DNA from: Terriglobia bacterium
Lineage (GTDB): Bacteria; Acidobacteriota; Terriglobia; Bryobacterales; Bryobacteraceae
Direction: 5' to 3'
Length of the DNA: 64,000 nt
Assembly: GCA_016650235.1 (NCBI GenBank)
Contig: JAENWC010000110.1
Coordinates: forward strand, 1-64,000
Part shown: piece by piece, positions 1-64,000 of the stretch
Numbering within the stretch: the stretch's first letter is position 1
Layout of the letters: every line of letters begins with the position of its first letter
Notes under the pieces: generated by a model
What the model was told of the DNA's origin: nothing
Seen by the model: only the letters and a program-made list of their open reading frames with translations
The model's database searches: none
Translations under genes and position numbers: made by a program

Positions 1-1
1 C

Positions 2-278
<277 letters not shown>

Positions 279-518
279 CGGAGGCAAGTAATTTCTGCCC
301 ACGCAGGTCGTGCAGAGTGTGGAAGCCAGAGTGCTGAATACAACGCCGGATCACAGGCATTGAAGAGGCGATCAGTTTTAGCATAGTCGCCGGCTGCGGC
401 TCTTCATCCATTTCCCTCCGTCTGCCGGCCGGCCAAACACTAGGGAAACGACTGAAGCGGGCACATCCGGAAATGTCTCGGCTCTGGAATCTGTCTTGGG
501 ACATCATCAACCGGGTCT

Positions 519-997
519 TTGGCGAAAAAGACTTGTTTCACGAGCAAACCGGGGAACTTGACCTCAGTATGCAACGCGCAAGCGGGAAAGTGGCGCCGGA
601 TTTGGTCTCAGGCAAGTACCACTTGGGGCTCGCCGCAGCCTCACATTATGTGTCAAAGTGCGGTCCCTGCTGGAAACCTGCCGGGGGCCAATCAGCAAGA
701 GGCCAACCGGCTCGTTCCAGAGTTGCTCAATGCAGAAGCCTATCAGTTTGCCCATTTCTCAGATCCGGTCTATCCGCCTCTCGCAAGGCAGGCTCGCATT
801 CAAGGCAAAGTCGAACTGCATCTCAGTGTGGACTCGGCAACGGGCGCGGTCCTCGGGGTCTCCGCAGTCTCAGGCCAAAGAATCTTGACTCCAAGCGTGA
901 TTGACGCTGCTAAGCTCTGGCGATTCGTCCTGTTCCGGAATCCATTCACTCGGAAACGCTGAACCTTACCTTCGACTTCGGGCTCGGCCGTCCGTGA
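519..997 (+). pseudogene. TonB-family C-terminal domain protein, frameshifted
   Basis: From about 762 the frame encodes a TonB C-terminal domain: the DPVYPPLARQ motif, then the strand-rich GKVELHLSV segment, ending in AAKLWRF. This domain contacts the TonB box of outer-membrane receptors and transmits energy from ExbBD. At about 926 the frame shifts: the expected tail, ESIHSETLNLTFDFG, continues in another frame to a TGA at 995-997, as if one C had been lost from TTC-CGT. Upstream of about 660 the frame is also uncertain, because a second frame (from 473) looks equally protein-like, and no transmembrane anchor is visible. The call of a dead or truncated energy transducer is inferred from these frame changes. 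Confidence 0.55.
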
Positions 998-1080
998 CGC
1001 AACACGCGGGGGCCTGGCCACTACGCCGCGCCGGCCAACGACGGTAACATAGAGAGCCCGCGGAAACGAGCAGGCATATC

Positions 1081-1341
1081 GACGGGCAGATCTTCGAGCT
1101 CTTTGTCCACAACATCATTCAGGGTCTCTTTACCGAAGCTCACGAGCGGACCTTGGGCGAGATGTACATTCCCCAAGAGAAGGTCTTGCTGGCTGTCCAA
1201 CTGCTGCTCGAAGGGAACCACTGGGCTGCGCTGGCGCTGTATTTCGGGTACTATAATTTCTGCCGGATTCACCGCACAATCCGGGTGACGCTAGCAATGG
1301 AAGCTGGGATCATGGATCGGGTTTGGGGTATTGAGGTATTG
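1081..1341 (+). pseudogene. IS transposase remnant with internal deletion
   Basis: The segment FGYYNFCRIH followed by TPAMEAGI-like residues (here TLAMEAGIMDRVW) is the conserved C-terminal end of a DDE transposase group often annotated as IS1-like. Directly before it, within the same frame, PQEKVLLAVQLLLEGN resembles the N-terminal helix-turn-helix start of the same proteins. About 150-200 residues that should lie between them, including the catalytic acidic residues, are absent. So the element has lost its core by deletion at about 1216-1220. The frame from 1081 to 1150 is open but unrecognised. No inverted repeats were found. Confidence 0.5.
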
Positions 1342-1445
1342 AGGACCTCCTCGCGTAGTTCGTCGCCGACGCTCTTGAAATATGGTCACTATGATTCCAA
1401 CCGCCGAACAGAATACAATGACGGAGCAAAGAACCAATAGCCAAA

Positions 1446-2120
1446 GTGGAATCATCGGTGAACCTCGAAAAACTGTTTGTGTGGGCGAACTATGTGTATA
1501 TTGTGTCCGTAGTCTTGGCCGCAGTGGCCTCTTTTGCCATCTATCGACTCTCGGCTACCATTAACGCTGCGAAGGATAGAGAACTCACTCGATTCCAGGT
1601 GGATGCTCAGACCAGAATATCCAAGGCACAGGTCGATGCGGAACAAGCAAGGGTGGACACGGCAACCGCTTTGGTGGAACAAGAAAAACTGAGAACAGAG
1701 AATCTTAATCTCGCAGTCCTCTTGGAGAAGGAGCGACAGGCCCGCCTTGAACTTGAAAGGCAGATTCAGCCGAGGCGAATCGGGCCAGAGCATCAAACGC
1801 TTTTCTTTCGCCTGTTGTCTCCCTTCAAGGGACAATCCATTGAAGTGGTCTACCTTAGCGTATCTGGCGAAGTTGTGACATTTGCGAAAGAGCTTAACGC
1901 CGTTCTGCTCGCATCTGGGTGGAGATCCAGAGCAATACCGATCATGAACGTAGCTGGTAATATTCCATCGGGAATCGTTATCCAAGCGAAAAACCCCAGA
2001 GGTTCGGACGTGGTGAACGCATTGGCTAGTGCCTTTGTTCAGGCTGGTTTCGCTCATACTTGGGAGGCACGCCCCGAAATGGCGGGTGATGTCTTCAACC
2101 TTCGCGTCGGCACGAAATAA
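1446..2120 (+). CDS. membrane-anchored coiled-coil protein (hypothetical)
   Basis: A 224-residue protein with a GTG start at 1446; an in-frame TGA lies shortly upstream and GGAG at 1421 is a distant possible ribosome site. Residues about 10-35 form one membrane span. Residues about 40-110 are rich in Ala, Glu, Gln, Arg and Lys with heptad character, a likely coiled coil. A compact alpha/beta C-terminal domain of about 105 residues follows (from about 118). I do not recognise that domain; its size and pattern resemble small ligand- or nucleotide-sensing modules, but no motif supports a function. It stands alone between a transposase relic and the deaminase gene. Confidence 0.7.
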   Translation: MESSVNLEKLFVWANYVYIVSVVLAAVASFAIYRLSATINAAKDRELTRFQVDAQTRISKAQVDAEQARVDTATALVEQEKLRTENLNLAVLLEKERQARLELERQIQPRRIGPEHQTLFFRLLSPFKGQSIEVVYLSVSGEVVTFAKELNAVLLASGWRSRAIPIMNVAGNIPSGIVIQAKNPRGSDVVNALASAFVQAGFAHTWEARPEMAGDVFNLRVGTK

Positions 2121-2154
2121 CCGATCAACGCACATTTCAGACACTACCCACAAG

Positions 2155-2183
2155 CCTTCACCCACTTCCCGTACGGGTATAAT
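2155..2183 (+). promoter_or_regulatory. possible promoter of the dCMP deaminase gene
   Basis: A perfect TATAAT lies at 2178-2183, 18 bases before the ATG at 2202. The matching upstream hexamer, about 17 bp away at 2155-2160, is CCTTCA, a poor -35 box. A purine stretch AAGGA at 2186-2190 could serve as the ribosome site. The -10 match is good but the rest is weak. Confidence 0.35.
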
Positions 2184-2201
2184 CGAAGGACTCAAACCGC
2201 C

Positions 2202-2660
2202 ATGTCACGCGAAATTCCCAATTGGGACCAATACTATCTGTCCATATGCCAGGTCGTGGCCACACGCAGCAAAGATCCCAACACGCAAATCGGCTGCGTG
2301 ATCATCGGGCCGGCGCGCGAGATCCGTTCCACGGGCTACAACTCGTTTCCACGAGGCATTCGCGACGATATTCCGGAAAGACTGGTGCGGCCTGCCAAGT
2401 ACCTGTGGATTGAGCATGCGGAACGGAACGCGATCTGCAACGCGGCACGCGCCGGCACTGCTACCGAGAACTGCACTATCTTTGTCGAGATCATGCCATG
2501 CATGGATTGCGCCCGCGCCATTGTGCAGGCCGGCATCAAAGAGGTGGTGGTCTCCGCCGTTCGGATGAGCCAGTACTCCAGCCAGTATTATGATGAACAT
2601 TTCGGGATGGTGGAGGTTTTGTTTGGCGAGGCCGGCGTGAAGGTCCGCCTCGTCGAGTGA
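2202..2660 (+). CDS. deoxycytidylate (dCMP) deaminase
   Basis: A 152-residue cytosolic enzyme of the zinc-dependent cytidine/deoxycytidylate deaminase family. It converts dCMP to dUMP, feeding thymidylate synthesis. The zinc site is visible: HAERNAI carries the zinc-binding His and catalytic Glu, and MPCMDCARAI carries the two zinc Cys. TGYNSFPRG near the N terminus is typical of dCMP deaminases, as is the short length (the Bacillus ComEB type is about 190 residues). The gene stands alone with its own likely promoter and ends 3 bp before the convergent stop of the next gene. Confidence 0.9.
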   Translation: MSREIPNWDQYYLSICQVVATRSKDPNTQIGCVIIGPAREIRSTGYNSFPRGIRDDIPERLVRPAKYLWIEHAERNAICNAARAGTATENCTIFVEIMPCMDCARAIVQAGIKEVVVSAVRMSQYSSQYYDEHFGMVEVLFGEAGVKVRLVE

Positions 2661-2663
2661 GGG

Positions 2664-3920
2664 CTAGCGAACCTCATCCACGCGCCACATCATCCGAAGT
2701 CCCCGCGGAATCAACGGGCGCTTGGCCTCCCAGTGCAGTACGCCCTGCCCGCGAGGAGTTTCCCTCACCAGAATGTCCATGCGCGCGGTACGCTTCTTTG
2801 TAAACACCGGGTCCATGCTCTTCTGCTGGCGGAGCAACCCAGCGGCGGGACCGGCCTCCTCCATCGTCGCCTGGATCTGGACCCGCTTCCCATCCAGTTC
2901 CAGGGCGTGAAACTCCAATCCCACTTCATACAGCGGGTACGGTAGATTCTGCTTGTCCATACGCACCAGACGCCCCAGGATCGCCGCTCCCTGTGGAACC
3001 ACCACGCGCGTGCCGTCCTTCAACGGCTTGGACACCACGGCCCGCACCGCATCCCCCACTACAGCCTGCCTCGTGTTGATGGCGCCGTCCAATTCGAGTT
3101 CCAGCAAGGCGCCCTGCGGTAGCGTGGCGGCGCCGGATTGAACCGCAACCACAGCGGTAGCCGGCTTGACCTCTTCCGCGGCAAACGACACCGTCGCCTC
3201 CGCCCGGTACTCGCGGCACTGGCTCAGTTGCATCCGGTTCATATTCTCATGCCCGTCGAGGGCCACCATCAGCAGGCTGGCCGTGACCGGCATCAACGCC
3301 AGCGACTCGCCGATTTTCACCGGCGCATAGTTCATGATGTTATCGGCCTGCGCCAGCCCGACCATCTCCGGAATATCCACGGCCTGCACTTCCATGCGCA
3401 GTAGATCCAGCGTTTCCCGATCCGCCCAGAACACTCCCTGAAATGCCACCAACGCCTCGCTCGGGCCGGCCCGCAATCGGTAGGAGCTCTTCTCGCGCGG
3501 GACGTCGAATGCAAACTGATAGGCCGGATGCGAATTCCACTCCTGCTCGCCTTGGTAGGTGAACGCGGCCGTCCCCGGTTGAAAAACATGACGCGCCAGG
3601 ACGGCAAAGTGTCCGGAGCCGACCGTCCCGCGTCCCACCATCTCTGACAGTTCCTGGTCCCCCAACGTCTTGGCGCCATGCCAGGAATAAAGTTCGCGAT
3701 GGTTAGAAAGACCCACTTCCAAACGGAGCGTGTCCGCCTTCAGCCACTCCTGCTCGGAGCCGCTGCGCGCGAATCGCTCCACCGTCTGCACGCATGTATA
3801 ATCCGGCTGCCGTCCCAATTGATCCAGCGCCCTGGCCCGAATACGCTCCAGCAAGCCGTCGGAACCTGTTTGCGCCTGGCAGGCCACGGCTACCAGCGCC
3901 ATCATCGCCAAGCGGGGCAT
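2664..3920 (-). CDS. secreted protein with a TrbI/VirB10-like C-terminal segment
   Basis: A 418-residue protein with a short signal peptide (cleavage likely after ACQAQ). The first about 230 residues, with DYTCVQTVERF and several beta-rich stretches, match a type of uncharacterised exported protein common in Solibacter-like genomes. Residues about 265-360 (GALLELELDG, AVVGDAVRAVV, VVPQGAAILGRL) resemble the beta-barrel part of TrbI/VirB10-like proteins, in which a pore-like barrel carries the 'PQG..L.G' pattern. No other conjugation gene is nearby, so a role in secretion is not implied. It is transcribed alone, convergent with the deaminase. Confidence 0.7.
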   Translation of the reverse strand: MPRLAMMALVAVACQAQTGSDGLLERIRARALDQLGRQPDYTCVQTVERFARSGSEQEWLKADTLRLEVGLSNHRELYSWHGAKTLGDQELSEMVGRGTVGSGHFAVLARHVFQPGTAAFTYQGEQEWNSHPAYQFAFDVPREKSSYRLRAGPSEALVAFQGVFWADRETLDLLRMEVQAVDIPEMVGLAQADNIMNYAPVKIGESLALMPVTASLLMVALDGHENMNRMQLSQCREYRAEATVSFAAEEVKPATAVVAVQSGAATLPQGALLELELDGAINTRQAVVGDAVRAVVSKPLKDGTRVVVPQGAAILGRLVRMDKQNLPYPLYEVGLEFHALELDGKRVQIQATMEEAGPAAGLLRQQKSMDPVFTKKRTARMDILVRETPRGQGVLHWEAKRPLIPRGLRMMWRVDEVR

Positions 3921-4122
3921 GGCAACGATTATATTCTTCCTGGCGCAGGATGCAACCCTGGCACACCCACTGAAGGGGTAAGTTGGGTGTGCTAAACCAA
4001 GGGGTAAGGCGGGCGGCGAGTTTCAAAAGCGCAAAGGGCGCTCGACGCGCCACCAAACCCCAGAGGAATACGAGGCTTAGGTTCGCGGCGGGCAGCTCCG
4101 TTTTGCGCTGTTCCTTAAAAGC

Positions 4123-7100
4123 TTAGTCCACCGTGACTACGGGAACCAGCGGACCTTTGGTGGGGCTATTGATGTTTCCAATGCGAATGGTCACCGGCAG
4201 ATCATTGCCTCGCATGCGGATGCCAGGCACGTAAAGGTTGATCTGATAGAGGCCAACATATCCGGGCGTCAACCCGCTCCACTCGACGATCATCTCGCTG
4301 CCATTAAAAGTAGGATCGCCAAAGAAGACCTCCAACTTGTCAGTGACGGCCAGCGGGTCGCTGGGCGAGGGGAGGCCGCCGATGACCACTCCTCCTTTGG
4401 TCGGCCCCAAGCCGGTGGCATAGAGAGTCAACCGCTGGTCCCGGCGCGCGGGATTGTCTCTGGTTACCAGGCGTCCATCGGAATGAAACAGGGCCACCTG
4501 ATTGGTGGAGGGGTCGACAAAGACTGCCGGAGCGTATTTGGCGACGGTGATTTGCGAAGCCACCGATGCGGTGTTCTGTTCCAGGTTGCGGATGATCAGA
4601 GGATAGCGGCCCGGGGCGACATTGGGCGGGATTTGAGCGTTGATCTGTTCCGCCGAAGTCATCAGCAGCGGCAGTGGGTTGTTGTCGAGCGTAACACAGG
4701 TGCCGCCCATCACCGTGGGAAGCGGCGTGGAAGCGGCCACTGAGGAGCCACCCATAGCGCGGCCGAAGATGGAGACCAGACTTCCCTGGGCCATCTGCGG
4801 CTGATAGCTGGCGATGTTGACCGTTCCATTTGGATTGATCACGGGCCGGGCGATCGGGGGAGGCGCATCCAGATTCACAATGCTCAGACCGCTGGCCGTG
4901 ATGGCATACGCGATGGAGCCGGTGGGGTCCACAGCCATGGTTCGGCCTGGCACGTTGGCGCGCTGATTGCCCGTGGGCGTGGAAAGCGGCCGCTCCAGCG
5001 AGGGAACCGTGCGCATGGTGGCGCCGGTCGTCGCGTTCACCAACTCCACTGAAGCCGCTTCGGTCAAGGCGGCGGCCGCGGCGGCATTGGCGATGGCGGG
5101 CTGCGCAAAACGGACAAACGTAGTGGCCCCCACGGCCGAAACAGATGAGATGGGCCTTGGCGTGGTCACGGGAGGCTGACCGGGCCGCACAGCGCCGGTT
5201 CCGGGAACCGTGCCGGCATTGCCCACCTGCGTGAGCGCCTGGTTGAGAACCAGGCCGTTCACCAGGAAGTACTGTCCCCGCGGGCCCACCGCTATCGGGC
5301 CGTAGTAGCCGGAGATGGGGGCGGTGACCACCTGCCGCGCCTGAATGAAGTCATCCACAGCAGCGTCGTAAAGATAAGCCGATCCGTTGCCGGCCAGCAC
5401 CAGGGCGAATTCGCCGTTGGGACTGGACGCCATCGTCGTTGGCGCTGGAAGCGTCTGTGTGTTGTTCGCGATGGGTAACACGTTGGCATTGAACCGGCGC
5501 GGCGTGGCTTCGTTTCCGATCACACGCCAGAGCGTATTGTTGCTCATCAACACCAGCGGTCCGCGTTGCGTGGATGTAATCTCGAGCGGGCGGATAATGG
5601 CGGCGTTGTTGTTGAATGGAAGCGCTGGGAATCGAACCCGCCCAACCACTTCCCGGCTCTGTAGGTCCACGATGGAGATGCTTTCCCCGCCCGTGTTGGC
5701 AACGTACAGAGTCTGACCATCCGGCGACATTGCCATCGACCGAGGCAACTGTCCCACCTTGATCGGGGTCCCGAACTTCCTGGTGCGAGTGTCAAACACC
5801 TCCACCCGGTTCATGCCTGAGTTGGCAATGTAGAGGCGTTGCCGGAGTGAGTCCAGCACCAGGTCTGTCAATCCTTCGTTTTGGGAAAGCCCCACGTCCA
5901 CCGGCATGATGTCGCCGGTGGCTTCGGCGTTGCGGTTGTTCTGATAAACCGTCAAGGCCGGTGGAATGTTAATGGCTTCGTTGGAAGTTACGGTGTATTG
6001 ATGCACCGGAGAAACGGTGCCGATGGCGCGGTTGTTACGGTTGTAGAAAAATTCAAATGTCGCGCCTTGGGCGGTGAGGATTGTGCGGGAAACGGGCGCG
6101 CTGTTGTTGACGTTCACATTGCCTGTGGCGCCGGTGGGCGGCGCCAGCTGGCCACCACCGGGAATTTGACCACCGCCAGGAACCTGTCCGCCACCGGGAG
6201 CCCCAGGTACGGGAGGGATGACAATGATGATTCCTCCACCCGCCTGCCCGCCGCCGGGTCCGCCCGCTCCACCCAGCCCCACGGTAGTCGCAGGCATCAT
6301 CAATTGCAGGTTTGCCGTAATCCGGCCACGTCCCGCGTTTACCAGCTCCAACTGAGCAGCCCGCAGATCATTTGTGACCCCGCACTGGTCGTTGGCCAGC
6401 AACGCAGAGGTCCGGGAAATCATTGCCACCGGACTTGTGCCGATGGTGGAAAATGGCAGGCTTAGGAATCCGGAATCGGACAATGCGTATGCGTTTGCGC
6501 CGTCACCCGAAATGACGATCCTTCCGGACAGATTCTCGGGAAGTTGATAGGCCGCCTCGATGAGCAGGTTCTCCGGATCGTTCACCATCAGTTGGCTTAC
6601 GCTCGGCCGCGCCGGTGGGTTCTGCACCGGAGTGAAGTTGAAAGCGGTATAGATTTTGAAGCCGTCCGGGGACCAGACCGACCCACCCTGATTCTGCTGC
6701 AGATTGAAATTCGAATTGGCCGGGAAAGAATAGGGAGCGTTGGCCGCGTTCTGTTGCGCAAGCACGTTCAGGGTATCCATTTCGAACAGGTGCAGGCCGG
6801 CCATGAACTTGCTGCCGTCCGGGGAAACCGAAAGGACCGGCGATACTCCTGCCACAGTACGGCTGCGCAGCACTGTGCCGGAGGCCACCTCGTACACAAA
6901 TACCGCGCGCTGGGTATTGTTCGGGATGTTCACGCCGAAGATCAGGCGGCCATCCGGAGTCGCTTGCAGAACGCTGCGGTTACCGAGCGCGGGCCGGCCG
7001 AAATTCTGCTGCGGCAACAAAGGACTGGCCGGAGGAGGAGGAGGCACGGTCACCGCCGATAGAGACTGCGTGCTGCTGCCCTGAGACGGATCATAAATCA

Positions 7101-7530
7101 GGAGAACATTGAGCAGGTTGTTCTGGCCGGTACCCACTGTTGAGATGAGGACGCGCTCATCATAGCCCACCGCTACACCTTCCGGGCGCGCCGGCAGGCT
7201 CACGCGGTTTACCACCGCGAGTGTTTCCAGATCTATGGTCAACAACGCGCTCCCCAAATGGGATGCAACGTAGAGAAAATTGCCCGAGCGCGACATCTCT
7301 GCCGCTAATGGCTGCTCGTCCACGGGAATCGGGTTCAGGAAGCGGCGTTGCGGGATCGAGTAGACCTCCACCTGGTTCCGGTTAGAATTGACCAGATACA
7401 GGCGGTTTCTCGCCTCATCCAGGACAAGGTCGGCCGCGCCTCCGACCACGGGCACTACCGTCCCAAATGTAGCGGCGTAAACACTTGAAACTAATAATAA
7501 AGTCGTGAGAAAACAACGTACTGGCCACAT
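4123..7530 (-). CDS. secreted YncE-like beta-propeller protein with Solibacter C-terminal domain (TIGR03437-like)
   Basis: A 1,135-residue exported protein; signal peptide at residues 1-20. The N-terminal part and a second block after about residue 555 carry repeated propeller blades, seen as LVLDEARNRLYLVNS and again LVLDSLRQRLYIANS, with SPDGQTLYVANTGG blades. The halves are split by a Gly/Pro-rich linker (residues about 420-470, PGGGQ repeats), probably flexible. The last about 225 residues (from INPNGTVNIASY through EQINAQIPPNV and LYATGLGP) match the C-terminal domain first defined in Solibacter. It is presumed surface-located, though ligand and role are unknown. A TAGAAT-like -10 lies just before the ATG. 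No neighbour shares its direction closely enough to form an operon. Confidence 0.85.
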   Translation of the reverse strand: MWPVRCFLTTLLLVSSVYAATFGTVVPVVGGAADLVLDEARNRLYLVNSNRNQVEVYSIPQRRFLNPIPVDEQPLAAEMSRSGNFLYVASHLGSALLTIDLETLAVVNRVSLPARPEGVAVGYDERVLISTVGTGQNNLLNVLLIYDPSQGSSTQSLSAVTVPPPPPASPLLPQQNFGRPALGNRSVLQATPDGRLIFGVNIPNNTQRAVFVYEVASGTVLRSRTVAGVSPVLSVSPDGSKFMAGLHLFEMDTLNVLAQQNAANAPYSFPANSNFNLQQNQGGSVWSPDGFKIYTAFNFTPVQNPPARPSVSQLMVNDPENLLIEAAYQLPENLSGRIVISGDGANAYALSDSGFLSLPFSTIGTSPVAMISRTSALLANDQCGVTNDLRAAQLELVNAGRGRITANLQLMMPATTVGLGGAGGPGGGQAGGGIIIVIPPVPGAPGGGQVPGGGQIPGGGQLAPPTGATGNVNVNNSAPVSRTILTAQGATFEFFYNRNNRAIGTVSPVHQYTVTSNEAINIPPALTVYQNNRNAEATGDIMPVDVGLSQNEGLTDLVLDSLRQRLYIANSGMNRVEVFDTRTRKFGTPIKVGQLPRSMAMSPDGQTLYVANTGGESISIVDLQSREVVGRVRFPALPFNNNAAIIRPLEITSTQRGPLVLMSNNTLWRVIGNEATPRRFNANVLPIANNTQTLPAPTTMASSPNGEFALVLAGNGSAYLYDAAVDDFIQARQVVTAPISGYYGPIAVGPRGQYFLVNGLVLNQALTQVGNAGTVPGTGAVRPGQPPVTTPRPISSVSAVGATTFVRFAQPAIANAAAAAALTEAASVELVNATTGATMRTVPSLERPLSTPTGNQRANVPGRTMAVDPTGSIAYAITASGLSIVNLDAPPPIARPVINPNGTVNIASYQPQMAQGSLVSIFGRAMGGSSVAASTPLPTVMGGTCVTLDNNPLPLLMTSAEQINAQIPPNVAPGRYPLIIRNLEQNTASVASQITVAKYAPAVFVDPSTNQVALFHSDGRLVTRDNPARRDQRLTLYATGLGPTKGGVVIGGLPSPSDPLAVTDKLEVFFGDPTFNGSEMIVEWSGLTPGYVGLYQINLYVPGIRMRGNDLPVTIRIGNINSPTKGPLVPVVTVD

Positions 7531-7583
7531 GCGCGTACTATTCTAACCCCTATGCACTTCGAAAGTTTCGAGTCCGGCCTGTC

Positions 7584-8876
7584 CTACCGCAGGGCCGCTA
7601 GCAACCCCCCGGTTCTGTCCAATAACTGAAAACTAGCCAGTTCCACGTGATGCTGGGCGTCGAAGTATAGCATCCATTTCTCGCTTTCCGCCACGCGAGC
7701 CTGTTCCACCTGCTGCAGACTGGCCCGACCCTCTTCCAGCAAAGCCAGCAGCATGGTCAGGTTTTCCCTGGCCAGGTCGAGATCCAGCCGGGCCACCTGT
7801 CGCGCCGATTCGGCCCGCGTCAGGTCCTGAAAGCTCTTCCCCGCCTCGAGGCTGATCCGGCTTCTGGCGGTGTTCATCTGTACTTGCAATCGCGCCGCTT
7901 CCGCTTGCGAAGAGGAGACCGCGGCGCCCCTGCCCGGCCCGGCCAGCACGGGAATCTCCAGCGCCACGCCGATCTGCCCGTTGTGGCGCTGGAACTTCTG
8001 GAAGAAATCCTCATAGTTGTTGAATTTTGCAAACAGACCATACTGGGCGACCAGATCCAGCCGGGGATAGCGGGAAGCCTGGTTGGACTTCACTTCGAGA
8101 TTCTTAGCCAGTAAGGATGACTGGAGCCTGCGAATTTCCCGGTTGTCAGCCAGGGCTTGCGTCACGGCTGCTTCCGCGGAGACCGGTATGAGCGGAGCCA
8201 TGCGATCCTCGGTGGCCGGCCGGGCACGTTGGCCTGGCTCCAGTCCCAACACCATTGCCAGCGAACCCTCCGCATAGTCAACGTCGGCCACAAGGCCATC
8301 GGTCCTCTGGCGCGCCTTCGCCAGTTCCAATTCCGCTCGCGTCAATTCAATCGGAAGCTCGCGCCCCTCCTGCACGCGCGCCTTCACCACAGCCTGTAAT
8401 TTGGCCGCGCTTTCCACTTGACGGGTTGCGATGCCCGCCAGGCGCTGCTTTCTTTCCGCGTCCAGGAAGATCTCCACCACGCGATAGATGGCCTGCTCGC
8501 GCTTTTCCTCGGCGCCCAAGCCCACACTTCTCTGTTCCTCTCTCGTTTGCGCCAATTGCAGTTTCTTCTGCCGGTCATAGACGGAGGCCACGGCGCGCGC
8601 CTGCATAATGCTGGGGGCCGATCCCTCGATGCTCATGGGGAAGCCGCTGCTGTAGGCGAGCCCGCTGCCGGCAAAGACCTTCGGGTAGAACGGGTCCTCA
8701 GCCATACGCACGCGCGCCGCTGCCTGTTGCTGATCGAGTTGGGAGAGCAGCACATCGGGAGACTGCCGCAGCGCCAGATTGACAGCTTCTCGCAAGGTGA
8801 GGGTGCGCGGCTGCGGGAAAGCCGCGGCTGCAGCCAGCAGCGCAAGTCCACAACAGGCGATCCGGTGTTTCTTCAT
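7584..8876 (-). CDS. TolC-type outer-membrane efflux protein
   Basis: A 430-residue outer-membrane channel of the TolC/OEP family. I start it at ATG 8876 rather than the in-frame ATG at 8906, because AAGGAG lies 7 bases before it and the product then begins with a signal peptide (MKKHRIACCGLALLAAAAAF). The mature protein opens with TLTLREAVNLALRQSP, the usual OEP entry helix, and contains the long alternating helices of the periplasmic barrel (from about residues 110-200 and 320-400). It would form the outer-membrane exit for a MacB-like tripartite pump. It is the last gene of a minus-strand operon, 22 bp after the permease. No membrane-fusion protein is encoded nearby. Confidence 0.85.
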   Translation of the reverse strand: MKKHRIACCGLALLAAAAAFPQPRTLTLREAVNLALRQSPDVLLSQLDQQQAAARVRMAEDPFYPKVFAGSGLAYSSGFPMSIEGSAPSIMQARAVASVYDRQKKLQLAQTREEQRSVGLGAEEKREQAIYRVVEIFLDAERKQRLAGIATRQVESAAKLQAVVKARVQEGRELPIELTRAELELAKARQRTDGLVADVDYAEGSLAMVLGLEPGQRARPATEDRMAPLIPVSAEAAVTQALADNREIRRLQSSLLAKNLEVKSNQASRYPRLDLVAQYGLFAKFNNYEDFFQKFQRHNGQIGVALEIPVLAGPGRGAAVSSSQAEAARLQVQMNTARSRISLEAGKSFQDLTRAESARQVARLDLDLARENLTMLLALLEEGRASLQQVEQARVAESEKWMLYFDAQHHVELASFQLLDRTGGLLAALR

Positions 8877-8898
8877 AACAGGCTCCTTGTTCGAAAGG

Positions 8899-10104
8899 CT
8901 ATTCATAGCGCAGGGCTTCGGTTGGGTTCAACCGGCTGGCGCGGCTTGCCGGCAGGATTCCGAAAACGATGCCTACTCCAAAACTAACCAGGAAGGCCAC
9001 GGCAACCGCGACCCCGGAAATCGGGATGGCAATGCCATCCACGAACAACCGGACGCTCAAGGGGACGGCGATGCCGGCGGCGATCCCCGCCAATCCTCCG
9101 CCCAGACTGATCAGCACCGCCTCCAGCAGGAACTGCTGCATCACCGCGCCGCGCGAGGCCCCCACCGCCATGCGAACCCCTATTTCGCGCGTGCGTTCGG
9201 TAACGGTGACGAGCATGATATTCATGATCCCGATGCCCGAGATCACCAGAGCGATGGCCGCTACCAGGATCAGCACAAGAGTGAGAATCAGCGTGATCGT
9301 GGAGGCTGTCTCGAGCATCCCCGCCAAATTGTCCACCCTGTATTTGGCGCCCGCCCGGTGGCGGCTTTCCAGGATCGTCTTGATCAATCCGGTCACCGGT
9401 ACCACGTCCTCCGCCGTGCGGGCCTGCACGTACATCGGGTCAATTCGCTCCACCGGCGTAAAGTAGCGGATCACGGTGATCGGAATCAGCACCGTTTCTC
9501 CGGCGAGTTCGGTCTGGCCGAAGCTCTCCGTGCGCTCCTTGAACGTGCCCACTATGGTGAACTGCAAACCATGCACCTTCATCACCTGGCCGATGGCGCC
9601 GCGCTGATTCCCATAGAGCCGCCGCGCCAGGCGCTCGGTCAGCAAGGCGACTTTCTGGCGCAAGGCGATGTCGCTTGAATCGAAAAAGCGGCCCGAGAGC
9701 AGGACCAGGTTGCGTACCGTTGCGTAGTGGTCGTCGGAGCCGATCACGGCCACGTCCTCTTCTTTCCCTTCGATCACCAGGCGGTCATAGTTGGTCATCA
9801 CGCCGGTGGCGGCGACGATGCGCGAGCCCAGTTGGCGCCGCACCGCCTCCACATCCGCCGTCTTCACAAAGTCGGCCTCGACGCTGGTGGCGGTCATGCT
9901 GCCGGCCTCGTAATAGGCGTACACCATGTTGGACCCGATGCCGCGAATCTGTTCGAGGATCATCTCGCGGCTGGTGAGCGAAATGGTTACCACCAGGATT
10001 ACGCTGGCATTTCCGATCACAAGCCCTAATGCGGTGAGAAACGTGCGTGTCTTGTTCGAGGCGAGCGCCAGGATGCTGGAACGAAGTGCTTCTACCAGAT
10101 GCAT
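8899..10104 (-). CDS. MacB-type ABC transporter permease (FtsX fold)
   Basis: A 401-residue permease with the MacB layout: an N-terminal membrane span (NKTRTFLTALGLVIGNASV), a periplasmic MacB_PCD domain to about residue 265, then three spans in the FtsX domain. The conserved VTERTREIGVRMAVGA coupling segment follows span 2, and the protein ends with ASRLNPTEALRYE. Family members drive ATP-powered periplasm-to-outside transport of peptides, lipids or antibiotics. There is no ATPase domain on this polypeptide and none in the window, so an ATPase must come from elsewhere. It lies 6 bp after the TPR gene and 22 bp before the TolC-type gene. Confidence 0.88.
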   Translation of the reverse strand: MHLVEALRSSILALASNKTRTFLTALGLVIGNASVILVVTISLTSREMILEQIRGIGSNMVYAYYEAGSMTATSVEADFVKTADVEAVRRQLGSRIVAATGVMTNYDRLVIEGKEEDVAVIGSDDHYATVRNLVLLSGRFFDSSDIALRQKVALLTERLARRLYGNQRGAIGQVMKVHGLQFTIVGTFKERTESFGQTELAGETVLIPITVIRYFTPVERIDPMYVQARTAEDVVPVTGLIKTILESRHRAGAKYRVDNLAGMLETASTITLILTLVLILVAAIALVISGIGIMNIMLVTVTERTREIGVRMAVGASRGAVMQQFLLEAVLISLGGGLAGIAAGIAVPLSVRLFVDGIAIPISGVAVAVAFLVSFGVGIVFGILPASRASRLNPTEALRYE

Positions 10105-10110
10105 GCGCCG

Positions 10111-10965
10111 CTATGACCCTCTTGCCTGCCGCAACAGACGTTCGGCGTCGGCTCTCGGAGGATCGTCGGGGGTGAGTGGAGCGGCCAGAAATCGCTCCAA
10201 TAGTTGACGCGCCTCCGCCAGATTGCGCCGGTTCTGTACGTAGGCTTGTGCCATCGCGAACAATAGTTTTGGATCTTCAGGTGTTATCCGGGCGGCGCGC
10301 TGGAACACCGCATCGCTTTCCTGCACTCGTCCCTGCCGTGCGAGGAATTTCGCCAGATCCAAGATGCGGCCCATCTGCCGCGGGGCAAGATCGGCGGCGG
10401 CCCGCAGGTGTTTTTCGGCCGTCATGAAATCCTTGCGCTCCTCGGCCAGCCGCGCCTGTGCGTAGTGCATTTCCACCGGGTCCAGCTTGCCGATGCGCGC
10501 GGCCATCGCGGAGGCTTTGTCCATCCCGCCGCCCAAAAAACCTGGGGCCTCAATGTAATACTCCATCAGGTCCGACATTGCCTCGACATTTTCCGGATCC
10601 AGTTCCACGGCCTTCTCGAAAGCTTGGCGGCATTTGGAAGCCCAACGGCCAGCCGTGATAAAGATGGAGGTTTCGGCCCTGCGGCCATAACTCTTGCCGA
10701 GCCAATGGTGGAGGCCGGACCGTTTGGGCTCTTGTACAATAGCGCGTTCCAGAAGCTCGGAAGCCTTTTTAAAATCGCCCAGCATGTAATAGCTTTTGGC
10801 GGCCAGGGCAAGCACGGCAACATCGCGAGACCGCTCCGGCTGCAGCGCCCCGATCGCCTTGCGATATTCCGTGCGATCATAAAATTGCTGCGCGGCCCCC
10901 GGATCCGTACACCAACACAACCAGAAGGAGCCAGCCAGGACATGCAGGGAAAGAAGTGTCTTCAT
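10111..10965 (-). CDS. secreted TPR protein, first gene of the efflux operon
   Basis: A 284-residue protein with a signal peptide (about residues 1-25). The rest is helical TPR-like repeats: AKSYYMLGDFKKASELL, FEKAVELDPENVEAMSDL, EKHLRAAADLAP and DAVFQRAARITPEDPKLL. TPRs form protein-binding superhelices, here probably in the periplasm. Stop-to-start spacing of 6 bp to the permease gene shows co-transcription, so it may assemble or regulate the transporter. That role is inferred from position only. Confidence 0.75.
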   Translation of the reverse strand: MKTLLSLHVLAGSFWLCWCTDPGAAQQFYDRTEYRKAIGALQPERSRDVAVLALAAKSYYMLGDFKKASELLERAIVQEPKRSGLHHWLGKSYGRRAETSIFITAGRWASKCRQAFEKAVELDPENVEAMSDLMEYYIEAPGFLGGGMDKASAMAARIGKLDPVEMHYAQARLAEERKDFMTAEKHLRAAADLAPRQMGRILDLAKFLARQGRVQESDAVFQRAARITPEDPKLLFAMAQAYVQNRRNLAEARQLLERFLAAPLTPDDPPRADAERLLRQARGS

Positions 10966-11319
10966 AGGCGGACTGGAACGTGCGGGAACTGTCTTGATTA
11001 TACGCTTTCCGTTGTTCTCTTTGCGGCTGGCAATACTCGTCTTTCCCGTAGCAACCTGGCCTCTGGCTGCCCGGATTCATCGGCCGGTCGCGAACCTCGC
11101 CGTCGCCGCGCCTTGCCATGAATCTGTACCGCCGCAAAACCAACCTCGGGGCCAGCATCGATTACCTCCGTGAACAGGTGTGGGCCTCCTTCGGCGCCAA
11201 CTTCCGGTACCGAGGGCTCACGGTCGGTGGCGACTTCACCCAACTCCCAACTCATGCGACAAGAGCTTTGGGCCGTAAAAAGCGTTTCGAAGCAATGATT
11301 GCCAGGGGCGGCACGGCCG
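10966..11319. other. gap with one unrecognised ORF fragment
   Basis: No intact gene is visible. A plus-strand stretch from 11118 reads NLYRRKTNLGASIDYL and GANFRYRGLTVGGDFT, alternating polar and hydrophobic residues like beta-barrel strands. It could be the tail of a lost outer-membrane protein, but no start or family is recognisable. Confidence 0.3.
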
Positions 11320-11667
11320 TCAGAGCGCCAGGATTTCCCTAAGCCTTTCCTCGACAGCGGCCAGTTCAGAAGCCGGCAGCGCTCCCATCTTGCCGGCAAT
11401 CATGTCGTGTGTGATGGTTCTGACGATGCCCGTCACAATCGACGGGTACAGGAGACCGGACTCGCGCCAGGCTTTGATCCTTTAGTCTCCCGCCAGCAGT
11501 CGGCCGAGGTTGCTGGTTACCGCAACCAGGATCGTCTCGCGGCGGCTCTGATGATAGCGGCCCGTGCTCACGATCAGACCTGGGCGCTGTTTGACGCCCT
11601 TCTCGTCCGCAAAGACGAACTTGACCAGGACCAGGTCGCCGCGGCTAACGCTTGTCATACGCGGCAT
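11320..11667 (-). pseudogene. MazF/PemK-like toxin gene with in-frame stop
   Basis: Residues 1-61 (RGDLVLVKFVFADEKGVKQRPGLIVS) are the N-terminal half of a MazF/PemK ribonuclease toxin, which cleaves mRNA. The frame then meets TAA (minus-strand codon at 11482-11484) after LLAGD. Beyond it the same frame continues without a shift: RIKAWRESGLLYPSIVTG to ASELAAVEERLREIL, ending at TGA 11320-11322. This is the C-terminal half of the family, and GDY is the usual sequence at that point, so a Tyr codon has probably become TAA. Total length would be 115 codons, normal for the family. The true start may be the second ATG (MTSVSRGD). It overlaps the antitoxin gene by 23 bp. Confidence 0.75.
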
Positions 11668-11902
11668 CCTTGGGGTTATCCCACAGGGCCGCCAACACCG
11701 GGTCGGCGCGCTCGTTTAGCATAACGAGACCGGCGGACGCCACCTCGTCAGCCAGATCGTGTTTCAAACGCGCCTCGACGGCCTGCCACACGTAGTCCCG
11801 AATCGACTGATCGCGCTTGGCCGCCGCGATGTGAACGCGCCGCCGCGCTTCGCGCGGCACATCGATGCTCAGGCGCGCTCGCCGCTCTTGGGTCGTCGCC
11901 AT
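11645..11902 (-). CDS. ribbon-helix-helix-like antitoxin of the MazF-type pair
   Basis: An 85-residue protein. Residues about 8-45 (ARLSIDVPREARRRVHIAAAK, then RDYVWQAVEARL) have the strand-helix-helix pattern of ribbon-helix-helix DNA-binding antitoxins. The C-terminal half (NERADPVLAALWDNPKDAAYD) has the length and charge of a toxin-wrapping tail. Such proteins neutralise the toxin and repress their own operon. The frame is intact while its partner toxin is not. A near-palindrome sits about 28 bp upstream of its start and could be its operator. Confidence 0.7.
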   Translation of the reverse strand: MATTQERRARLSIDVPREARRRVHIAAAKRDQSIRDYVWQAVEARLKHDLADEVASAGLVMLNERADPVLAALWDNPKDAAYDKR

Positions 11903-11929
11903 CGGATCGTCACCTCAGCTCCACGTTGT

Positions 11930-11947
11930 CACAAATACGTAAATGTG
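11930..11947. promoter_or_regulatory. possible antitoxin operator (18-bp near-palindrome)
   Basis: CACA-AA-TACGTA-AA-TGTG is symmetrical in 14 of 18 positions around a TACGTA centre, and TGTGTC repeats follow at 11944-11955. It lies about 28 bp upstream of the antitoxin start, where a ribbon-helix-helix autorepressor would bind. This assignment is from position and symmetry only. Confidence 0.4.
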
Positions 11948-12084
11948 TCAATGTGTCCGGCGTGCCCTTGAGTCCTGCTACTCAACAGCAGGGCTCCCAA
12001 GGGGGCGAACGGGCCGGGTAGCCATGGGCAGCCATAGCTGAAAGCCCAAAGTTCGGCTATGATGGTTAGTGTCAACCCGCCTGC

Positions 12085-12174
12085 GGTGAGGTGCGAGAGC
12101 GGTTGAATCGGGCGGTCTCGAAAACCGTTGAACCTTTACGGGTTCCGTGGGTTCGAATCCCACCCTCACCGCCA
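12085..12174 (+). tRNA. tRNA-Ser (anticodon CGA)
   Basis: The acceptor stem GGTGAGG pairs with CCTCACC, the discriminator is G and CCA is encoded at 12172-12174. The anticodon loop CTCGAAA is closed by a CGGT/ACCG stem and gives anticodon CGA, reading UCG. A long variable arm (after the anticodon stem) and the T-arm GGTTCGAATCC are present, as expected for a class II tRNA. An integrase relic ends 3 bp beyond its 3' end. Confidence 0.93.
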
Positions 12175-12176
12175 TT

Positions 12177-12900
12177 CTAACTCTTTGTGTTTCCATTAGT
12201 TACGGACATCCATTTTCTCGTGTACCTTTTACGTACCCTTCGTCGAAACGACTCGTTCAAGTAAACGCCGCTCAAGCCCGCTTTTTGAAAGGCACCACAA
12301 CAACGGCCGCCGCCGCCGTCCGCCGCTTCATCTCCCGCCTGGACTATTGGGTCGAGTTCCCAACTTTTTGCCACACCCGCCTCCAGTTGTTCCTGCCGCG
12401 CTTTCACCCACGGCGAGTAGTGTTTTTCAGTCACCTTGATGCTGCTATGCCCCAGAAGGACCGCGACCCTCTCCGAGGCTCTCTTGCAAGCAGCAACTCA
12501 ACCGCAAAGGTGTCGCGAAAGCGATGAGCGTGGCCGGATTTAATCCCGGCAAGTTCGAAGATCTTGCTGAGACGGTTCATGTAGGTCCGCGCCACGCCGT
12601 CCTTGCTCGAAGCCCCGCTCCAAAAGTAGAAGGTATCGTTCATCGGCGTGAAGCTGCTTAGCGCCTCAACCACGAACGGCGGCAGCGGACAACAGACTGG
12701 CGTGCCAGTCTTCTGCGTGTACAAAAATAGCCTTCCGTCCGTTATCCGGTCCCGAGCCAGTCTCACGGCGTCCCCTATACGAAGTCCACTGTATCGTAGC
12801 AAAAGCACCAGCGCCCGCATCCGCTGGCGGTTGCCTCGATACTGATCGCAGGCCTCCCAGGATTCGCTCCATTTCGCCCTGCGTAAAAGGCATGGTCTGC
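12177..12900 (-). pseudogene. tyrosine-recombinase integrase relic at tRNA-Ser
   Basis: The catalytic domain of a phage-type tyrosine recombinase is spread over three frames. It begins MPFTQGEMERIL, shifts at about 12857 (one extra G in CTGGGAG), continues ACDQYRGNRQRMRAL and YSGLRIGDAVRLARD (catalytic Arg), then GHAHRFRDTFAVELL (HxxR). It shifts again at about 12480 into ERVAVLLGHSSI (His) and EKHYSPWVK (nucleophilic Tyr). The stop is 3 bp from the tRNA-Ser 3' end, the usual place for such integrases. The N-terminal arm and core-binding domains are missing, replaced by sulfatase sequence. The enzyme cannot be functional. Confidence 0.85.
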
Positions 12901-13574
12901 TTCGCTGGATCATACATTCTCATGTACTCTTCCGGCGCGCCATAGGGGTCGTGTGGCGGGCCCATCGCCACCGTCAGGAAGAATGGCCGGCTGTCCCCTC
13001 TGCTCTGCCGCAGATAATCGATCGCGATGTCGGTCCAGGCCTCCGCCTCAAACTTTTTGATCGGAATCGGCTCGGAGGTGTCCCGGAAGTATTGGGTGTC
13101 GAAGTGGCGATGGCTGCATAGGTTAGCCGCCCAGAACTGGAAGCCCTGCCGTCTCGGCCCGGGAGGCACAAAACCGGGCAGCCGCTGGCCGCCGTCCAGA
13201 TGCCACTTGCCGATAAACCCGGTGCGGTACCCGGCTCCGGCCAGGATTTCGGCGATTGTCACCTCGGATTCGCGCAGACGAAGGTCGTTGGCAACTATGC
13301 CGTTCTTGTGCGCATATTTGCCTGTCAGCATGACAGCGCGAGCCGGGCAACAGACCGGGGTATTCGCTACCGTGTTGCGGAACAGGACGCCTTCGCTCGC
13401 GAGCCTGTCAATATGAGGGGTCTTGACCTCCTCGTTGCCATAGCAGCCGACCGACTGGGCCCGAAGCTGGTCGGCGAAGACGAACAGGATATTCGGCCGC
13501 CGTTGCGCGGCTGCGTTCTGCGCGCCGGACGCCGCCGATGCAAGTCCGGCTGCCACGAAATCACGCCGTCTCAT
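12896..13574 (-). pseudogene. sulfatase, C-terminally truncated
   Basis: About 225 residues of a Tat-exported arylsulfatase-family enzyme. The start MRRRDFVAAG is a twin-arginine signal, followed by RRPNILFVFADQL (metal-binding N-terminal strand) and CCPARAVMLTGKYAH, which holds the Cys-x-Pro-x-Arg site for formylglycine. Homology stops at about YDPAK (near 12900), where integrase sequence begins in the same frame; the ORF runs on to 12666 through the integrase relic. The lost half carries the Asp-His metal ligands near the C terminus, so the enzyme should be dead. It is divergent from an intact sulfatase gene, 49 bp between starts. Confidence 0.8.
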
Positions 13575-13623
13575 GATTCGGCCATGCTATCACGAGCCGT
13601 TACGCCCGAGGTACTCTAGTCGA

Positions 13624-15027
13624 GTGATCACACGAAGAGACTTTGCGCTGCGAACTGCAGGCAGTGTCACCGCCGGCCCCTATGTGCTCCGCGGCCAGTC
13701 GCGGCGGGCGAATCTGTTGTTCATCATGTCGGACCAGCACCAGCGCGAGGCGTCCGGCTGTTACGGAAGCAAGGAGGTGAGAACGCCGCGTATCGACGAG
13801 ATCGCGTCACGTGGAGTGCGCTTCGATCACGCCTATTGCCAGGCGCCGGTGTGTGTGCCGGCGCGCGGCTCGATGATCACCGGACAGTATCCCCACGGCC
13901 ATGGCGCGCGCATTCTTGCAGATCCGCTGCCCGACGACGCGCGCACCATCGCGCATTTCTTCCGCGAGCGCGGCTACATCACCGGCGCGATCGGCAAAAT
14001 GCATTTCGTCGATGAATCGCGCCGCCACGGGTTCGATCACCGGCTCTACGAAGCGGATTTTCAGAGGACGCTCACCAGCGAGGAGCGTGAACAGCTCCGG
14101 CGCGATCAGGGCGGCGCCGAGGGCGTGGAAGGCCGTCCTTCGCGCTTGCCCGCTCGCTTTTTCCAGGACAATTACTACGCCGGGGAGACGGTCAAGTTTT
14201 TGCGGGCAAACCGCGATCGGCCATTCTGTCTGTGGTCATCCTTCTTCATGCCGCATACGCCGCTGGTCCCCATGGAGTCGTTCTATAGCCGATATGATTC
14301 ATCGAAGCTGACCCCGCCGCTGCGCCCTGCCGATGATCTGACGGGTGGCTTCGAGGGTCACCTGATCCGGGCCAAGGAGCGGGGCTGGTATAGCCAGACT
14401 GACGACCAGCTCCGCCGCTCGCTCGCCGGCTATTACGGCAACATCAGCCAGATGGACGCTTGCGTCGGACGCGTCTACGATGCGCTGCGTGAGCTTGGCC
14501 TCGACAAGAACACCGTCGTCGTTTACACCTCTGACCACGGTGAAATGGCGGGCGCGCATCGCATGTGGACGAAACACAACATGTTCGAGCAGTCCGTGGC
14601 TGTACCGCTCATCATCAGCATGCCGGATCGAATGCAATCCCGCACCTCCCGACGCGAACTGGTGGAGCACGTCGATCTCTTTCCCACGCTGGCGGAGCTG
14701 TGCGGTCACGCTGTGCCCAGGGGAATACACGGGCGCAGCGTCGCCGGCCTCGTCCTGAACCGGCGCTACGCGCAGCGCGAGTTCGCTTACTCTGAATATT
14801 ACTTTTGCCACCGAGTGTTCACGAGGGACGACAGGTACGTCGGTAAGCCTCCGATTCTCATGGTTCGGACCGCCAAGTGGAAGCTGAACTATCTGAGCTG
14901 GGGACGCTCCGAGTTGTTCGACCTGCGGAAGGACCCTGGCGAGTTTCGAAACTGCATCGACGATCGCGGCAATGCCGGCGTCGCAAAGGAGCTCATCGCG
15001 ATAGCCAGGCGTATGTTCGCGGCATAG
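13624..15027 (+). CDS. Tat-exported sulfatase
   Basis: A 467-residue sulfatase-family hydrolase that would remove sulfate from sulfated carbohydrates or related esters in the periplasm or outside. I start it at GTG 13624 (VITRRDFALRTAGS, a twin-arginine signal) rather than the upstream ATG at 13573, which lies within the divergent gene. Visible motifs are LLFIMSDQHQREASG (metal Asp), CVPARGSMITG (formylglycine Cys in C-x-P-x-R), GKMHFVD, and TSDHGEMAGAHRMWTKH with the C-terminal Asp-His ligands. Length is usual for the family. No dedicated anaerobic sulfatase-maturating enzyme is seen nearby. Confidence 0.88.
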   Translation: MITRRDFALRTAGSVTAGPYVLRGQSRRANLLFIMSDQHQREASGCYGSKEVRTPRIDEIASRGVRFDHAYCQAPVCVPARGSMITGQYPHGHGARILADPLPDDARTIAHFFRERGYITGAIGKMHFVDESRRHGFDHRLYEADFQRTLTSEEREQLRRDQGGAEGVEGRPSRLPARFFQDNYYAGETVKFLRANRDRPFCLWSSFFMPHTPLVPMESFYSRYDSSKLTPPLRPADDLTGGFEGHLIRAKERGWYSQTDDQLRRSLAGYYGNISQMDACVGRVYDALRELGLDKNTVVVYTSDHGEMAGAHRMWTKHNMFEQSVAVPLIISMPDRMQSRTSRRELVEHVDLFPTLAELCGHAVPRGIHGRSVAGLVLNRRYAQREFAYSEYYFCHRVFTRDDRYVGKPPILMVRTAKWKLNYLSWGRSELFDLRKDPGEFRNCIDDRGNAGVAKELIAIARRMFAA

Positions 15028-15032
15028 GCGCG

Positions 15033-16082
15033 CTACTGCTTCACAACCACTGCGAGCCAGTGACCTTTGCCTGGCGCCGTCAGTTCGCTTGTCCCGTCAC
15101 CTGAAATCTCGGATCGCGGTCCCCACTCGCCGGTATTTGCGTCGATCCACCGCACGACGAAACGCCCCGGTCCGGAATTCAGGCGGACCGCTCCACCATC
15201 CGGAAAGTAGACGACGTACTGGAGGCCTGGTTTCCCAGCGGCGTAAGCTTCGCCGGCTTCGCGGCCGGTGAGGAATCCGTCCATCGGGGCAACCTCCCAC
15301 AGCTTCACCAGAGATTCCACTTTCCTCATCGCGCGAAGCGCGGCCTGCGCCTTGTGGTTCAATCCGAGTCCCGAGTCCGGCCGGTGAAATCGTGCTGAGA
15401 CGAAGCCTGCCAGGACGTGACGCACGAATCGCTCGATTCCGTCGCGATCGCTATGTCCAAACGTGTTCCGGTCCGCGCCGTAAGTTTTCACAGTGTTGAT
15501 CGGTCGCGGCTTCCCGGTAAGATACTTGCGTACCCAAAGCGCGTGGTCCCAATGCTTGTCACCCGAGTTGTGATTGTTTTGGGAAACATCGACAAAGTCA
15601 TACAATTCCGGATGATCGAGTGTTTGTCGATGCCGCTCCGCCTTGAGATCCCAGTCGTCCCACATCTCGGTTACGGAGACCGCGACTCCGGCCTGCCGCG
15701 CTTTCCCCCGGATGTAGTGCGCCCAGTAACGGCCCCATTCTTCGTCCGCTCTGGTTTCGTTGTCGATGCAGTATAGAACGTGGCCGTATTTCAGCGAATG
15801 CTCAAGCATCCTGTCCACAAAGCGACGCTGGTACTCAAAAACAACCCGATTATCCCGCTGCTTGGGAGTGGTGAAAAAGAACGGCTGCTTGTTCCGACCG
15901 GGGTGGCCGGGATATTCCGGAGCGAATCCGGATTGCTCGAACGTGTAGTTCCCGTTATTCGCCGGATTGTAGGGATGCGGCTGCCAGTGTTGACGGCTAT
16001 AGTCGAATCGGTCCCAGACTTCGATCCGGACGATGATGTCCCGTTCGGACGTCCATCGCCTGCGTGCCGGCTCACTGACCGT
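15033..16082 (-). pseudogene. glycosidase-like protein with collagen-binding-type C-terminal domain, 5' end lost
   Basis: The frame is open from a TGA at 16083-16085 down to the stop at 15033 but contains no start before GTG 15818, well inside conserved sequence. It reads IIVRIEVWDRFDYS, HWQPHPYNPANN, QPFFFTTPKQ, GHVLYCIDNET, VTEMWDDWDLK, NTVKTYGAD and ARFHRPDSGLGL, typical of (beta/alpha)8 glycosidase-like proteins of this group. The last about 80 residues (QYVVYFPDGG, GRFVVRWID) resemble the 'putative collagen-binding' domain often found on DUF4038-type glycosidases. The signal peptide and about the first third are missing and not recognisable upstream. It converges on the sulfatase gene, 5 bp apart. 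Confidence 0.65.
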
Positions 16083-16085
16083 TCA

Positions 16086-16658
16086 AGATGGCGAAGCTCA
16101 CACGGGCCACCCGGACCGCACGTCTCCGTCGGGCCCCACACGTCGCCCGCTTCGCCACAACGGGACGCGGTTGGTAGCGGTTCGAGTCGCTTCCAAACCC
16201 CGGTTCTCCGTGTCCATTCCTATGCACGGTTCCTCTCGGGGATTTGGGAGGGGCGGTTATTACTTCCGAAATCACCGGGTCCGCCGGGCTCGTAAGCGCT
16301 CGAAACAAAGAACGGTCAATGACTTGCGTTCCGGAGAGGTTGTTGGAAACTCGGGTTTGAGGGCACGCAAATCGGCAGTGCCGTTGCCGGCTTCACGTTT
16401 TGAGCTCTACTTGGCAGCCGCGGCACGTGGAAATGGAGGAAAGACCAACCGATGAACATCGAGCCAGGACTCGTTTAGGGTTTACCGAACCACCTTACTG
16501 ATCAACTATTTACACCGTCTCCGGCCATTCGTCTGTGACGAATTTTCCTTCGTGTAGCGCTCGGGGAGCCGAGCCGTCTCTTGTGTTACTCGGAGATCGC
16601 AATTCCGAATGCAGTATGCACGGCCCGGCTCCCGGCATCCTCTGTTTGGGCTCAGTTG
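16086..16658. other. gap with no recognisable gene
   Basis: Several open frames run through this stretch but none shows protein-like features, and no RNA gene was recognised. It is probably decayed sequence upstream of the glycosidase remnant. Confidence 0.5.
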
Positions 16659-16698
16659 CAGTTGTTATCCGCACGGGTGCCCGTGCAGATATTAACTG
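16659..16698. repeat. 40-bp imperfect palindrome (hairpin)
   Basis: Outer arms CAGTT/AACTG and inner arms GCACGGG/CCCGTGC frame a 2-base loop; 17 of 20 positions pair. It has two paired blocks separated by a short bulged segment. It lies next to the attC-like site and could be a terminator or the remains of a second folded recombination site. Confidence 0.5.
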
Positions 16699-16766
16699 AA
16701 ATATGTGCCGTCCGGGTAGCGGGCAACATCCTCGCCGCGTAACAAGATATTCGTGAGTTGCGGCAT
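16692..16766 (-). CDS. very short ORF starting inside the attC-like site
   Basis: A 24-residue frame (MPQLTNILLRGED, then VARYPDGTYFS) begins at an ATG that lies within the R' box GTTATGC of the attC-like site and ends TAA at 16692-16694. In integron arrays the next cassette's gene often starts very near the R' box, so this may be the beginning of a second, truncated cassette. Coding status is not supported otherwise. Confidence 0.25.
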   Translation of the reverse strand: MPQLTNILLRGEDVARYPDGTYFS

Positions 16767-16848
16767 AACGTTCGTCATAATCGACAGCAAAAAATGGCGC
16801 GACGAAGGAGCGGCGCTTTTGCTGTCCGTGTTGATTGCATTGTTAGGT
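16763..16848 (-). other. attC-like integron recombination site
   Basis: Read on the minus strand, the site starts with ACCTAAC (fits RYYYAAC) at 16848-16842 and ends with GTTATGC (GTTRRRY with one mismatch) at 16769-16763. Between them GACAGCAAAA and TTTTGCTGTC form a perfect 10-bp stem around a GC-rich loop. At 86 bp it is within the usual attC range. The TAA stop of the neighbouring gene lies inside the ACCTAAC box, as is common for cassette genes. No second attC and no integron integrase were found. Confidence 0.6.
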
Positions 16849-17268
16849 ACGCGCATTTCTCGACAACCACCAGACAACAGGCAGTAAAAGAGCCAATGCG
16901 CCGCCCTGGAGTATGGGAGTCATTAACACTGCAATGGACCCCTGGGCATCCGGGCGCCAAAAAATGACGTCCGCTAGAAAGAGAATACCGCCAGTGGATA
17001 CTATGACTGCGACAACATACCAATGAAAAGATTGGTTGCCCTTGCGCCGTAATAATATCAGCGCCGCACTCATGGCTGTGTAAGGGAAAATTAACCAGAC
17101 GGAGAAAAATACGAAGGCTGCTGTGCTGGTTGGCTTAAGTACGCCCACGAACAAAACGGTAGTGCATCCAGCCATGGCAATCAGGAGGAAAGTAATAGGG
17201 ATCATCCATTTCATGGCTGGCGGCTCATTTCCGATAACACCGAACTCCTGTTTCTGGAGCATGCCCAA
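16843..17268 (-). CDS. four-helix membrane protein, probable integron cassette gene
   Basis: A 141-residue protein with four predicted membrane spans: about residues 19-40 (WMIPITFLLIAMAGCTTVL), 48-72, 83-102 and 112-134, ending in a short basic tail (SRNART). The start may be the first ATG or the ATG at residue 19 (MKWMIPI). I do not recognise a family; small multi-span proteins of unknown role are common cassette cargo. Its stop codon lies within the R'' box of the attC-like site, so gene and site would form one cassette read toward lower coordinates. Its bases look less GC-rich than those of neighbouring genes, consistent with transfer. The other cassette border was not found upstream of 17268. 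Confidence 0.65.
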   Translation of the reverse strand: MGMLQKQEFGVIGNEPPAMKWMIPITFLLIAMAGCTTVLFVGVLKPTSTAAFVFFSVWLIFPYTAMSAALILLRRKGNQSFHWYVVAVIVSTGGILFLADVIFWRPDAQGSIAVLMTPILQGGALALLLPVVWWLSRNART

Positions 17269-17392
17269 TAGACCATGGCGCCAATGGCTAGTCAGGCGAG
17301 CGGCTCCAGCGGCTCCGGCTTTTTCCGCCTTTATTTGCAGTCGTCTTTGTGGGCCAAGGGAACCACGGAACTACTGTCTCGCCGGAACGTAA

Positions 17393-19507
17393 TCAGCGAC
17401 TGCCCGCGCCGGCCGGCCGTTGCTTGCGCCGGTAGACGACGGAGTCCAACATCTGCTGGAAACGCGGTTGATCCCGAAGTTTCGCGAGCAACGGATCGCG
17501 CCGAAACCATACTTCCCGTTCATCCCCCATCCGCACCGCACGGTCCATCCACTCCAGCGCACGGAGAATGTCACCCACCGCGGCATAGAATTCCGCCGCC
17601 TGCAAGGGGCCAAAGACATGCCCTCCGGCATAGGTCTGAAGCCCGCCATCCATTTCCTGCAACGCCTCCGCTTTTTTGCCTTCCCGCGCCAGCAGTAGCG
17701 CTCGAACAAGCCGCAAACGAAAGTTCCGGAGGCCTTCCGGGGCTGCGCGTTCCACCGTCTTGCGGGCCATTGGAAGGTCGCCTGCATCGAGGTGGACACG
17801 AGCTAGACATGCAATAGCCGCTGGATTCTGTGGATCCTGCTCCAGGATTCGATCTTGTTCCTGGATGGCGCCAGCCGTGTCACCTTCTTCCCGAAGCAGA
17901 TCCCCAAGATACAAATGTGGCGGCCACTCGAGCGGCGCACGCGCGATCACTTGTCTCGCCTCCTGAATGGCCCGCGCAGTGTCCCCATTGATGTGATGGT
18001 AAAGAATGCGCCACGTGTGGACTCTGGGATCGTTCGGATTGACCTTCAGAGCCTGATCCGCTTCTGCCTGGAACAACTCCTTGCGCCCCTGCAGGAGATA
18101 GACCACTGCGAAGTCGGTATGCGCCTGCCCACAGTCTGGGTCATCGAGCAAGGCGCGCCTGGCCTCTTCTGAGGCCGTGTAGAGCAAATTTGAATCATTG
18201 GAAGCTCCCGACCAAAGCAGCATCACATGATTCCAGGCATACAGGGCTCGCGCGGCGGCAAACCTGGGGTCCACCTCCAGCGCCCGTTCCAACATACGGC
18301 CCATCTGCGCGGGATCACCCCGCGGTCCGGTGGAGCCAAACAGCAACGCACGCTCGTAGTAGTCGTTCGCCGCGGCTTTTGCTGACCGGCGGGATCCGTT
18401 GCTGAGCGGCTTTTCGATCAACGCCGTCTCCGGCCGAACCCGCCAGAGACCCACTCCGAGAGCGCCCAGGGCCATCGCCGCAGCCGCAGCAGCGGCAAAG
18501 ATCCAGCGCCTGCGCGAAGGCTGTACGACAGCCGGCACCGCATTCCATACACTGGGCCGAATGGCCTGCATTGCGGAGCGCAAGTCCACCAGCATGTCAT
18601 CCATGTACTGATAGCGCTCCTCGGGCTTCTTGGCGAGCGCCTTGCCGACGATCCGGTCCAACTCCAGCGGCACCCCGGCTCGAATCGCCGTGATCGGTTC
18701 GTAAGGTTCGTGAATGATCGAATAGACCACGGCCGCCCCGCGCACGCCTTCAAATGGCAAACGGCCAGTCAACATCTCGTAAAGGACTACTCCGAGAGAC
18801 CAGATATCCGTGCGCCGATCTGTTACCCTGTTTTGCGCCTGTTCCGGCGACATGTACGCGGGGGTTCCCATGATTGAATCGGTCTCGGTAAGGCGGATAC
18901 TTCCGGTAAGCTGAGCCAAGCCGAAGTCCATTACCTTCACCTGGCCCGTCGAGGTCAGCATCAGGTTGGAACTCTTGATGTCCCTATGAACGACGCCCTT
19001 CTGGTGCGCCAACCGCAATCCTTCCGCCGCCTGTATGGCGATATCCAGCGCTTCATCGAGCTTGAGCGGACGCTCCTTGATCTTTTCCCGCACCTCCAGG
19101 CCGTCAATGAAGCCCAAGGCGAGAAAGATGCGCCCGTCGACTTCGCCGATCTCGTGGACGATGCAGATGTTGGGGTGATCGAGCGATGCTACCGTTCGCG
19201 CTTCCCGCAGGAAACGCTGCTTGTGCTCTTCGCTCTCGAGTAGATGTGGGGCAAGGAACTTCAGGGCAACGGTGCGGTCGAGATTGAGGTCTTCGGCTTT
19301 GTAGACCACACCCATCCCGCCGGAACCGAGTTGCCGGATGATTCGGAAGTGCGAGATGGTTTGGCCGATCGTCAGGGAGGTTTCCTTCGCCGACTTTCTT
19401 AGGTTAGGCGGTCTTTGTTGCCCGGTCAAACGCACCGATATCCCGCAGCCGGTCAGGGACAGTGCTTCGTGGTCCAATATCTGTGGAAGGGATGATGACG
19501 TGACCAA
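17393..19507 (-). CDS. membrane Ser/Thr protein kinase with periplasmic TPR domain
   Basis: A PknB-type kinase. Visible are the Gly-rich loop LGSGGMGVVYKAED (about 60-73), the ATP Lys in VALKFL (83), HRDIKSSN (174-181), DFG (194-196) and GTPAYMSPEQ. A poly-Ala membrane span follows at about 335-355, then TPR-like repeats to residue 704 that would lie outside the membrane and sense or bind partners. The start is uncertain: homologues begin near TIGQTISHFRII (residue 46, about 19372), where only a CTG is available; the ATG at 19507 overlaps the divergent hicB start by 8 bp. No substrate is identifiable. Confidence 0.85.
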   Translation of the reverse strand: MVTSSSLPQILDHEALSLTGCGISVRLTGQQRPPNLRKSAKETSLTIGQTISHFRIIRQLGSGGMGVVYKAEDLNLDRTVALKFLAPHLLESEEHKQRFLREARTVASLDHPNICIVHEIGEVDGRIFLALGFIDGLEVREKIKERPLKLDEALDIAIQAAEGLRLAHQKGVVHRDIKSSNLMLTSTGQVKVMDFGLAQLTGSIRLTETDSIMGTPAYMSPEQAQNRVTDRRTDIWSLGVVLYEMLTGRLPFEGVRGAAVVYSIIHEPYEPITAIRAGVPLELDRIVGKALAKKPEERYQYMDDMLVDLRSAMQAIRPSVWNAVPAVVQPSRRRWIFAAAAAAAMALGALGVGLWRVRPETALIEKPLSNGSRRSAKAAANDYYERALLFGSTGPRGDPAQMGRMLERALEVDPRFAAARALYAWNHVMLLWSGASNDSNLLYTASEEARRALLDDPDCGQAHTDFAVVYLLQGRKELFQAEADQALKVNPNDPRVHTWRILYHHINGDTARAIQEARQVIARAPLEWPPHLYLGDLLREEGDTAGAIQEQDRILEQDPQNPAAIACLARVHLDAGDLPMARKTVERAAPEGLRNFRLRLVRALLLAREGKKAEALQEMDGGLQTYAGGHVFGPLQAAEFYAAVGDILRALEWMDRAVRMGDEREVWFRRDPLLAKLRDQPRFQQMLDSVVYRRKQRPAGAGSR

Positions 19508-19718
19508 CGCTTATACGGCCAAATACACCAAGATCAGGTCTGGCTGCATTGGACAGTTGGTTGACTGGCCAGAAGTAGTGACGGAAGGGAGAACCCTCGA
19601 AGAGTACAGGGCGATGCTGGAGGATGCCTTGCTGGAGATGATCTCTGCGTATCGGCAACAGCAGAAGCGGCTACGGGCTGGAAGGGCTTTGTTGGAGCAG
19701 ATTCCAGTCGAGGTGTAG
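19500..19718 (+). CDS. hicB: HicB-family antitoxin
   Basis: A 72-residue protein with a GTG start at 19500 and AAGG about 10 bases upstream. It has the HicB partial RNase H-like fold: AKYTKIRSGCIGQLVDWPEV (IGQ.P.W.G/V strand), then GRTLEEYRAMLEDALLEM, the helix shared by nearly all HicB proteins. HicB neutralises the HicA mRNA interferase. This is the short form without an added DNA-binding domain. The hicA relic follows after 1 bp. The longer ORF upstream of 19500 has no support. Confidence 0.8.
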   Translation: MTNAYTAKYTKIRSGCIGQLVDWPEVVTEGRTLEEYRAMLEDALLEMISAYRQQQKRLRAGRALLEQIPVEV

Positions 19719-19719
19719 C

Positions 19720-19880
19720 GTGGCGGTCAAACGCCGCGATGTGGTCAAACATTTCGAAGAGAACGGGTTCTACCTTTTTGCGGGAAGGCAAGACGCATTA
19801 GCATCTATACCAATGGCGTAAAGACAATCCCGAACAAGCGCCATCGCACGTTGATCGCACCGTTGATCCGTCGCTGGAGC
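19720..19880 (+). pseudogene. hicA: HicA-family toxin, frameshifted
   Basis: The gene starts GTG 19720, 1 bp after the hicB stop, and reads VKRRDVVKHFEENGFYLF, the first strand-helix of a HicA double-stranded-RNA-binding-like toxin. Then REGKTHSIYTNGVKT, which carries the catalytic His, is split by two frame changes: one near 19778 (TTTTTGCGGG) and one at about 19798, where an extra T stands in CATTAGC. The tail KRHRTLIAPLI is in the third frame, to about 19880. No functional toxin can be made, whereas hicB is intact. Confidence 0.7.
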
Positions 19881-20041
19881 ACCACACTTGAGCGGGACGC
19901 CGGCACCAAAGAGAAACCCTATCTTCATAACCCACATTATCCGCCCACAGTGCAACTACCGAACCAATTGCCAGCTGCGACGGAATCCGGACAACGCGGC
20001 CAGCAGACAACGCGGTCAGCAATGGATGGGTTGGCACGCGT

Positions 20042-20574
20042 GTGTTAAGGTGCTTTATCAGAGTTTATGACGACCACACTTCATTGGGGACGTTTGAACA
20101 AGCTCGGACCAGCATCCTGGCGAGGATGACCGACGGTCCGGAGCACGAAAATTTCCTTGGTGCTTACAAAGCCGGCTTGTACTTTGTAGGGTGGCTGCTG
20201 TTGCCGGATTTCTTCAAACACGTTTCCAATCCCAAGAAGATCACCCTTGAGTGCACGGTAGAAGCCTTCGAAAAGGCTTTCCCGAATGATCCGTTCAGCT
20301 CAACCCTAGTGAACGTGCGTGGCGACGTTCAGCTCGGGGAGTTGGAGGATATACGCAATATACTGGCTCATCGGGTCGTGCCGGGGCGGATTCGGCATCT
20401 GTCGGTGGTAATCGGCGGTGACCCGGCACAACCTCCCGTGCAACGTCCAGACACTTGGAAGATCTTGTCTCTGCTCAACATAAAAGCCTAACTCAGACAA
20501 GGCTGACGTGGCTGAAAGACGCCCTGACGTTGCTGACGCAGGAAACAGAACAATTCACGAGGAGGCACCTCTGA
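20042..20574 (+). pseudogene. HEPN-like protein, probably frameshifted near its end
   Basis: The frame from a GTG at 20042 encodes a mostly helical protein of about 149 residues ending TAA at 20491. EDIRNILAHRVVPGR carries an R-x4-H motif, the signature of HEPN RNase domains that occur in toxins and defence systems. After DTWKILS the reading looks better in another frame (LEDLVSAQHK, then LTWLKDALTLLTQETEQF) to a TGA at 20572-20574, suggesting a frameshift near 20465. The N terminus may also be incomplete. HEPN identity rests on this single motif and the helical character. It lies downstream of the HicBA remnant. Confidence 0.35.
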
Positions 20575-20827
20575 TGGTGCCAACTGAGTCTGATCAAGGC
20601 GAACTCCGGCGGGTAGGTACTTGCTCCATGAGTAGGAAGGCGAGCCGCACGCACTACCCTACGGGATGGACCGCTTTACCTCGGCACGGAGAATTCTTGC
20701 CTGCCGCGACGGTTTCTTCCGTGGATGGTTGCGCCTCTGGAAGGACCATTTGATGTGCGTTGTGTCGCACACCTGGCGCCCGGCGCGCGGTCCTGATTCC
20801 GCTGGCTGGATTGTATACTTGCCTGAG
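20492..20827. other. gap upstream of the glycosyltransferase gene
   Basis: Apart from the possible tail of the HEPN-like gene (to 20574) I see no gene. The last 50 bases contain TATACT (20813-20818) a short way before the ATG at 20828, a possible -10 box. Confidence 0.4.
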
Positions 20828-22921
20828 ATGAGCCGACTATTGGAACGGGGCGCGCTGCTTACATACTGCCTGCTGGCCGCTCTGCTGATCCTGCAACATC
20901 CGGGCTTGCAATATGACGAGGCGCTGCTGGTGCTCGGTTCGGTCCACATGCAGCACTCCTCCGGCGAACTAACTCTGCCGCATGACCCCGGCACCTGGAT
21001 CTGCCCCTTGGACCGCTGCCTTCCGCTCATGACCGTACGCTATGTGGGGGCCATCAAGGAGTACCTGTGCCTGCCCTTGTTTGCCATGTTTGATCCTCAC
21101 ACGGCAGTGCTGCGGTTCTTGTCAGCCCTGCTCGGGCTCATCTGCCTCTGGGGGATTGCCCGGCTGGTGCGGACGCATGTCGGAGAGGCTGCGGCAGCGC
21201 TTACCTGTGCCGTGCTTGCGGTGCATCCGGCCTACCTGGATCTCACCGTGTTTGATAACGGAGCCGTGGCCATATGGATGGGAGCCTTAGGCGTGCTGGC
21301 TCTGGCCGCGTCCAGCTATCTTTCTCGAAAGGACCTGCCGGCCGCCTTCTGGTTCGGGGCAGCCATGGGACTGGGAGTTTGGGCGCGGGCGAACTTTCTG
21401 TGGCTTCTGATCGCCATGGCCGCCTCGGCAGCCATTGTCCTGGGTAAACAGGTGATCCCGCCGATGCGCCAACTTTCCACTATCTTCGCCGGCGGCATCG
21501 CCGGGGGCCTGCCATTGCTGGTCTATCAGGTTGTCTCGCGGGGCGGCACCTTTGAGGCGATGGGAATGTTCTCCTCTCAGGAGCCGCTCGCCGGCCGCAT
21601 CCCGGCGCGCCTGAGGATGCTCTCTGAAGTCCTGCTTTCGGACGGGGAGCACCGCGCCATCTGGGCCGGTCCACCGCTTCCGGATTGGCAGCCATGGTTC
21701 ATGGCCGGCATCGTTTTGGCGGCCTGTGTTGTGTGCCTTTGGAAGGGCACGCGATGGGCGCGCTTTGCCGCATTGCAGTTCCTGATTCTGGCCGCGATTC
21801 TGGTCTCCACGCGAATGAGTGTGTCCCAGCACCATCTGGTTGTGCTGGTGCCGCTCGCCGCTTTCCTGACCGTGCTGGCCCTGTTGCGGCTTTGCGATGT
21901 CCCTGGCCCGCAAAGGGCCGTCCCGGCCCTCGATGCACCCGGGCAACAGCCGGCCTCTACGCCGGAACGCGCTCCGTTCCGCGGGCTGTTACCGAGGAGA
22001 ATATTTCGATGGTTTGCGGCCGCCCTCGGGCTGGTCTATCTCTGCATTGCGCTGTACTGGCAAGCCGCGGCCGTGCAGGGGATTGCCGCTACCGGCGGCG
22101 TGGGCCAATGGTCGGACGGCATTGACCACTTGTCCGCATTGCTGCGGAACAAGTATCCGGAGCGGGAAGTGAAAATCCTCGATTGGGGCCTGCAGAACAA
22201 CCTCTTCGTTTTGAGCAATGCCAAATTGCGCACGCGGGAAATCTACGGCAACGCTACAACGCGGCGCAGCGAGCGGGGACGTAGTTGGGAACAAGAGGTT
22301 GAAGAGGGCGGCGTGTTTCTGTTCAACGGTCCGGAGAATCGCAACTTTCCGGACGCCACCCAAGGCTTCCTCGCGGCTATGGAAAGGATGCGGCCGGTGG
22401 TCCATCGCCACGCCGTCCGGCAGGGCAATGGCAGCGTATACGCGGAAGTTGTCGAGATTGAGCCCGGCACCCCCGCGGCCCCGCAACCGCCGAGGGTCTT
22501 TACCGGCAAAGCCACAAGCCGGATTCGCATGGCGGATCCAGCGGCGGAAGCCCAATTGGAAGGCTTCCACGCACCGGAGCAGGGAAGCTGGCGCTGGACC
22601 GGGTGCGGATTTTCCGTATCGCTGGCTCCGCCAGAGCCATCCGCGGGAGCGCGGCTCGTTTTGGATTTAACCGTTCCGGAGCCCAGCCTGCGGCAGCTCG
22701 GCCCCATCACGCTCTCGGCCCGATTAGGTGACAGAGATCTCGGCAGTCAAACTTATCCAACCGCCGGCAACTACACCTTCGTCCGCAGGCTGGATGGCGC
22801 ATGGCTACACAAGGACGCCAACACGATCGCCTTTCAATTGAACCGCTGCCTGCCTCCCAGCGAAAGAGATGGCCGGGAACTCGGACTCGTTATTCGCGGC
22901 GTTGCGCTGGAAAAAGAGTAG
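20828..22921 (+). CDS. GT-C glycosyltransferase-like membrane protein (PMT/ArnT type)
   Basis: A 697-residue integral membrane protein. I start it at ATG 20828 (MSRLLERGALLTYCL); the ORF continues 54 codons further upstream without protein-like content. A first hydrophobic helix is followed by LQYDEALLVLGS, where the Asp-Glu pair in the first outer loop is typical of GT-C enzymes that use polyprenyl-phosphate sugar donors (GT39/GT83). About ten more spans follow to residue about 400, one after KPRR-like basic loops, then an outer domain of about 230 residues. It probably glycosylates lipids or proteins on the outer face. Donor and acceptor are not identifiable. Confidence 0.72.
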   Translation: MSRLLERGALLTYCLLAALLILQHPGLQYDEALLVLGSVHMQHSSGELTLPHDPGTWICPLDRCLPLMTVRYVGAIKEYLCLPLFAMFDPHTAVLRFLSALLGLICLWGIARLVRTHVGEAAAALTCAVLAVHPAYLDLTVFDNGAVAIWMGALGVLALAASSYLSRKDLPAAFWFGAAMGLGVWARANFLWLLIAMAASAAIVLGKQVIPPMRQLSTIFAGGIAGGLPLLVYQVVSRGGTFEAMGMFSSQEPLAGRIPARLRMLSEVLLSDGEHRAIWAGPPLPDWQPWFMAGIVLAACVVCLWKGTRWARFAALQFLILAAILVSTRMSVSQHHLVVLVPLAAFLTVLALLRLCDVPGPQRAVPALDAPGQQPASTPERAPFRGLLPRRIFRWFAAALGLVYLCIALYWQAAAVQGIAATGGVGQWSDGIDHLSALLRNKYPEREVKILDWGLQNNLFVLSNAKLRTREIYGNATTRRSERGRSWEQEVEEGGVFLFNGPENRNFPDATQGFLAAMERMRPVVHRHAVRQGNGSVYAEVVEIEPGTPAAPQPPRVFTGKATSRIRMADPAAEAQLEGFHAPEQGSWRWTGCGFSVSLAPPEPSAGARLVLDLTVPEPSLRQLGPITLSARLGDRDLGSQTYPTAGNYTFVRRLDGAWLHKDANTIAFQLNRCLPPSERDGRELGLVIRGVALEKE

Positions 22922-22938
22922 GCTTTCCGCCAGGAGCA

Positions 22939-24525
22939 TCAAGCCGTCTCGATGCCGGCGGCCCCCCCCAGGTCCCGCAGCCGAACCTCCTTCTCGCGGA
23001 TCTTGTATTTCTGAATCTTCCCGGTCACCGTCATCGGGAACTCCTCCACCATGCGTATGTACTGCGGCACTTTGAAGTGAGAAATCCTGCCGCGGCACCA
23101 CTGGCGCAGCTCCGCTTCGGTCAGCTCCGCGCCGGCGTGCAACCGCACCCAGGCGCAAACGGTTTCGCCCAACCTCGCATCGGGCAGCCCCACCACTTGC
23201 ACATCGGCGATCTTCGGGTGCGTGTAGAGAAACTCCTCCACCTCGCGCGGGTAGATGTTTTCCCCGCCGCGGATGATCATGTCCTTGGCCCGGCCCGTGA
23301 TCTTGCAGTTGCCGTCCTCACGCATCACGGCCAGATCTCCGGTATGCAGCCAGCCTTCCTCATCGATGGTCTTTGCGGTGGCTGCGGGGTCGTTATCGTA
23401 GCCCTGCATGATCGTGTATCCACGCGCGCAGAGCTCGCCTTGCTGGCCGCGTTCCACCGTGACGCCTGTTTCCGGCGCAACAATTTTCACTTCCGTATTG
23501 GCAAGCGCCACCCCGACCGTGGAGACGCGGATCTCGATCGGGTCATCCGCGCCCGACATGGTGATTACCGGGGAAGCTTCCGTCTGGCCGTAGGCGATGG
23601 TGATTTCGCCGCAGTGCATCTGCTCCACCACACGCCGCATCACCTCGATCGGGCAGGGAGCGCCGGCCATGATGCCGGTGCGCAGCGAGCGCAGTTGGAA
23701 GCCGGGGAAGCCGGGATGGCTGAGCTCCGCAATGAACATGGTGGGTACACCATAAAGAGCAGTGGCGCCTTCGGCCTCCACCGCCTCCAGCGTGGCCCGC
23801 GCATCGAAACTCCAGTTCGGCAGCACGAGGGCGGCTCCAGTGGTCACCGCGGCCAGCACTCCCATCACACACCCGAAGCAATGATACAGAGGCACCGGAA
23901 CGCAAATCACGTCCTGTGCGGTTAACCTCATCTGGCCCGCCACCAGCCACCCGTTGTTCAGGATGTTGCGATGCGTAAGCAGCACTCCTTTGGGCGAACC
24001 GGTTGTGCCGGAAGTGTACTGTATGTTCACCACCTGGCCTGCGCCGGCCGCCTCGACGAACTTCGTCCCGGCCGGAAGCTTGTCTATGCCAAAAAGCATG
24101 CGCTGCACCGGCGCATTGCATTCGGCAAGAATGTTCGCGTAGTTTGCGTGGGCGTCCTGTTCCCAGAGGAAGATCGTCTTCATCCGCGACCTGTTCAATA
24201 CGTAACCCAGCTCATAGGAACGGTAGGCCGGATTCACGTTCACCAGGACCAATCCCGCGCGCGCGCAGGCCAGTTGCAGCAAGACCCACTCGGCGCAGGA
24301 GGTGGACCAGACGCCCACGCGGTCGCCGGGCGTGAGGCCCATCGCGGAAAGGCCCGCTGCCCAATCGTCCACCGCTTGATCCAACTCGCGCCAACTGTAC
24401 CGCTGCCTCTGATGGCGTGAGACCAGCGCCGGCCGGTCCGGAAACTCCGCCGCGGTACGCCGCAGGGCTTCCCCAATAGTGAACTCCAGCAACGGGCGCT
24501 CCGGACCTTTGGCGTAGCTAAGCAT
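22939..24525 (-). CDS. AMP-dependent fatty acyl-CoA synthetase
   Basis: A 528-residue ANL-superfamily ligase that activates a carboxylic acid to its CoA thioester by way of an acyl-AMP. I chose ATG 24525 ([15 protein letters not shown]); upstream codons would overlap the divergent gene. Visible motifs are [18 protein letters not shown] (phosphate loop), [38 protein letters not shown] and the catalytic Lys in [13 protein letters not shown]. It is about 40 residues shorter than usual medium-chain ligases, because the segment before the phosphate loop (after YANILAEC) is reduced. It is divergent from a CoA-transferase gene with 36 bp between starts. Confidence 0.9.
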
Positions 24526-24561
24526 GTTCCTTAAAGTGTAATATTGCAGCAGTCCCCGCTC

Positions 24562-25497
24562 ATGCAACCTTTGTCCGGAATCACCATTCTCGATCTGACG
24601 CGCCTGCTCCCCGGCGCCGTGGCCACGCAGCAGTTGCTGCTGGCGGGCGCGGAGGTGATCAAGATCGAGCAGCCCGGCCAGGGCGACTATGCGCGCACCA
24701 TGCCGCCCCTGATCGACGGAGCCGGGGCGGTCTTCCTCTATACCAACGGCGGCAAGAGCAGTCTCACACTGGACCTGAAAAGCGCCGGCGGCCGCGTGCA
24801 ATTCCTGCGCTTGTGCGAGACCGCCGATGCGGTGGTGGAAGGATTTCGACCTGGAGTGATGGATCGCCTGGGACTCAGTTGGGACCGCCTGCGCGAAACG
24901 AACTCAAGGTTGATCTATGCGAGCCTGACAGGCTACCCGGCGGCAGGCGAATGGGCCATGATGGCCGGCCATGACATCAACTACCTGGCCCTGTCGGGTG
25001 TGCTGGACCTGTTGGGCGGTCTGGCCGGCGTCCAGATTGCCGACATCCTTGGCGGCTCAATGCAGATGGTGAACAGCATTCTTCTGGCGCTGCTCGAAAG
25101 GCACCGCACCGGTCAGGGAAGCCGCGTCGAGGTGAACATGCTCGAAGGCGTGGACCCTTTGCTGATTCTTCCCCGCGCGCTGCTGGCCGCAACCGGATCA
25201 GCGCCAAGACCAGGCACGGCGGTTCTCTCCGGAAAGTATCCCTGCTACCGCCTGTACACCTCGCGGGACGGAAGCCTGCTGGCGCTGGGCGCACTCGAGG
25301 AAAAGTTCTGGATGAATCTCTGCCGCGCCCTCGGGCGGGACGACCTCATCCCGATGCAGTTCACACCCGAAGCAATCGAAACACTGGCGGCAATCTTCCG
25401 CGAAAAGACGGCGCAGGAATGGTTTCAGCTATTGAAAGACCGCGACTGCTGCCTCACGCCGGTGCTCCCCGTGCAACCGGGCCCTCCGCTCACGTAG
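24562..25497 (+). CDS. CaiB/BaiF family CoA-transferase
   Basis: A 311-residue type III CoA-transferase or 2-methylacyl-CoA racemase-like enzyme. ATG 24562 gives the normal start [19 protein letters not shown] 24544 is a less likely alternative. [12 protein letters not shown] follows, then [11 protein letters not shown], which carries the conserved Asp, and [19 protein letters not shown]. The protein is about 50-80 residues shorter than most members. It shares a very short divergent promoter region with the acyl-CoA ligase, so the two may act on the same acid: ligase makes the CoA ester, this enzyme moves or racemises it. That link is inferred. Confidence 0.83.
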
Positions 25498-25501
25498 CCA
25501 A

Positions 25502-25571
25502 TCCCCGGTCGTCTAACGGCAGGAGCCTTTTAGAGCCAGGAATCGTGGTTCGAATCCTCGCCGGGGAGCCA
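25502..25571 (+). tRNA. degenerate tRNA-Gln-like gene (probable pseudo-tRNA)
   Basis: The acceptor TCCCCGG pairs with CCGGGGA and CCA is encoded. The D-arm (GTCTAACGGCAGGA) and T-arm (GGTTCGAATCC) resemble a tRNA-Gln. However it is 70 nt with CCA, about 5-6 short, the T stem has one mismatch and the anticodon stem cannot be formed properly around TTTTAGA. If that were the loop the anticodon would be UUA. I regard it as a relic. Confidence 0.5.
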
Positions 25572-25729
25572 ATCAAACCTCGCATCTCATTGATTCCGCT
25601 ATTGACAGCTGCTTGTTCACCGGCCTAGCGCGACTAGGCGCCTGGAAAGGACTCGAACCGTCGGCGAGCCCTATTTATAATGCCCAAATCGACTCGGCTG
25701 CGCGCCTGATACCGCCCTTTTTTGTAATT
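25572..25729. other. decayed stretch between tRNA relic and IS66 relic
   Basis: No gene. Minus-strand bases near 25640-25665 contain GGTTCGAGTCC, the consensus of a tRNA T-arm, but the flanking stems do not pair, so at best it is a second tRNA fragment. Confidence 0.25.
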
Positions 25730-25945
25730 CGTTGCGCCGGGGAACGCGATATCGCGCTAGGCCGCGGCAACTGGACATTCTTTCGCAGCGACGGTGGAGG
25801 TAAAACGGCGGCGGTGTTGCGAACCTTCATCGCTTCCTGCAAGCGGTCCGGCATCGAGCCGTTTGCCGGGTTCCGCGATGTGCTCTCCCGCATGCCGGCG
25901 GACTCCATCACCCGGCCAATTAGTTGCTGCCGCAGAATTGGAAGC
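25730..25945 (+). pseudogene. IS66 transposase C-terminal fragment
   Basis: The frame reads AGERDIALGRGNWTFFRSD, GGKTAAVLRTFIASCKRSG, EPFAGFRDVLSRM, which is the conserved end of the IS66 TnpC transposase (usual pattern: ALGRKNWLFAGSD.GG..AA..YSL). Only about 70 residues remain, without the DDE core. It lies 160 bp after the tRNA relic. No inverted repeats or tnpA/tnpB were found. Confidence 0.75.
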
Positions 25946-26114
25946 AGCTTGTTCCCCTCCTGCAGTTTGATTTTGAACTCCGCCCGTAAGACGGATTTGA
26001 GAGCCGATAGGGAGACGGTTCACCAGAGGCCTATGGCGATTGACATGATCATCATTACTATCTTGGAGTGATTGGATCTGTTTGCGGTACGTTAGGTGGC
26101 CGCCGTGTTAACCG

Positions 26115-27953
26115 CTAATTAGACGTACCGACAGTGAGAGTGAATTGGCGCGTCATGCTGCTGCTGTCATCGGATGCCATTATAGAAAAGGAGTAGACTC
26201 CCTTTTCCATTGGCGTTCCGGAGAGCTCTCCAGTTTGCGTATTCAGGCTGAGGCCGGTCTGCTCCAGACTTTGGGGATCCGCTTCCCACTTAACGGGTCC
26301 CTGCTGGCCGGCGGCTTCAAACACAAAGCTGAAGGGTTGACCGGCACTGGCGGAGGGCAGAAACGCAGAACCTTGAATTAGGAGTTTGCGCGTCTGGATG
26401 ACCAGAAAGACGTCCTGTTTGAGGCCCTTGGAATCCACGACCTCAAACTGTGTCGATCCACTCATAAATGCAGGCGTGAAAGTGATTTCGCCCTCCGGCG
26501 ATATTTTCGCCATCGGCGGCAGACCGGGTATGGGGAAAGGGAACAAGAGGAGATCATTAAAAGTGTATGGCGGCGCTCCGCCGCTCACCTCAATTTTGAA
26601 GCGATACTCCTGATTGGGGATCGCCTGGGGAAGAAACAAAGTGTTCACAACAAGCTTGTTGACATTCAGGGTGAGTGACTGCTTATAGCTATTGCCATTG
26701 GCATCCCGGACCTCGACGGTAAAGTCAGAAGTCCCTTCCGCCGCCGGAGTCCCAGACAGAACGCCGGTGAGGCCATCGAGGGCAATTCCGGCAGGCAGTT
26801 TTCCACTTACGATTGACCAGGTGAGATCGCCCGTGGCCGGAGTGAGTGCCAGCAACGGATGGTTATACGGAGTATCGACGGCTGCCGGGGCGACGGCCCA
26901 TTGGGCGATATAAAGGCGTTGGGCCGATCCACTTCCGTATCGTGTGATGTCCTCGGGCCCGCTCACACTTTCCTCGCTGTATCGGAAATTCAGCACCCCT
27001 TTATCGAACGTGCCGTCCAGTTTCAATGTCCCCTTGCCGGTTCGGGCAACCGCCTCGAGGCTTACCCGGCTGGAGCTGATCGTGAAGGGATTGACACTAA
27101 AGACTCCGTCTGGCGTTTCTAAGGTAAAGGGCTCTTGCCGGAGATCGATGGTGACGGGAACATTCTCATTTTTTCCGTCATAGGCGCGATGATAAAGGCC
27201 ATACCAACGGCCAGTCATTTCGTCGGCGACACAGGCCTGGAATTTCAAATTCATAGGCAGGCTGGTAGTCGGATCGATATTGCCTACAAATCGAGTCAGA
27301 TTGACGATGGCCGGAGCCTTCAACCGTGTAATGCTGCCGTCGCAAAAGGATTCGACAACGGCCTCACCGGCAGTGAGCATGACGACTGGATTCCGATTAT
27401 CTGTTAAAAAGCCGCCATCGCCGTTGATGATCGTGACCCGTTCCGTCTCAGTGACCATCGTGTGACGGGTTTCGTCCTCGGCTCCCGCGAACCGAGCCAA
27501 CCTGTTCCAAGCCGACTTAAATACGCTTGTGTTTTTTGACGTCCCGATATCGACCCAATCCCCTTTACTGTTAGTGGTTTTGATGGTCGAAGAGTTCGAG
27601 AAACAACTCAGTCTGATGGAACTGCCGGCGCTGACAACCTGCCGGATTCCCTTGGGACCGCATTCCAGCACGGCTCTGACTCCGCGGTCGCACCGCACGA
27701 TGTCGTCTATAAATACTCCGACCTTAACAATGCTGCAGGTTTGCAGAGAGCCGCCAAACAGGTCGTCGACCGAGCAGGACGGATTAGCGCTCTTCCGGAG
27801 CGTGGCTTCATTCACTACCGTCACGCGGCATTCGCAATCTTCGAGTGTCTTGTCGCAGTCAACCTCGGTCGAGCCCTGCACGATGAAGTAGTTGGACGTG
27901 AACAGAACTGCCACGACCGTAGCGATCACGAAGTAGAGCCATCGGGTATTCAT
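26115..27953 (-). CDS. exported protein with FecR-like start and He_PIG Ig-like repeats
   Basis: A 612-residue protein anchored or secreted by an N-terminal hydrophobic segment (WLYFVIATVVAVLFTSNYF). A Cys-rich region follows (CDKTLEDCECRV), then VGVFIDDIVRCDRGVRAVLE and a segment like FecR/LysM-type stress proteins, in which a low-affinity 'VGD.I.T..G..A.L' pattern recurs. Residues about 345-610 are three Ig-like repeats of the He_PIG kind (LPAGIALDGLTGVLSGTP and LSLNTQTGELSGTP). Its ATG overlaps the stop of the O-antigen ligase-like gene by 4 bp (ATGA), so both are co-translated. It likely sits outside the cell; function unknown. Confidence 0.8.
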   Translation of the reverse strand: MNTRWLYFVIATVVAVLFTSNYFIVQGSTEVDCDKTLEDCECRVTVVNEATLRKSANPSCSVDDLFGGSLQTCSIVKVGVFIDDIVRCDRGVRAVLECGPKGIRQVVSAGSSIRLSCFSNSSTIKTTNSKGDWVDIGTSKNTSVFKSAWNRLARFAGAEDETRHTMVTETERVTIINGDGGFLTDNRNPVVMLTAGEAVVESFCDGSITRLKAPAIVNLTRFVGNIDPTTSLPMNLKFQACVADEMTGRWYGLYHRAYDGKNENVPVTIDLRQEPFTLETPDGVFSVNPFTISSSRVSLEAVARTGKGTLKLDGTFDKGVLNFRYSEESVSGPEDITRYGSGSAQRLYIAQWAVAPAAVDTPYNHPLLALTPATGDLTWSIVSGKLPAGIALDGLTGVLSGTPAAEGTSDFTVEVRDANGNSYKQSLTLNVNKLVVNTLFLPQAIPNQEYRFKIEVSGGAPPYTFNDLLLFPFPIPGLPPMAKISPEGEITFTPAFMSGSTQFEVVDSKGLKQDVFLVIQTRKLLIQGSAFLPSASAGQPFSFVFEAAGQQGPVKWEADPQSLEQTGLSLNTQTGELSGTPMEKGVYSFSIMASDDSSSMTRQFTLTVGTSN

Positions 27954-29623
27954 GGAGTCTCCCGGGAGCCTGTCATTAAGGAACGCATCCTGAGTATACG
28001 CTTTCGAACAGCGTCGTCATCGGGCCGCAGCCACAATAGCTTCTCCAACTCCGCGATCGCCTCCGCGCCGCGTTGGGTACGCCACAGAGCGGCCGACTTC
28101 TCGGTGAACACTTCGGCCTTGTATCCCAACCTCGCAGCCCGGTCAAAAGCCGCGTTTGCAGAGACGTAATCTTCGCGGATGAGGGATAAGTGGCCCGACA
28201 GATAGTGAGCCTCCAGGCGATACGGGTCATTTTGGAGCGCTCTCTCCACATCGGCGGCGGCCTGATCCCAGGATTGCCGGCTTATGGCAGAATTAGCGCG
28301 GCGGAGAGCATGCTCGGAAGCGGCGTAGCGCCAACACCAGTGCCACGCCACCAGCGCGCCGGCCAAAACCCCGGTGCAGGCGGCCAGCCGAAGCAGCCGC
28401 GATGGCGGGAGGGCGTGCCGGGTCGCCAATCCGGCTTCCGCTGCTCCGAGGAAGATGGCGCTGAGCGCAACGCACCCGGGAAGAAAGAACGGGAAGGCGT
28501 ATAGTGCGTTGACCATCATGGCGACTACGGCCGCCCAGAAGCCCAATGCAGCCCCGTCAGTGGACAGCGCGCGGCCGCGCCGCACTATCAAAAATGTGAG
28601 GGCGGCCGCCGCCAGAAGCGCAGGCAGTCCGGCTTCGGCGGCGATTTGCAGATAGTCGTTGTGCGCCTGCAGCGGGAAGGAGGCGCTGCTCAGAAACTTG
28701 CGGCCGAAGTCCGTTTGAAAACACTGTGCCTGCATCTCGGCAAACCTGACTTCGAACTGGCCTAACCCGACGCCGAGCGGGTGCGCGGCGATCACGTGGA
28801 ATGTGACGTACCAAAGCCAGAACCGGCCGCGGATGGAAGCCACATTGGCGAGGTATTGGAACATATCCGGGCGCAGAGCGAGGATCGCGACAATCGCGAT
28901 ACCGGCGAGAGCGGCGGCGGCCAAGGCGATACGGCGATTGCGCGGAATACCGCCACGCCATGTTAAAAGCATGGCGAGCATGCCGATCGCGCAAGCGAGC
29001 CAGGCTCCACGCGCGAACGTGGCGGCCAGGCCGGCAGCGATTAGGGCCACAGCCGCCGCGCGAGCCCGTGACCAGGCAGAGGCCAGGCGTCCCATCGTGA
29101 CCAGTAACGCCATCGCGAGGTACTCGCCGGCCCAGTTCGGATTGCCGAACGTACCATAAGACCGCCATTTGCCATGGAGCACACTGGGCGCGAATAATGG
29201 GTCCATCCAAAAGGCTTGGCATAGGACGTAGGCGGCTTCGAAAGCGGCGGTAGCGGTGACCACATCCGCCAATCTGTCACGCGCAGTTCGCGTGTCCAAC
29301 GCCCAAGCGCTTACGCTGAAGAGGATCAATGCGGCAGACAGGCTGGCGGCCGTGTCGACACGCGGGGCCTGCCAGGCGTTCAACGCGGATACGGTGGCGA
29401 GCAGACCGATAGGCCACCATAAAGGCGTGACGGGGACGGTGCGGGCCGAGCAGGCGAATAAGAGGGCGAACACGGCCGCGCCCCCGACGAGAAGCAGTTG
29501 CTTGGCGGCGAGGTGGGACTGGTGCAGGGACACCGAAACGGCGAAAGGCAAGAGCCCGGCGAAGATGCACAACCCCGCCGCTGGCAGAGGGAGTCGGTCT
29601 GCTATCTCCATTCGATTTTCCAT
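27950..29623 (-). CDS. O-antigen ligase-like membrane protein with TPR tail
   Basis: A 557-residue protein from ATG 29623 (MENRMEIADRLP; a second ATG four codons on is also possible). It has about ten membrane spans and the Wzy_C signature LQAHNDYLQIAAEAGLPALL in the large outer loop, as in O-antigen ligases and polymerases that transfer lipid-linked sugars. Residues about 430-557 form TPR-like repeats (DVERALQNDPYRLEAHYL, AAFDRAARLGYKAE). It is the first gene of a two-gene unit with the Ig-like protein, so the two may act together on a surface glycan or glycoprotein. This link is inferred from the overlap. Confidence 0.82.
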   Translation of the reverse strand: MENRMEIADRLPLPAAGLCIFAGLLPFAVSVSLHQSHLAAKQLLLVGGAAVFALLFACSARTVPVTPLWWPIGLLATVSALNAWQAPRVDTAASLSAALILFSVSAWALDTRTARDRLADVVTATAAFEAAYVLCQAFWMDPLFAPSVLHGKWRSYGTFGNPNWAGEYLAMALLVTMGRLASAWSRARAAAVALIAAGLAATFARGAWLACAIGMLAMLLTWRGGIPRNRRIALAAAALAGIAIVAILALRPDMFQYLANVASIRGRFWLWYVTFHVIAAHPLGVGLGQFEVRFAEMQAQCFQTDFGRKFLSSASFPLQAHNDYLQIAAEAGLPALLAAAALTFLIVRRGRALSTDGAALGFWAAVVAMMVNALYAFPFFLPGCVALSAIFLGAAEAGLATRHALPPSRLLRLAACTGVLAGALVAWHWCWRYAASEHALRRANSAISRQSWDQAAADVERALQNDPYRLEAHYLSGHLSLIREDYVSANAAFDRAARLGYKAEVFTEKSAALWRTQRGAEAIAELEKLLWLRPDDDAVRKRILRMRSLMTGSRETP

Positions 29624-29745
29624 TGGGAAGGTTTGCCTGGGGAGAGTATACGCTTCGCGAATAGAGGTTTGGTGATGGCGCCAGAGGATCACTGAAAACT
29701 TATTCTACATTTTTGCGCTCAGAAATGCCGAGCGAGTTTGCCCCA

Positions 29746-29907
29746 TTACTCGCCGCTCACTTTTGCGCAGAAGCGCGTGCTCCCGTCTTTAGCGAATCTG
29801 AACTTGACGGTATGCGACTGCGCCGGTGTGCCACATCCGAGCCGATAGTTCGAGATTAATCCAGCCTGGGCGCCCAGGCTGGACGGGCCGGGGATTTTCG
29901 CTCGCAT
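29746..29907 (-). CDS. 53-residue ORF, possible C-terminal remnant
   Basis: An ATG at 29907 opens MRAKIPGPSSLGAQAG, ISNYRLGCGTPAQSHTVK, FRFAKDGSTRFCAKVSGE and ends TAA at 29746-29748. The frame is open further upstream to a TAA (ISARSNRAISFVDSTMRAK). It reads like the Cys-containing end of an exported protein but I do not recognise it. A perfect 22-bp palindrome at 29861-29882 lies inside it. Confidence 0.3.
   Translation of the reverse strand: MRAKIPGPSSLGAQAGLISNYRLGCGTPAQSHTVKFRFAKDGSTRFCAKVSGE
29861..29882. repeat. perfect 22-bp palindrome
   Basis: The arms CCAGCCTGGGC and GCCCAGGCTGG are exact reverse complements with no loop. No T-run follows on either strand, so it is not a typical terminator. 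A protein-binding site or a remnant of a mobile element end are possibilities. Confidence 0.6.
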
Positions 29908-30214
29908 GGTACTGTCGACAAACGAGATGGCTCGGTTCGAGCGGGCGCTAATTTACGCTGCGAGAGTTCTAAATGCATCCAAGATGGGGAGCCATCCTAA
30001 GCAGTGCTATCCGTTACCATCTGTTGCTACTGAGTCACCGCCATTGCGCTAAATCGTCGCCACCTCTCTTGTCCTGGGATGGGTGCCCATCGAGGACTTG
30101 AACTCTTGGGACAAATCGACGCTTGTACCCGGTGACCTGCGCCTTGAATGGGGCCAGGAAACTGAAGCTGCGCCCTCCGCGCCGCGGTTCGGTTTCCTGC
30201 TGGTTACCCCCGGC
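29908..30214. other. gap with no recognisable gene
   Basis: The stretch upstream of the histidine kinase stop shows no convincing frame; the nearest open frame (from 30083) runs antisense into the kinase gene and has no protein-like features. Confidence 0.5.
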
Positions 30215-32590
30215 TCAGCCCGGGCGCAACGCGAGTGTGCTGCCGGATTCGGCCACGGCCAGTACTCGCTCGATGGTCGAGAAGAGCTTATCGGGATTGA
30301 AGGGCTTGCTGATATAGCCGTCCATTCCCGCCGCAAGGCAACGCTCGCGATCACTTTGCAGTGCGTAGGCCGTCATCGCGAGGATGGGAAGGTGGAGGCC
30401 CGTTATCCTTTCCTTATCCCGGATCGCGGCTGTGGCTTCGAGCCCGTCCATCCCGGGCATCTGCACATCCATTAGAACCAAATCGAAGCTACCCAGTCGG
30501 CACTTCTCCAACGCGTCCCGGCCGTTGACAGCCACCGCCACAGTGTGGCCGCGCTTCTCCAGCACACGGACGGCCAGCAACCGGTTGACCGGGTTGTCTT
30601 CCGCGAGCAGGATGTGCAGGCCGGGATACCGGTCCACGGCCGGTGTGGAGGATTGCGCTTGCGGCAGCGCCTTCCATTCGCTCCCCAGCGCCTGGGCCAC
30701 CGCTTTCCTCAGCTCCGACCGCCCTACCGGCTTGGTGAGGTGCGCCGCCACATTCAGCTCGCGGCAACGCGCGCCGTCGCCGGCCTGGGGGGCCGAAGTC
30801 AAGACGACGATGACCGTCGGCGCCAGCCTCGGATCCCGCCGGATCTCCGCGATCAGGCTGAAACCACCGGTATCCGGCATTTGTATGTCCACTACGGCGA
30901 TTGGAAACGGGTGCCCGGCATCCGCCGCATGAACCAAAAGATCAAGAGCGGTGCGCGAGTCGGCGGCCAGAACGGGATGCGCGTGCCAGTCAGAGAGCTG
31001 CGCCTGTAGGATGCACCTGTTGGTGGCATTGTCGTCCACCACCAGCACCATCATGTTCCTTAGATCCAGACCCTGGGGCCACAGTTGCTCAGGCGCGCTT
31101 CCCACCCCGAAGAGCGCTGTGAAATGGAAGGTGCTGCCGGCTCCCGGAACGCTGTCCAGCCAAATCTCCCCTCCCATCATACCCACCAGGCTGCGCGAGA
31201 TGGTGAGTCCCAAGCCCGTTCCGCCGTAGCGCCGCGTCGTGGAGCTATCGGCTTGGCTGAACGCGTTGAAAATATCGGCCTGTTTCTCCGCAGGGATACC
31301 GATACCCGTGTCCAGGACGCTGAAGTGCAGACAGACCTGCCCGTCAACCTCCGATTCCCGTATCACCTTGACGAACACCTCGCCGCGCTCGGTGAACTTG
31401 ACGGCGTTGCCCACGAGATTGCTCAAGATCTGGCTCAAGCGCCCAGGGTCCCCGACCAGAACCTCCGGCACCTCCGGCTGCACCGAGTAGTTGAACTCTA
31501 GGCCCTGCTCGAAGGCACGCACGCCGAGGGCCTTCATGACCGGCCCCAGGTTGTCTCGCAGATTGAACTCAAGCGATTCGAGCTCCAGCTTGCCCGCCTC
31601 GACTTTGGAAACGTCCAGGATGTCGTTGATCACCGTCAGCAGAGAGTTGGCGGAGCACTTGACAACTTCGAGATCCTCGCGCTGTTCCTGGGTCAGATCG
31701 GTGTCCAGCGCCAGCTCGGTCATCCCGATGATGCCGTTCATGGGAGTGCGAATCTCGTGGCTCATGCTGGCCAGGAACTCGCTCTTGGCGCGCGAGGCGG
31801 CTTCGGCGATCTCTTTGGCTTCCTGCAAGAGCGTTTGATTCGCACTGAGCTCCGCGGTTCGCTGCATGACGCGCTGGTCAAGATTGGCGTTCAGTTCGAA
31901 CAGCGCGTTCGTCTCCTGCTCGAGTTGGCGGTTGCTCTCCACCAGGCGCGTTCTCCAGCGGTTCATCATCCGCAGGACCACCCACCATCCGATCAGCAGT
32001 GTCGGTAACGACGCGGCCACGGCGAGAATGTCCATAACCGCACCTCGCTGCTCCGAGCTCAACGTCTCGTCCGCGTTCTTTTCCAGTTGAGCGGCCACCT
32101 GAATCATGCCGTTTGAATAGACTTTTTTGTGGGCCTCGTACTCGCCGGAGAACAGCAAGCTGTAAGCCTCCGCGCGGCGGTTCTGTCGCACTAGATTTAA
32201 GGCGCGGTGTTCCAGCTTGACCAGTTGGCTGTTGGCCGCCTCGGTTTGGGCCGCGCCGTTCCCGTTGTACGCGCCTGGCGCCAGCATGATTACTTCCTTG
32301 ATGGCGCTGTCAAGCACCGGCTCATATTGGAGGTACCGCTGCTCCCAAAATACATCCCCGGTGGCCGCGGCCAGACGGGCCGACATGGTCAGAACCTCGT
32401 CCAGATGCTGGATGGTGCCCTGCAGTTGTTGGATCCGAAAATGCCGTTCCCGGATGATACGGATCGCATTGTAGGAATCATTGGCGTGCCATCCCAGCCA
32501 GCCTAGAACCAGGCAAATCAGGAGTATGGCGGCGGCCAGCAACCTCACCGGAAAACTGTCGCGAGGGGCCAGGGTACGGTGTTGGATCAT
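30215..32590 (-). CDS. hybrid sensor histidine kinase with two receiver domains
   Basis: A 791-residue membrane protein. Spans at about 14-34 and 185-207 enclose a helical periplasmic sensor of about 150 residues. A coiled coil follows, then the HisKA site [13 protein letters not shown] (phospho-His near residue 280), the HATPase boxes [20 protein letters not shown] and [11 protein letters not shown]. Receiver 1 begins [12 protein letters not shown] with [10 protein letters not shown]; receiver 2 (about 658-780) begins [13 protein letters not shown] with [12 protein letters not shown]. There is no HPt domain and no output domain, so signal must pass to a separate HPt or regulator. No partner is adjacent. 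It is a single gene facing the secreted protein upstream. Confidence 0.93.
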
Positions 32591-32614
32591 CGGAAATTCC
32601 CGCTTTGTGACAGT

Positions 32615-33409
32615 TCACTTGGCTGGGGGGGCCGGGGTGTCCTTCCCGCCAACCCGATCGCCAGTGTTCGTTTCACGGGGAAAAGCGTATAGAATACCCA
32701 CGCCGCCGCTGTGCTGGGTTCCGCCCGGGTTGTACTCAAAGAACAATGCGATGTTGCCGCTAATGGGCACAGATGCTCCCACAATCCCGGCGTACGCCGG
32801 TGAAGCAGGAGTAAAGAAGGCATCCGCCGCTCTGCCGATGGGTGTCTGGCGCGTCGCCCCGCCATAGAGCGTTAGATTATGCCCTCCTGCCTGGATCGGC
32901 TTGCTGGCGACGACTGCCGATATCAGCAGGACAGCGCATGCTTGCTGACGGTGGTTCATTGCAATCGTTGCATTATTGTAGAGGGCCACATCCAGGCCCG
33001 CGCGAAGACGCCTTAGCAAGCCGATGTTGGAGCCGAACGATGCATAGCTTTGAAGTCGCCCGAGAATGGCGATATTGCCGTAAGCGATGAATCCGTCGAT
33101 CCGCCCGTTGATGCCAACTCCGTATTGCAGCCAGTTATTGCTTAGGACCCCCAACCCATCCACCTGAATCGCGTTGGCCGCGACCATGACGGATCGAGAC
33201 CCTTTGCCGCTATTCTCGCCAGAAATGAGCACGTGTGCGTTCAGCAGAGGCGCCAAGCTAAGACACAACTGTGCGATATGAACTCCTGAGGTCTGCCCGA
33301 CCCGAGGCACAGATGGCGACACGCGACCTCCAACCACCATATCGGCTGTTTGAACCGATTCTGAGACAAACCCTAAGGAAGCCAAACAAATTATCGAAGG
33401 GCCTACCAC
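32615..33409 (-). CDS. putative outer-membrane or secreted beta-rich protein
   Basis: A 264-residue protein with a GTG start at 33409; an in-frame TAG lies just upstream. Residues 1-22 (VVGPSIICLASLGFVSESV) resemble a signal peptide. The rest alternates short hydrophobic and polar runs rich in Gly and Asn (GINGRIDGFIAYG, FGSNIGLLRRLRAGLDVALY, GNIALFFEYNPGG), a pattern of outer-membrane beta-barrels. I do not recognise the family. The tail is Pro/Lys-rich (GGKDTPAPPAK) and would not end in an aromatic residue as most barrels do. It lies 24 bp upstream of the histidine kinase gene and may be co-transcribed. Confidence 0.6.
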   Translation of the reverse strand: MVGPSIICLASLGFVSESVQTADMVVGGRVSPSVPRVGQTSGVHIAQLCLSLAPLLNAHVLISGENSGKGSRSVMVAANAIQVDGLGVLSNNWLQYGVGINGRIDGFIAYGNIAILGRLQSYASFGSNIGLLRRLRAGLDVALYNNATIAMNHRQQACAVLLISAVVASKPIQAGGHNLTLYGGATRQTPIGRAADAFFTPASPAYAGIVGASVPISGNIALFFEYNPGGTQHSGGVGILYAFPRETNTGDRVGGKDTPAPPAK

Positions 33410-33640
33410 AATCGACGGAAGCTATTGACTGCAAAGGCGGAGAGGTAATGGGAAACCTAATGCCGACCAAGTGGCCGCCAATTGGTCTTTTGCTGCAATA
33501 CGGCAGACGGAGTTGCCCACTGCGGCAGCCCCGTCGGTGTTCGGGATTATGCCGAGTGGCCCAATCGCGAGAGCCTTGTGATTGTTGGTCCCGAGGGCAC
33601 TTGATGCTGCTTACTCGGGGTTATCCGGTACTCGGCATTA
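33410..33640. other. short gap with no recognisable gene
   Basis: No convincing frame or RNA gene. Probably decayed DNA next to the recombinase relic. Confidence 0.4.
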
Positions 33641-33672
33641 GGTTTCTAACCCCGATCTCTGGGTTAGAAACC
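33641..33672. repeat. perfect 12-bp inverted repeat (hairpin)
   Basis: The arms GGTTTCTAACCC and GGGTTAGAAACC are exact complements separated by 8 bases (CGATCTCT). A short T-run, GGTTTTTGG, follows at about 33675, so it may act as a terminator on the plus strand. It lies 50 bp before the recombinase fragment and could also be an element end. Confidence 0.6.
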
Positions 33673-33721
33673 ATGGTTTTTGGGGCGCCATTACTTTTCT
33701 ACCCAACTCGAAGCCCCCATT

Positions 33722-34089
33722 TTGTTGGCAGCAACTCGAAGCCCTGCGGACTCAAACGCCGGGGAAGCGCTACGAGATCGAGTGGCCCCTGAAAGGTCGC
33801 ATCATCTGTGCGGTGTGCGACAGACCCATGAGCCCCCACACGATCCGATATCGGAACGTCCTTTACCGATACTATCGGTGCCGGTCGAGCCGGAGGCCGG
33901 GTGCCGTGTGGTCACCAGGTTTCGGCGCAGGCGATTGAGACTTCCGTGGAGATGAACGTCTCTCAGCGACTCGGGCAAGAATCACTGATTTGGGATTTGA
34001 TTGACGTCGTCATATACGATTACCGCGATGGCGGAATCCGTGTACGGGTGATCCCGCCAGTGGACGGCGAACAAGACGCGGGATCGTAA
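33722..34089 (+). pseudogene. large serine recombinase fragment (zinc-ribbon region)
   Basis: The frame reads QQLEALRTQTPGKRYEIEW, PLKGRIICAVCDRPMSPHT, RYRNVLYRYYRCRSS, the zinc-ribbon (CxxC...C) of large resolvase-type integrases. At about 33895 it shifts frame into CGHQVSAQAIETSV and continues to TAA-free VIPPVDGEQDAGS, stop at 34087-34089. The N-terminal catalytic resolvase domain with the nucleophilic Ser is absent. It is a leftover of an integrated element next to the HigBA pair. Confidence 0.7.
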
Positions 34090-34095
34090 CACTGG

Positions 34096-34509
34096 CTATA
34101 GGAACAGATCGACAGGCACGCGAAGGAGTTCGGCGAGCTGCTTGGCCTGCGCTTTACTAATGCTGCGCTTGCCGTTCAGGATTTCCGATACACGGCTCTT
34201 GGGCAGCACGGTCCAGAGGTCGCTCGGCTTCATGTTTTTCTCTTCGAGCAGATATGCCAGCATCTTGTGCGGTTTGACCTTCGGTAGCGGGTGCGCCCGG
34301 TTTTCGTATTCGTCGATCAGGATGCTGAGCAGTTCGAGGAGCCGGCCCTCCTCCTCGGACATCTCATCTTCTGGTTTGTCCATGAGGGCTGCGGCCGCGC
34401 CGAGCAGGCGATGGTATTCCTCCTCCGTTCGGATGGCGACGGGCAGAGTCACATCCAGAAGCTTTCGATATTGACGTTCATCGAGTAACGAAGCGCTCAT
34501 AGTTTCCAT
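34096..34509 (-). CDS. higA: HigA-type antitoxin (HTH)
   Basis: A 137-residue protein; the first half is acidic helical sequence (EEEYHRLLGAAAALMDKPED), the second a Xre-type helix-turn-helix: MLAYLLEEKNMKPSDLW, KSRVSEILNGKRSISKAQAKQLAELLRV. This is the HigA subgroup with an N-terminal extension. It neutralises HigB and represses the operon through the HTH. It is encoded after the toxin, the usual higBA order, and its start overlaps the toxin stop by 13 bp. Unlike the other pairs in this window both genes look intact. Confidence 0.85.
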   Translation of the reverse strand: METMSASLLDERQYRKLLDVTLPVAIRTEEEYHRLLGAAAALMDKPEDEMSEEEGRLLELLSILIDEYENRAHPLPKVKPHKMLAYLLEEKNMKPSDLWTVLPKSRVSEILNGKRSISKAQAKQLAELLRVPVDLFL

Positions 34510-34787
34510 TTCCCCTTATCGTATTCGGCATGCTTGAGGATGTGCCGGATGTAAACGATCTGCCATCGGTACTTGATCACCGAGATCAGCCGGTACTTGT
34601 TGCCGCTGATGTTGAACACCGTGAAAGTATCCACGGCATCGGCGTGCGGAAAGTCGGCACGGACATCGGCCAAATGCCTCCATGCCGCTCGCTTGGCTAT
34701 GCTGTGCCAGTGCAGCAGCGACTCCAACGCGTACGTGTGTGTCCTGCTGAATTCGGTGATCGCAGCCTTACTGATGATCCTCACCGC
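34497..34787 (-). CDS. higB: HigB-type toxin
   Basis: An about 96-residue protein of the HigB/RelE-like ribosome-dependent mRNA endonuclease group. I start it at GTG 34787 (VRIISKAAITEFSRTH), where homologues begin; the ORF extends to 34820. The hallmarks NISGNKYRLISVIKY, QIVYIRHILKHAEYDKG and the C-terminal KWKL are present. The first gene of the higBA pair. A palindrome for autoregulation was not obvious upstream, where the TonB-receptor fragment begins on the opposite strand. Confidence 0.85.
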   Translation of the reverse strand, partial: AVRIISKAAITEFSRTHTYALESLLHWHSIAKRAAWRHLADVRADFPHADAVDTFTVFNISGNKYRLISVIKYRWQIVYIRHILKHAEYDKGKWKL

Positions 34788-34899
34788 CTCAATGTTACCA
34801 AAAAGGTAACCGCCGTGCAAGAGGAAGTTGTTCGACGTCTATTGACCTCCCGGGCATCCGGCAGGTTCTGAAACTTGCGGAAAAACTCGCGACCGAACG

Positions 34900-35829
34900 T
34901 GCGACTATCTTAACTACATTCTGGAAGTTGGTTATATGGGAAACCGCTCGTATCACCTTTCTCAAAGAGTGTCTTCGAATCCGTCGGTGTTGACGCCAGC
35001 GCAAGCGCAGCTCGTGATCGCAATGCAGAACATTCCGACATTGACGCAGCGGCGAGTCAATCCCCAATGGGGGATGCGAACGAGCATCGAGATGGTTGGA
35101 ACGAACAACTACAACGCCGGCTATTTCAAGTTCGACCGGCGGCTTGTGAATGGTCTGCTGATCGGAGCGAACTATACCTGGAGCGCCAGTCTGGGTGATA
35201 GCGACGGTGGGACGCGTCTACAGGACGAGAAGAATAGACATCTCGAATACGGCCGCAATGGGAATGACAGGCCGCATCGTTTCGTTGTGCACTATGTCTG
35301 GCAGACTCCCGGAAAGCGGTTCTGGGGCGGCTGGCGAGTATCCGGCGTTTCCCAATGGCAGTCGGGACGGCCATTCGGAATAATCACCGGCGTCGACAGT
35401 AACGGCGACGGCACAAGCACGATAACGACTTCACTCGACCGGCCCGATTACAATCCGCGCGGCGTGTTGCGTCTGGACCCGGTGACCGGCGACTGGCGCT
35501 CCTTCTCGACGCCGATTGACGGCAGCGGGATCTTTCTCACGCCCCTGACTACCGCAGGCACTCCGCTGCAGTATTCAATGCCATTCGGGGGAAACCTGGG
35601 CCGAAATACATTCCGCGGACCCGGCTTCGCGCTGTGGAACATGAGCGTGATGAAGCCGTTCACGATCACAGAGCGGATTCGGCTCGAGCTGCGCGCCGAT
35701 TCCACGAACCTGTTCAATCACCGTAATTTCGGCCCGCCCAATGCCAACATGAATGCCGTCAACTTCGGCCGCAACGAATCGAATCCGCCGAGTCGGGTGA
35801 TCCTGCTCGGGGCGAAGATCCGGTTCTGA
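34900..35829 (+). pseudogene. TonB-dependent receptor (Oar-like), C-terminal fragment
   Basis: From YLNYILEVGYMGNRSYHL the frame encodes about 310 residues of an outer-membrane barrel: NPQWGMRTSIEMVGT, NGLLIGANYTWSASLGD, GNDRPHRFVVHYVW, LFNHRNFGPPNANM and the terminal aromatic residue in LLGAKIRF. Full Oar-like receptors have about 1,000-1,150 residues with a carboxypeptidase-like plug domain. The plug and first two thirds are absent here; the HigBA pair lies where they should be, so insertion or deletion has removed them. It cannot import ligand by itself. Confidence 0.8.
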
Positions 35830-35991
35830 GCCGGGGACGTACCGCACAGTGGCCGGTTTCTTTCCGGCAATTCGCTGGAGTAAGTACAGCAAGACCGCTT
35901 GCTTGCGCGCGCGGCTCAGTGGAATGAATACCTCACCGAGCCGCGATCGCGAGAGAGCGGTTTTTTGCCGCGGGCTAAAAGGAGTCCCAAC

Positions 35992-37305
35992 ATGAAACGT
36001 TCACGCAAGAATTCACTGTCCATTTTGGTGACCCTGCTCATCGCGTGCCATACGCTCGCCGCGCAGACTGGCTCATTCCAGTACAAGGGCCGCAACCCAC
36101 TGGCGGGCAATCCCGTGGCTCTCGTCTCTGCTGATTTCAATCAGGATGGGAATCAAGACCTGGCTGTCGTTCACTATGATTCCGAGGAGGTTTCGATCTT
36201 GATTGGCAATGGTAACGGCAATTTTCAGACGTCCGGCGGATATGCAGTGGAAGGTAAGCCTGGATCAATCACCGCGGGAGACTGGAATGGGGACGGCAAG
36301 CCCGACTTGGCGATTGCGTATCAAGGTGATGGAACAACCCCTCCGGGGATCGCCATCCTGCTGGGGACAGGCGACGGATCGTTCTTGACAGGGCCTCGAC
36401 TGCTCGTCAACGGCGGTCCCACGACAGTGGCAACAGCGGATTTCAACCGGGATGGCCACGCGGACCTGGTGATCTCTTATGGAAGCAACGCAGAGCCTCC
36501 GTTTACTGTGTTTCTTGGCAATGGAATTGGATTGTTTGATGCCGTCGTTCCGGTGACCGGGGGTCGATTGTGGGAAGAACCTCCAAGCGCACAATCAATG
36601 GTTGTTGCAGATCTCAACGGGGATGGCAAACTTGATCTTGTGATTTCACCGCGGGTGGAGCGTCTGTACGCTCCGCTTCTGCCTGATCAGCCCCTTTGGT
36701 ATGGGACCGGACTGCCCGATAAAGTAGCAGTCACGCTCGGCAATGGCGATGGATCGTTTCAAGCGGTCCAACGGTTCGTTCTCGGTGAACCCACATCGGA
36801 GACCTGGCCTGGCACAAACCTGGCGGCGCTGGCCGCGGGTGATTTTGATGGGGACGGGGCGGTTGACGTGGCTGTCCTCGATGACCACTCTGAATCGTTA
36901 TTTCAGGGGCATCTTGTCTTACTCCGGGGAAACGGTGACGGAGGCTTTTATCCACTCACTGCACTTCCGCTGGGATTCAACTATCCTTCCACGCTGGCAG
37001 CCTGCGACTTGAATAATAACGGTACTGCCCTCGTGATACCTCAGTTCTCGATGGAATTTATTATTTGCATTTCGGGGGGCTGCTTTTCCATTGGCTGGCC
37101 TCCGCAGGATGCGCGGCTTTGGATATACCAGCGGACGCCGGACGGCTCCTTCCGCGGAACTGCAGAGCGTGGTTTCGACGCGCAGGTTGATCGTTTCGGC
37201 AATTTCGTTCATTGTTCCGATCTGAATAACGACGGCAAGCAGGACGTCGTTTTACTAAACGGTAACGGGGTGTTGATCTGGCTGAATACTCTGCCCGGAC
37301 AATAG
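35992..37305 (+). CDS. secreted FG-GAP/VCBS repeat protein
   Basis: A 437-residue protein. ATG 35992 has AAAAGGAG 7 bases upstream and gives a clear signal peptide (KRSRKNSLSILVTLLIACHTLAAQ); the longer ORF upstream is not used. Seven repeats of the calcium-binding D-x-D/N-x-D-G-x-x-D kind are visible, for example DFNQDGNQDLAVV, DWNGDGKPDLAIA, DLNGDGKLDLVIS, DFDGDGAVDVAVL and DLNNDGKQDVVLL, forming an integrin-like propeller. Likely an extracellular binding protein. It is 160 bp downstream of the receptor fragment but has its own ribosome site. Confidence 0.85.
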   Translation: MKRSRKNSLSILVTLLIACHTLAAQTGSFQYKGRNPLAGNPVALVSADFNQDGNQDLAVVHYDSEEVSILIGNGNGNFQTSGGYAVEGKPGSITAGDWNGDGKPDLAIAYQGDGTTPPGIAILLGTGDGSFLTGPRLLVNGGPTTVATADFNRDGHADLVISYGSNAEPPFTVFLGNGIGLFDAVVPVTGGRLWEEPPSAQSMVVADLNGDGKLDLVISPRVERLYAPLLPDQPLWYGTGLPDKVAVTLGNGDGSFQAVQRFVLGEPTSETWPGTNLAALAAGDFDGDGAVDVAVLDDHSESLFQGHLVLLRGNGDGGFYPLTALPLGFNYPSTLAACDLNNNGTALVIPQFSMEFIICISGGCFSIGWPPQDARLWIYQRTPDGSFRGTAERGFDAQVDRFGNFVHCSDLNNDGKQDVVLLNGNGVLIWLNTLPGQ

Positions 37306-37895
37306 GATCCAAGACCGTAACCTCAAAGACTCGACGTTTTCGGGACAGCAAGCTTTCGGATCGCCACTCGCCGGTTCAATAGGGGCCCCTCCCGAAAAGG
37401 CTCGTGTTCTTCACCAGCAAAGACGCGTGGCGCGAAAATCAGGAGCCTTTGCGAGAGTGGCAAGGAGTGATTACCTTGTACCCGGAAACGCTCAACGCGC
37501 TGCACGGCATCTTACGCAAGTAACGCGGGATTTCCCCTAGGAAAGCGCCTGGGCGTGCCGATAGCGCGGGGATTACCGGGATTTGTGCCGAGCATAGTAC
37601 CACTCGTCGCTGATGAGGAAAAACCCCTTCGTGGCGCGGTTTCAAAGAGTCGGGACTTGACCTTGCGGGTTTACGTGTCCGATGAACGCGCCGCCGTCAG
37701 ATATCAAGTACCGGCGCACTTTCCGCAAGCGGGACTTTCCTTGGGCCTTTGGGCAAACAGCGGCACATGTCATCAACCGCGTGATACATCACGTGACCGC
37801 CAGCCCAACTTTCGGATGGCGCATAACCCCGTTCCACACCCGCGCGGATCGCTCTGCACTATGGATGCCCGTGCTGTACGATTATTAAGGCAACG
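37306..37895. other. gap with a small ORF remnant
   Basis: A GTG at 37404 opens a 39-residue frame (VFFTSKDAWRENQEPLRE, then TLYPETLNALHGILRK) ending TAA at 37521-37523; it is open upstream to a TAG at 37380. It reads like the end of a soluble protein but I do not recognise it. Nothing else is supported. Confidence 0.3.
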
Positions 37896-40800
37896 TCACC
37901 GGCTGACGATTGTGTTGCTCGTGGCGCCAAGATCGTAGCCTGAGCTCGTAAAGTAGTGGAAGACGTAGTCGCCAGGAGCGGCAGGCATCGTGAACGTCTT
38001 CGACCCTGACGATTGAAAAACTGACTCCCAGGTGGGACGCAGTAGGTTCTCGCTGTTGATCGCGGCTCCCAGGCGATACAGCCCCACCCAATCGTTAACA
38101 ACGTTCCGTCCCGGCGCATTCCATGTCACCGTCACCTGCCCGCCAGGCGCCACACTCGACGGAGTGACGGTCACCGTGATGGCCCCGCCACCTTCTGTTC
38201 CGCCGCCGCTCCCTCCCGAGTAGACTTCGAATTCGTAAACTCGGTAATGATTGTATGGGATAGGGGTGGCATTGGAAAAGCCGATCCGGATGCCGGTCGC
38301 GCTGACCGCATTGAAGGTCAGCGAAGCCCAGCCGCTTGCGAGGCTGTTGTGAGAATCGGCGGCGACGGTACCGTTGGCATTTACACTGGTAGCCGTGAGC
38401 AACTCGGCTCCCTGGAATCCGTTCGACAGACCAGTTACAGGAGTCCATACACGGGCGCTGAGCGGCGTGGAAGTCGGGGTGGTGGTGTACTCGATGACCA
38501 GGTTCTTGGCGATCAGCCCGGGTCCGCCCGCGTCGTTGTCCTTGAAGAGGCGAATCCGGCTGATGCTTGTGGCCGCCGCAAAGCCCACTCCCAGGTATGA
38601 CGGATTGGCGCTGGCGTACGACTCGGTTGTCCAGGTGAATGTAGCAGTGTTCCCGTCGATGGCGGCAGGGGGCAGATTATTCGATTCGCGGCCATTGGGC
38701 CAGCCTGCCGCAACTGTGGTCCCTACTCGCGTCGAGGTGCCGCCGCCGCTGCCCGTGTATTCCACACGCGCGCGAATTCCGAAGTTGCCGGGGCCCACAC
38801 CGGCAATGCTATCGACGAGGAAGAAAGTGGCGCCGTCCTGACTAACATAGGATCGCCGCGCCGACTGCGAGGAGGTATCGAGTAGGGCCGGGAACACGCC
38901 GGGTGGGTTCAGGACGGTGAAGCCCACCACGAAGCTCCCGCTCTGGATTGTCAGGGCGGGGACGTCATACTCGATGAAAGTGTCGAATGCCGTGACGGTG
39001 CTGTTGGCGCGAGTGAAAGCCAGACCCGTCAGCGGATCACTGGTGCTCGCCGTCGTGGCGCTGATGAGTTGAATCGCCGTGCCAAGAGGCAGGCCGCCTG
39101 AGGGAGGGCCGCTGGGCGGGAAAAGGAGTATGACCTTTCGCAAGGTTGCCGGATAGGACATAGGTGTAAGGCGGTTGACAAAGTAGCCCTGCACACCACC
39201 TTGATTGAACCCTGTCGTAAGTTCGAAGACTCCGTCGTCGACCTTGAGCACGTTCGGATCTGGCGTACTGCCACCGCCTCCTCCACCCGCGCCGGCTCCG
39301 GCTACGTTGATCGTAACGGAAGGCTTCGCCGGATCGTTGCTGGCGATGGTGAGCGTTCCTGATTGCGCGCCGGCCGCGATGGGCGAAAAACGGATGATCG
39401 CGTTCTGGAACGATCCCTGGCCCACGTTGAACGGCGTGCCGCTGATCGCCAAAGCGAATCGCACGTTGGAACTGGTGATCGAATTCACCGTAAGAGTCGC
39501 GTTCCCGTTGTTGCGGACAAGCAGTGTCAGGTCCTTCGTTTGACCGCTGGTTACTGTGCCAAAGTCGAGGCTGGCGGGCGTTACTTCGATGATCGGTCCT
39601 TGCGCGGAGCCGGCGCCGGTTCCGGTCACGTTAATCGTAACGGAGGGCGTAGCCGGATCGTTGCTGGCGATAGTAACCGTTCCTGTTTGCAGCCCCGCTG
39701 AAGTGGGTGAAAAACGGATGATCGCGTACTGCAACGATCCCGCGCCCACGTTGAACGGCGTCGAGAGAACCACCATGGCGAAGCGCGGGTTGGAGCTGGT
39801 GACCGAGTTGACAGTCAACGTCGCGTTGCCATTATTGCGGACCGTTAGCACGAGGTCCTTCGTCTGGCCGGTCGTAACCGCGCCGAAATCAAGACTGGCT
39901 GGGCTTACGTCGATCGACGGAACGGAAGGCGGAGGCGCCGGGGCCGAGCCAGGTACGGGCTGCGGAAGAACGGCGCCGATATCGGTGGCGCCGTCGGTTC
40001 GAGAGAAAATCGAGAACGGGATGATCGGCTGATCCGCGTCGATCAGCAGGTAACCGCGCTGCCCCGCTGAGGCAGGAAGAGATGCGGCCAGCAACCCGCT
40101 GTAGCTGCCATTGGCAGGGACGAGCGGCGTCACGGTACCCACGGTCGTGCCGTCACCGCGAACCATTCTCGCTTGCACGTTGGCCGGCGCCGAGGCGGTA
40201 TTCTGTACCACCAGGCCGCTGACTTGTCCCTCGGCGTTGGAGACGTACGGAATCAGCCAGGATCGCGACGGCTCCAGATCCAGCGGTAGCGCAGTTCGGT
40301 AGCGCGTTCCGCCCAGCGGGTCTTCGATTACCACGTTGCCTACTAGCCCGCGAATGGTGCTTTCGATCACCAGCGAGCCGATGACCGGCGCGCCCCCGCT
40401 CAGACTGAAGATGTCCGCCACATTCGCGCGGTATTGCCGCCCCGCCGCCACCGCAACGCCCACTGCCGCGCCGACGCGCGCGCCCGATTCGGCGAACGCA
40501 TTGATCACGACGTTGGCGTCGAGCGTGGTCGGGTTCACCAGGTTAAGAATCGTCGCGGGCAGATCGGAGCCCGCCGAAAAATTCGGCGCGAAAAGCCGCG
40601 TGGATGTTGTGGCCGGCGCTTGCAGGGCCTGCGCCCCCAGCGCCGAGGCGGTTGCGCCGGACTGGACAATCTGGGCCGCCGCCGCGCCCTGCGGCGCCTC
40701 GAAGGTGATGTACCCGTTGAACTTCTCGGGCATGCTTGGAAACAGCGCCTCCACCGGTTGCCCGTAACGCGCCTTGGATTCGAGCGCGACGGTACGGACT

Positions 40801-43800
40801 CCCGCGCTGGTCCCGTCGCTGTTCCATAGGCCCAGCCGGATTTCGTTGCGGGCGTTGGCGGTATTCGCCAAGTGGATTTCGGTGGTCGTGTTCGCGCTCC
40901 GCACGATGTCGGGCAAGATTCCCAGATAGGCGGGCGCGCGCGTCAAATCCAGCGCTTCGAGCAGGGTTCCCGTGGTGAGGATGGCCACCCCGGCCACGGT
41001 GGAATCCGTGGCGATCTGCACTCCTGGATTGCCGGAATCGGGCCCGGGGGTCACGATCTGTGTGGATCGCGCGATCCGCGCCGTTGCCGGGTTCTGCGTA
41101 TCCGGGAGCTGGGCAATCGTGCCGTCGTTCCTATGGGTGGTGAGGAAGGACTCCGCATCCGCCGTGCCGGTGTTCACCAGCGCCAGGCTCTGCGTCCAGG
41201 AGGAACTTGCGACCGGCGTACTCAGCATCGATCGTGTGAACGGCCCCTGCACAGCCAGGGAGTAATACGGCGCGAGCCGGTCCAGCGGCGTGGTGGCGGT
41301 TTTTTGGGTCCGGTCGAGAACGGTCGGAAGAACGGTGGTCTGGCCCGTCGAGGCATCGTAGGAGACGATGCGCATTTGCGATTCATCGAAGTTGGGATCG
41401 TCGGGCAGGTCTCTCTCGGAGTAGTTGAGCGCCAGGTTGCCCGTGAAGGAACCATTGGCAGGAATGGGCGGATCGAATTGCCAGGTGCGCCGGATGCCGA
41501 TCAATTCCGGCGCCGTGGCGAATGCATTGTTGGGTGCGTTCTTCGGGGGTAAGCGCGCGTTTAGTAATTTGTCGATGCCGTCGAGCGCCACGGCTGTCAC
41601 TAAGGACCTGACCACCCCCCCGACCGTGCTCTTGGCCTTGTCGATCACACCGCCGGGGAAGTTGATCGTCGCTTCGGTGTCCTTCGTGATGATTACGGGG
41701 AATTGGAACTGGTCGTACTGAATTCTTTCGCTTCTAGTATCGCTAGTGCTGTCATTTCCATCCTCGAGCTCGTAGTGCACAGTGATAGATTCGACCTCAT
41801 AAGGCACTTCACATATATCCGGATCCCGTAGGCAAACGAAGGGAACTTCCTCGATCTGGTTGATGCCCAATGACACGGGAAAGCGTATAGAGGTACGAGT
41901 CGTGATTTCCCCGCTAATTCGTCGTTTGGTATTCACAACCCGGACCAACCTAAGATTCTCACGATTCGTGATCCACTTCACTTCGTGCTTGAACTGCTGC
42001 GCCGGCTGGCCGACCCGAACCGTCGTCAGCGGGGGCGAGGCGGTGGCCGCTATTGCCTCTACCTTGATCTTGATCGGATCCGAGAATACATTTTGCCCAC
42101 TCTTGTTTCGAATCCAGCCGGTAAACTCGAGGGAATCAGCGAACCCGATCTTGGCTTCGCCCGTGTTGAAAACAAGTTCAGGTCGCGGTGGCGTAACCCA
42201 ACGCGCACCGCCATCGATTAAAGAAGTGACAACGCCGTTCAGGATCTGTCCCACAAAGTACCCGGCATCCACCGGCGCTCCGGAGTCCCACGATACACGA
42301 ATCGCGGGATGATCGCCACTTGTTGACCACTCTGTTCCAATTGAACGCCCTGCCTTGTCTAGAAGTGTGGCGGGGTCGAACGATATCCACTCTGGGATGC
42401 GTTCTTCACCAACGTTGATATTTACCTTCGGCTTGGGTTCAAAACGGTACTCGATGGCCTCGCTCTTGGCGAGTTCCTCGCCGTTCGTGCTATCCACCAG
42501 GAAGGCGGTCAAGAAGATTGTATCCTCCTGGATGGTCGAAACCAGCTCGGGGGGAATGACGCCCCTGGTGACTTTATTCTGTTGAACTCTGGTGACCCGG
42601 ATCGGGTCCGTAGCCGCGATCGGTTTTGTTTTCCCCTCGCGATCCTGAGTTAGCTGAAAGATTACGACCGCCTCGGCGGCCCTGATCAACACGAACTCAG
42701 CTAGCGCGACCACCTCGGGCGATTTAACGTCTCGCCACCACGGGTTGGAATTGAGGGGCTGGTAACTCCTGATCCGGATGGAATCCAATCCAAGCACGGT
42801 GTAATTGACCGGCGGCGCCGACTCTGTAACCGTGCTGCCCGCGCGCAGCACCGCTTTTAGAGTCAAACTCGTGGCAGTGGCGGGAAGCGTGAACGTGGGG
42901 ATCACCAGCCCCACTTCAAACGTCCCGGCAACATTGATCTCGACGGCCTCCGACCGGCCGATGGGCGGTCCGCCGCTCTGGTCGGCAACTTCCAGAGTGA
43001 CGGTTCCCTGCGCGGCGGAGGCGAGCGTGAAGCGCGCTAAGCCGCTAAAGCGCTGTTCGGAATTGGAGTCCAGCACGCTCCCCGGCGCCGGAAGAACGCT
43101 GGATAGCGATACCTGGTCGTTGCCTGTTGATTCTCCGATGACGACCTCGATGGGGATCACCGTGCTGCCTCCCACGTTCGCCTGCCGGAGAGTGAACGTG
43201 CCACGGAACGTGCCGGGAACGTTCACTTCGGACGTGTCAATCGTCACCGTAAGCCGGCTGGTCTGGCGTGGGGCGATGGTATCCGCGCGAAGAGGACTAA
43301 AGGTCGCATACCCGGTCCCCGCGTTGTTCACGTTCACAGTGCGGTGAAGGAAAGCCTGGCCGGTCGCCGGACTCGAAAGCTGGGTCACGATCCAATCCAG
43401 GTACCCGCCGGCGGTGTTGGTGATATCCACCGTGGCGGTGGCCGCCTGAGCTTTGCCCATGTCTGCCGCCACCCGCAGTGTGGCCGGCGAAACCGTCAAG
43501 ACCGGCTGGGCCATCTTGTACTGGCTCTCGATACGCAGCTCCCCCAACGAGCCCCCTTCCAAAGTTCCGAAGGGACTGCGGTCGGTGATCCGCAAGGTGA
43601 CCACTGTGTAGATCTGGGCGACGTTGCTTGCGCTAGGCGAACCGAACCCATGATGTGGTGTGACGCTGCCCTCGAACATGGACTCGTTATCGCAAGTGGT
43701 CGCCAACGAAACGTTGATCGCCCTCTTGGGCTCGGATCTTCGCTCTTGCGTCTGGGTGTCGCAATTGCCGAAGCTTCCGCCGCCCGGTCGGTTTCCGTGG

Positions 43801-44237
43801 CCAACCGTCAGAATGACGTCGTAAGTCGAAGCAGGAGTAACGCTGACGCTGACCTCCGGCGTATAGACGGCGGCGACGGATGCGCGGGTTCGCAGAGAGC
43901 CCGGCGGAAGCGTGTATCTGGAGGCACTGCGCGTCGCACTGGGCGGTATCTCTTCGGGGAAGCCCAACGTAATCGTACCCGTGGTCTTGCTCTTGACATT
44001 TACAGCCGCGACAACGAAGCTGCAAGTCAATTCGAAAGGGATGGTGGGGCTTGGCGAATCGATGATGATTCGGGTGAAGCTGGGGGCCGCCTGCCCGTTG
44101 ATCGTCTGCGTACAACCCGGATAGGTTGCCGGAGCCGTAATGATGTGACGGAAGAACGGGCCGGACCGGGTATCCGGGAAAGTAGTTTGGCCCATAAGTA
44201 CGGGCGCTAATAGCAGAAGCCAAGTTCGTTTGATCAC
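37896..44237 (-). CDS. giant multi-domain secreted protein with ASPM/SPD-2/HYDIN repeats
   Basis: 2,113 residues with a signal peptide (MIKRTWLLLLAPVLMGQ). Residues about 20-1000 are beta-rich Ig-like or BACON-like segments (for example VLTVSPATLRVAADMGKAQ). About 1000-1420 is a beta-rich region with regular 'VNTGTADAE'-type motifs (LALVNTGTADAES, GLVVQNTASAPANVQA). Two near-identical repeats (about 1437-1650) read ISPASLDFG..., then RNNGNATLTVNSI, the ASPM/SPD-2/HYDIN type; both include AIIRFSP and SNDPA.PSVTINV. A Gly linker separates a jelly-roll-like segment (about 1830-2005, F5/8-like) and a last Ig-like domain. It stands alone and is likely an adhesin or matrix protein; no enzyme motif was seen. 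Confidence 0.85.
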   Translation of the reverse strand: MIKRTWLLLLAPVLMGQTTFPDTRSGPFFRHIITAPATYPGCTQTINGQAAPSFTRIIIDSPSPTIPFELTCSFVVAAVNVKSKTTGTITLGFPEEIPPSATRSASRYTLPPGSLRTRASVAAVYTPEVSVSVTPASTYDVILTVGHGNRPGGGSFGNCDTQTQERRSEPKRAINVSLATTCDNESMFEGSVTPHHGFGSPSASNVAQIYTVVTLRITDRSPFGTLEGGSLGELRIESQYKMAQPVLTVSPATLRVAADMGKAQAATATVDITNTAGGYLDWIVTQLSSPATGQAFLHRTVNVNNAGTGYATFSPLRADTIAPRQTSRLTVTIDTSEVNVPGTFRGTFTLRQANVGGSTVIPIEVVIGESTGNDQVSLSSVLPAPGSVLDSNSEQRFSGLARFTLASAAQGTVTLEVADQSGGPPIGRSEAVEINVAGTFEVGLVIPTFTLPATATSLTLKAVLRAGSTVTESAPPVNYTVLGLDSIRIRSYQPLNSNPWWRDVKSPEVVALAEFVLIRAAEAVVIFQLTQDREGKTKPIAATDPIRVTRVQQNKVTRGVIPPELVSTIQEDTIFLTAFLVDSTNGEELAKSEAIEYRFEPKPKVNINVGEERIPEWISFDPATLLDKAGRSIGTEWSTSGDHPAIRVSWDSGAPVDAGYFVGQILNGVVTSLIDGGARWVTPPRPELVFNTGEAKIGFADSLEFTGWIRNKSGQNVFSDPIKIKVEAIAATASPPLTTVRVGQPAQQFKHEVKWITNRENLRLVRVVNTKRRISGEITTRTSIRFPVSLGINQIEEVPFVCLRDPDICEVPYEVESITVHYELEDGNDSTSDTRSERIQYDQFQFPVIITKDTEATINFPGGVIDKAKSTVGGVVRSLVTAVALDGIDKLLNARLPPKNAPNNAFATAPELIGIRRTWQFDPPIPANGSFTGNLALNYSERDLPDDPNFDESQMRIVSYDASTGQTTVLPTVLDRTQKTATTPLDRLAPYYSLAVQGPFTRSMLSTPVASSSWTQSLALVNTGTADAESFLTTHRNDGTIAQLPDTQNPATARIARSTQIVTPGPDSGNPGVQIATDSTVAGVAILTTGTLLEALDLTRAPAYLGILPDIVRSANTTTEIHLANTANARNEIRLGLWNSDGTSAGVRTVALESKARYGQPVEALFPSMPEKFNGYITFEAPQGAAAAQIVQSGATASALGAQALQAPATTSTRLFAPNFSAGSDLPATILNLVNPTTLDANVVINAFAESGARVGAAVGVAVAAGRQYRANVADIFSLSGGAPVIGSLVIESTIRGLVGNVVIEDPLGGTRYRTALPLDLEPSRSWLIPYVSNAEGQVSGLVVQNTASAPANVQARMVRGDGTTVGTVTPLVPANGSYSGLLAASLPASAGQRGYLLIDADQPIIPFSIFSRTDGATDIGAVLPQPVPGSAPAPPPSVPSIDVSPASLDFGAVTTGQTKDLVLTVRNNGNATLTVNSVTSSNPRFAMVVLSTPFNVGAGSLQYAIIRFSPTSAGLQTGTVTIASNDPATPSVTINVTGTGAGSAQGPIIEVTPASLDFGTVTSGQTKDLTLLVRNNGNATLTVNSITSSNVRFALAISGTPFNVGQGSFQNAIIRFSPIAAGAQSGTLTIASNDPAKPSVTINVAGAGAGGGGGGSTPDPNVLKVDDGVFELTTGFNQGGVQGYFVNRLTPMSYPATLRKVILLFPPSGPPSGGLPLGTAIQLISATTASTSDPLTGLAFTRANSTVTAFDTFIEYDVPALTIQSGSFVVGFTVLNPPGVFPALLDTSSQSARRSYVSQDGATFFLVDSIAGVGPGNFGIRARVEYTGSGGGTSTRVGTTVAAGWPNGRESNNLPPAAIDGNTATFTWTTESYASANPSYLGVGFAAATSISRIRLFKDNDAGGPGLIAKNLVIEYTTTPTSTPLSARVWTPVTGLSNGFQGAELLTATSVNANGTVAADSHNSLASGWASLTFNAVSATGIRIGFSNATPIPYNHYRVYEFEVYSGGSGGGTEGGGAITVTVTPSSVAPGGQVTVTWNAPGRNVVNDWVGLYRLGAAINSENLLRPTWESVFQSSGSKTFTMPAAPGDYVFHYFTSSGYDLGATSNTIVSR
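39290..39925 (-). repeat. two 324-bp tandem repeats inside the giant gene
   Basis: Two copies of about 310 bp, spaced 324 bp, share long identical runs (for example GGATGATCGCG at 39392 and 39716). Each encodes one ASPM/SPD-2/HYDIN-type domain of 108 residues. The high DNA identity points to recent internal duplication or gene conversion. Confidence 0.75.
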
Positions 44238-44514
44238 GGCACCCTCTCGCCAACCTCGGATTCACGCATGGGTCCCGACATCAGATCCTGTGAGTGCGCT
44301 GAAGTTGTTCCCCAACTCTAACATGCCTGGCGCTGGAGAGAACCCAATAATCTCGCAGAATGTGCTTTAGCTCCCTGTTTTTTCAGCTAGATACGGGTAT
44401 CTGTGAATCGCAGTTTGTCAGGTGGGGATTGAGCCAATTACTCAACTGTGCTGTCTGTTGCTCATCGGTAGACAATGCGGATCACCTTGCTCACAGCGGG
44501 GGGATCTACAGTAA
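44238..44514. other. gap downstream of nothing recognisable, upstream of BrnTA relic
   Basis: The 5' side of the giant gene. No gene is supported; a promoter for the minus-strand gene should lie here but I cannot pick a convincing -10/-35. Confidence 0.3.
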
Positions 44515-44804
44515 TGTGGCGATCACTACTTCATCGCAAGCGATGGAGAGCAGCGATATCAGGTCATCGTGTTTGTCGACCGCTGCCAGGCAGATGTCGA
44601 TGTCATCCGTCTGATCTCGGCACGAAAGGCAGTTGTTACCTCCCGATTATTGGACCCACGCGGTGATTGGCAAGTACTATCGCCCCCGCAACACTCAGAT
44701 TTCGTTCCGGATCGATAATGAAGTCTTGGACTCAAATCTAAGGGCCAAGGCACCTGAGCCGAATCAATGAAATCCTCCGTGAGTGCATGACGCGGGAACG
44801 ATAG
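44515..44804 (+). pseudogene. BrnT/BrnA toxin-antitoxin relic
   Basis: From 44515 the frame reads CGDHYFIASDGEQRYQVIV, then DVIRLISARKAV, the C-terminal half of BrnT, an RelE-fold ribonuclease toxin (usual pattern: ERRFQ..G...R..RLISAR.A). The start of brnT is not recognisable. From 44672 another frame reads QISFRIDNEVLD, the ribbon-helix-helix strand of BrnA, then LRAKAPEPN and after a frameshift near 44755 SRINEILRECMTRER, ending TAG at 44802-44804. Both genes are broken by frame changes. Confidence 0.6.
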
Positions 44805-45209
44805 CGGAACAACTGGAACCGCCGCACGCCCTACGTAGCGACTGCGGGATCCACTTATTTGGCCGGACCCGCGGCGGCAGGCCTCGAATCGAGCGTAGGG
44901 TCAGGCATGCTCGTCGTCACGGGCCTTCCTTCCACCACCTCTGTCAACCGCGTTCCTGACCAGCGATGCATGTCCGCTTTGCGCTGGCTACTCGGACCGA
45001 TCCGGCGGCGTTCTCTTGGCCAGGCTACTCGCGATGTCGTTTCCGCCAGTGTTGCTTTCCCGATGGAAGCACACCGCCAATGCCCGCCTTTTTCTCCTCG
45101 AAGCTCTATCCCCGGCCCGATCCCCGGCCAAATCGATTCTGCGCCGGACAATCGCTGAGACTCTTTGATACCTCCGCCTGGCACGACACCACCGGCATTC
45201 GGGCAGGCG
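44805..45209. other. gap with no recognisable gene
   Basis: Overlapping open frames on both strands, none with a recognised domain or a credible start. It may be decayed coding DNA. Confidence 0.4.
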
Positions 45210-46115
45210 CTACCTTCGCATTTCGCACAGCGCCGCGGGCCACTCGGTTTTTGCCGCAAAGTTATACCGGAGGAAATGCCGGTTGATGACGGCGTTGTTG
45301 AGGCAGGACACTTTCATCATGGCCCGGCTGCGCAACAATCCCGCAACATCGGTGGAGACGGAAAAGCTGGTGAAGTCGTTCCACGCGCCGGGGAACTTGA
45401 GCGGCCAACCCCGGGACAGCGGGGAATCCTGCGCTTGCCTCCCCACCGTAGTTAGTTTTTCAAAAGTGGCCCGGTTGTAGGCCTCCAGGGTGAGGCGGCT
45501 GTCCACCGGGAGGTGTTTGCGCTCGATGTCGCCCGAGTCGGCGATCAGGCTGAGGTTGCGCCAATCAAGCGGCATGGACCCATGCTTGCCCCACTGCACA
45601 ACAATCGCCGGACGCCCCTGGTGCTGGGCCGCATCCTCCAACGATGCCGCGGGAGCTTCCAAAATGCGGCCGTGGAAATAGGTGAAGTAGGCCCGCACGC
45701 GCTGTCCGGACGGGTCCAGTTGCACCCACATCAATTCGTGATCGCACGGGTCATTGTCGTCCGGGAAATCGATGTCGTCTTCCCAGAAGAAGTGATACGC
45801 GATCCAGCGCCTGTTGGGATGGAGTACCGCCGCTGCGTCCTTGAGCGCGAATGGATCGTTGGGCGTGGTGAACACGCGTGGCGTAAAGCGAAGAATGAGA
45901 GCGCGATCAGCCTCGGACGCATCGCGAGGCGGCTCCAGTTGCAGAGCCTTCGAGTAGAAAAGCGATGCCTCTTCCAGTCGCCGCTTCAGATGCGCTTCGA
46001 TGCCTTGCTGGCTCGCCTGATTTGCAGGCTGGGAGGGGCAGGCACAGGTGGACGAGAGCGGTTGTCTCTGCGCGGAAGCCGCCACAACGAGCAACAAGGT
46101 AATCCAGTGGCGCAT
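45210..46115 (-). CDS. exported hypothetical protein
   Basis: A 301-residue protein with a signal peptide (MRHWITLLLVVAASAQ) and a Cys-containing N terminus (STCACPSQP). A helical segment (LKRRLEEASLFYSKALQLEP) may be a single TPR-like helix pair; then a mixed alpha/beta body with Trp/His-rich stretches (RRWIAYHFFWEDDIDFPDD, HELMWVQLDPSGQ, IVVQWGKHGSMPLDW). It is followed by the conserved-looking GWPLKFPGAWNDFTSF. I do not recognise a family; the His/Asp/Trp content would suit a carbohydrate- or metal-binding enzyme but no catalytic motif was identified. Divergent from the M20 peptidase, 17 bp between starts. Confidence 0.65.
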   Translation of the reverse strand: MRHWITLLLVVAASAQRQPLSSTCACPSQPANQASQQGIEAHLKRRLEEASLFYSKALQLEPPRDASEADRALILRFTPRVFTTPNDPFALKDAAAVLHPNRRWIAYHFFWEDDIDFPDDNDPCDHELMWVQLDPSGQRVRAYFTYFHGRILEAPAASLEDAAQHQGRPAIVVQWGKHGSMPLDWRNLSLIADSGDIERKHLPVDSRLTLEAYNRATFEKLTTVGRQAQDSPLSRGWPLKFPGAWNDFTSFSVSTDVAGLLRSRAMMKVSCLNNAVINRHFLRYNFAAKTEWPAALCEMRR

Positions 46116-46132
46116 TCCCCTATACTAACGCC

Positions 46133-47527
46133 ATGGTACGCAGAGTTCTCATTGTTCTGGCCTGCGCAGCGGGCATGGCCGGGCTGTACGGACAGACCCT
46201 GGACTTCGCGGCGATGCGCCGCGAGACGGTGGAGCACTTCACGGCGCTTCTCAAGGTGGATACCAGCAACCCGCCCGGCAATGAAACCAAGGCTGCTCTC
46301 TATTTGCAGGGTGTTCTGGAGAAGGAAGGTATCCCCGCCAAGCTGTTCACTCACACCGAAGGCCGCGCGAACCTGGTGGCGCGCCTCACTGGAACCGGGC
46401 GCAAACGGCCCATCCTGATCATGGGTCATACCGACGTGGTCGGCGTGCAGCGTGAAAAATGGAGCTTCGATCCCTTCGCCGCCATTCGTAAGGATGGCTA
46501 CATTTACGGCCGCGGCGCGCTGGATGACAAGGACAACCTCACCGCCGGTCTCATGGTACTCCTCACGCTGAAGCGCCTCGGCGTGAAGCTGGATCGCGAC
46601 GTCATTTTTGTGGCCGAAGCCGGTGAAGAGGGAAACTCGGCCGTGGGCATCAACTTTCTTGTCGAGAACCACTGGAACCAGATCGATGCCGAATATTGTC
46701 TGGCCGAAGGCGGTGGCGGGCTGCGCCGGGCCGGCGTACCAGTCTACATGACGGTTGCCACTACGGAAAAAGTTCCACGGGGGGCGACGCTGATCGCGCG
46801 GGGAACGGCCGGACACGGTTCCGCGCCGCGCATGGACAATGCGGTGGTGCATCTGGCCGGGGCAGTGGCGCGGGTGGCGGAATGGCAGCCGCCGATGCGG
46901 CTCAACGACACCACACGCTCCTATTTCGAGCGGCTGGCCGCCATCAGCTCTCCCGATGAGGCGCGCCGCTACCGGGAAATCGTGCTAACCGGCAAAGCCC
47001 CGGCCATCGAGAATTACTTCCGCCAACACGAGATCACGCATAACTCCATCCTGCGGACCTCCATCTCGCCCAACGTCATCAAGGCCGGCTTCCGTTCCAA
47101 CGTGATTCCGTCCGAGGCGGAAGCCATCCTCGACATCCGTGCCCTGCCCGATGAGGATATGGGACAGTTCTATCAAAGCCTCCGCCGCGTGATCAACGAT
47201 CCGCGGATCGAGGTGGTGGCTAACCGGGGCGGGCGTCCCGCCGGCCAACCCACGCGGATGGATACGGAGTTGTTCCGTCTGCTGGAGGCCGCGCAGAAGA
47301 AGATCTATCCGGGCGCGGTCACGTTGCCCTACATGCTGACCGGCGCAACCGACATGGCGCAGCTTCGCGCCCGTGGTGTACAAGCCTACGGGATTGGTCC
47401 CATGGTGGAGGAAAAGGACCGTCTGCTCGGCGGCGCGCATGGCGACGATGAGAAGATCCTCGAACAAGCCCTGCACCAGTTTGTTGAATTTCTCTGGGTT
47501 ACGGTGCGTGATATCGCCGCAAACTAA
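46133..47527 (+). CDS. secreted M20-family zinc peptidase
   Basis: A 464-residue enzyme with a signal peptide (residues 1-21, ending GLYGQ). Metal and catalytic motifs of the M20 family are visible: GHTDVVGV (His and Asp), YGRGALDDKDNL (bridging Asp), VAEAGEEGN (Glu ligands), and the dimerisation-domain segment ARGTAGHGSAPRMDNAVVH. The late metal His lies in GGAHGDDEKI. Such enzymes remove amino acids from dipeptides or acyl groups; the substrate cannot be told from sequence. It has its own short promoter region opposite the hypothetical protein. Confidence 0.9.
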   Translation: MVRRVLIVLACAAGMAGLYGQTLDFAAMRRETVEHFTALLKVDTSNPPGNETKAALYLQGVLEKEGIPAKLFTHTEGRANLVARLTGTGRKRPILIMGHTDVVGVQREKWSFDPFAAIRKDGYIYGRGALDDKDNLTAGLMVLLTLKRLGVKLDRDVIFVAEAGEEGNSAVGINFLVENHWNQIDAEYCLAEGGGGLRRAGVPVYMTVATTEKVPRGATLIARGTAGHGSAPRMDNAVVHLAGAVARVAEWQPPMRLNDTTRSYFERLAAISSPDEARRYREIVLTGKAPAIENYFRQHEITHNSILRTSISPNVIKAGFRSNVIPSEAEAILDIRALPDEDMGQFYQSLRRVINDPRIEVVANRGGRPAGQPTRMDTELFRLLEAAQKKIYPGAVTLPYMLTGATDMAQLRARGVQAYGIGPMVEEKDRLLGGAHGDDEKILEQALHQFVEFLWVTVRDIAAN

Positions 47528-47559
47528 TTCATGAAGAAGCGGCAGGTCGGAGCGGAAAC

Positions 47560-48024
47560 CTAATCGGCGATTCCCGCATCCGGCGGGTCGATGCCGAGGG
47601 CACTGGCCAATGCGATCAGATGATCCTGCTCCTGTACCAGGATGCCGCGCAGGCTTTCGGCAATCGCGAACTCGTTAAGGTCATCGGCCTGCTTGACACG
47701 GCGCCGGTAGTTGCGAATTGTCTCCTGTTCATCTTCCAGGTCGAACTTGAGCATGGCCTCCGCTTTCTCTGAGGTTTTGACGGGCTTCGGCGTCACTGCG
47801 GGCATGCCGCCCAGATAATCGACGTGCTTCGCGATCTGCAGCGCATGGTCGAGCTCTTCCTTCGCATGAACCTCAAGTTCAGCGGCAATGTTCATGTACG
47901 CGGCTCCCTTGAGCACCTGCGAATAGTTCACATAAGCAATGATCGCCTGATATTCACGCGAAAGATCTTCATTCAAAGCGGCGATGAACTTCTTGCGAGT
48001 TATGTTGGTTTGAGTAGTAGGCAT
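47560..48024 (-). CDS. ferritin-like (bacterioferritin-type) diiron protein
   Basis: A 154-residue four-helix protein. Visible diiron ligands are E24-like (LSREYQAIIAY), E-x2-H in EVHAKEELDHALQIAKHV, and E/E-x2-H in LVQEQDHLIAL near the C terminus. NYSQVLKG and the helix DLEDEQETIRNYRRRV are typical of ferritin-like domains in acidobacteria. It stores or oxidises iron, or protects DNA, in the cytoplasm. It is convergent with the peptidase gene and stands alone. Confidence 0.85.
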   Translation of the reverse strand: MPTTQTNITRKKFIAALNEDLSREYQAIIAYVNYSQVLKGAAYMNIAAELEVHAKEELDHALQIAKHVDYLGGMPAVTPKPVKTSEKAEAMLKFDLEDEQETIRNYRRRVKQADDLNEFAIAESLRGILVQEQDHLIALASALGIDPPDAGIAD

Positions 48025-48410
48025 GTTTTCTCCGGTGGCGCATTCAAGCGGCCACGATTCGATATCCAGTTAATCTTGGCATATCGCGGTAGAGCGGATA
48101 AGCCGGGATTTCCATTTTGGCTCCCGCATGTCTGTCAGTATACACCCAGCCGCCATCCCTTGATCCGGCGAGTTGCATTTTCCCCTCTGGGGGCCGTCTT
48201 CTCCCCGCAAGGCGCAGTTGTCGCCCTGCCGGAAAAATCCAAAACTGGGAAATCCTGTCTTTCCAGCGCATTCCACAAACACCTCGCCGACCCTCAACTC
48301 CTGGCCGCCTGATTTCGCTGCATCCACCACCTCCGTCTACTCCGTCGGCACCGGCAAGGCGGCGATCCTTCCTACCATCGCCCCGAAGAGCCGAAGGCGC
48401 GCTCGCGCGG
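48025..48410. other. gap with no recognisable gene before the integrase relic
   Basis: No convincing frame, RNA gene or repeat was found. If an element was once inserted at tRNA-Pro, its far end may have lain here or further left, but no copy of the tRNA 3' end is visible. Confidence 0.4.
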
Positions 48411-48551
48411 ATGAAGGAACTCCGAGCCCAGGGCATAGGCTTCGACCGCATCGCGGTGCGGCTAAAAGAAGAGGGTATCCCCACGCGCACAGGCAAGCCG
48501 TGGCATGGCGTGGTCATCAATCGGATTCTGACAGGCAAGGGCCGGGCCTAG
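48411..48551 (+). CDS. small recombinase-domain protein (PF07508-like), possibly truncated
   Basis: A 46-residue frame from ATG 48411: MKELRAQGIGFDRIAVRL, then EEGIPTRTGKPWHG and VNRILTGKGRA. This helical segment occurs in the 'Recombinase' domain of large serine integrases and in short accessory proteins encoded just before tyrosine integrases. The frame is open further upstream, so the start is uncertain and it may be a fragment. It ends 20 bp before the integrase start and may be part of the same element. Confidence 0.5.
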   Translation: MKELRAQGIGFDRIAVRLKEEGIPTRTGKPWHGVVINRILTGKGRA

Positions 48552-48571
48552 AAAGAGGGAGGTTAAACAAC

Positions 48572-49754
48572 ATGGCAGTCTACAAGCGTGGTCGAGTCTG
48601 GTGGTACAAATTCACCTGGAACGGCGAATCGATCCGGGAGAGCACGAAGCAATCAAACAAGCGGAACGCCGAACAGATGGAGGCCGCGCACAAGACTTCG
48701 CTGGCGAAGGGTGAAGTCGGCATCTGGAACCGGGCATCCGTCCCGACTCTGAAGGACTTTGCGGAACGGGACTTCAAGCCGTATATCGAATCGCGATTCC
48801 AGAGCAAGCCGAAGACCCTGGAGTATTACAGAACCGTTGAAAAACCTGACCGGACACGCGCCACTGGCAAGTTGCACCTTGGATGCGATCACGGCTGAGA
48901 GAATCGCGGGCTTTGTGGCAAAGCGGCGGGAAGCAGGGCTGGAAGTTTCGACTATCAACCGGCAACTGGAAGTCTTGCGGCGGATGCTGAAGCTGGCGAT
49001 GGAATGGGGAAAAGTCGAAAAGGCGCTTCCCAAAGTCGAGATGCTACCAGGAGAGAACCACCGGGACCGGGTCCTAAGCGCAGATGAAGAGGCCCACTAC
49101 CTGGAAGCGGCAACCGCCATCGGGGAAGAAATACTGGAGTCCTACCGGCGTGCGCTCGAAGGCATCCGGGCAAACATGCGGGGCGAACAGCCGATTCGAC
49201 CCGAGGACCCGTTTCTACTCCGGGACGTGGCGACGGTTCTCATTGACTGCGGCTTGAGGCCGGAAGAGTGCTTCCGGCTTCGGTGGGAACACGTCCGGGA
49301 CGGCGCGGTTCACATTCCCTTCGGGATGACGGAGAACGCGCGGCGGACAATTCCCTTGACGCAACGGGCGGCGGCACTCATTGAGATGCGGCGCGCGGCA
49401 GGAATGGGCGAATGGTTGTTTCCGGCACCAACCCGGAGCGGGCATATCGAGAAGTCCAGTTTGAAGAGGCAGCATCCGAAGGCGTCGAAGCTGGCGAAGG
49501 TTACGTACTTCCCGCTTTACACGTTCCGGAATACTTGTTTAACGCGGTGGGCGGCGTACATGGACCCGTACACCCTTGGATACCTGGCGGGGCACAGCGA
49601 TTTCGCCACTACCCGGCGATACGTTCACCCGCAAGCGCACACGATCATGGAAGCCATCGAACGAGCTCGAAATGCTCAGGGGGGGCACAAAATTGGGCAC
49701 AATGCAGAAACGACGGCTGAAAGCGCCAAGCCTTCAACCGCCGCAATTCAATGA
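48572..49754 (+). pseudogene. tyrosine-recombinase integrase, frameshifted, at tRNA-Pro
   Basis: ATG 48572 follows GAGGGAGG. The frame gives MAVYKRGRVWWYKFTW (N-terminal arm-binding domain) to about 48835, where it shifts: TLEYYRT continues as LKNLTGHAPLAS in another frame to 49754. Catalytic residues are in CGLRPEECFRLRW (Arg), YTFRNTCLTRW (the HxxR site, where the His appears to be Tyr), LAGHSDFATT (His) and RRYVHPQ (Tyr). Its stop is 16 bp from the tRNA-Pro 3' end and it reads toward it, the usual tRNA-integration layout. With the frameshift it should be non-functional unless recoded. Confidence 0.85.
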
Positions 49755-49770
49755 AGCCGAAAGGGATAAA

Positions 49771-49847
49771 TGGTCGGGGCGAGAGGATTCGAACCTCCGG
49801 CCTCCTGGTCCCGAACCAGGCGCTCTACCAGGCTGAGCCACGCCCCG
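49771..49847 (-). tRNA. tRNA-Pro (anticodon CGG)
   Basis: On the minus strand the acceptor CGGGGCG pairs with CGCCCCG, discriminator A and CCA encoded (49771-49773). The anticodon stem CCTGG/CCAGG closes the loop TTCGGGA, giving anticodon CGG for CCG codons. D-arm (GCTCAGCCTGGTAGAGC) and T-arm (GGTTCGAATCC) are complete; total 77 nt. The integrase relic ends 16 bp from its 3' end. Confidence 0.95.
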
Positions 49848-49950
49848 ACGTACTTCACCAGTTTAGCCCTTCATCGCGGTTACAGCAACTTTTAGCCGAT
49901 CGATGTCGATCCAAAGATTTTTTGGGCGTGCTAAATTGGTCTCTTCCACC

Positions 49951-50466
49951 ATGATTCGATCCTTTCGCGGGGCTGTGCCCAAGATTGCGGCATCCGCCTA
50001 TATAGATGAGTCGGCGCAAGTGATCGGCAAGGTCACCGTCGGCGAGCGGGTGAGCATTTGGCCCAACACCACTCTCCGCGGCGATATGAACCAGATCACC
50101 ATCGGGGACGATTCCAACATCCAGGACAACTCGGTGTGCCATGTGGATGCTCCCGATTATCCACTGGTGATCGGCAATCGTGTCACCGTGGGCCACTCGG
50201 TGGTCTTGCACGGATGCACGGTGGAGGATGATGCGCTGATCGGCATCGGAGCGATTGTGCTGAACGGGGCGCGCATAGGCACAGGGTCCATCATCGCTGC
50301 CGGAGCATTGATTTCCGAAGGCGCCGAGATTCCTCCGGGGAGCATGGTGATGGGTATTCCGGGAAAAATACGGCGGCAAGTGAGCGAGGAGGAGCGGGAG
50401 AAGTTCCGCTTGAACGCGATGCGCTATGTGGAGTTGGGGAAGCGTTATAAGGATGAACCTTCGTGA
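49951..50466 (+). CDS. gamma-carbonic anhydrase family protein
   Basis: A 171-residue left-handed beta-helix protein. The hexapeptide repeats are clear (AQVIGKVTVGERVSIWPN, NGARIGTGSIIAAGAL). Zinc-binding His residues fall in DNSVCHVDA and VGHSVVLHGC, as in Cam/YrdA-type proteins; DMNQITIGDDSNIQD is also typical. It would hydrate CO2 to bicarbonate or act as a related acyltransferase-fold protein. I start it at ATG 49951 (MIRSFRGAVP). The stop overlaps the hisS GTG start by 4 bp, so both are co-translated. Confidence 0.9.
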   Translation: MIRSFRGAVPKIAASAYIDESAQVIGKVTVGERVSIWPNTTLRGDMNQITIGDDSNIQDNSVCHVDAPDYPLVIGNRVTVGHSVVLHGCTVEDDALIGIGAIVLNGARIGTGSIIAAGALISEGAEIPPGSMVMGIPGKIRRQVSEEEREKFRLNAMRYVELGKRYKDEPS

Positions 50467-51713
50467 TCCAGGCGGTAAAAGGCACACGCGACATACTGCC
50501 ACCTTCCAGTTCGGTCTGGAATCACGTGGAGGAGACTGCCAGGAAAGTTTTCCGAACCTACAACTACCAGGAGATCCGCACGCCGATTTTCGAAGAGACG
50601 CAGCTTTTTGCGCGTGGGGTAGGCGAAGAAACCGATATCGTTACCAAGGAGATGTACACGTTTGAAGACCGCGACGGGTCATCACTCACCTTGCGTCCGG
50701 AAAACACGGCGCCGGTGATCCGGGCTTACATCGAACATAGTTTGCATCAGCAGCCGGGCTTACAGAAGCTCTACTACATCGGCCCAATGTTCCGGCGGGA
50801 ACGGCCACAAAAAGGGCGGTACCGGCAGTTCTACCAGATTGGGGCGGAGGCGATCGGCTCCGATTCGCCCGCCGTGGACGCGGAAGTGATCGAGATGGTG
50901 CGCGAGGTTCTCCTCCAGAGCGGAGTCACCGGATTTGAGGTGCTGCTCAACTCAGTGGGGTGTTCGGAATGCCGTCCGCGGTTCCTCGCCGCACTCAAGG
51001 AGAAGTTGAGCGGAGTGGCCGCCACGATGTGCCAGGATTGCCGGCGCCGCGTGGATTCCAACCCGCTGCGCGTGCTGGACTGCAAGGTGCCGGGCGATCA
51101 GCCGGTGATCGATTCCCTGCCCTCCATACTGGATCATTTGTGCCCGGCCTGCGCGGGGCATTTCCAACTCGTGCGCAAATTTCTCGATGACCGCGGCATT
51201 ACCTACCAGGTGAAACCGCGCCTCGTTCGCGGACTCGATTACTACATGCGCACGACATTCGAGTTCGTGCACGAGGCGTTGGGAGCACAGAATTCCATAT
51301 TGGGCGGCGGCCGCTATGACGGATTGGCCGAGCAGCTCGGCTCGCGCGTGGCTGCGCCTGGCATCGGGTTCTCGATTGGCGAGGACCGGCTGGTGATGAG
51401 CCTGGAGGAAGGCTCTCCCGGGTTGCACCGCCATCGGTTGGAACTCTACATTGCTCCGCTGGGCCAGGATGCGCTGCGGCATTCCGCCGGTCTGGCCTAT
51501 CAACTCCGGCAGCGCGGGGCGTGCGTGGAACTGGGCGCCGACGCAAAGTTGAAGCGCGGCTTGGAAGTGGCGCACAAGCTGGGCGCGCGCTTTACACTGA
51601 TTGTAGGCGACAATGAGATCAGTACGGGTCAGTACGCGCTGAAGAACATGGCCACGGGAGAACAGGAGAGCATCTCCGGCTCCCAACTCATCGAGCGTTT
51701 CCCGCTTTACTAA
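50463..51713 (+). CDS. hisS: histidyl-tRNA synthetase
   Basis: A 416-residue class II synthetase charging tRNA-His. The GTG start is confirmed by AAGGA 8 bases upstream and by [12 protein letters not shown]. Motif 2 is [17 protein letters not shown]; the His-specific [15 protein letters not shown] and [11 protein letters not shown] follow. A Cys cluster ([24 protein letters not shown]) marks the zinc-containing insertion found in many bacterial HisRS. The C-terminal anticodon-binding domain has [15 protein letters not shown]. Second gene of the operon after the carbonic anhydrase. Confidence 0.97.
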
Positions 51714-51744
51714 TAATAATCTTACGAAGAGTCACAACAACCAT

Positions 51745-53526
51745 ATGGAAGGTTCCCTACAACTCGACTTTCTTGGCGAGCTTCGCCGGACGCATTACTG
51801 CGGAGAACTCCGCCCCACCGACGCGGGCAAACGCGCGGTGGTGATGGGCTGGGTGCACCGGCGGCGCGATCTGGGCGGAGTCATTTTCTTGCACGTGCGC
51901 GACCGCGAAGGCGTGGCGCAGGCTGTGTTTCACGCCGATGGCGATGCGGCCATACATGCCCGCGCCGAGCAGATCCGGTCTGAGTTCGTAGTGGCGGTGG
52001 AGGGGATTGTGGCGCTGCGTACACCCGAGACGATCAATGCGAGCATTCCCACCGGCGCGGTGGAGATCGTAGTCGAGAAAGTCTGGATTCTCAACGAATC
52101 ACGCACGCCTCCCTTTCCGATGGAAGACAACGTGGATGTGAGCGAGGAGGCTCGTCTCAAGTACCGGTTCGTGGACTTGCGCCGCCCGCGTATGCAGCGG
52201 AACATCATACTGCGTTCGAAGATTGCGCTGGAGGCAAGAAAGGCCCTGTATGAGCAGGGATTCCTCGAGATCGAGACGCCCTTCATGACGCGTTCGACGC
52301 CGGAAGGGGCGCGCGATTTCCTTGTGCCCTCGCGCGTGAATCCAGGCGCCTTCTATGCGCTGCCGCAGTCGCCGCAGATCTTTAAGCAGTTGCTGATGGT
52401 GTCCGGTTTTGACAAGTATTTCCAGATTGTGCGGTGCTTTCGCGATGAGGATCTGCGCGCCGACCGCCAGTACGAATTTACGCAGATCGACATCGAGATG
52501 TCGTTCCCGCAGCAGGACCGCGTGTTTGAGGCGATTGAACCGCTGGTGCAGCGCATGTGCAAAGTGGCCGGCTTCGACATTCCGGCGCCGTTCGTGCGCC
52601 TGACCTATGACCAGGCTATGCGCAGCTACGGAACCGACAAACCCGATCTGCGCCTGCCGCCTTTCCATATTGTGAATGACCTGTTTGCAGGCGCGGGCCT
52701 GTGCGCCGATAACACGCCGCTGGTGGCCCTTCACGTTCCCAAAACAGGACAGCTCACGCGAAGAGAGCGGGATGAACTGAAGGCATTCGGCCAGGAAAAA
52801 GGATTGCGGGTTTACGACGATGCCAAGCGCCTGGAGAGAGATTTTCCGCAAGCGATGGCCGCGCTGCGCCTGCGCGCCGGAGCGGGCGAGGAAGACCTGC
52901 TGCTGCTGTGCGGGGTAGGCGAGGCCCCGGCCGGGCATCGCCCCGAGGAGACGGTTCTGAAGGCGTGCGGGCAGTTGAGGCTGCAGGCGGGCAATCGCTT
53001 CAACGACCGCCACAAACTGCTCGATGCCGCCTCGCTGCAATTTCTTTGGGTGGTGGATTTCCCGATGTTTGAGTGGGATGAGGAAGAGAAACGCTGGATG
53101 GCGGCGCACCATCCCTTTACCAGCGTCCTGGACGAACACATCGGCAAGCTCACCACCGATCCGGCCGGGTGCCGTGCGAAATCCTATGACTTGGTATTGA
53201 ACGGCGTGGAGCTGGCCTCGGGATCGATCCGGATTCACCGGCGCGATGTACAGTCGCAGGTATTTTCCGCGCTGGGGTTGTCTGAGGAAGAGGCGCGGCA
53301 CAAGTTCGGGTTCCTGCTGGATGCGCTCGAGTACGGTGCACCGCCGCACGGCGGCGCGGCCATCGGCTTTGACCGGCTGGTCATGATCCTCGCGGGTGAA
53401 ACATCCATCCGCGACGTAATCGCGTTTCCGAAGACGGCGAAAGGCACAGACCTGATGTGCGAGGCGCCGTCGGAGGTGCCGGACCGGCTGCTGCGCGATC
53501 TCGGCATTCAGCTCCGGAAGTCCTGA
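51745..53526 (+). CDS. aspS: aspartyl-tRNA synthetase
   Basis: A 593-residue bacterial-type AspRS, class II. The N-terminal OB-fold domain has [19 protein letters not shown]. Motif and active-site segments are [41 protein letters not shown], and the C-terminal [13 protein letters not shown] (motif 3). A GAD-type insertion lies between about 290 and 410. It charges tRNA-Asp, and tRNA-Asn too if a non-discriminating form; this cannot be told from sequence alone. It lies 31 bp after hisS and its TGA overlaps the next gene's ATG by one base. Confidence 0.97.
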
Positions 53527-54365
53527 TGCGGCCGGTCACTCTCATTGAAGCGGGGTTCCATTTGGGTTTGGAAGATGTGGCCGCCGGCGCAGGACCACGG
53601 CGGCTATTGGCCTCTGGCGCAGACCGTGTATTGGCCCGGGATGGCATGCCGGCGCAGGTAGTGCATATGCGCCGCGCCGGTGAACCAGCCGATGATCTGG
53701 ACGCGGTGGTGGATCTGAACCGACAGATCAAGCAGTCCGTGGCCGCCTCAGTGGAACAGGACTGCCTGCCGGTGGTGCTGGCGGGCAATTGCAACACGTG
53801 CCTCGGTACGCTGGCTGCCCTCGACGCGGCGGGCCTCGGCATTGTCTGGCTCGACGCGCACGGCGATTTTCATACACCGGAGACCAGTATCAGCGGCGCA
53901 CTCGAGGGCATGTCCCTGGCCATCGCGTTAGGGCATTGCCATGCCGATCTTCGCGAGAGGATCGGAATGGAAGCGCTCGTAGCGGAGCAGAACACATTAC
54001 TGCTCGGCGTGCGCGATCTGGACCCGGGAGAACCGGACCGGCTGGCGCAGTCCTTTGTCGCCGTGCGCCCGCACGACCGGTTGGATGATCTTCCGGACTT
54101 GTTGGAAGACCTGCGCACGCGTGTAGACCGGATCTATCTCCACATTGATATCGATTTCCTCGATGCGCAGGAATCGCCCGGGGTCAACTATCGTGGGCCG
54201 GGCGGTGTTTCGATATCCATGGCCGAGGTTATTCTGGGAACAATCCTGTCCTGGATTCCACTGGCAGCCGTGAATCTCACCAACTACAATCCAGCGCTGG
54301 ACCGCGGCCAGAAGACGGAACACTGTGCGCTACGGCTGCTGCGGGCAATCGCGCAAAACGCCTGA
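53526..54365 (+). CDS. arginase/agmatinase-family protein with altered metal site
   Basis: A 279-residue protein starting at ATG 53526, 1 bp overlap with the aspS stop (TGATG). It carries two of the family's three signatures: WLDAHGDFHTPET (DAHxD) and HIDIDFLDAQES (DxDxxD). In the first signature, normally GGDHS, it has GNCNTCLG, so the metal-binding His is replaced by Asn or Cys. The Glu usually present near LDIVEVNP is also changed (VNLTNYNPALD). So it may use one metal, hydrolyse a different guanidino or formyl compound, or be inactive. It ends the hisS-aspS operon. Confidence 0.75.
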   Translation: MRPVTLIEAGFHLGLEDVAAGAGPRRLLASGADRVLARDGMPAQVVHMRRAGEPADDLDAVVDLNRQIKQSVAASVEQDCLPVVLAGNCNTCLGTLAALDAAGLGIVWLDAHGDFHTPETSISGALEGMSLAIALGHCHADLRERIGMEALVAEQNTLLLGVRDLDPGEPDRLAQSFVAVRPHDRLDDLPDLLEDLRTRVDRIYLHIDIDFLDAQESPGVNYRGPGGVSISMAEVILGTILSWIPLAAVNLTNYNPALDRGQKTEHCALRLLRAIAQNA

Positions 54366-54373
54366 CACATTTA

Positions 54374-55381
54374 CTAACGGCGGCCGGTGGTGTAGTACTT
54401 CTTCACCACGTCCATGGCGGGCTTGCCCCAGGGCGTCATTGAGTTGTCGTCCGGACCACCATAGCCGTTGGTGCCCACCTTCCACCAATAAACGCCGTGG
54501 AACCATTCTTTGGCATAGAAGGCTTGCAGGAGTGCTGCGTAGCAGCGGGTCTGTTCTTCCAAGGAAACCGGATTCGCGGTCTCGTCAGCCCAGGGCGTTT
54601 TATGAGCGCCCTCGGCGCTTGAGAATCCGGCTTCCGTGAACAGCACCGGTTTCCGGAAGCGCCGCTGCACCGTCTCCACTTTTTCCACCAGCGCGGCGGC
54701 GGAGTAATCCTCTGTGAGCGGATAATAGTTGTCGAGCCCGATGTAGTCTAAAGCATCCCAGAACCGGATTCGCTCGAACTCTTCACCGAAATTGGCGGCG
54801 TAGACAAGGGGGCCGTCATAGATGGCGCGCACTTTCCGGATGAGTGTGCGCCACTGGGTTTCCTCCCTGGTTAATGGACCTAATTCGACCCCGATGCAGA
54901 ACAGGCCGGCATCGATACGGACGGCGAGGCGGGCATAGTGTTCGAGGAACCTGGTGTACTCGGCAAACCACAAGCGCATAGTCTCCGGGCTACTGACTTT
55001 CTCCGGCTGAACGCGCCAGACATGGGGCTTGAGCATCACTTTGATTCCCAACTGGCGGGCTTGGGCCGCCAGCGTGGCAATGCCGGCATCACTTTCCCAA
55101 CTGCGCGTGGAGGCGGTGCGGATTTCCAGCGGATTGCCGCGCGAAAATCCATAGGGAATCAGCGCGATGGCATCGACACCAAAGGCGGGCAATCGTTTGA
55201 GCATCTCGATTGAGTCCGGTGATCCGTAACGAATCCTTCGTTCAGCGGTAAAACTGACTCCGCGTTGGAAGAAGCGGCGGGTATGTTTACCGGGCGCCCA
55301 TGCGGAGGCGGCCAGCAGGGAGGCCACGACCACAATACAGGCAGCCGAAGCCGCCATTCGAGTGAGTGCGCTGAGCCCCAT
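54374..55381 (-). CDS. glycoside hydrolase family 113-like enzyme
   Basis: A 335-residue secreted protein; N-terminal hydrophobic segment (residues about 8-27) is a signal peptide or anchor. GVSFTAERRIRYGSPDS begins a (beta/alpha)8 barrel. Candidate catalytic acids are in LFCIGVELGPL and KPVLFTEAGFSS, the positions of acid/base and nucleophile in GH113 mannanases. Also typical are VMLKPHVWRVQP, LDYIGLDNYYPLTED and GVYWWKVGT. Known members cleave beta-1,4-mannan; other substrates are possible here. It converges on the arginase-like gene with 8 bp between stops. Confidence 0.8.
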   Translation of the reverse strand: MGLSALTRMAASAACIVVVASLLAASAWAPGKHTRRFFQRGVSFTAERRIRYGSPDSIEMLKRLPAFGVDAIALIPYGFSRGNPLEIRTASTRSWESDAGIATLAAQARQLGIKVMLKPHVWRVQPEKVSSPETMRLWFAEYTRFLEHYARLAVRIDAGLFCIGVELGPLTREETQWRTLIRKVRAIYDGPLVYAANFGEEFERIRFWDALDYIGLDNYYPLTEDYSAAALVEKVETVQRRFRKPVLFTEAGFSSAEGAHKTPWADETANPVSLEEQTRCYAALLQAFYAKEWFHGVYWWKVGTNGYGGPDDNSMTPWGKPAMDVVKKYYTTGRR

Positions 55382-55410
55382 ATATAGGATAGAGCTTACC
55401 AGCTTGCGGG

Positions 55411-55701
55411 CTAATGCCCGTTGGTTGCGCCGCCGCGTTGCGCGTCCAGCCAGCGGTTAAACCTGTCGTCGGTCTTCCGGATGCTTTCCTCGTTCCGCAT
55501 CTGGGCGTCGATCAGCGTATTCATCCTGGTGTTGGTTTCTTTCTGATAGTCCACCAGCATCCGCATGCCGGTCTGAAGCAGCTTCGAAATCGCATCGAAG
55601 CGCTTTTCAGTCGCCGCTTGAAAGCTGACGGCCTGTGCCTGAAAGACAGCGGTCTGCGCCTGCTGCTCAAGGATGAATTTCATGGTCTTCTGAATGTCCA
55701 T
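55411..55701 (-). CDS. small coiled-coil protein (hypothetical)
   Basis: A 96-residue protein from ATG 55701 (MDIQKTMKFILEQQAQ); the ORF opens further upstream with less protein-like content. It is almost entirely helical with heptad-like spacing (QAVSFQAATEKRFDAISKLL, RMNTLIDAQMRNEESIRK). No membrane span and no known domain. The Gln-rich first helix is typical of short acidobacterial proteins of unknown role. It lies between the hydrolase and helicase genes on the same strand and may share a transcript with the helicase. Confidence 0.6.
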   Translation of the reverse strand: MDIQKTMKFILEQQAQTAVFQAQAVSFQAATEKRFDAISKLLQTGMRMLVDYQKETNTRMNTLIDAQMRNEESIRKTDDRFNRWLDAQRGGATNGH

Positions 55702-55767
55702 CTCTGCCCAGACATTAGCACACTGATTGCGCGAAAGGCGCGGCCTCCTCACCCAAAGTCGATCTCA

Positions 55768-58185
55768 CTACTTGCCCGCCGCCGAGACCGCCCGCCCAAG
55801 CGTAGTCACCAGGCCCGAGATCGCCGCCGTGAGGCGCTCCTGGCTCAGGGACTCCGGCAGAGGTATGGATAGGACTGTCCGGTTGGCCCCGGTCTCGCGC
55901 GTGAACAGGCCTTTCAAGATCTGTTCCAATCGGAAGCCGGATGCCTCAGCGGAACTTCCCGCAGCGCCGCGAGATGCGATCGACTCGATGAATTTGACGC
56001 CGGCTTCCATCAAGCCGGACGCGGCCTTTTCGATTCCGTCCGCGCCTGCCCGGGCACCGCTTGCCTCCGAGTCCTGCGTACCCGGCGCCGCAGCCGGACC
56101 CACCGTTTGTGGCGCATCGGCAGCCACCGTCTTCAAAGGGACGGGCGCGGATGATTCGATCACAGGTTTCGGCCGGCCGGGTTGACCGGCAAAGATTTCC
56201 TTCACCGCTTGGAAACCCATTTTCCGGCCCAGCCTTTCAAAGCTGACCTCGCCTGTGGGTGAGTCGAACACTCCCGCGAACAGCGACTTCTTCAAGCGCA
56301 GAGTTTCCCACACGCGCTCTTCGATGCTATCGGAGGTAAGCATGTGGATCACATGAACCGGACGCGACTGGCCCAACCGGTGCACGCGCCCAATCCGCTG
56401 CTCCAGCCGGGCCGGGTTCCATGGCGGCTCGAAGTTTACGACCGCCGAGGCGGCTTGCAGGTTCAGCCCGACACCTCCCGCATCCGTGGAGAGGAAGACC
56501 TTGCAGGCCGGATCGCGACGGAACTTCTCCATCAGCGCTCCGCGTTGGCGGGAAGGCACACCGCCATGGAGCGAGACGAAGCCGATTCCCAGCTTGCGCA
56601 GCTCCTCACCGGCCAAATGCGTCATGCGCTCGTACTCGCTGAACACCACCACTTTGCGGTTTTCCTCGATGGCGAGTTCGGTGAGAATCTCGCGAAACTC
56701 CTTGAGCTTTGGTGAATGGTGGGTTTTCTTATCGAAAAGAAACGTCGAATTGCACAGCATGCGCATGTTTTGAATGCAGCACAGGACCCGCTTGTGATCG
56801 ATCTCGGACAGCCATTTCTGTTTTTCCCACTTCCGCATGAGCGCGGCCAAGATATCGCTTTGCTCGTAATACGGCTCCGCCTGCTTGAGCGTCAGAGGCA
56901 CGCGGAAGACCTGGTCGGTCCGCTCCGGGAGATCCTTGAGAACCTCCGGGCGGGTGCGCCGGAGCAGAACCGGCGCCAGTTGGCCGTGAATACGATCCAA
57001 GCCGCGATAGCCCAGCAGAGTGCCCTTCGAATCCTCCATGCGATGTTCGTGCAAGAAGCGGAAGGCGGGACCCAATCTGCGTCCGTCGACGAACTCGACC
57101 ACGGAAAAGAGCTCCTCCAATTTGTTTTCGAGCGGGGTGCCTGTGAGGATGAAGGCGTAACGGCTCTTCAATTGTTTGATGGTGCGCGCGGTGGCGGTGG
57201 TCCAGTTGCGTATGCGCTGCGCTTCGTCGAGAATGATCAGGTCCGGCTTCAATTCGTGCATGTACCGCACATCCTTGAGGACCAGTTCATAGCTGGAAAG
57301 CGTGAAGAACGCGGGGGAAGCGTACAGCGCCTGCCGCCGGGGCAACAACCCGTCGATGACCTGCGCTGGGAGATCGGTGAACTTCTCGATCTCCGTTTTC
57401 CACTGGTATTTGACGGAGGCGGGCGCAATCACCAGCACTCGCTCGATTCCCTTGCGGCGGCGCAGAAGTTCGGCCGCGGCCAGCGCTTGCACTGTTTTCC
57501 CCAGACCCATGTCGTCGGCGAGGACCACCCGGCCGCGGCAAGCCGCGAACAGGGCGCCTTGCGTCTGGTACGGCAGAAGCTTGGTTTTCAGAACGCCGGC
57601 CACCGGGTCTTGCCCCTGCTTGAGCTTCGCCAGCAGCTTGCGTTCCAACTCCAGGCCCTCTGCCAGCTCGTTTTCCCAATCGATGTATTCCAGAACGTCG
57701 CTATAGATGACCGAATTTTCGTCCGCGTTCCGGAACGCTTCCAGCACTTGTGCGAATTGCCGGTAATGCTGGCGCCGCAACAGTCCCGCCGGATCGAAGT
57801 ATTCCGCGGCGAGCGATCGCATGGCAGGCGAGGGCGCATCGGGCAAATGCAGCCGTACCTCGATCGTGTCTCCATACTGGAGCGAGATGGAAGCGCGCGC
57901 GCGTTTATAGTCTGCCGTCTCGGGCGCCTTCCGGCGGCGCTGCCGCAACTGCAAAAGCATGGCTTCGATATGCTTGCAGGTTCCCAGCGTATTGACGGCG
58001 AAGTCGGGGCAGGAGCAATAGTTCTCAAACAGGCCCAGCCCGCGCATGGCGACGCGGTAGGTTCGTCCACTGCCAGACTTGATTTTGTAGTCGCCATAAG
58101 CGCTGCGCGCGGGCCGCTCCAGGACTCGCGCCACGGCGCTGCCCGCCCTTGCTTGCCGTTCGGCGATCTGCTGTTCGATTAACAT
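55768..58185 (-). CDS. SWIM-domain SNF2-family helicase
   Basis: An 805-residue ATPase. Near the N terminus (residues about 50-75) a SWIM zinc finger is seen: NYCSCPDFAVNTLG followed by CKHIEAML (CxC...CxH). The SNF2 core has LADDMGLGKTVQALAA (Walker A), LIILDEAQRIRNWTT (DExH-like box), ILTGTPLENKL, VVFSEYERMTH, and the C-terminal STDAGGVGLNLQAAS and RIGRVHRLGQSRPVHV. Such bacterial SNF2 proteins move along duplex DNA or remove bound proteins. The last about 140 residues are low-complexity (Ala/Gly/Glu). It diverges from a DUF6880-like pseudogene, 32 bp between starts. Confidence 0.93.
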   Translation of the reverse strand: MLIEQQIAERQARAGSAVARVLERPARSAYGDYKIKSGSGRTYRVAMRGLGLFENYCSCPDFAVNTLGTCKHIEAMLLQLRQRRRKAPETADYKRARASISLQYGDTIEVRLHLPDAPSPAMRSLAAEYFDPAGLLRRQHYRQFAQVLEAFRNADENSVIYSDVLEYIDWENELAEGLELERKLLAKLKQGQDPVAGVLKTKLLPYQTQGALFAACRGRVVLADDMGLGKTVQALAAAELLRRRKGIERVLVIAPASVKYQWKTEIEKFTDLPAQVIDGLLPRRQALYASPAFFTLSSYELVLKDVRYMHELKPDLIILDEAQRIRNWTTATARTIKQLKSRYAFILTGTPLENKLEELFSVVEFVDGRRLGPAFRFLHEHRMEDSKGTLLGYRGLDRIHGQLAPVLLRRTRPEVLKDLPERTDQVFRVPLTLKQAEPYYEQSDILAALMRKWEKQKWLSEIDHKRVLCCIQNMRMLCNSTFLFDKKTHHSPKLKEFREILTELAIEENRKVVVFSEYERMTHLAGEELRKLGIGFVSLHGGVPSRQRGALMEKFRRDPACKVFLSTDAGGVGLNLQAASAVVNFEPPWNPARLEQRIGRVHRLGQSRPVHVIHMLTSDSIEERVWETLRLKKSLFAGVFDSPTGEVSFERLGRKMGFQAVKEIFAGQPGRPKPVIESSAPVPLKTVAADAPQTVGPAAAPGTQDSEASGARAGADGIEKAASGLMEAGVKFIESIASRGAAGSSAEASGFRLEQILKGLFTRETGANRTVLSIPLPESLSQERLTAAISGLVTTLGRAVSAAGK

Positions 58186-58217
58186 AGATATGAATTCCCT
58201 TCATTGGAGCTTACAAC

Positions 58218-59450
58218 ATGACCAAGCGGCGAGCAGTCCGCCGGGACCCGATGGACGGCATGATCGAATCCGCCCTCCAGCCGGGCCACTTCATTGGCTG
58301 GAACGAAGGTTCCTCCTTCGTCTCTGACCTGCGTCATGTGGAGGGCGAGATTGCGAAAGCGGTGAACACCGATCCCGCGCGGGGCGTAACGCTGTACGAA
58401 ACCTTCCTCGCCGGCTGCAACCTGAAGGCGGAGGAGATCGACGACTCGGACGGGGAGTTCGGGACGTTCGCCGGCGGCCTCTTTTGCGGCTGGATCAAGG
58501 CGCGGCAAGCGGCCGGCGCGGATCGCGACGAGACAGCCAATCTCCTGCTCGGATGGATGGACGACGACCCGTACGGTTTCTGCAACGATTTGGAACTTGC
58601 GGCGGTAAAAGTTCTGGACAGGGCGGGACTGGAGGCCTTCGAGCGGGAGGTGCGCGCCCGCTTCAACAAGGAGTGCGCCGCGCTCAGCGAACGGAAAGGC
58701 CCGGCGGCGCCAAATCCCAACTACGTTCGCGACTAATGGGGCCGGATGCTGAAGGCCGTCTATTCGCAGCAGCGAAACGTCGGGAAGTGTCTCGATCTGA
58801 CCGCGCAGACCGAGCTCACGCAGGCCGATTGCAGGGCCATCGCCACGATGTTCCAGGCCAAGCGCAAACCGAACGACGCCCTTGCCTGGCTGGAACGAGG
58901 GCTCGGAATCGAGAAGCGAAACACCTTCGGTGGCGGCGCCAGCTACAATTTGAGCGAGATGCGGCGCGCCCTGCTGGTGAAGCTCGGCCGCGACAGCGAG
59001 GCGCTTGACTCGGCGTGGGCCGAGTTCCAGGCGGACCCCAACGAGTTCACCTACGAGGAGCTCATTCGCTTTGTTCCGAAAGCGGAACGCGGGGCATGGC
59101 ATGAAAAAGCCATGGTGGCTTCCGAGCAAGGCGATCTGGCTTCGCTCATCGACTTGTGGCTGGGGCTAAGGAGATCGATCGGCTTGTGGCACGGCTGGAC
59201 CGCTCCAGTAACACGCAACTGGAGAGTTTGAGCCACTACGTTGCCGAGCCCGCGGCCGAGCGCCTCGCCAAGTCCCATCCCGGCGTCGCGGCGAAAGTCT
59301 TCCGAGCTTTGTGCATGCGCATCATTGATTCGGGCAAAAGCAAATACTACATTGCGGCTCTGTCGAACCTGGAGAAAGCGAAGAGTTGTTACCAGAACGC
59401 GGGGCTCGACGCGCAATGGCAGGCGCTGGGCGCGGAAAGCCAAGGAGTGA
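58218..59450 (+). pseudogene. DUF6880-like protein, broken by a stop and a frameshift
   Basis: ATG 58218 opens MTKRRAVRRDPMDGMIES and a helical protein of about 172 residues to TAA at 58734-58736. The same frame then continues from 58746 with WGRMLKAVYSQQRNVGKC, LDLTAQTELTQADCRAIA and ERGAWHEKAMVASEQGDL, so a Tyr codon (NPNYVRD-Y-WGR) has become TAA. A second break is a lost A near 59168, after which the frame continues as EIDRLVARLDRSSN, LSHYVAEPAAERLA and KSKYYIAALSNLEKAK. Together these give about 410 residues of a family I take to be DUF6880, often found near SWIM-domain proteins. Function unknown. Confidence 0.7.
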
Positions 59451-59456
59451 CCCGCT

Positions 59457-60500
59457 TTACTTGCGCCACGCCGCCAGAATTGCTTGCACCTGATCGGCGA
59501 CCTGCTGCCGGGCAAGATCGCGATCCAGACCAGCCGCCAGTAGCGCATCATACTTCGTATGTTCATGACGGACGGCGGCCGTTACGGCGGCAGCGAGAGC
59601 TTGCTCTTCGAGGCTTCTGCCCGCCGCGGTTCGCCCGACCCGGCCGCTGCCCCGTGCGGCAGTGTGCGCGGCAATGGCCGCCGCCTCATTGGGCGGACAC
59701 CGGGGAAACAGGATTCCTATCCGCGCGGTCATCTGGGCGATCAATGCGCGATCCTGCTCCTTCCGCCGCGCGGCCCCAACAGCCCTTGCTTTGGTCCGTT
59801 CATCGTGGTCCAGCGAGCACTCTTGTTCCGCTCTCTCTACAGCAGAGGTCTCCACCAGGATGCCCTGCCTCTCATAACGCCCGCGCGACCGGCTGAAACG
59901 CACCACCACGGCAGTGCGCTGGCTGTACTTGGCGCTGCGCCGCGTCAGGGCGGCATCGCCTGCCGGGAGGTATTCGAGGCCGTCCATGCGCGCGCACGGC
60001 AGGCACAGTGGTTGCCCCGCCTCCATAAAAAGGAAGGAGCCCCGCTCGACTTCGGCGCCGCATTCCGAGCACTGGGAGTCGCGCAGGATTTCGAATACCA
60101 CGGGCTCGGCGGCGCGGCTCAGCTTCTCAGTGATCCGCTGCTGTTTGCGCTCCGACAGGACCGGCGAAACATAGTGAGTACGGTAACTCTTCTCGATAGC
60201 CGGATCTCCGCTCTTGCTGAATTGCAGGTCCATGGTCCCCGCGCGCGTACGGCGTACGTAGCCGGTTTCACTGGGCTTCAGACCTTTCTCCCGCGCCCAG
60301 TGGCGGAAGATCGCCATCGATAGCGAGATCTTCTTGAGATTCCCCTGGATCACCCGTTCCAGGAAGTCGATGCGCCCTTTGCGCCAAGCTTCGACCTGCG
60401 TAGGCTCCAGGAGTCTGGCTCCAGTGAGGACGTCGATCGCGCTGACATATTGGTGGTGGGCCAGAGCCGCTTCCGCCGCCCGGACAACCCGCTCTTTCAA
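59457..60500 (-). CDS. DUF2293-like protein with zinc finger
   Basis: A 347-residue protein; the start is a TTG at 60500 with AAGAAG just before, or a CTG further upstream, since no ATG is in frame. The N-terminal third (VSAIDVLTGARLLEPTQV, QVEAWRKGRIDFLERVI) is typical of this family. A zinc-finger-like segment CSECGAEVERG...CLPCARMDG follows at about 145-175. The C-terminal part (RIGILFPRCPPNEAAAIAAH, GRVGRTAAGRSL) matches DUF2293. Cytoplasmic, DNA- or RNA-binding would be plausible because of the zinc finger, but this is inference. Confidence 0.7.
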   Translation of the reverse strand: MKERVVRAAEAALAHHQYVSAIDVLTGARLLEPTQVEAWRKGRIDFLERVIQGNLKKISLSMAIFRHWAREKGLKPSETGYVRRTRAGTMDLQFSKSGDPAIEKSYRTHYVSPVLSERKQQRITEKLSRAAEPVVFEILRDSQCSECGAEVERGSFLFMEAGQPLCLPCARMDGLEYLPAGDAALTRRSAKYSQRTAVVVRFSRSRGRYERQGILVETSAVERAEQECSLDHDERTKARAVGAARRKEQDRALIAQMTARIGILFPRCPPNEAAAIAAHTAARGSGRVGRTAAGRSLEEQALAAAVTAAVRHEHTKYDALLAAGLDRDLARQQVADQVQAILAAWRK

Positions 60501-60916
60501 CTTCTTATGATTATCCGGACTCAGCTATATCACCCCCTTTAGCAACAAAGCAATTTACCACAATCATGCTTGAGCATCGTCAAATGCAGCGCTGTTCGCC
60601 CTGAGTCGCCGATGCTCAGGAGTGTGCAACCGCCAGCGGTCCCTGCAAAAGCCCCTACAGCGCCGGGAAAATCGGCCATAAGGGGCTTGTAAGTGATCGC
60701 CACTGAGGGGTTGCTCAGCTTCGGCATCGATTCGGCGGGCGGGTTCCGGATCGGCCAATCAGAACCGGCAGCTTCGTCGCGTTCAAGATTGATAGGAACA
60801 CCGGACACCTAACCCCAACTGGGTGAGGTCGCCGGCTCATTATCGCACTGATGCGCGGCTTTGGAACAAGAAGCGCCACACCGCCAGCCCGAGTCGCGCT
60901 AGAATATGAAAGCTTT
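60501..60916. other. gap with no recognisable gene
   Basis: Upstream of the DUF2293 gene and of the parvulin gene. The frames present are not protein-like. It should contain promoters for both divergent genes, but no convincing box was found. Confidence 0.4.
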
Positions 60917-61948
60917 ATGTTCCGCTCCAGAATCTTCATTTCCATTACCATTTCCCTGGTACTGATGCTGGCGGCCTGCAAGCGATCGGCCCCGGCGGGC
61001 GTAGCGGCGCAGGTCAATTCACGGCCCATCACCTTCGACGACCTCGATAAGCAATACAAGCTGCAATTCCCATCGCCGAGCCCCGAAACAAGCGAAGATC
61101 AGGTGGCCATCCAAAAACTCGAAGTTCTGCGCGGGATGGTCGACAACGAGATCATGCTGCAGCGGGCCGAGAAGCGCAGCCTGGTGGCGCAGGACAGCGA
61201 AGTGACCACCAAGTTCAACGAGCTGAAAGCTCCCTATACGCAGGAGGAGTTTGCCAAGCAATTGAACGCGCGCAAGATCACGGCCGATGAATTGAAGTCG
61301 CAATTACGGCGCGACCTTTCCATTCAGAAACTGTTCAACAAAGAGATCACCTCCCACATTTCGATCACCGATAAGGATGTGTCGGACTTTTACGCGGCTA
61401 ACAAGGCGAGCTTCAATCTGGCCGAGCCGCAGGTGCATCTGGCGCAGGTGCTGGTGACGCCGCAGCCGGACCCAAATGTGCGTAATCTGAAGAGCGACAA
61501 GGCGCAAAACGAGGAGCAGGCCAAGCAAAAGATCCAGATGATTGAGGCGCGCCTGAAACAGGGTGAGGACTTCACCATGATCGCGCAGAACTTTTCTGAG
61601 GATCCCAACACCGCCTCCAACGGCGGAGACCTGGGTTTTGTCCAGGAGTCTTCCCTGGAACAGGCGCATGTGGAGTTGCGCAAGATGGTGATGTCACTGC
61701 AACCGGGGCAGGTCTCGCCGGTGCTGCACACCCCGGAAGGCTTCCGGATTCTCAAAGTCATTTCCAAGGAGCCGGCCGGACAGCGTGAACTCACCGATCC
61801 GCGTGTACAGCAGACCATTCGTGAAACACTTCTCAACCGGAAGGATCAGTTGCTCAAAGCTGTCTATTACGAGATGGCGCGCAACGAGGCGGAAGTGGTC
61901 AACTACTTCGCGCAGAGCCTGCACCAGAAGTTCACCGGGAGTAAATAG
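60917..61948 (+). CDS. parvulin-type peptidyl-prolyl isomerase lipoprotein
   Basis: A 343-residue protein from ATG 60917. The lipobox LMLAAC at residues 15-20 gives a lipidated Cys. The N-terminal SurA/PrsA-like helical domain (VAAQVNSRPITFDDLDK, EVLRGMVDNEIMLQRAEK) surrounds one parvulin domain (about 170-290): HLAQVLVTPQPDPN, FTMIAQNFSEDPNTASNGGDLG, MVMSLQPGQVSPVLHTPEGF. It would help fold outer-membrane or secreted proteins. It has its own promoter region and converges on the next gene. Confidence 0.9.
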   Translation: MFRSRIFISITISLVLMLAACKRSAPAGVAAQVNSRPITFDDLDKQYKLQFPSPSPETSEDQVAIQKLEVLRGMVDNEIMLQRAEKRSLVAQDSEVTTKFNELKAPYTQEEFAKQLNARKITADELKSQLRRDLSIQKLFNKEITSHISITDKDVSDFYAANKASFNLAEPQVHLAQVLVTPQPDPNVRNLKSDKAQNEEQAKQKIQMIEARLKQGEDFTMIAQNFSEDPNTASNGGDLGFVQESSLEQAHVELRKMVMSLQPGQVSPVLHTPEGFRILKVISKEPAGQRELTDPRVQQTIRETLLNRKDQLLKAVYYEMARNEAEVVNYFAQSLHQKFTGSK

Positions 61949-63490
61949 CTACTTCTGCTCCGAGGGTTTGCCGGGGGCGGGCTCTTGTGGGGCGGACTCT
62001 TTTGGGGTGACTTCGCCCTTGCGCACGTTCTCAAAATACTGCTGGACGTAGTGCTGCATGTCGAGGGGAATTTCGTCGCGGTGGATTTCTCCGCCCGCTT
62101 CCTTGTGCGTGGCGGCGCTCTTGCTGTAGGCAGTCCTCAATTGTTGCTGCTTACCGCTGTTGACCTCCACCATCACCTCACCGGTCACATTGGCGGCGCG
62201 TTTGCCGTAGATCTCGCTGAGCTTGCCCATCGCGGCAGCCTGTTCGGCGTCTTTGAGGTCCTTGCTGCCGTCCTGCTTACCCATGCCGCTCTTGGCCTCG
62301 TTCGGGCCATTCTGGTCAGAGCCCTTATCGGACCCTTTACCCTGACCGGCCTGCGCCTGTTGGTCGCCTTGGCCTTGTTGATCGGCGTTCGAGTCGTCAC
62401 TGGGCGCGCCCTTGCCTTGCGGGGACCCCTCTCCCGGTTTGCCCTTTTGTCCCGCCGCCTCCTTCTTGCCGGACTGTTGCCCCCCTTTGGCTTCGGCTGA
62501 CTGAGAGTTCTTTCCGCCCTGCGGCGGGATTTTGAGCTTGGACATCAGGTTCGCCATGGCATCGCGCATCTTGTCCATCAGGCTGTTGCTTTCCTGCCCG
62601 TTGCCTTGCGGAGAGCCTTGCGGGGAGTTGGCCTGATCGGGCGGCTCGCCGCCGGACTGCTTGCCTCCGCCATCGGCGCCGTCTTGCCGGCCGGATTCGC
62701 CTTTGCCGCGCTCTCCCTCCTCGCTGCTGTCCATGAGCGGGTCGCCTTCATCGCCCTGCGCCTTCACGTTGGCTTTTTGAGCGCGTTCGGAGGCGCGGCC
62801 GTCAGCGTTATTCACATCGGGAGTTTGGGACTCCATGAGAACAGAATCGGGCGCGGCCTCCAGCTCTTGCTGCTGCTGGCCAGGGTCCAGCGCGATGCCG
62901 ATGGGATCATCGCCCGGGAGATTGGGAGGTTTCTTTCCTCTGGCCTGAATCGCTTTGTCCGGACGGAAGAAGTCGGCCACTGCTTCCACTAGCGGCTGCC
63001 GGAGGTCGAGACTGCCGCGAATGCCGAAGCGGAGCAGGAAGAGCGATAAGGCCCCCACCAGCAGCGCAGCGGCGGCATAAGTCTGGCGGGGAAACTTCCA
63101 CGCCATTACGGAGCGCGCGTCCGCGGAGGCTGCCAACCGGAGCGCTTCAGCGCGCTGGGGCTGGGCAAGCGCGGAGGTGGAACCGGACTGGTGGAAATAC
63201 CAGGCGGTGGAAATCGCGTCATGAAGACCGAGCCGTTCATCCACTTGCTGGGCAGAGCGATAGGGGTCGGGCAAGCGCCGCAAGGTGCGCCATGCGCCCA
63301 CCCCTGTTCCCACGGCGAAAAGCACTACCAGCCAATACCATTCCAGAATCTGGCTGCCCACCAGCAGGAGCACGATGGCTCCGCACAGGGCGGCGATTGC
63401 GCCGACGGTGGCCTGTTCCACGATGAGGTTGGCAAGAGACCGGCGGCGGACCCGTGCGACGAGAATTTGAATTGGTGAGAGATCTTGCAA
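61949..63490 (-). CDS. membrane protein with very charged low-complexity domain (hypothetical)
   Basis: A 513-residue protein with a TTG start at 63490. Residues about 27-70 (AAIALLCGAIVLLLVG-like, GSQILEWYWLVVLFAVG) and about 140-163 form three membrane spans. Then about 300 residues are dominated by Gly, Gln, Lys, Glu and Ser (QGKGAPSDDSNADQQGQG, GKPGEGSPQGKG). It ends with a structured helix-rich part (MGKLSEIYGKRAANVTGEV). The layout resembles the large protein in MoxR/DUF58/Bat operons, which carries a similar tail, but no MoxR or DUF58 gene is in the window. It diverges from the cupin gene. Confidence 0.65.
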   Translation of the reverse strand: MQDLSPIQILVARVRRRSLANLIVEQATVGAIAALCGAIVLLLVGSQILEWYWLVVLFAVGTGVGAWRTLRRLPDPYRSAQQVDERLGLHDAISTAWYFHQSGSTSALAQPQRAEALRLAASADARSVMAWKFPRQTYAAAALLVGALSLFLLRFGIRGSLDLRQPLVEAVADFFRPDKAIQARGKKPPNLPGDDPIGIALDPGQQQQELEAAPDSVLMESQTPDVNNADGRASERAQKANVKAQGDEGDPLMDSSEEGERGKGESGRQDGADGGGKQSGGEPPDQANSPQGSPQGNGQESNSLMDKMRDAMANLMSKLKIPPQGGKNSQSAEAKGGQQSGKKEAAGQKGKPGEGSPQGKGAPSDDSNADQQGQGDQQAQAGQGKGSDKGSDQNGPNEAKSGMGKQDGSKDLKDAEQAAAMGKLSEIYGKRAANVTGEVMVEVNSGKQQQLRTAYSKSAATHKEAGGEIHRDEIPLDMQHYVQQYFENVRKGEVTPKESAPQEPAPGKPSEQK

Positions 63491-63542
63491 GCCAATTCAA
63501 TTATTGCAAATCTGACGGATGGCGTCTGCTATTGTTTGAATT

Positions 63543-63947
63543 ATGTCACGACGCAGAGAGCTTCTGAAACTCGCCCCCTTCGCACTGCTGCCGGCCGCGG
63601 CCGCCGCCAGCCTTCCCAACGCCACGCTCGGGCCGAAACAGGCCAAACTCACCAAAGAGCCTTTCGGCGACTTGCTGATCTACTTCGACGGCCCGACGGA
63701 TCAGTTGAAGTCGATGACCGCCGGAAGCCTGAGGCTGAATGCGGGCCAAACGCCTCATGCTCCGCACCAGCACCCGGAAGAGGAGTTCATGGTCGTCACC
63801 GAGGGGACCGGCGCGATCAGCATGGAGGGCAAGATCACGCAGGCCGCCCCCGGCTCGATGATGTACTGCGCGGCGGGGAAATTGCACGGCATTGTCAACA
63901 CGGGCAAGACTCCGCTCCTGTTCTACTTCTACAAGTGGAGGGCGTAG
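63543..63947 (+). CDS. Tat-exported cupin-domain protein
   Basis: A 134-residue protein with an arginine-rich, Tat-like N-terminal signal (MSRRRELLKLAPFALLPA). The rest is a single small cupin: AGSLRLNAGQTPHAPHQHPEEEFMVV carries two His and a Glu metal ligands, and KLHGIVNTG the late His. It may be an oxygenase, isomerase or binding protein acting outside the cytoplasm; cupin substrates cannot be read from the fold. It is divergent from the charged membrane protein, with the promoters in the 52 bp between. Confidence 0.8.
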   Translation: MSRRRELLKLAPFALLPAAAAASLPNATLGPKQAKLTKEPFGDLLIYFDGPTDQLKSMTAGSLRLNAGQTPHAPHQHPEEEFMVVTEGTGAISMEGKITQAAPGSMMYCAAGKLHGIVNTGKTPLLFYFYKWRA

Positions 63948-63981
63948 CGCAAAGGGCCGCGGAGCAGGCTCCGTTTTGCGC
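63947..63981 (+). terminator. hairpin after the cupin gene
   Basis: The outer arms GCGCAAA and TTTGCGC and the inner arms CGGAGC/GCTCCG form a two-part stem directly after the cupin stop. No T-run follows, so it may be a terminator or a repeat; the segment GCTCCGTTTTGCGC also occurs near 4096-4109. Confidence 0.45.
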
Positions 63982-64000
63982 GAGTCCATCAAAGGCAGAA

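Follow-up and report, generated by a model that had tools for sequence, protein, structure and literature searches.

Integron cassettes are recognised by their ends. A cassette starts with TTRRRY, complementary to its own R'' box, and holds a single ORF that ends at or just before R''. The attC site closing it has an R'' box (RYYYAAC) and an R' box (GTTRRRY, cut at G^TT) and forms an imperfect palindrome with L''/L' arms and an extrahelical base; the integron integrase, IntI, recombines cassettes by acting on the folded bottom strand of attC. Elements lacking the integrase have been described as well: a single attC lacking an integron integrase is termed a SALIN (PMC12690207), and a cluster of attC sites lacking one is termed a CALIN (PMC9024848). 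According to the IntegronFinder 2 study, elements with a single attC can be true (PMC9024848). Three origins have been published for integrase-less clusters, namely off-target insertion, loss of intI and rearrangement (PMC8618304), and short-read assemblies, which break at attC arrays, over-count such clusters (PMC9024848). In Acidobacteria, both integrons (PMC8618304) and attC sites (PMC8352920) are already known.

Here we characterise a locus on the minus strand of a 64,000-nt stretch of acidobacterial DNA (the window) which, with a probability of about 85%, we read as a SALIN: a single cassette, made up of a gene for a four-span membrane protein and its attC, most likely the remnant of an integron whose integrase was lost. 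Its features are as follows:

16763-16848, minus strand: attC of the membrane-protein cassette, 86 nt, identified from the sequence and by covariance model
16783-16826, minus strand: inner stem of the attC, 10 bp, perfect, GACAGCAAAA/TTTTGCTGTC, with arms 16826-16817 and 16792-16783 around a variable terminal loop, from DNA folding
16843-17214, minus strand: cassette gene, 123-aa four-span membrane protein, ORF from ATG, stop inside R''
16769-17244, minus strand: putative cassette unit, 476 bp, from the TT of GTTCGGT to the G of R'
17393-19507, minus strand: Ser/Thr kinase-TPR gene, upstream and co-directional, about 83% identical in DNA to a copy on contig C421

Read on the minus strand from 16848 to 16763, the order of the site is ACCTAAC-AATGC-A-AT(C)AA-CACG-GACAGCAAAA-...-TTTTGCTGTC-GA-TTAT-GACGAAC-GTTATGC. 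This order of parts equals that of class 1 attC sites: R'', a five-base spacer, L'' with one extrahelical C, a variable stem, L' and R'. The R'' box, ACCTAAC (16848-16842), fits its consensus fully. The R' box, GTTATGC (16769-16763), deviates from GTTRRRY at one position, a T at the second R, and keeps the GTT, with the G^TT cut point between 16769 and 16768; the two boxes pair at just 5 of 7 positions. The arms are canonical L''/L', AT(C)AA/TTAT with the extrahelical C, and the stop codon of the membrane-protein gene, TAA at 16845-16843, forms positions 4-6 of R''. The boxes, the 10-bp stem, the 86-bp length and the stop inside the first box are thus present in the sequence exactly as the original prediction had described them.

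The membrane-protein ORF, which has an alternative upstream TTG start at 17268, encodes four hydrophobic segments. No Pfam family scored over the cut-off, with a weak similarity to Nramp below it, and no relatives of the protein were found in 395 other genomes of the phylum, in genome_contigs or among plasmids. The cassette protein is therefore an orphan, and orphan proteins are common in environmental cassettes. The GC content of the cassette is 0.50, compared with 0.60 in host genes. At the left end of the unit, GTTCGGT (17245-17239) pairs with the cassette's own R'' ACCTAAC at 6 of 7 positions; the boundary is otherwise a tentative placement. The kinase gene has the same orientation and lies about 180 bp upstream, and any expression of the cassette would come by read-through from it. 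We expect this orphan cassette protein to have a neutral or weakly beneficial effect. A joined-flank search for an empty site in 237 genomes of the family returned none, its matches being confined to a dispersed repeat in the right flank, and kinase synteny, used for the same purpose, found no ortholog at 1e-150 in the same-genus genome G001. BLAST of the attC against plasmids gave chance matches only, exact patterns of the attC 5' half had no match in viral_contigs and genome_contigs, and no other copies of the attC or its protein were found in the collections searched outside this genome.

Within the genome, a DNA search with the attC and the gene found C421, a contig with a decayed copy of the window locus at its end; this contig could come from a co-binned close strain. 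On C421 the 3' end of the kinase gene is about 83% identical to that of the window and has a premature stop; next come the same leader and the opening bases of the membrane-protein gene, after which a deletion leads to the 3' half of the attC. This half is 93% identical to the window up to GTTATGCCGC; beyond it lies a different gene behind GGAGG, ending at GCGGCATAAC, followed by AAGTC and then a perfect ATTGCAGCGG/CCGCTGCAAT stem. GTTATGCCGC and GCGGCATAAC are exactly complementary, at 7 of 7 positions and, when extended, at 10 of 10. It is a hallmark of cassettes that their opening bases pair with their own R''. The GC content of this second cassette is 0.49, so that each of the two has about 50% GC while the genome has 60%. 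Its attC, the R' of which is GCTAAGT, received no covariance-model call. Taken together, the two sequences indicate that the degenerate GTTATGC of the window is the start of a neighbouring cassette, and it would match ACCTAAC poorly because it begins that cassette.

Further attC sites lie elsewhere in the genome, a 6.08-Mb assembly of 562 contigs that is 86% complete. Since 150 of 4032 candidates were scored, genome-wide counts are lower bounds: with our acidobacterial covariance model (R2, described below) we found at least one site on C328 (58.8 bits), two on C533 (49.7 and 22.5 bits), one on C534 (32.9 bits) and an array of five on C333 (23-31 bits). All four contigs resemble the window in composition. 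The genome thus has CALINs alongside the window SALIN, and the earlier description of the site as solitary, without a second attC, holds within the window, where R2 has one match, but not genome-wide. The five attCs of C333 (810-4071) are heterogeneous, and their cassettes encode an FRG-domain protein and a protein with a LexA DNA-binding domain. The array on C533 (5602-7702, minus strand) has cassettes for a protein-kinase-like protein and a TIR-domain protein, a possible defence cargo. On C328 (9171-9980, minus strand) the 58.8-bit attC follows a cupin gene and is directly followed by a pair encoding a PSK/Rv0623-like antitoxin and a PIN-domain toxin.

As the original prediction had noted, no intI is visible in the window, and the IntI profile (TIGR02249) has no match over the cut-off in the 86%-complete genome. 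The best IntI-like match, a 289-aa tyrosine recombinase on C126, is below the cut-off, has no match to profile positions 177-234 and was rejected as IntI. In the wider sample, 5 of 399 genomes of the class have an IntI over the cut-off, compared with 113 of 396 in the phylum. A scan with R2 found attCs in 14 of 60 relatives, 13 of which have no over-threshold IntI, the exception being the order-level relative G025 with attC arrays and a full IntI. Two attC-bearing genomes, G004 (C297) and G415 (C43), hold IntI fragments. In G406, of the same family, an IntI over the cut-off (C339, 15908-16741) reads ...PAASHSFATHLL... without the conserved HxLR stretch, and a search of the 20 kb around it gave no attC. 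In the same-genus G001 (98% complete), two attCs lie on C29, and there is no IntI match at 1e-35. Apparently broken IntI genes in the family are consistent with repeated integrase loss. Given the C421 copy, the arrays elsewhere in the genome and these broken genes, we therefore favour an old array that has lost its integrase.

The alternative that survives best, and which we still consider unlikely, is that the host has a complete sedentary integron with an active IntI, that intI lies in the missing 14% of the assembly, and that the window site was seeded by off-target, attG-type insertion. It draws on the fact that the attC arrays of this genome begin close to the ends of contigs, the first attC of C333 being at 810, as well as on the breaking of short-read assemblies at attC arrays (PMC9024848); published work describes off-target insertion as one way in which such elements arise (PMC8618304; attG in PMC12901181), and the arrays with full IntI of G025 fit a resident integron. 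However, near-complete G001 carries attCs without a matching IntI, as do all but one of the attC-bearing relatives at the profile threshold, two of these and G406 having broken genes instead. A single off-target insertion is further opposed by the neighbouring second cassette on C421, which argues for an old array.

It is improbable, and by our tests largely refuted, that the site is a chance resemblance, i.e. an intergenic stem-loop such as a terminator after the membrane-protein gene with coincidental boxes. In first-order Markov versions of the window, boxes plus a stem of -12 kcal/mol or lower occur at 4.6 places per 64 kb, and we dropped this combination as evidence for an attC; adding canonical L arms and a TAA-bearing box reduces the figure to 0.3 per 64 kb. 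The minus-strand folding proposed earlier does yield the stem, but the single-strand fold energy, with a z-score of -1.6 on either strand, is not exceptional and not decisive, and the R' box is degenerate. As boxes with a stem are so frequent in simulated sequence, we built covariance models. For the first, R1, we used ten attCs taken from integrons of plasmids and acidobacteria; the second, R2, was built from 49 R1 matches at IntI-bearing loci of acidobacterial genomes and plasmids, with the window and C421 left out. With default filters, R1 called the site at the same coordinates as the original prediction; with filters off the site was not listed, probably owing to the limit on match length in that mode. 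When R2 was run on the window and C421, its sole match was 16763-16848 on the minus strand, full length, at 20.1 bits and E 0.017. At 20.1 bits the score is weak: judged by background matches of 16.7-19.3 bits at E 2-8 in the genome scan, chance alone should give about one match of this kind per 6-Mb genome. Against coincidence stand this independent call, the probability of 0.006 that a random box would also contain the stop codon of an ORF 100 aa or longer, the low GC of the unit, and an Rfam search of the window that returned tRNAs only and no family at the attC. At the same junction, C421 adds a second cassette whose two boxes are complementary over 10 nt, and the attCs elsewhere in the genome are unmistakable. 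The identification as attC, which the original prediction had put forward as its own interpretation, is accordingly supported by the model, the L''/L' layout, the stop in R'', the low GC and the second cassette of C421. A covariance-model call and similar sites elsewhere, the two things whose lack it had named as telling against the site, were both found, the latter in this genome and in the relatives.

Under the favoured reading of an old array with a lost integrase, the history of the locus may be pictured in four steps. An integrase now absent or unassembled would have inserted promoterless cassettes via the folded bottom-strand attC, cutting G^TT of R'. The window cassette would once have preceded another cassette that began TTATGCCGC, because exactly this box starts the second cassette of C421, together with its 10-nt complementary R''. 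The locus and its kinase gene would then have come to exist as two diverged copies, both decaying: the sequence differences are seen directly and their order is our reconstruction, C421 having lost most of the gene and half of the attC and the window copy having lost or exchanged the following cassette. With no integrase the cassette would be unable to move, but the intact cut site and stem could still serve an integrase provided in trans. We infer 'chromosomally fixed', the term applied earlier to the cassette, from the absence of the integrase in an assembly that is 86% complete.

A very doubtful variant is that the family's cassettes persist and go on moving between loci without a resident IntI, either because another host tyrosine recombinase acts on attC in trans or because integrases visit transiently. 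If true, the attC-bearing, integrase-less members of the family would constitute an integrase-independent cassette pool.

Least credible of all is that the site belongs to another mobile element, such as the palindrome at 16651-16701 with its flanks or a truncated tyrosine recombinase nearby: the dispersed palindromic repeat does lie 60 bp downstream and the recombinase ORF 4 kb away, but in the five loci compared the match covers only the palindrome and the sequence directly around it and stops short of the attC, the repeat is found elsewhere in the family without this site, and the attC junction of C421 has no palindrome beside it. The repeat itself is a 22-nt inverted repeat; several genomes of the family have copies 83-94% identical to it, and G454 has three. 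At two loci (L147 and L148), read by eye, it abuts an apparent segment of a comM-like gene, which in other bacteria is known as an integration target. At 12085-12913, near tRNA-Ser(CGA), the recombinase ORF (Phage_integrase, 160 aa) and a truncated sulfatase-like ORF overlap, an arrangement that suggests a scar left by a tRNA-targeting element.

In this study we have documented an integrase-less cassette remnant in a class with rare intact integrons, adding a well-documented case to a type of element already known. The attC could be recognised correctly from sequence alone when the cassette context was used. Because such a remnant, the rarity of intact integrons in the class and the broken IntI genes in the family come together, integrase loss with lingering cassettes is a testable history for this lineage.

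Among known systems, a complete integron has intI and attI beside its array, and here no intI was found in the window or in the assembled genome. Sedentary chromosomal integrons with IntI, such as those of G057 and G065 in the same class and G025 in the same order, are alike in having attC-type sites that close single-gene cassettes; they differ from the present case in that no IntI was found in this genome and its attCs are heterogeneous rather than of one repeated type. As far as the account of cassettes inserted at non-classical attG sites cited in PMC12901181 (Loot et al. 2024) goes, such an insertion would likewise give a solitary cassette away from an integron, whereas here no empty site was found and C421 suggests an array context. 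The five-attC cluster of C333 and the two attCs of C533 are like CALINs, from which the window locus differs in having one attC. The closest match is the SALIN, which likewise has one attC, one cassette gene and no integrase within the contig. We see no basic difference between SALINs and the window locus, the particulars of which are a mildly degenerate R' and a decayed copy on another contig of the same genome.
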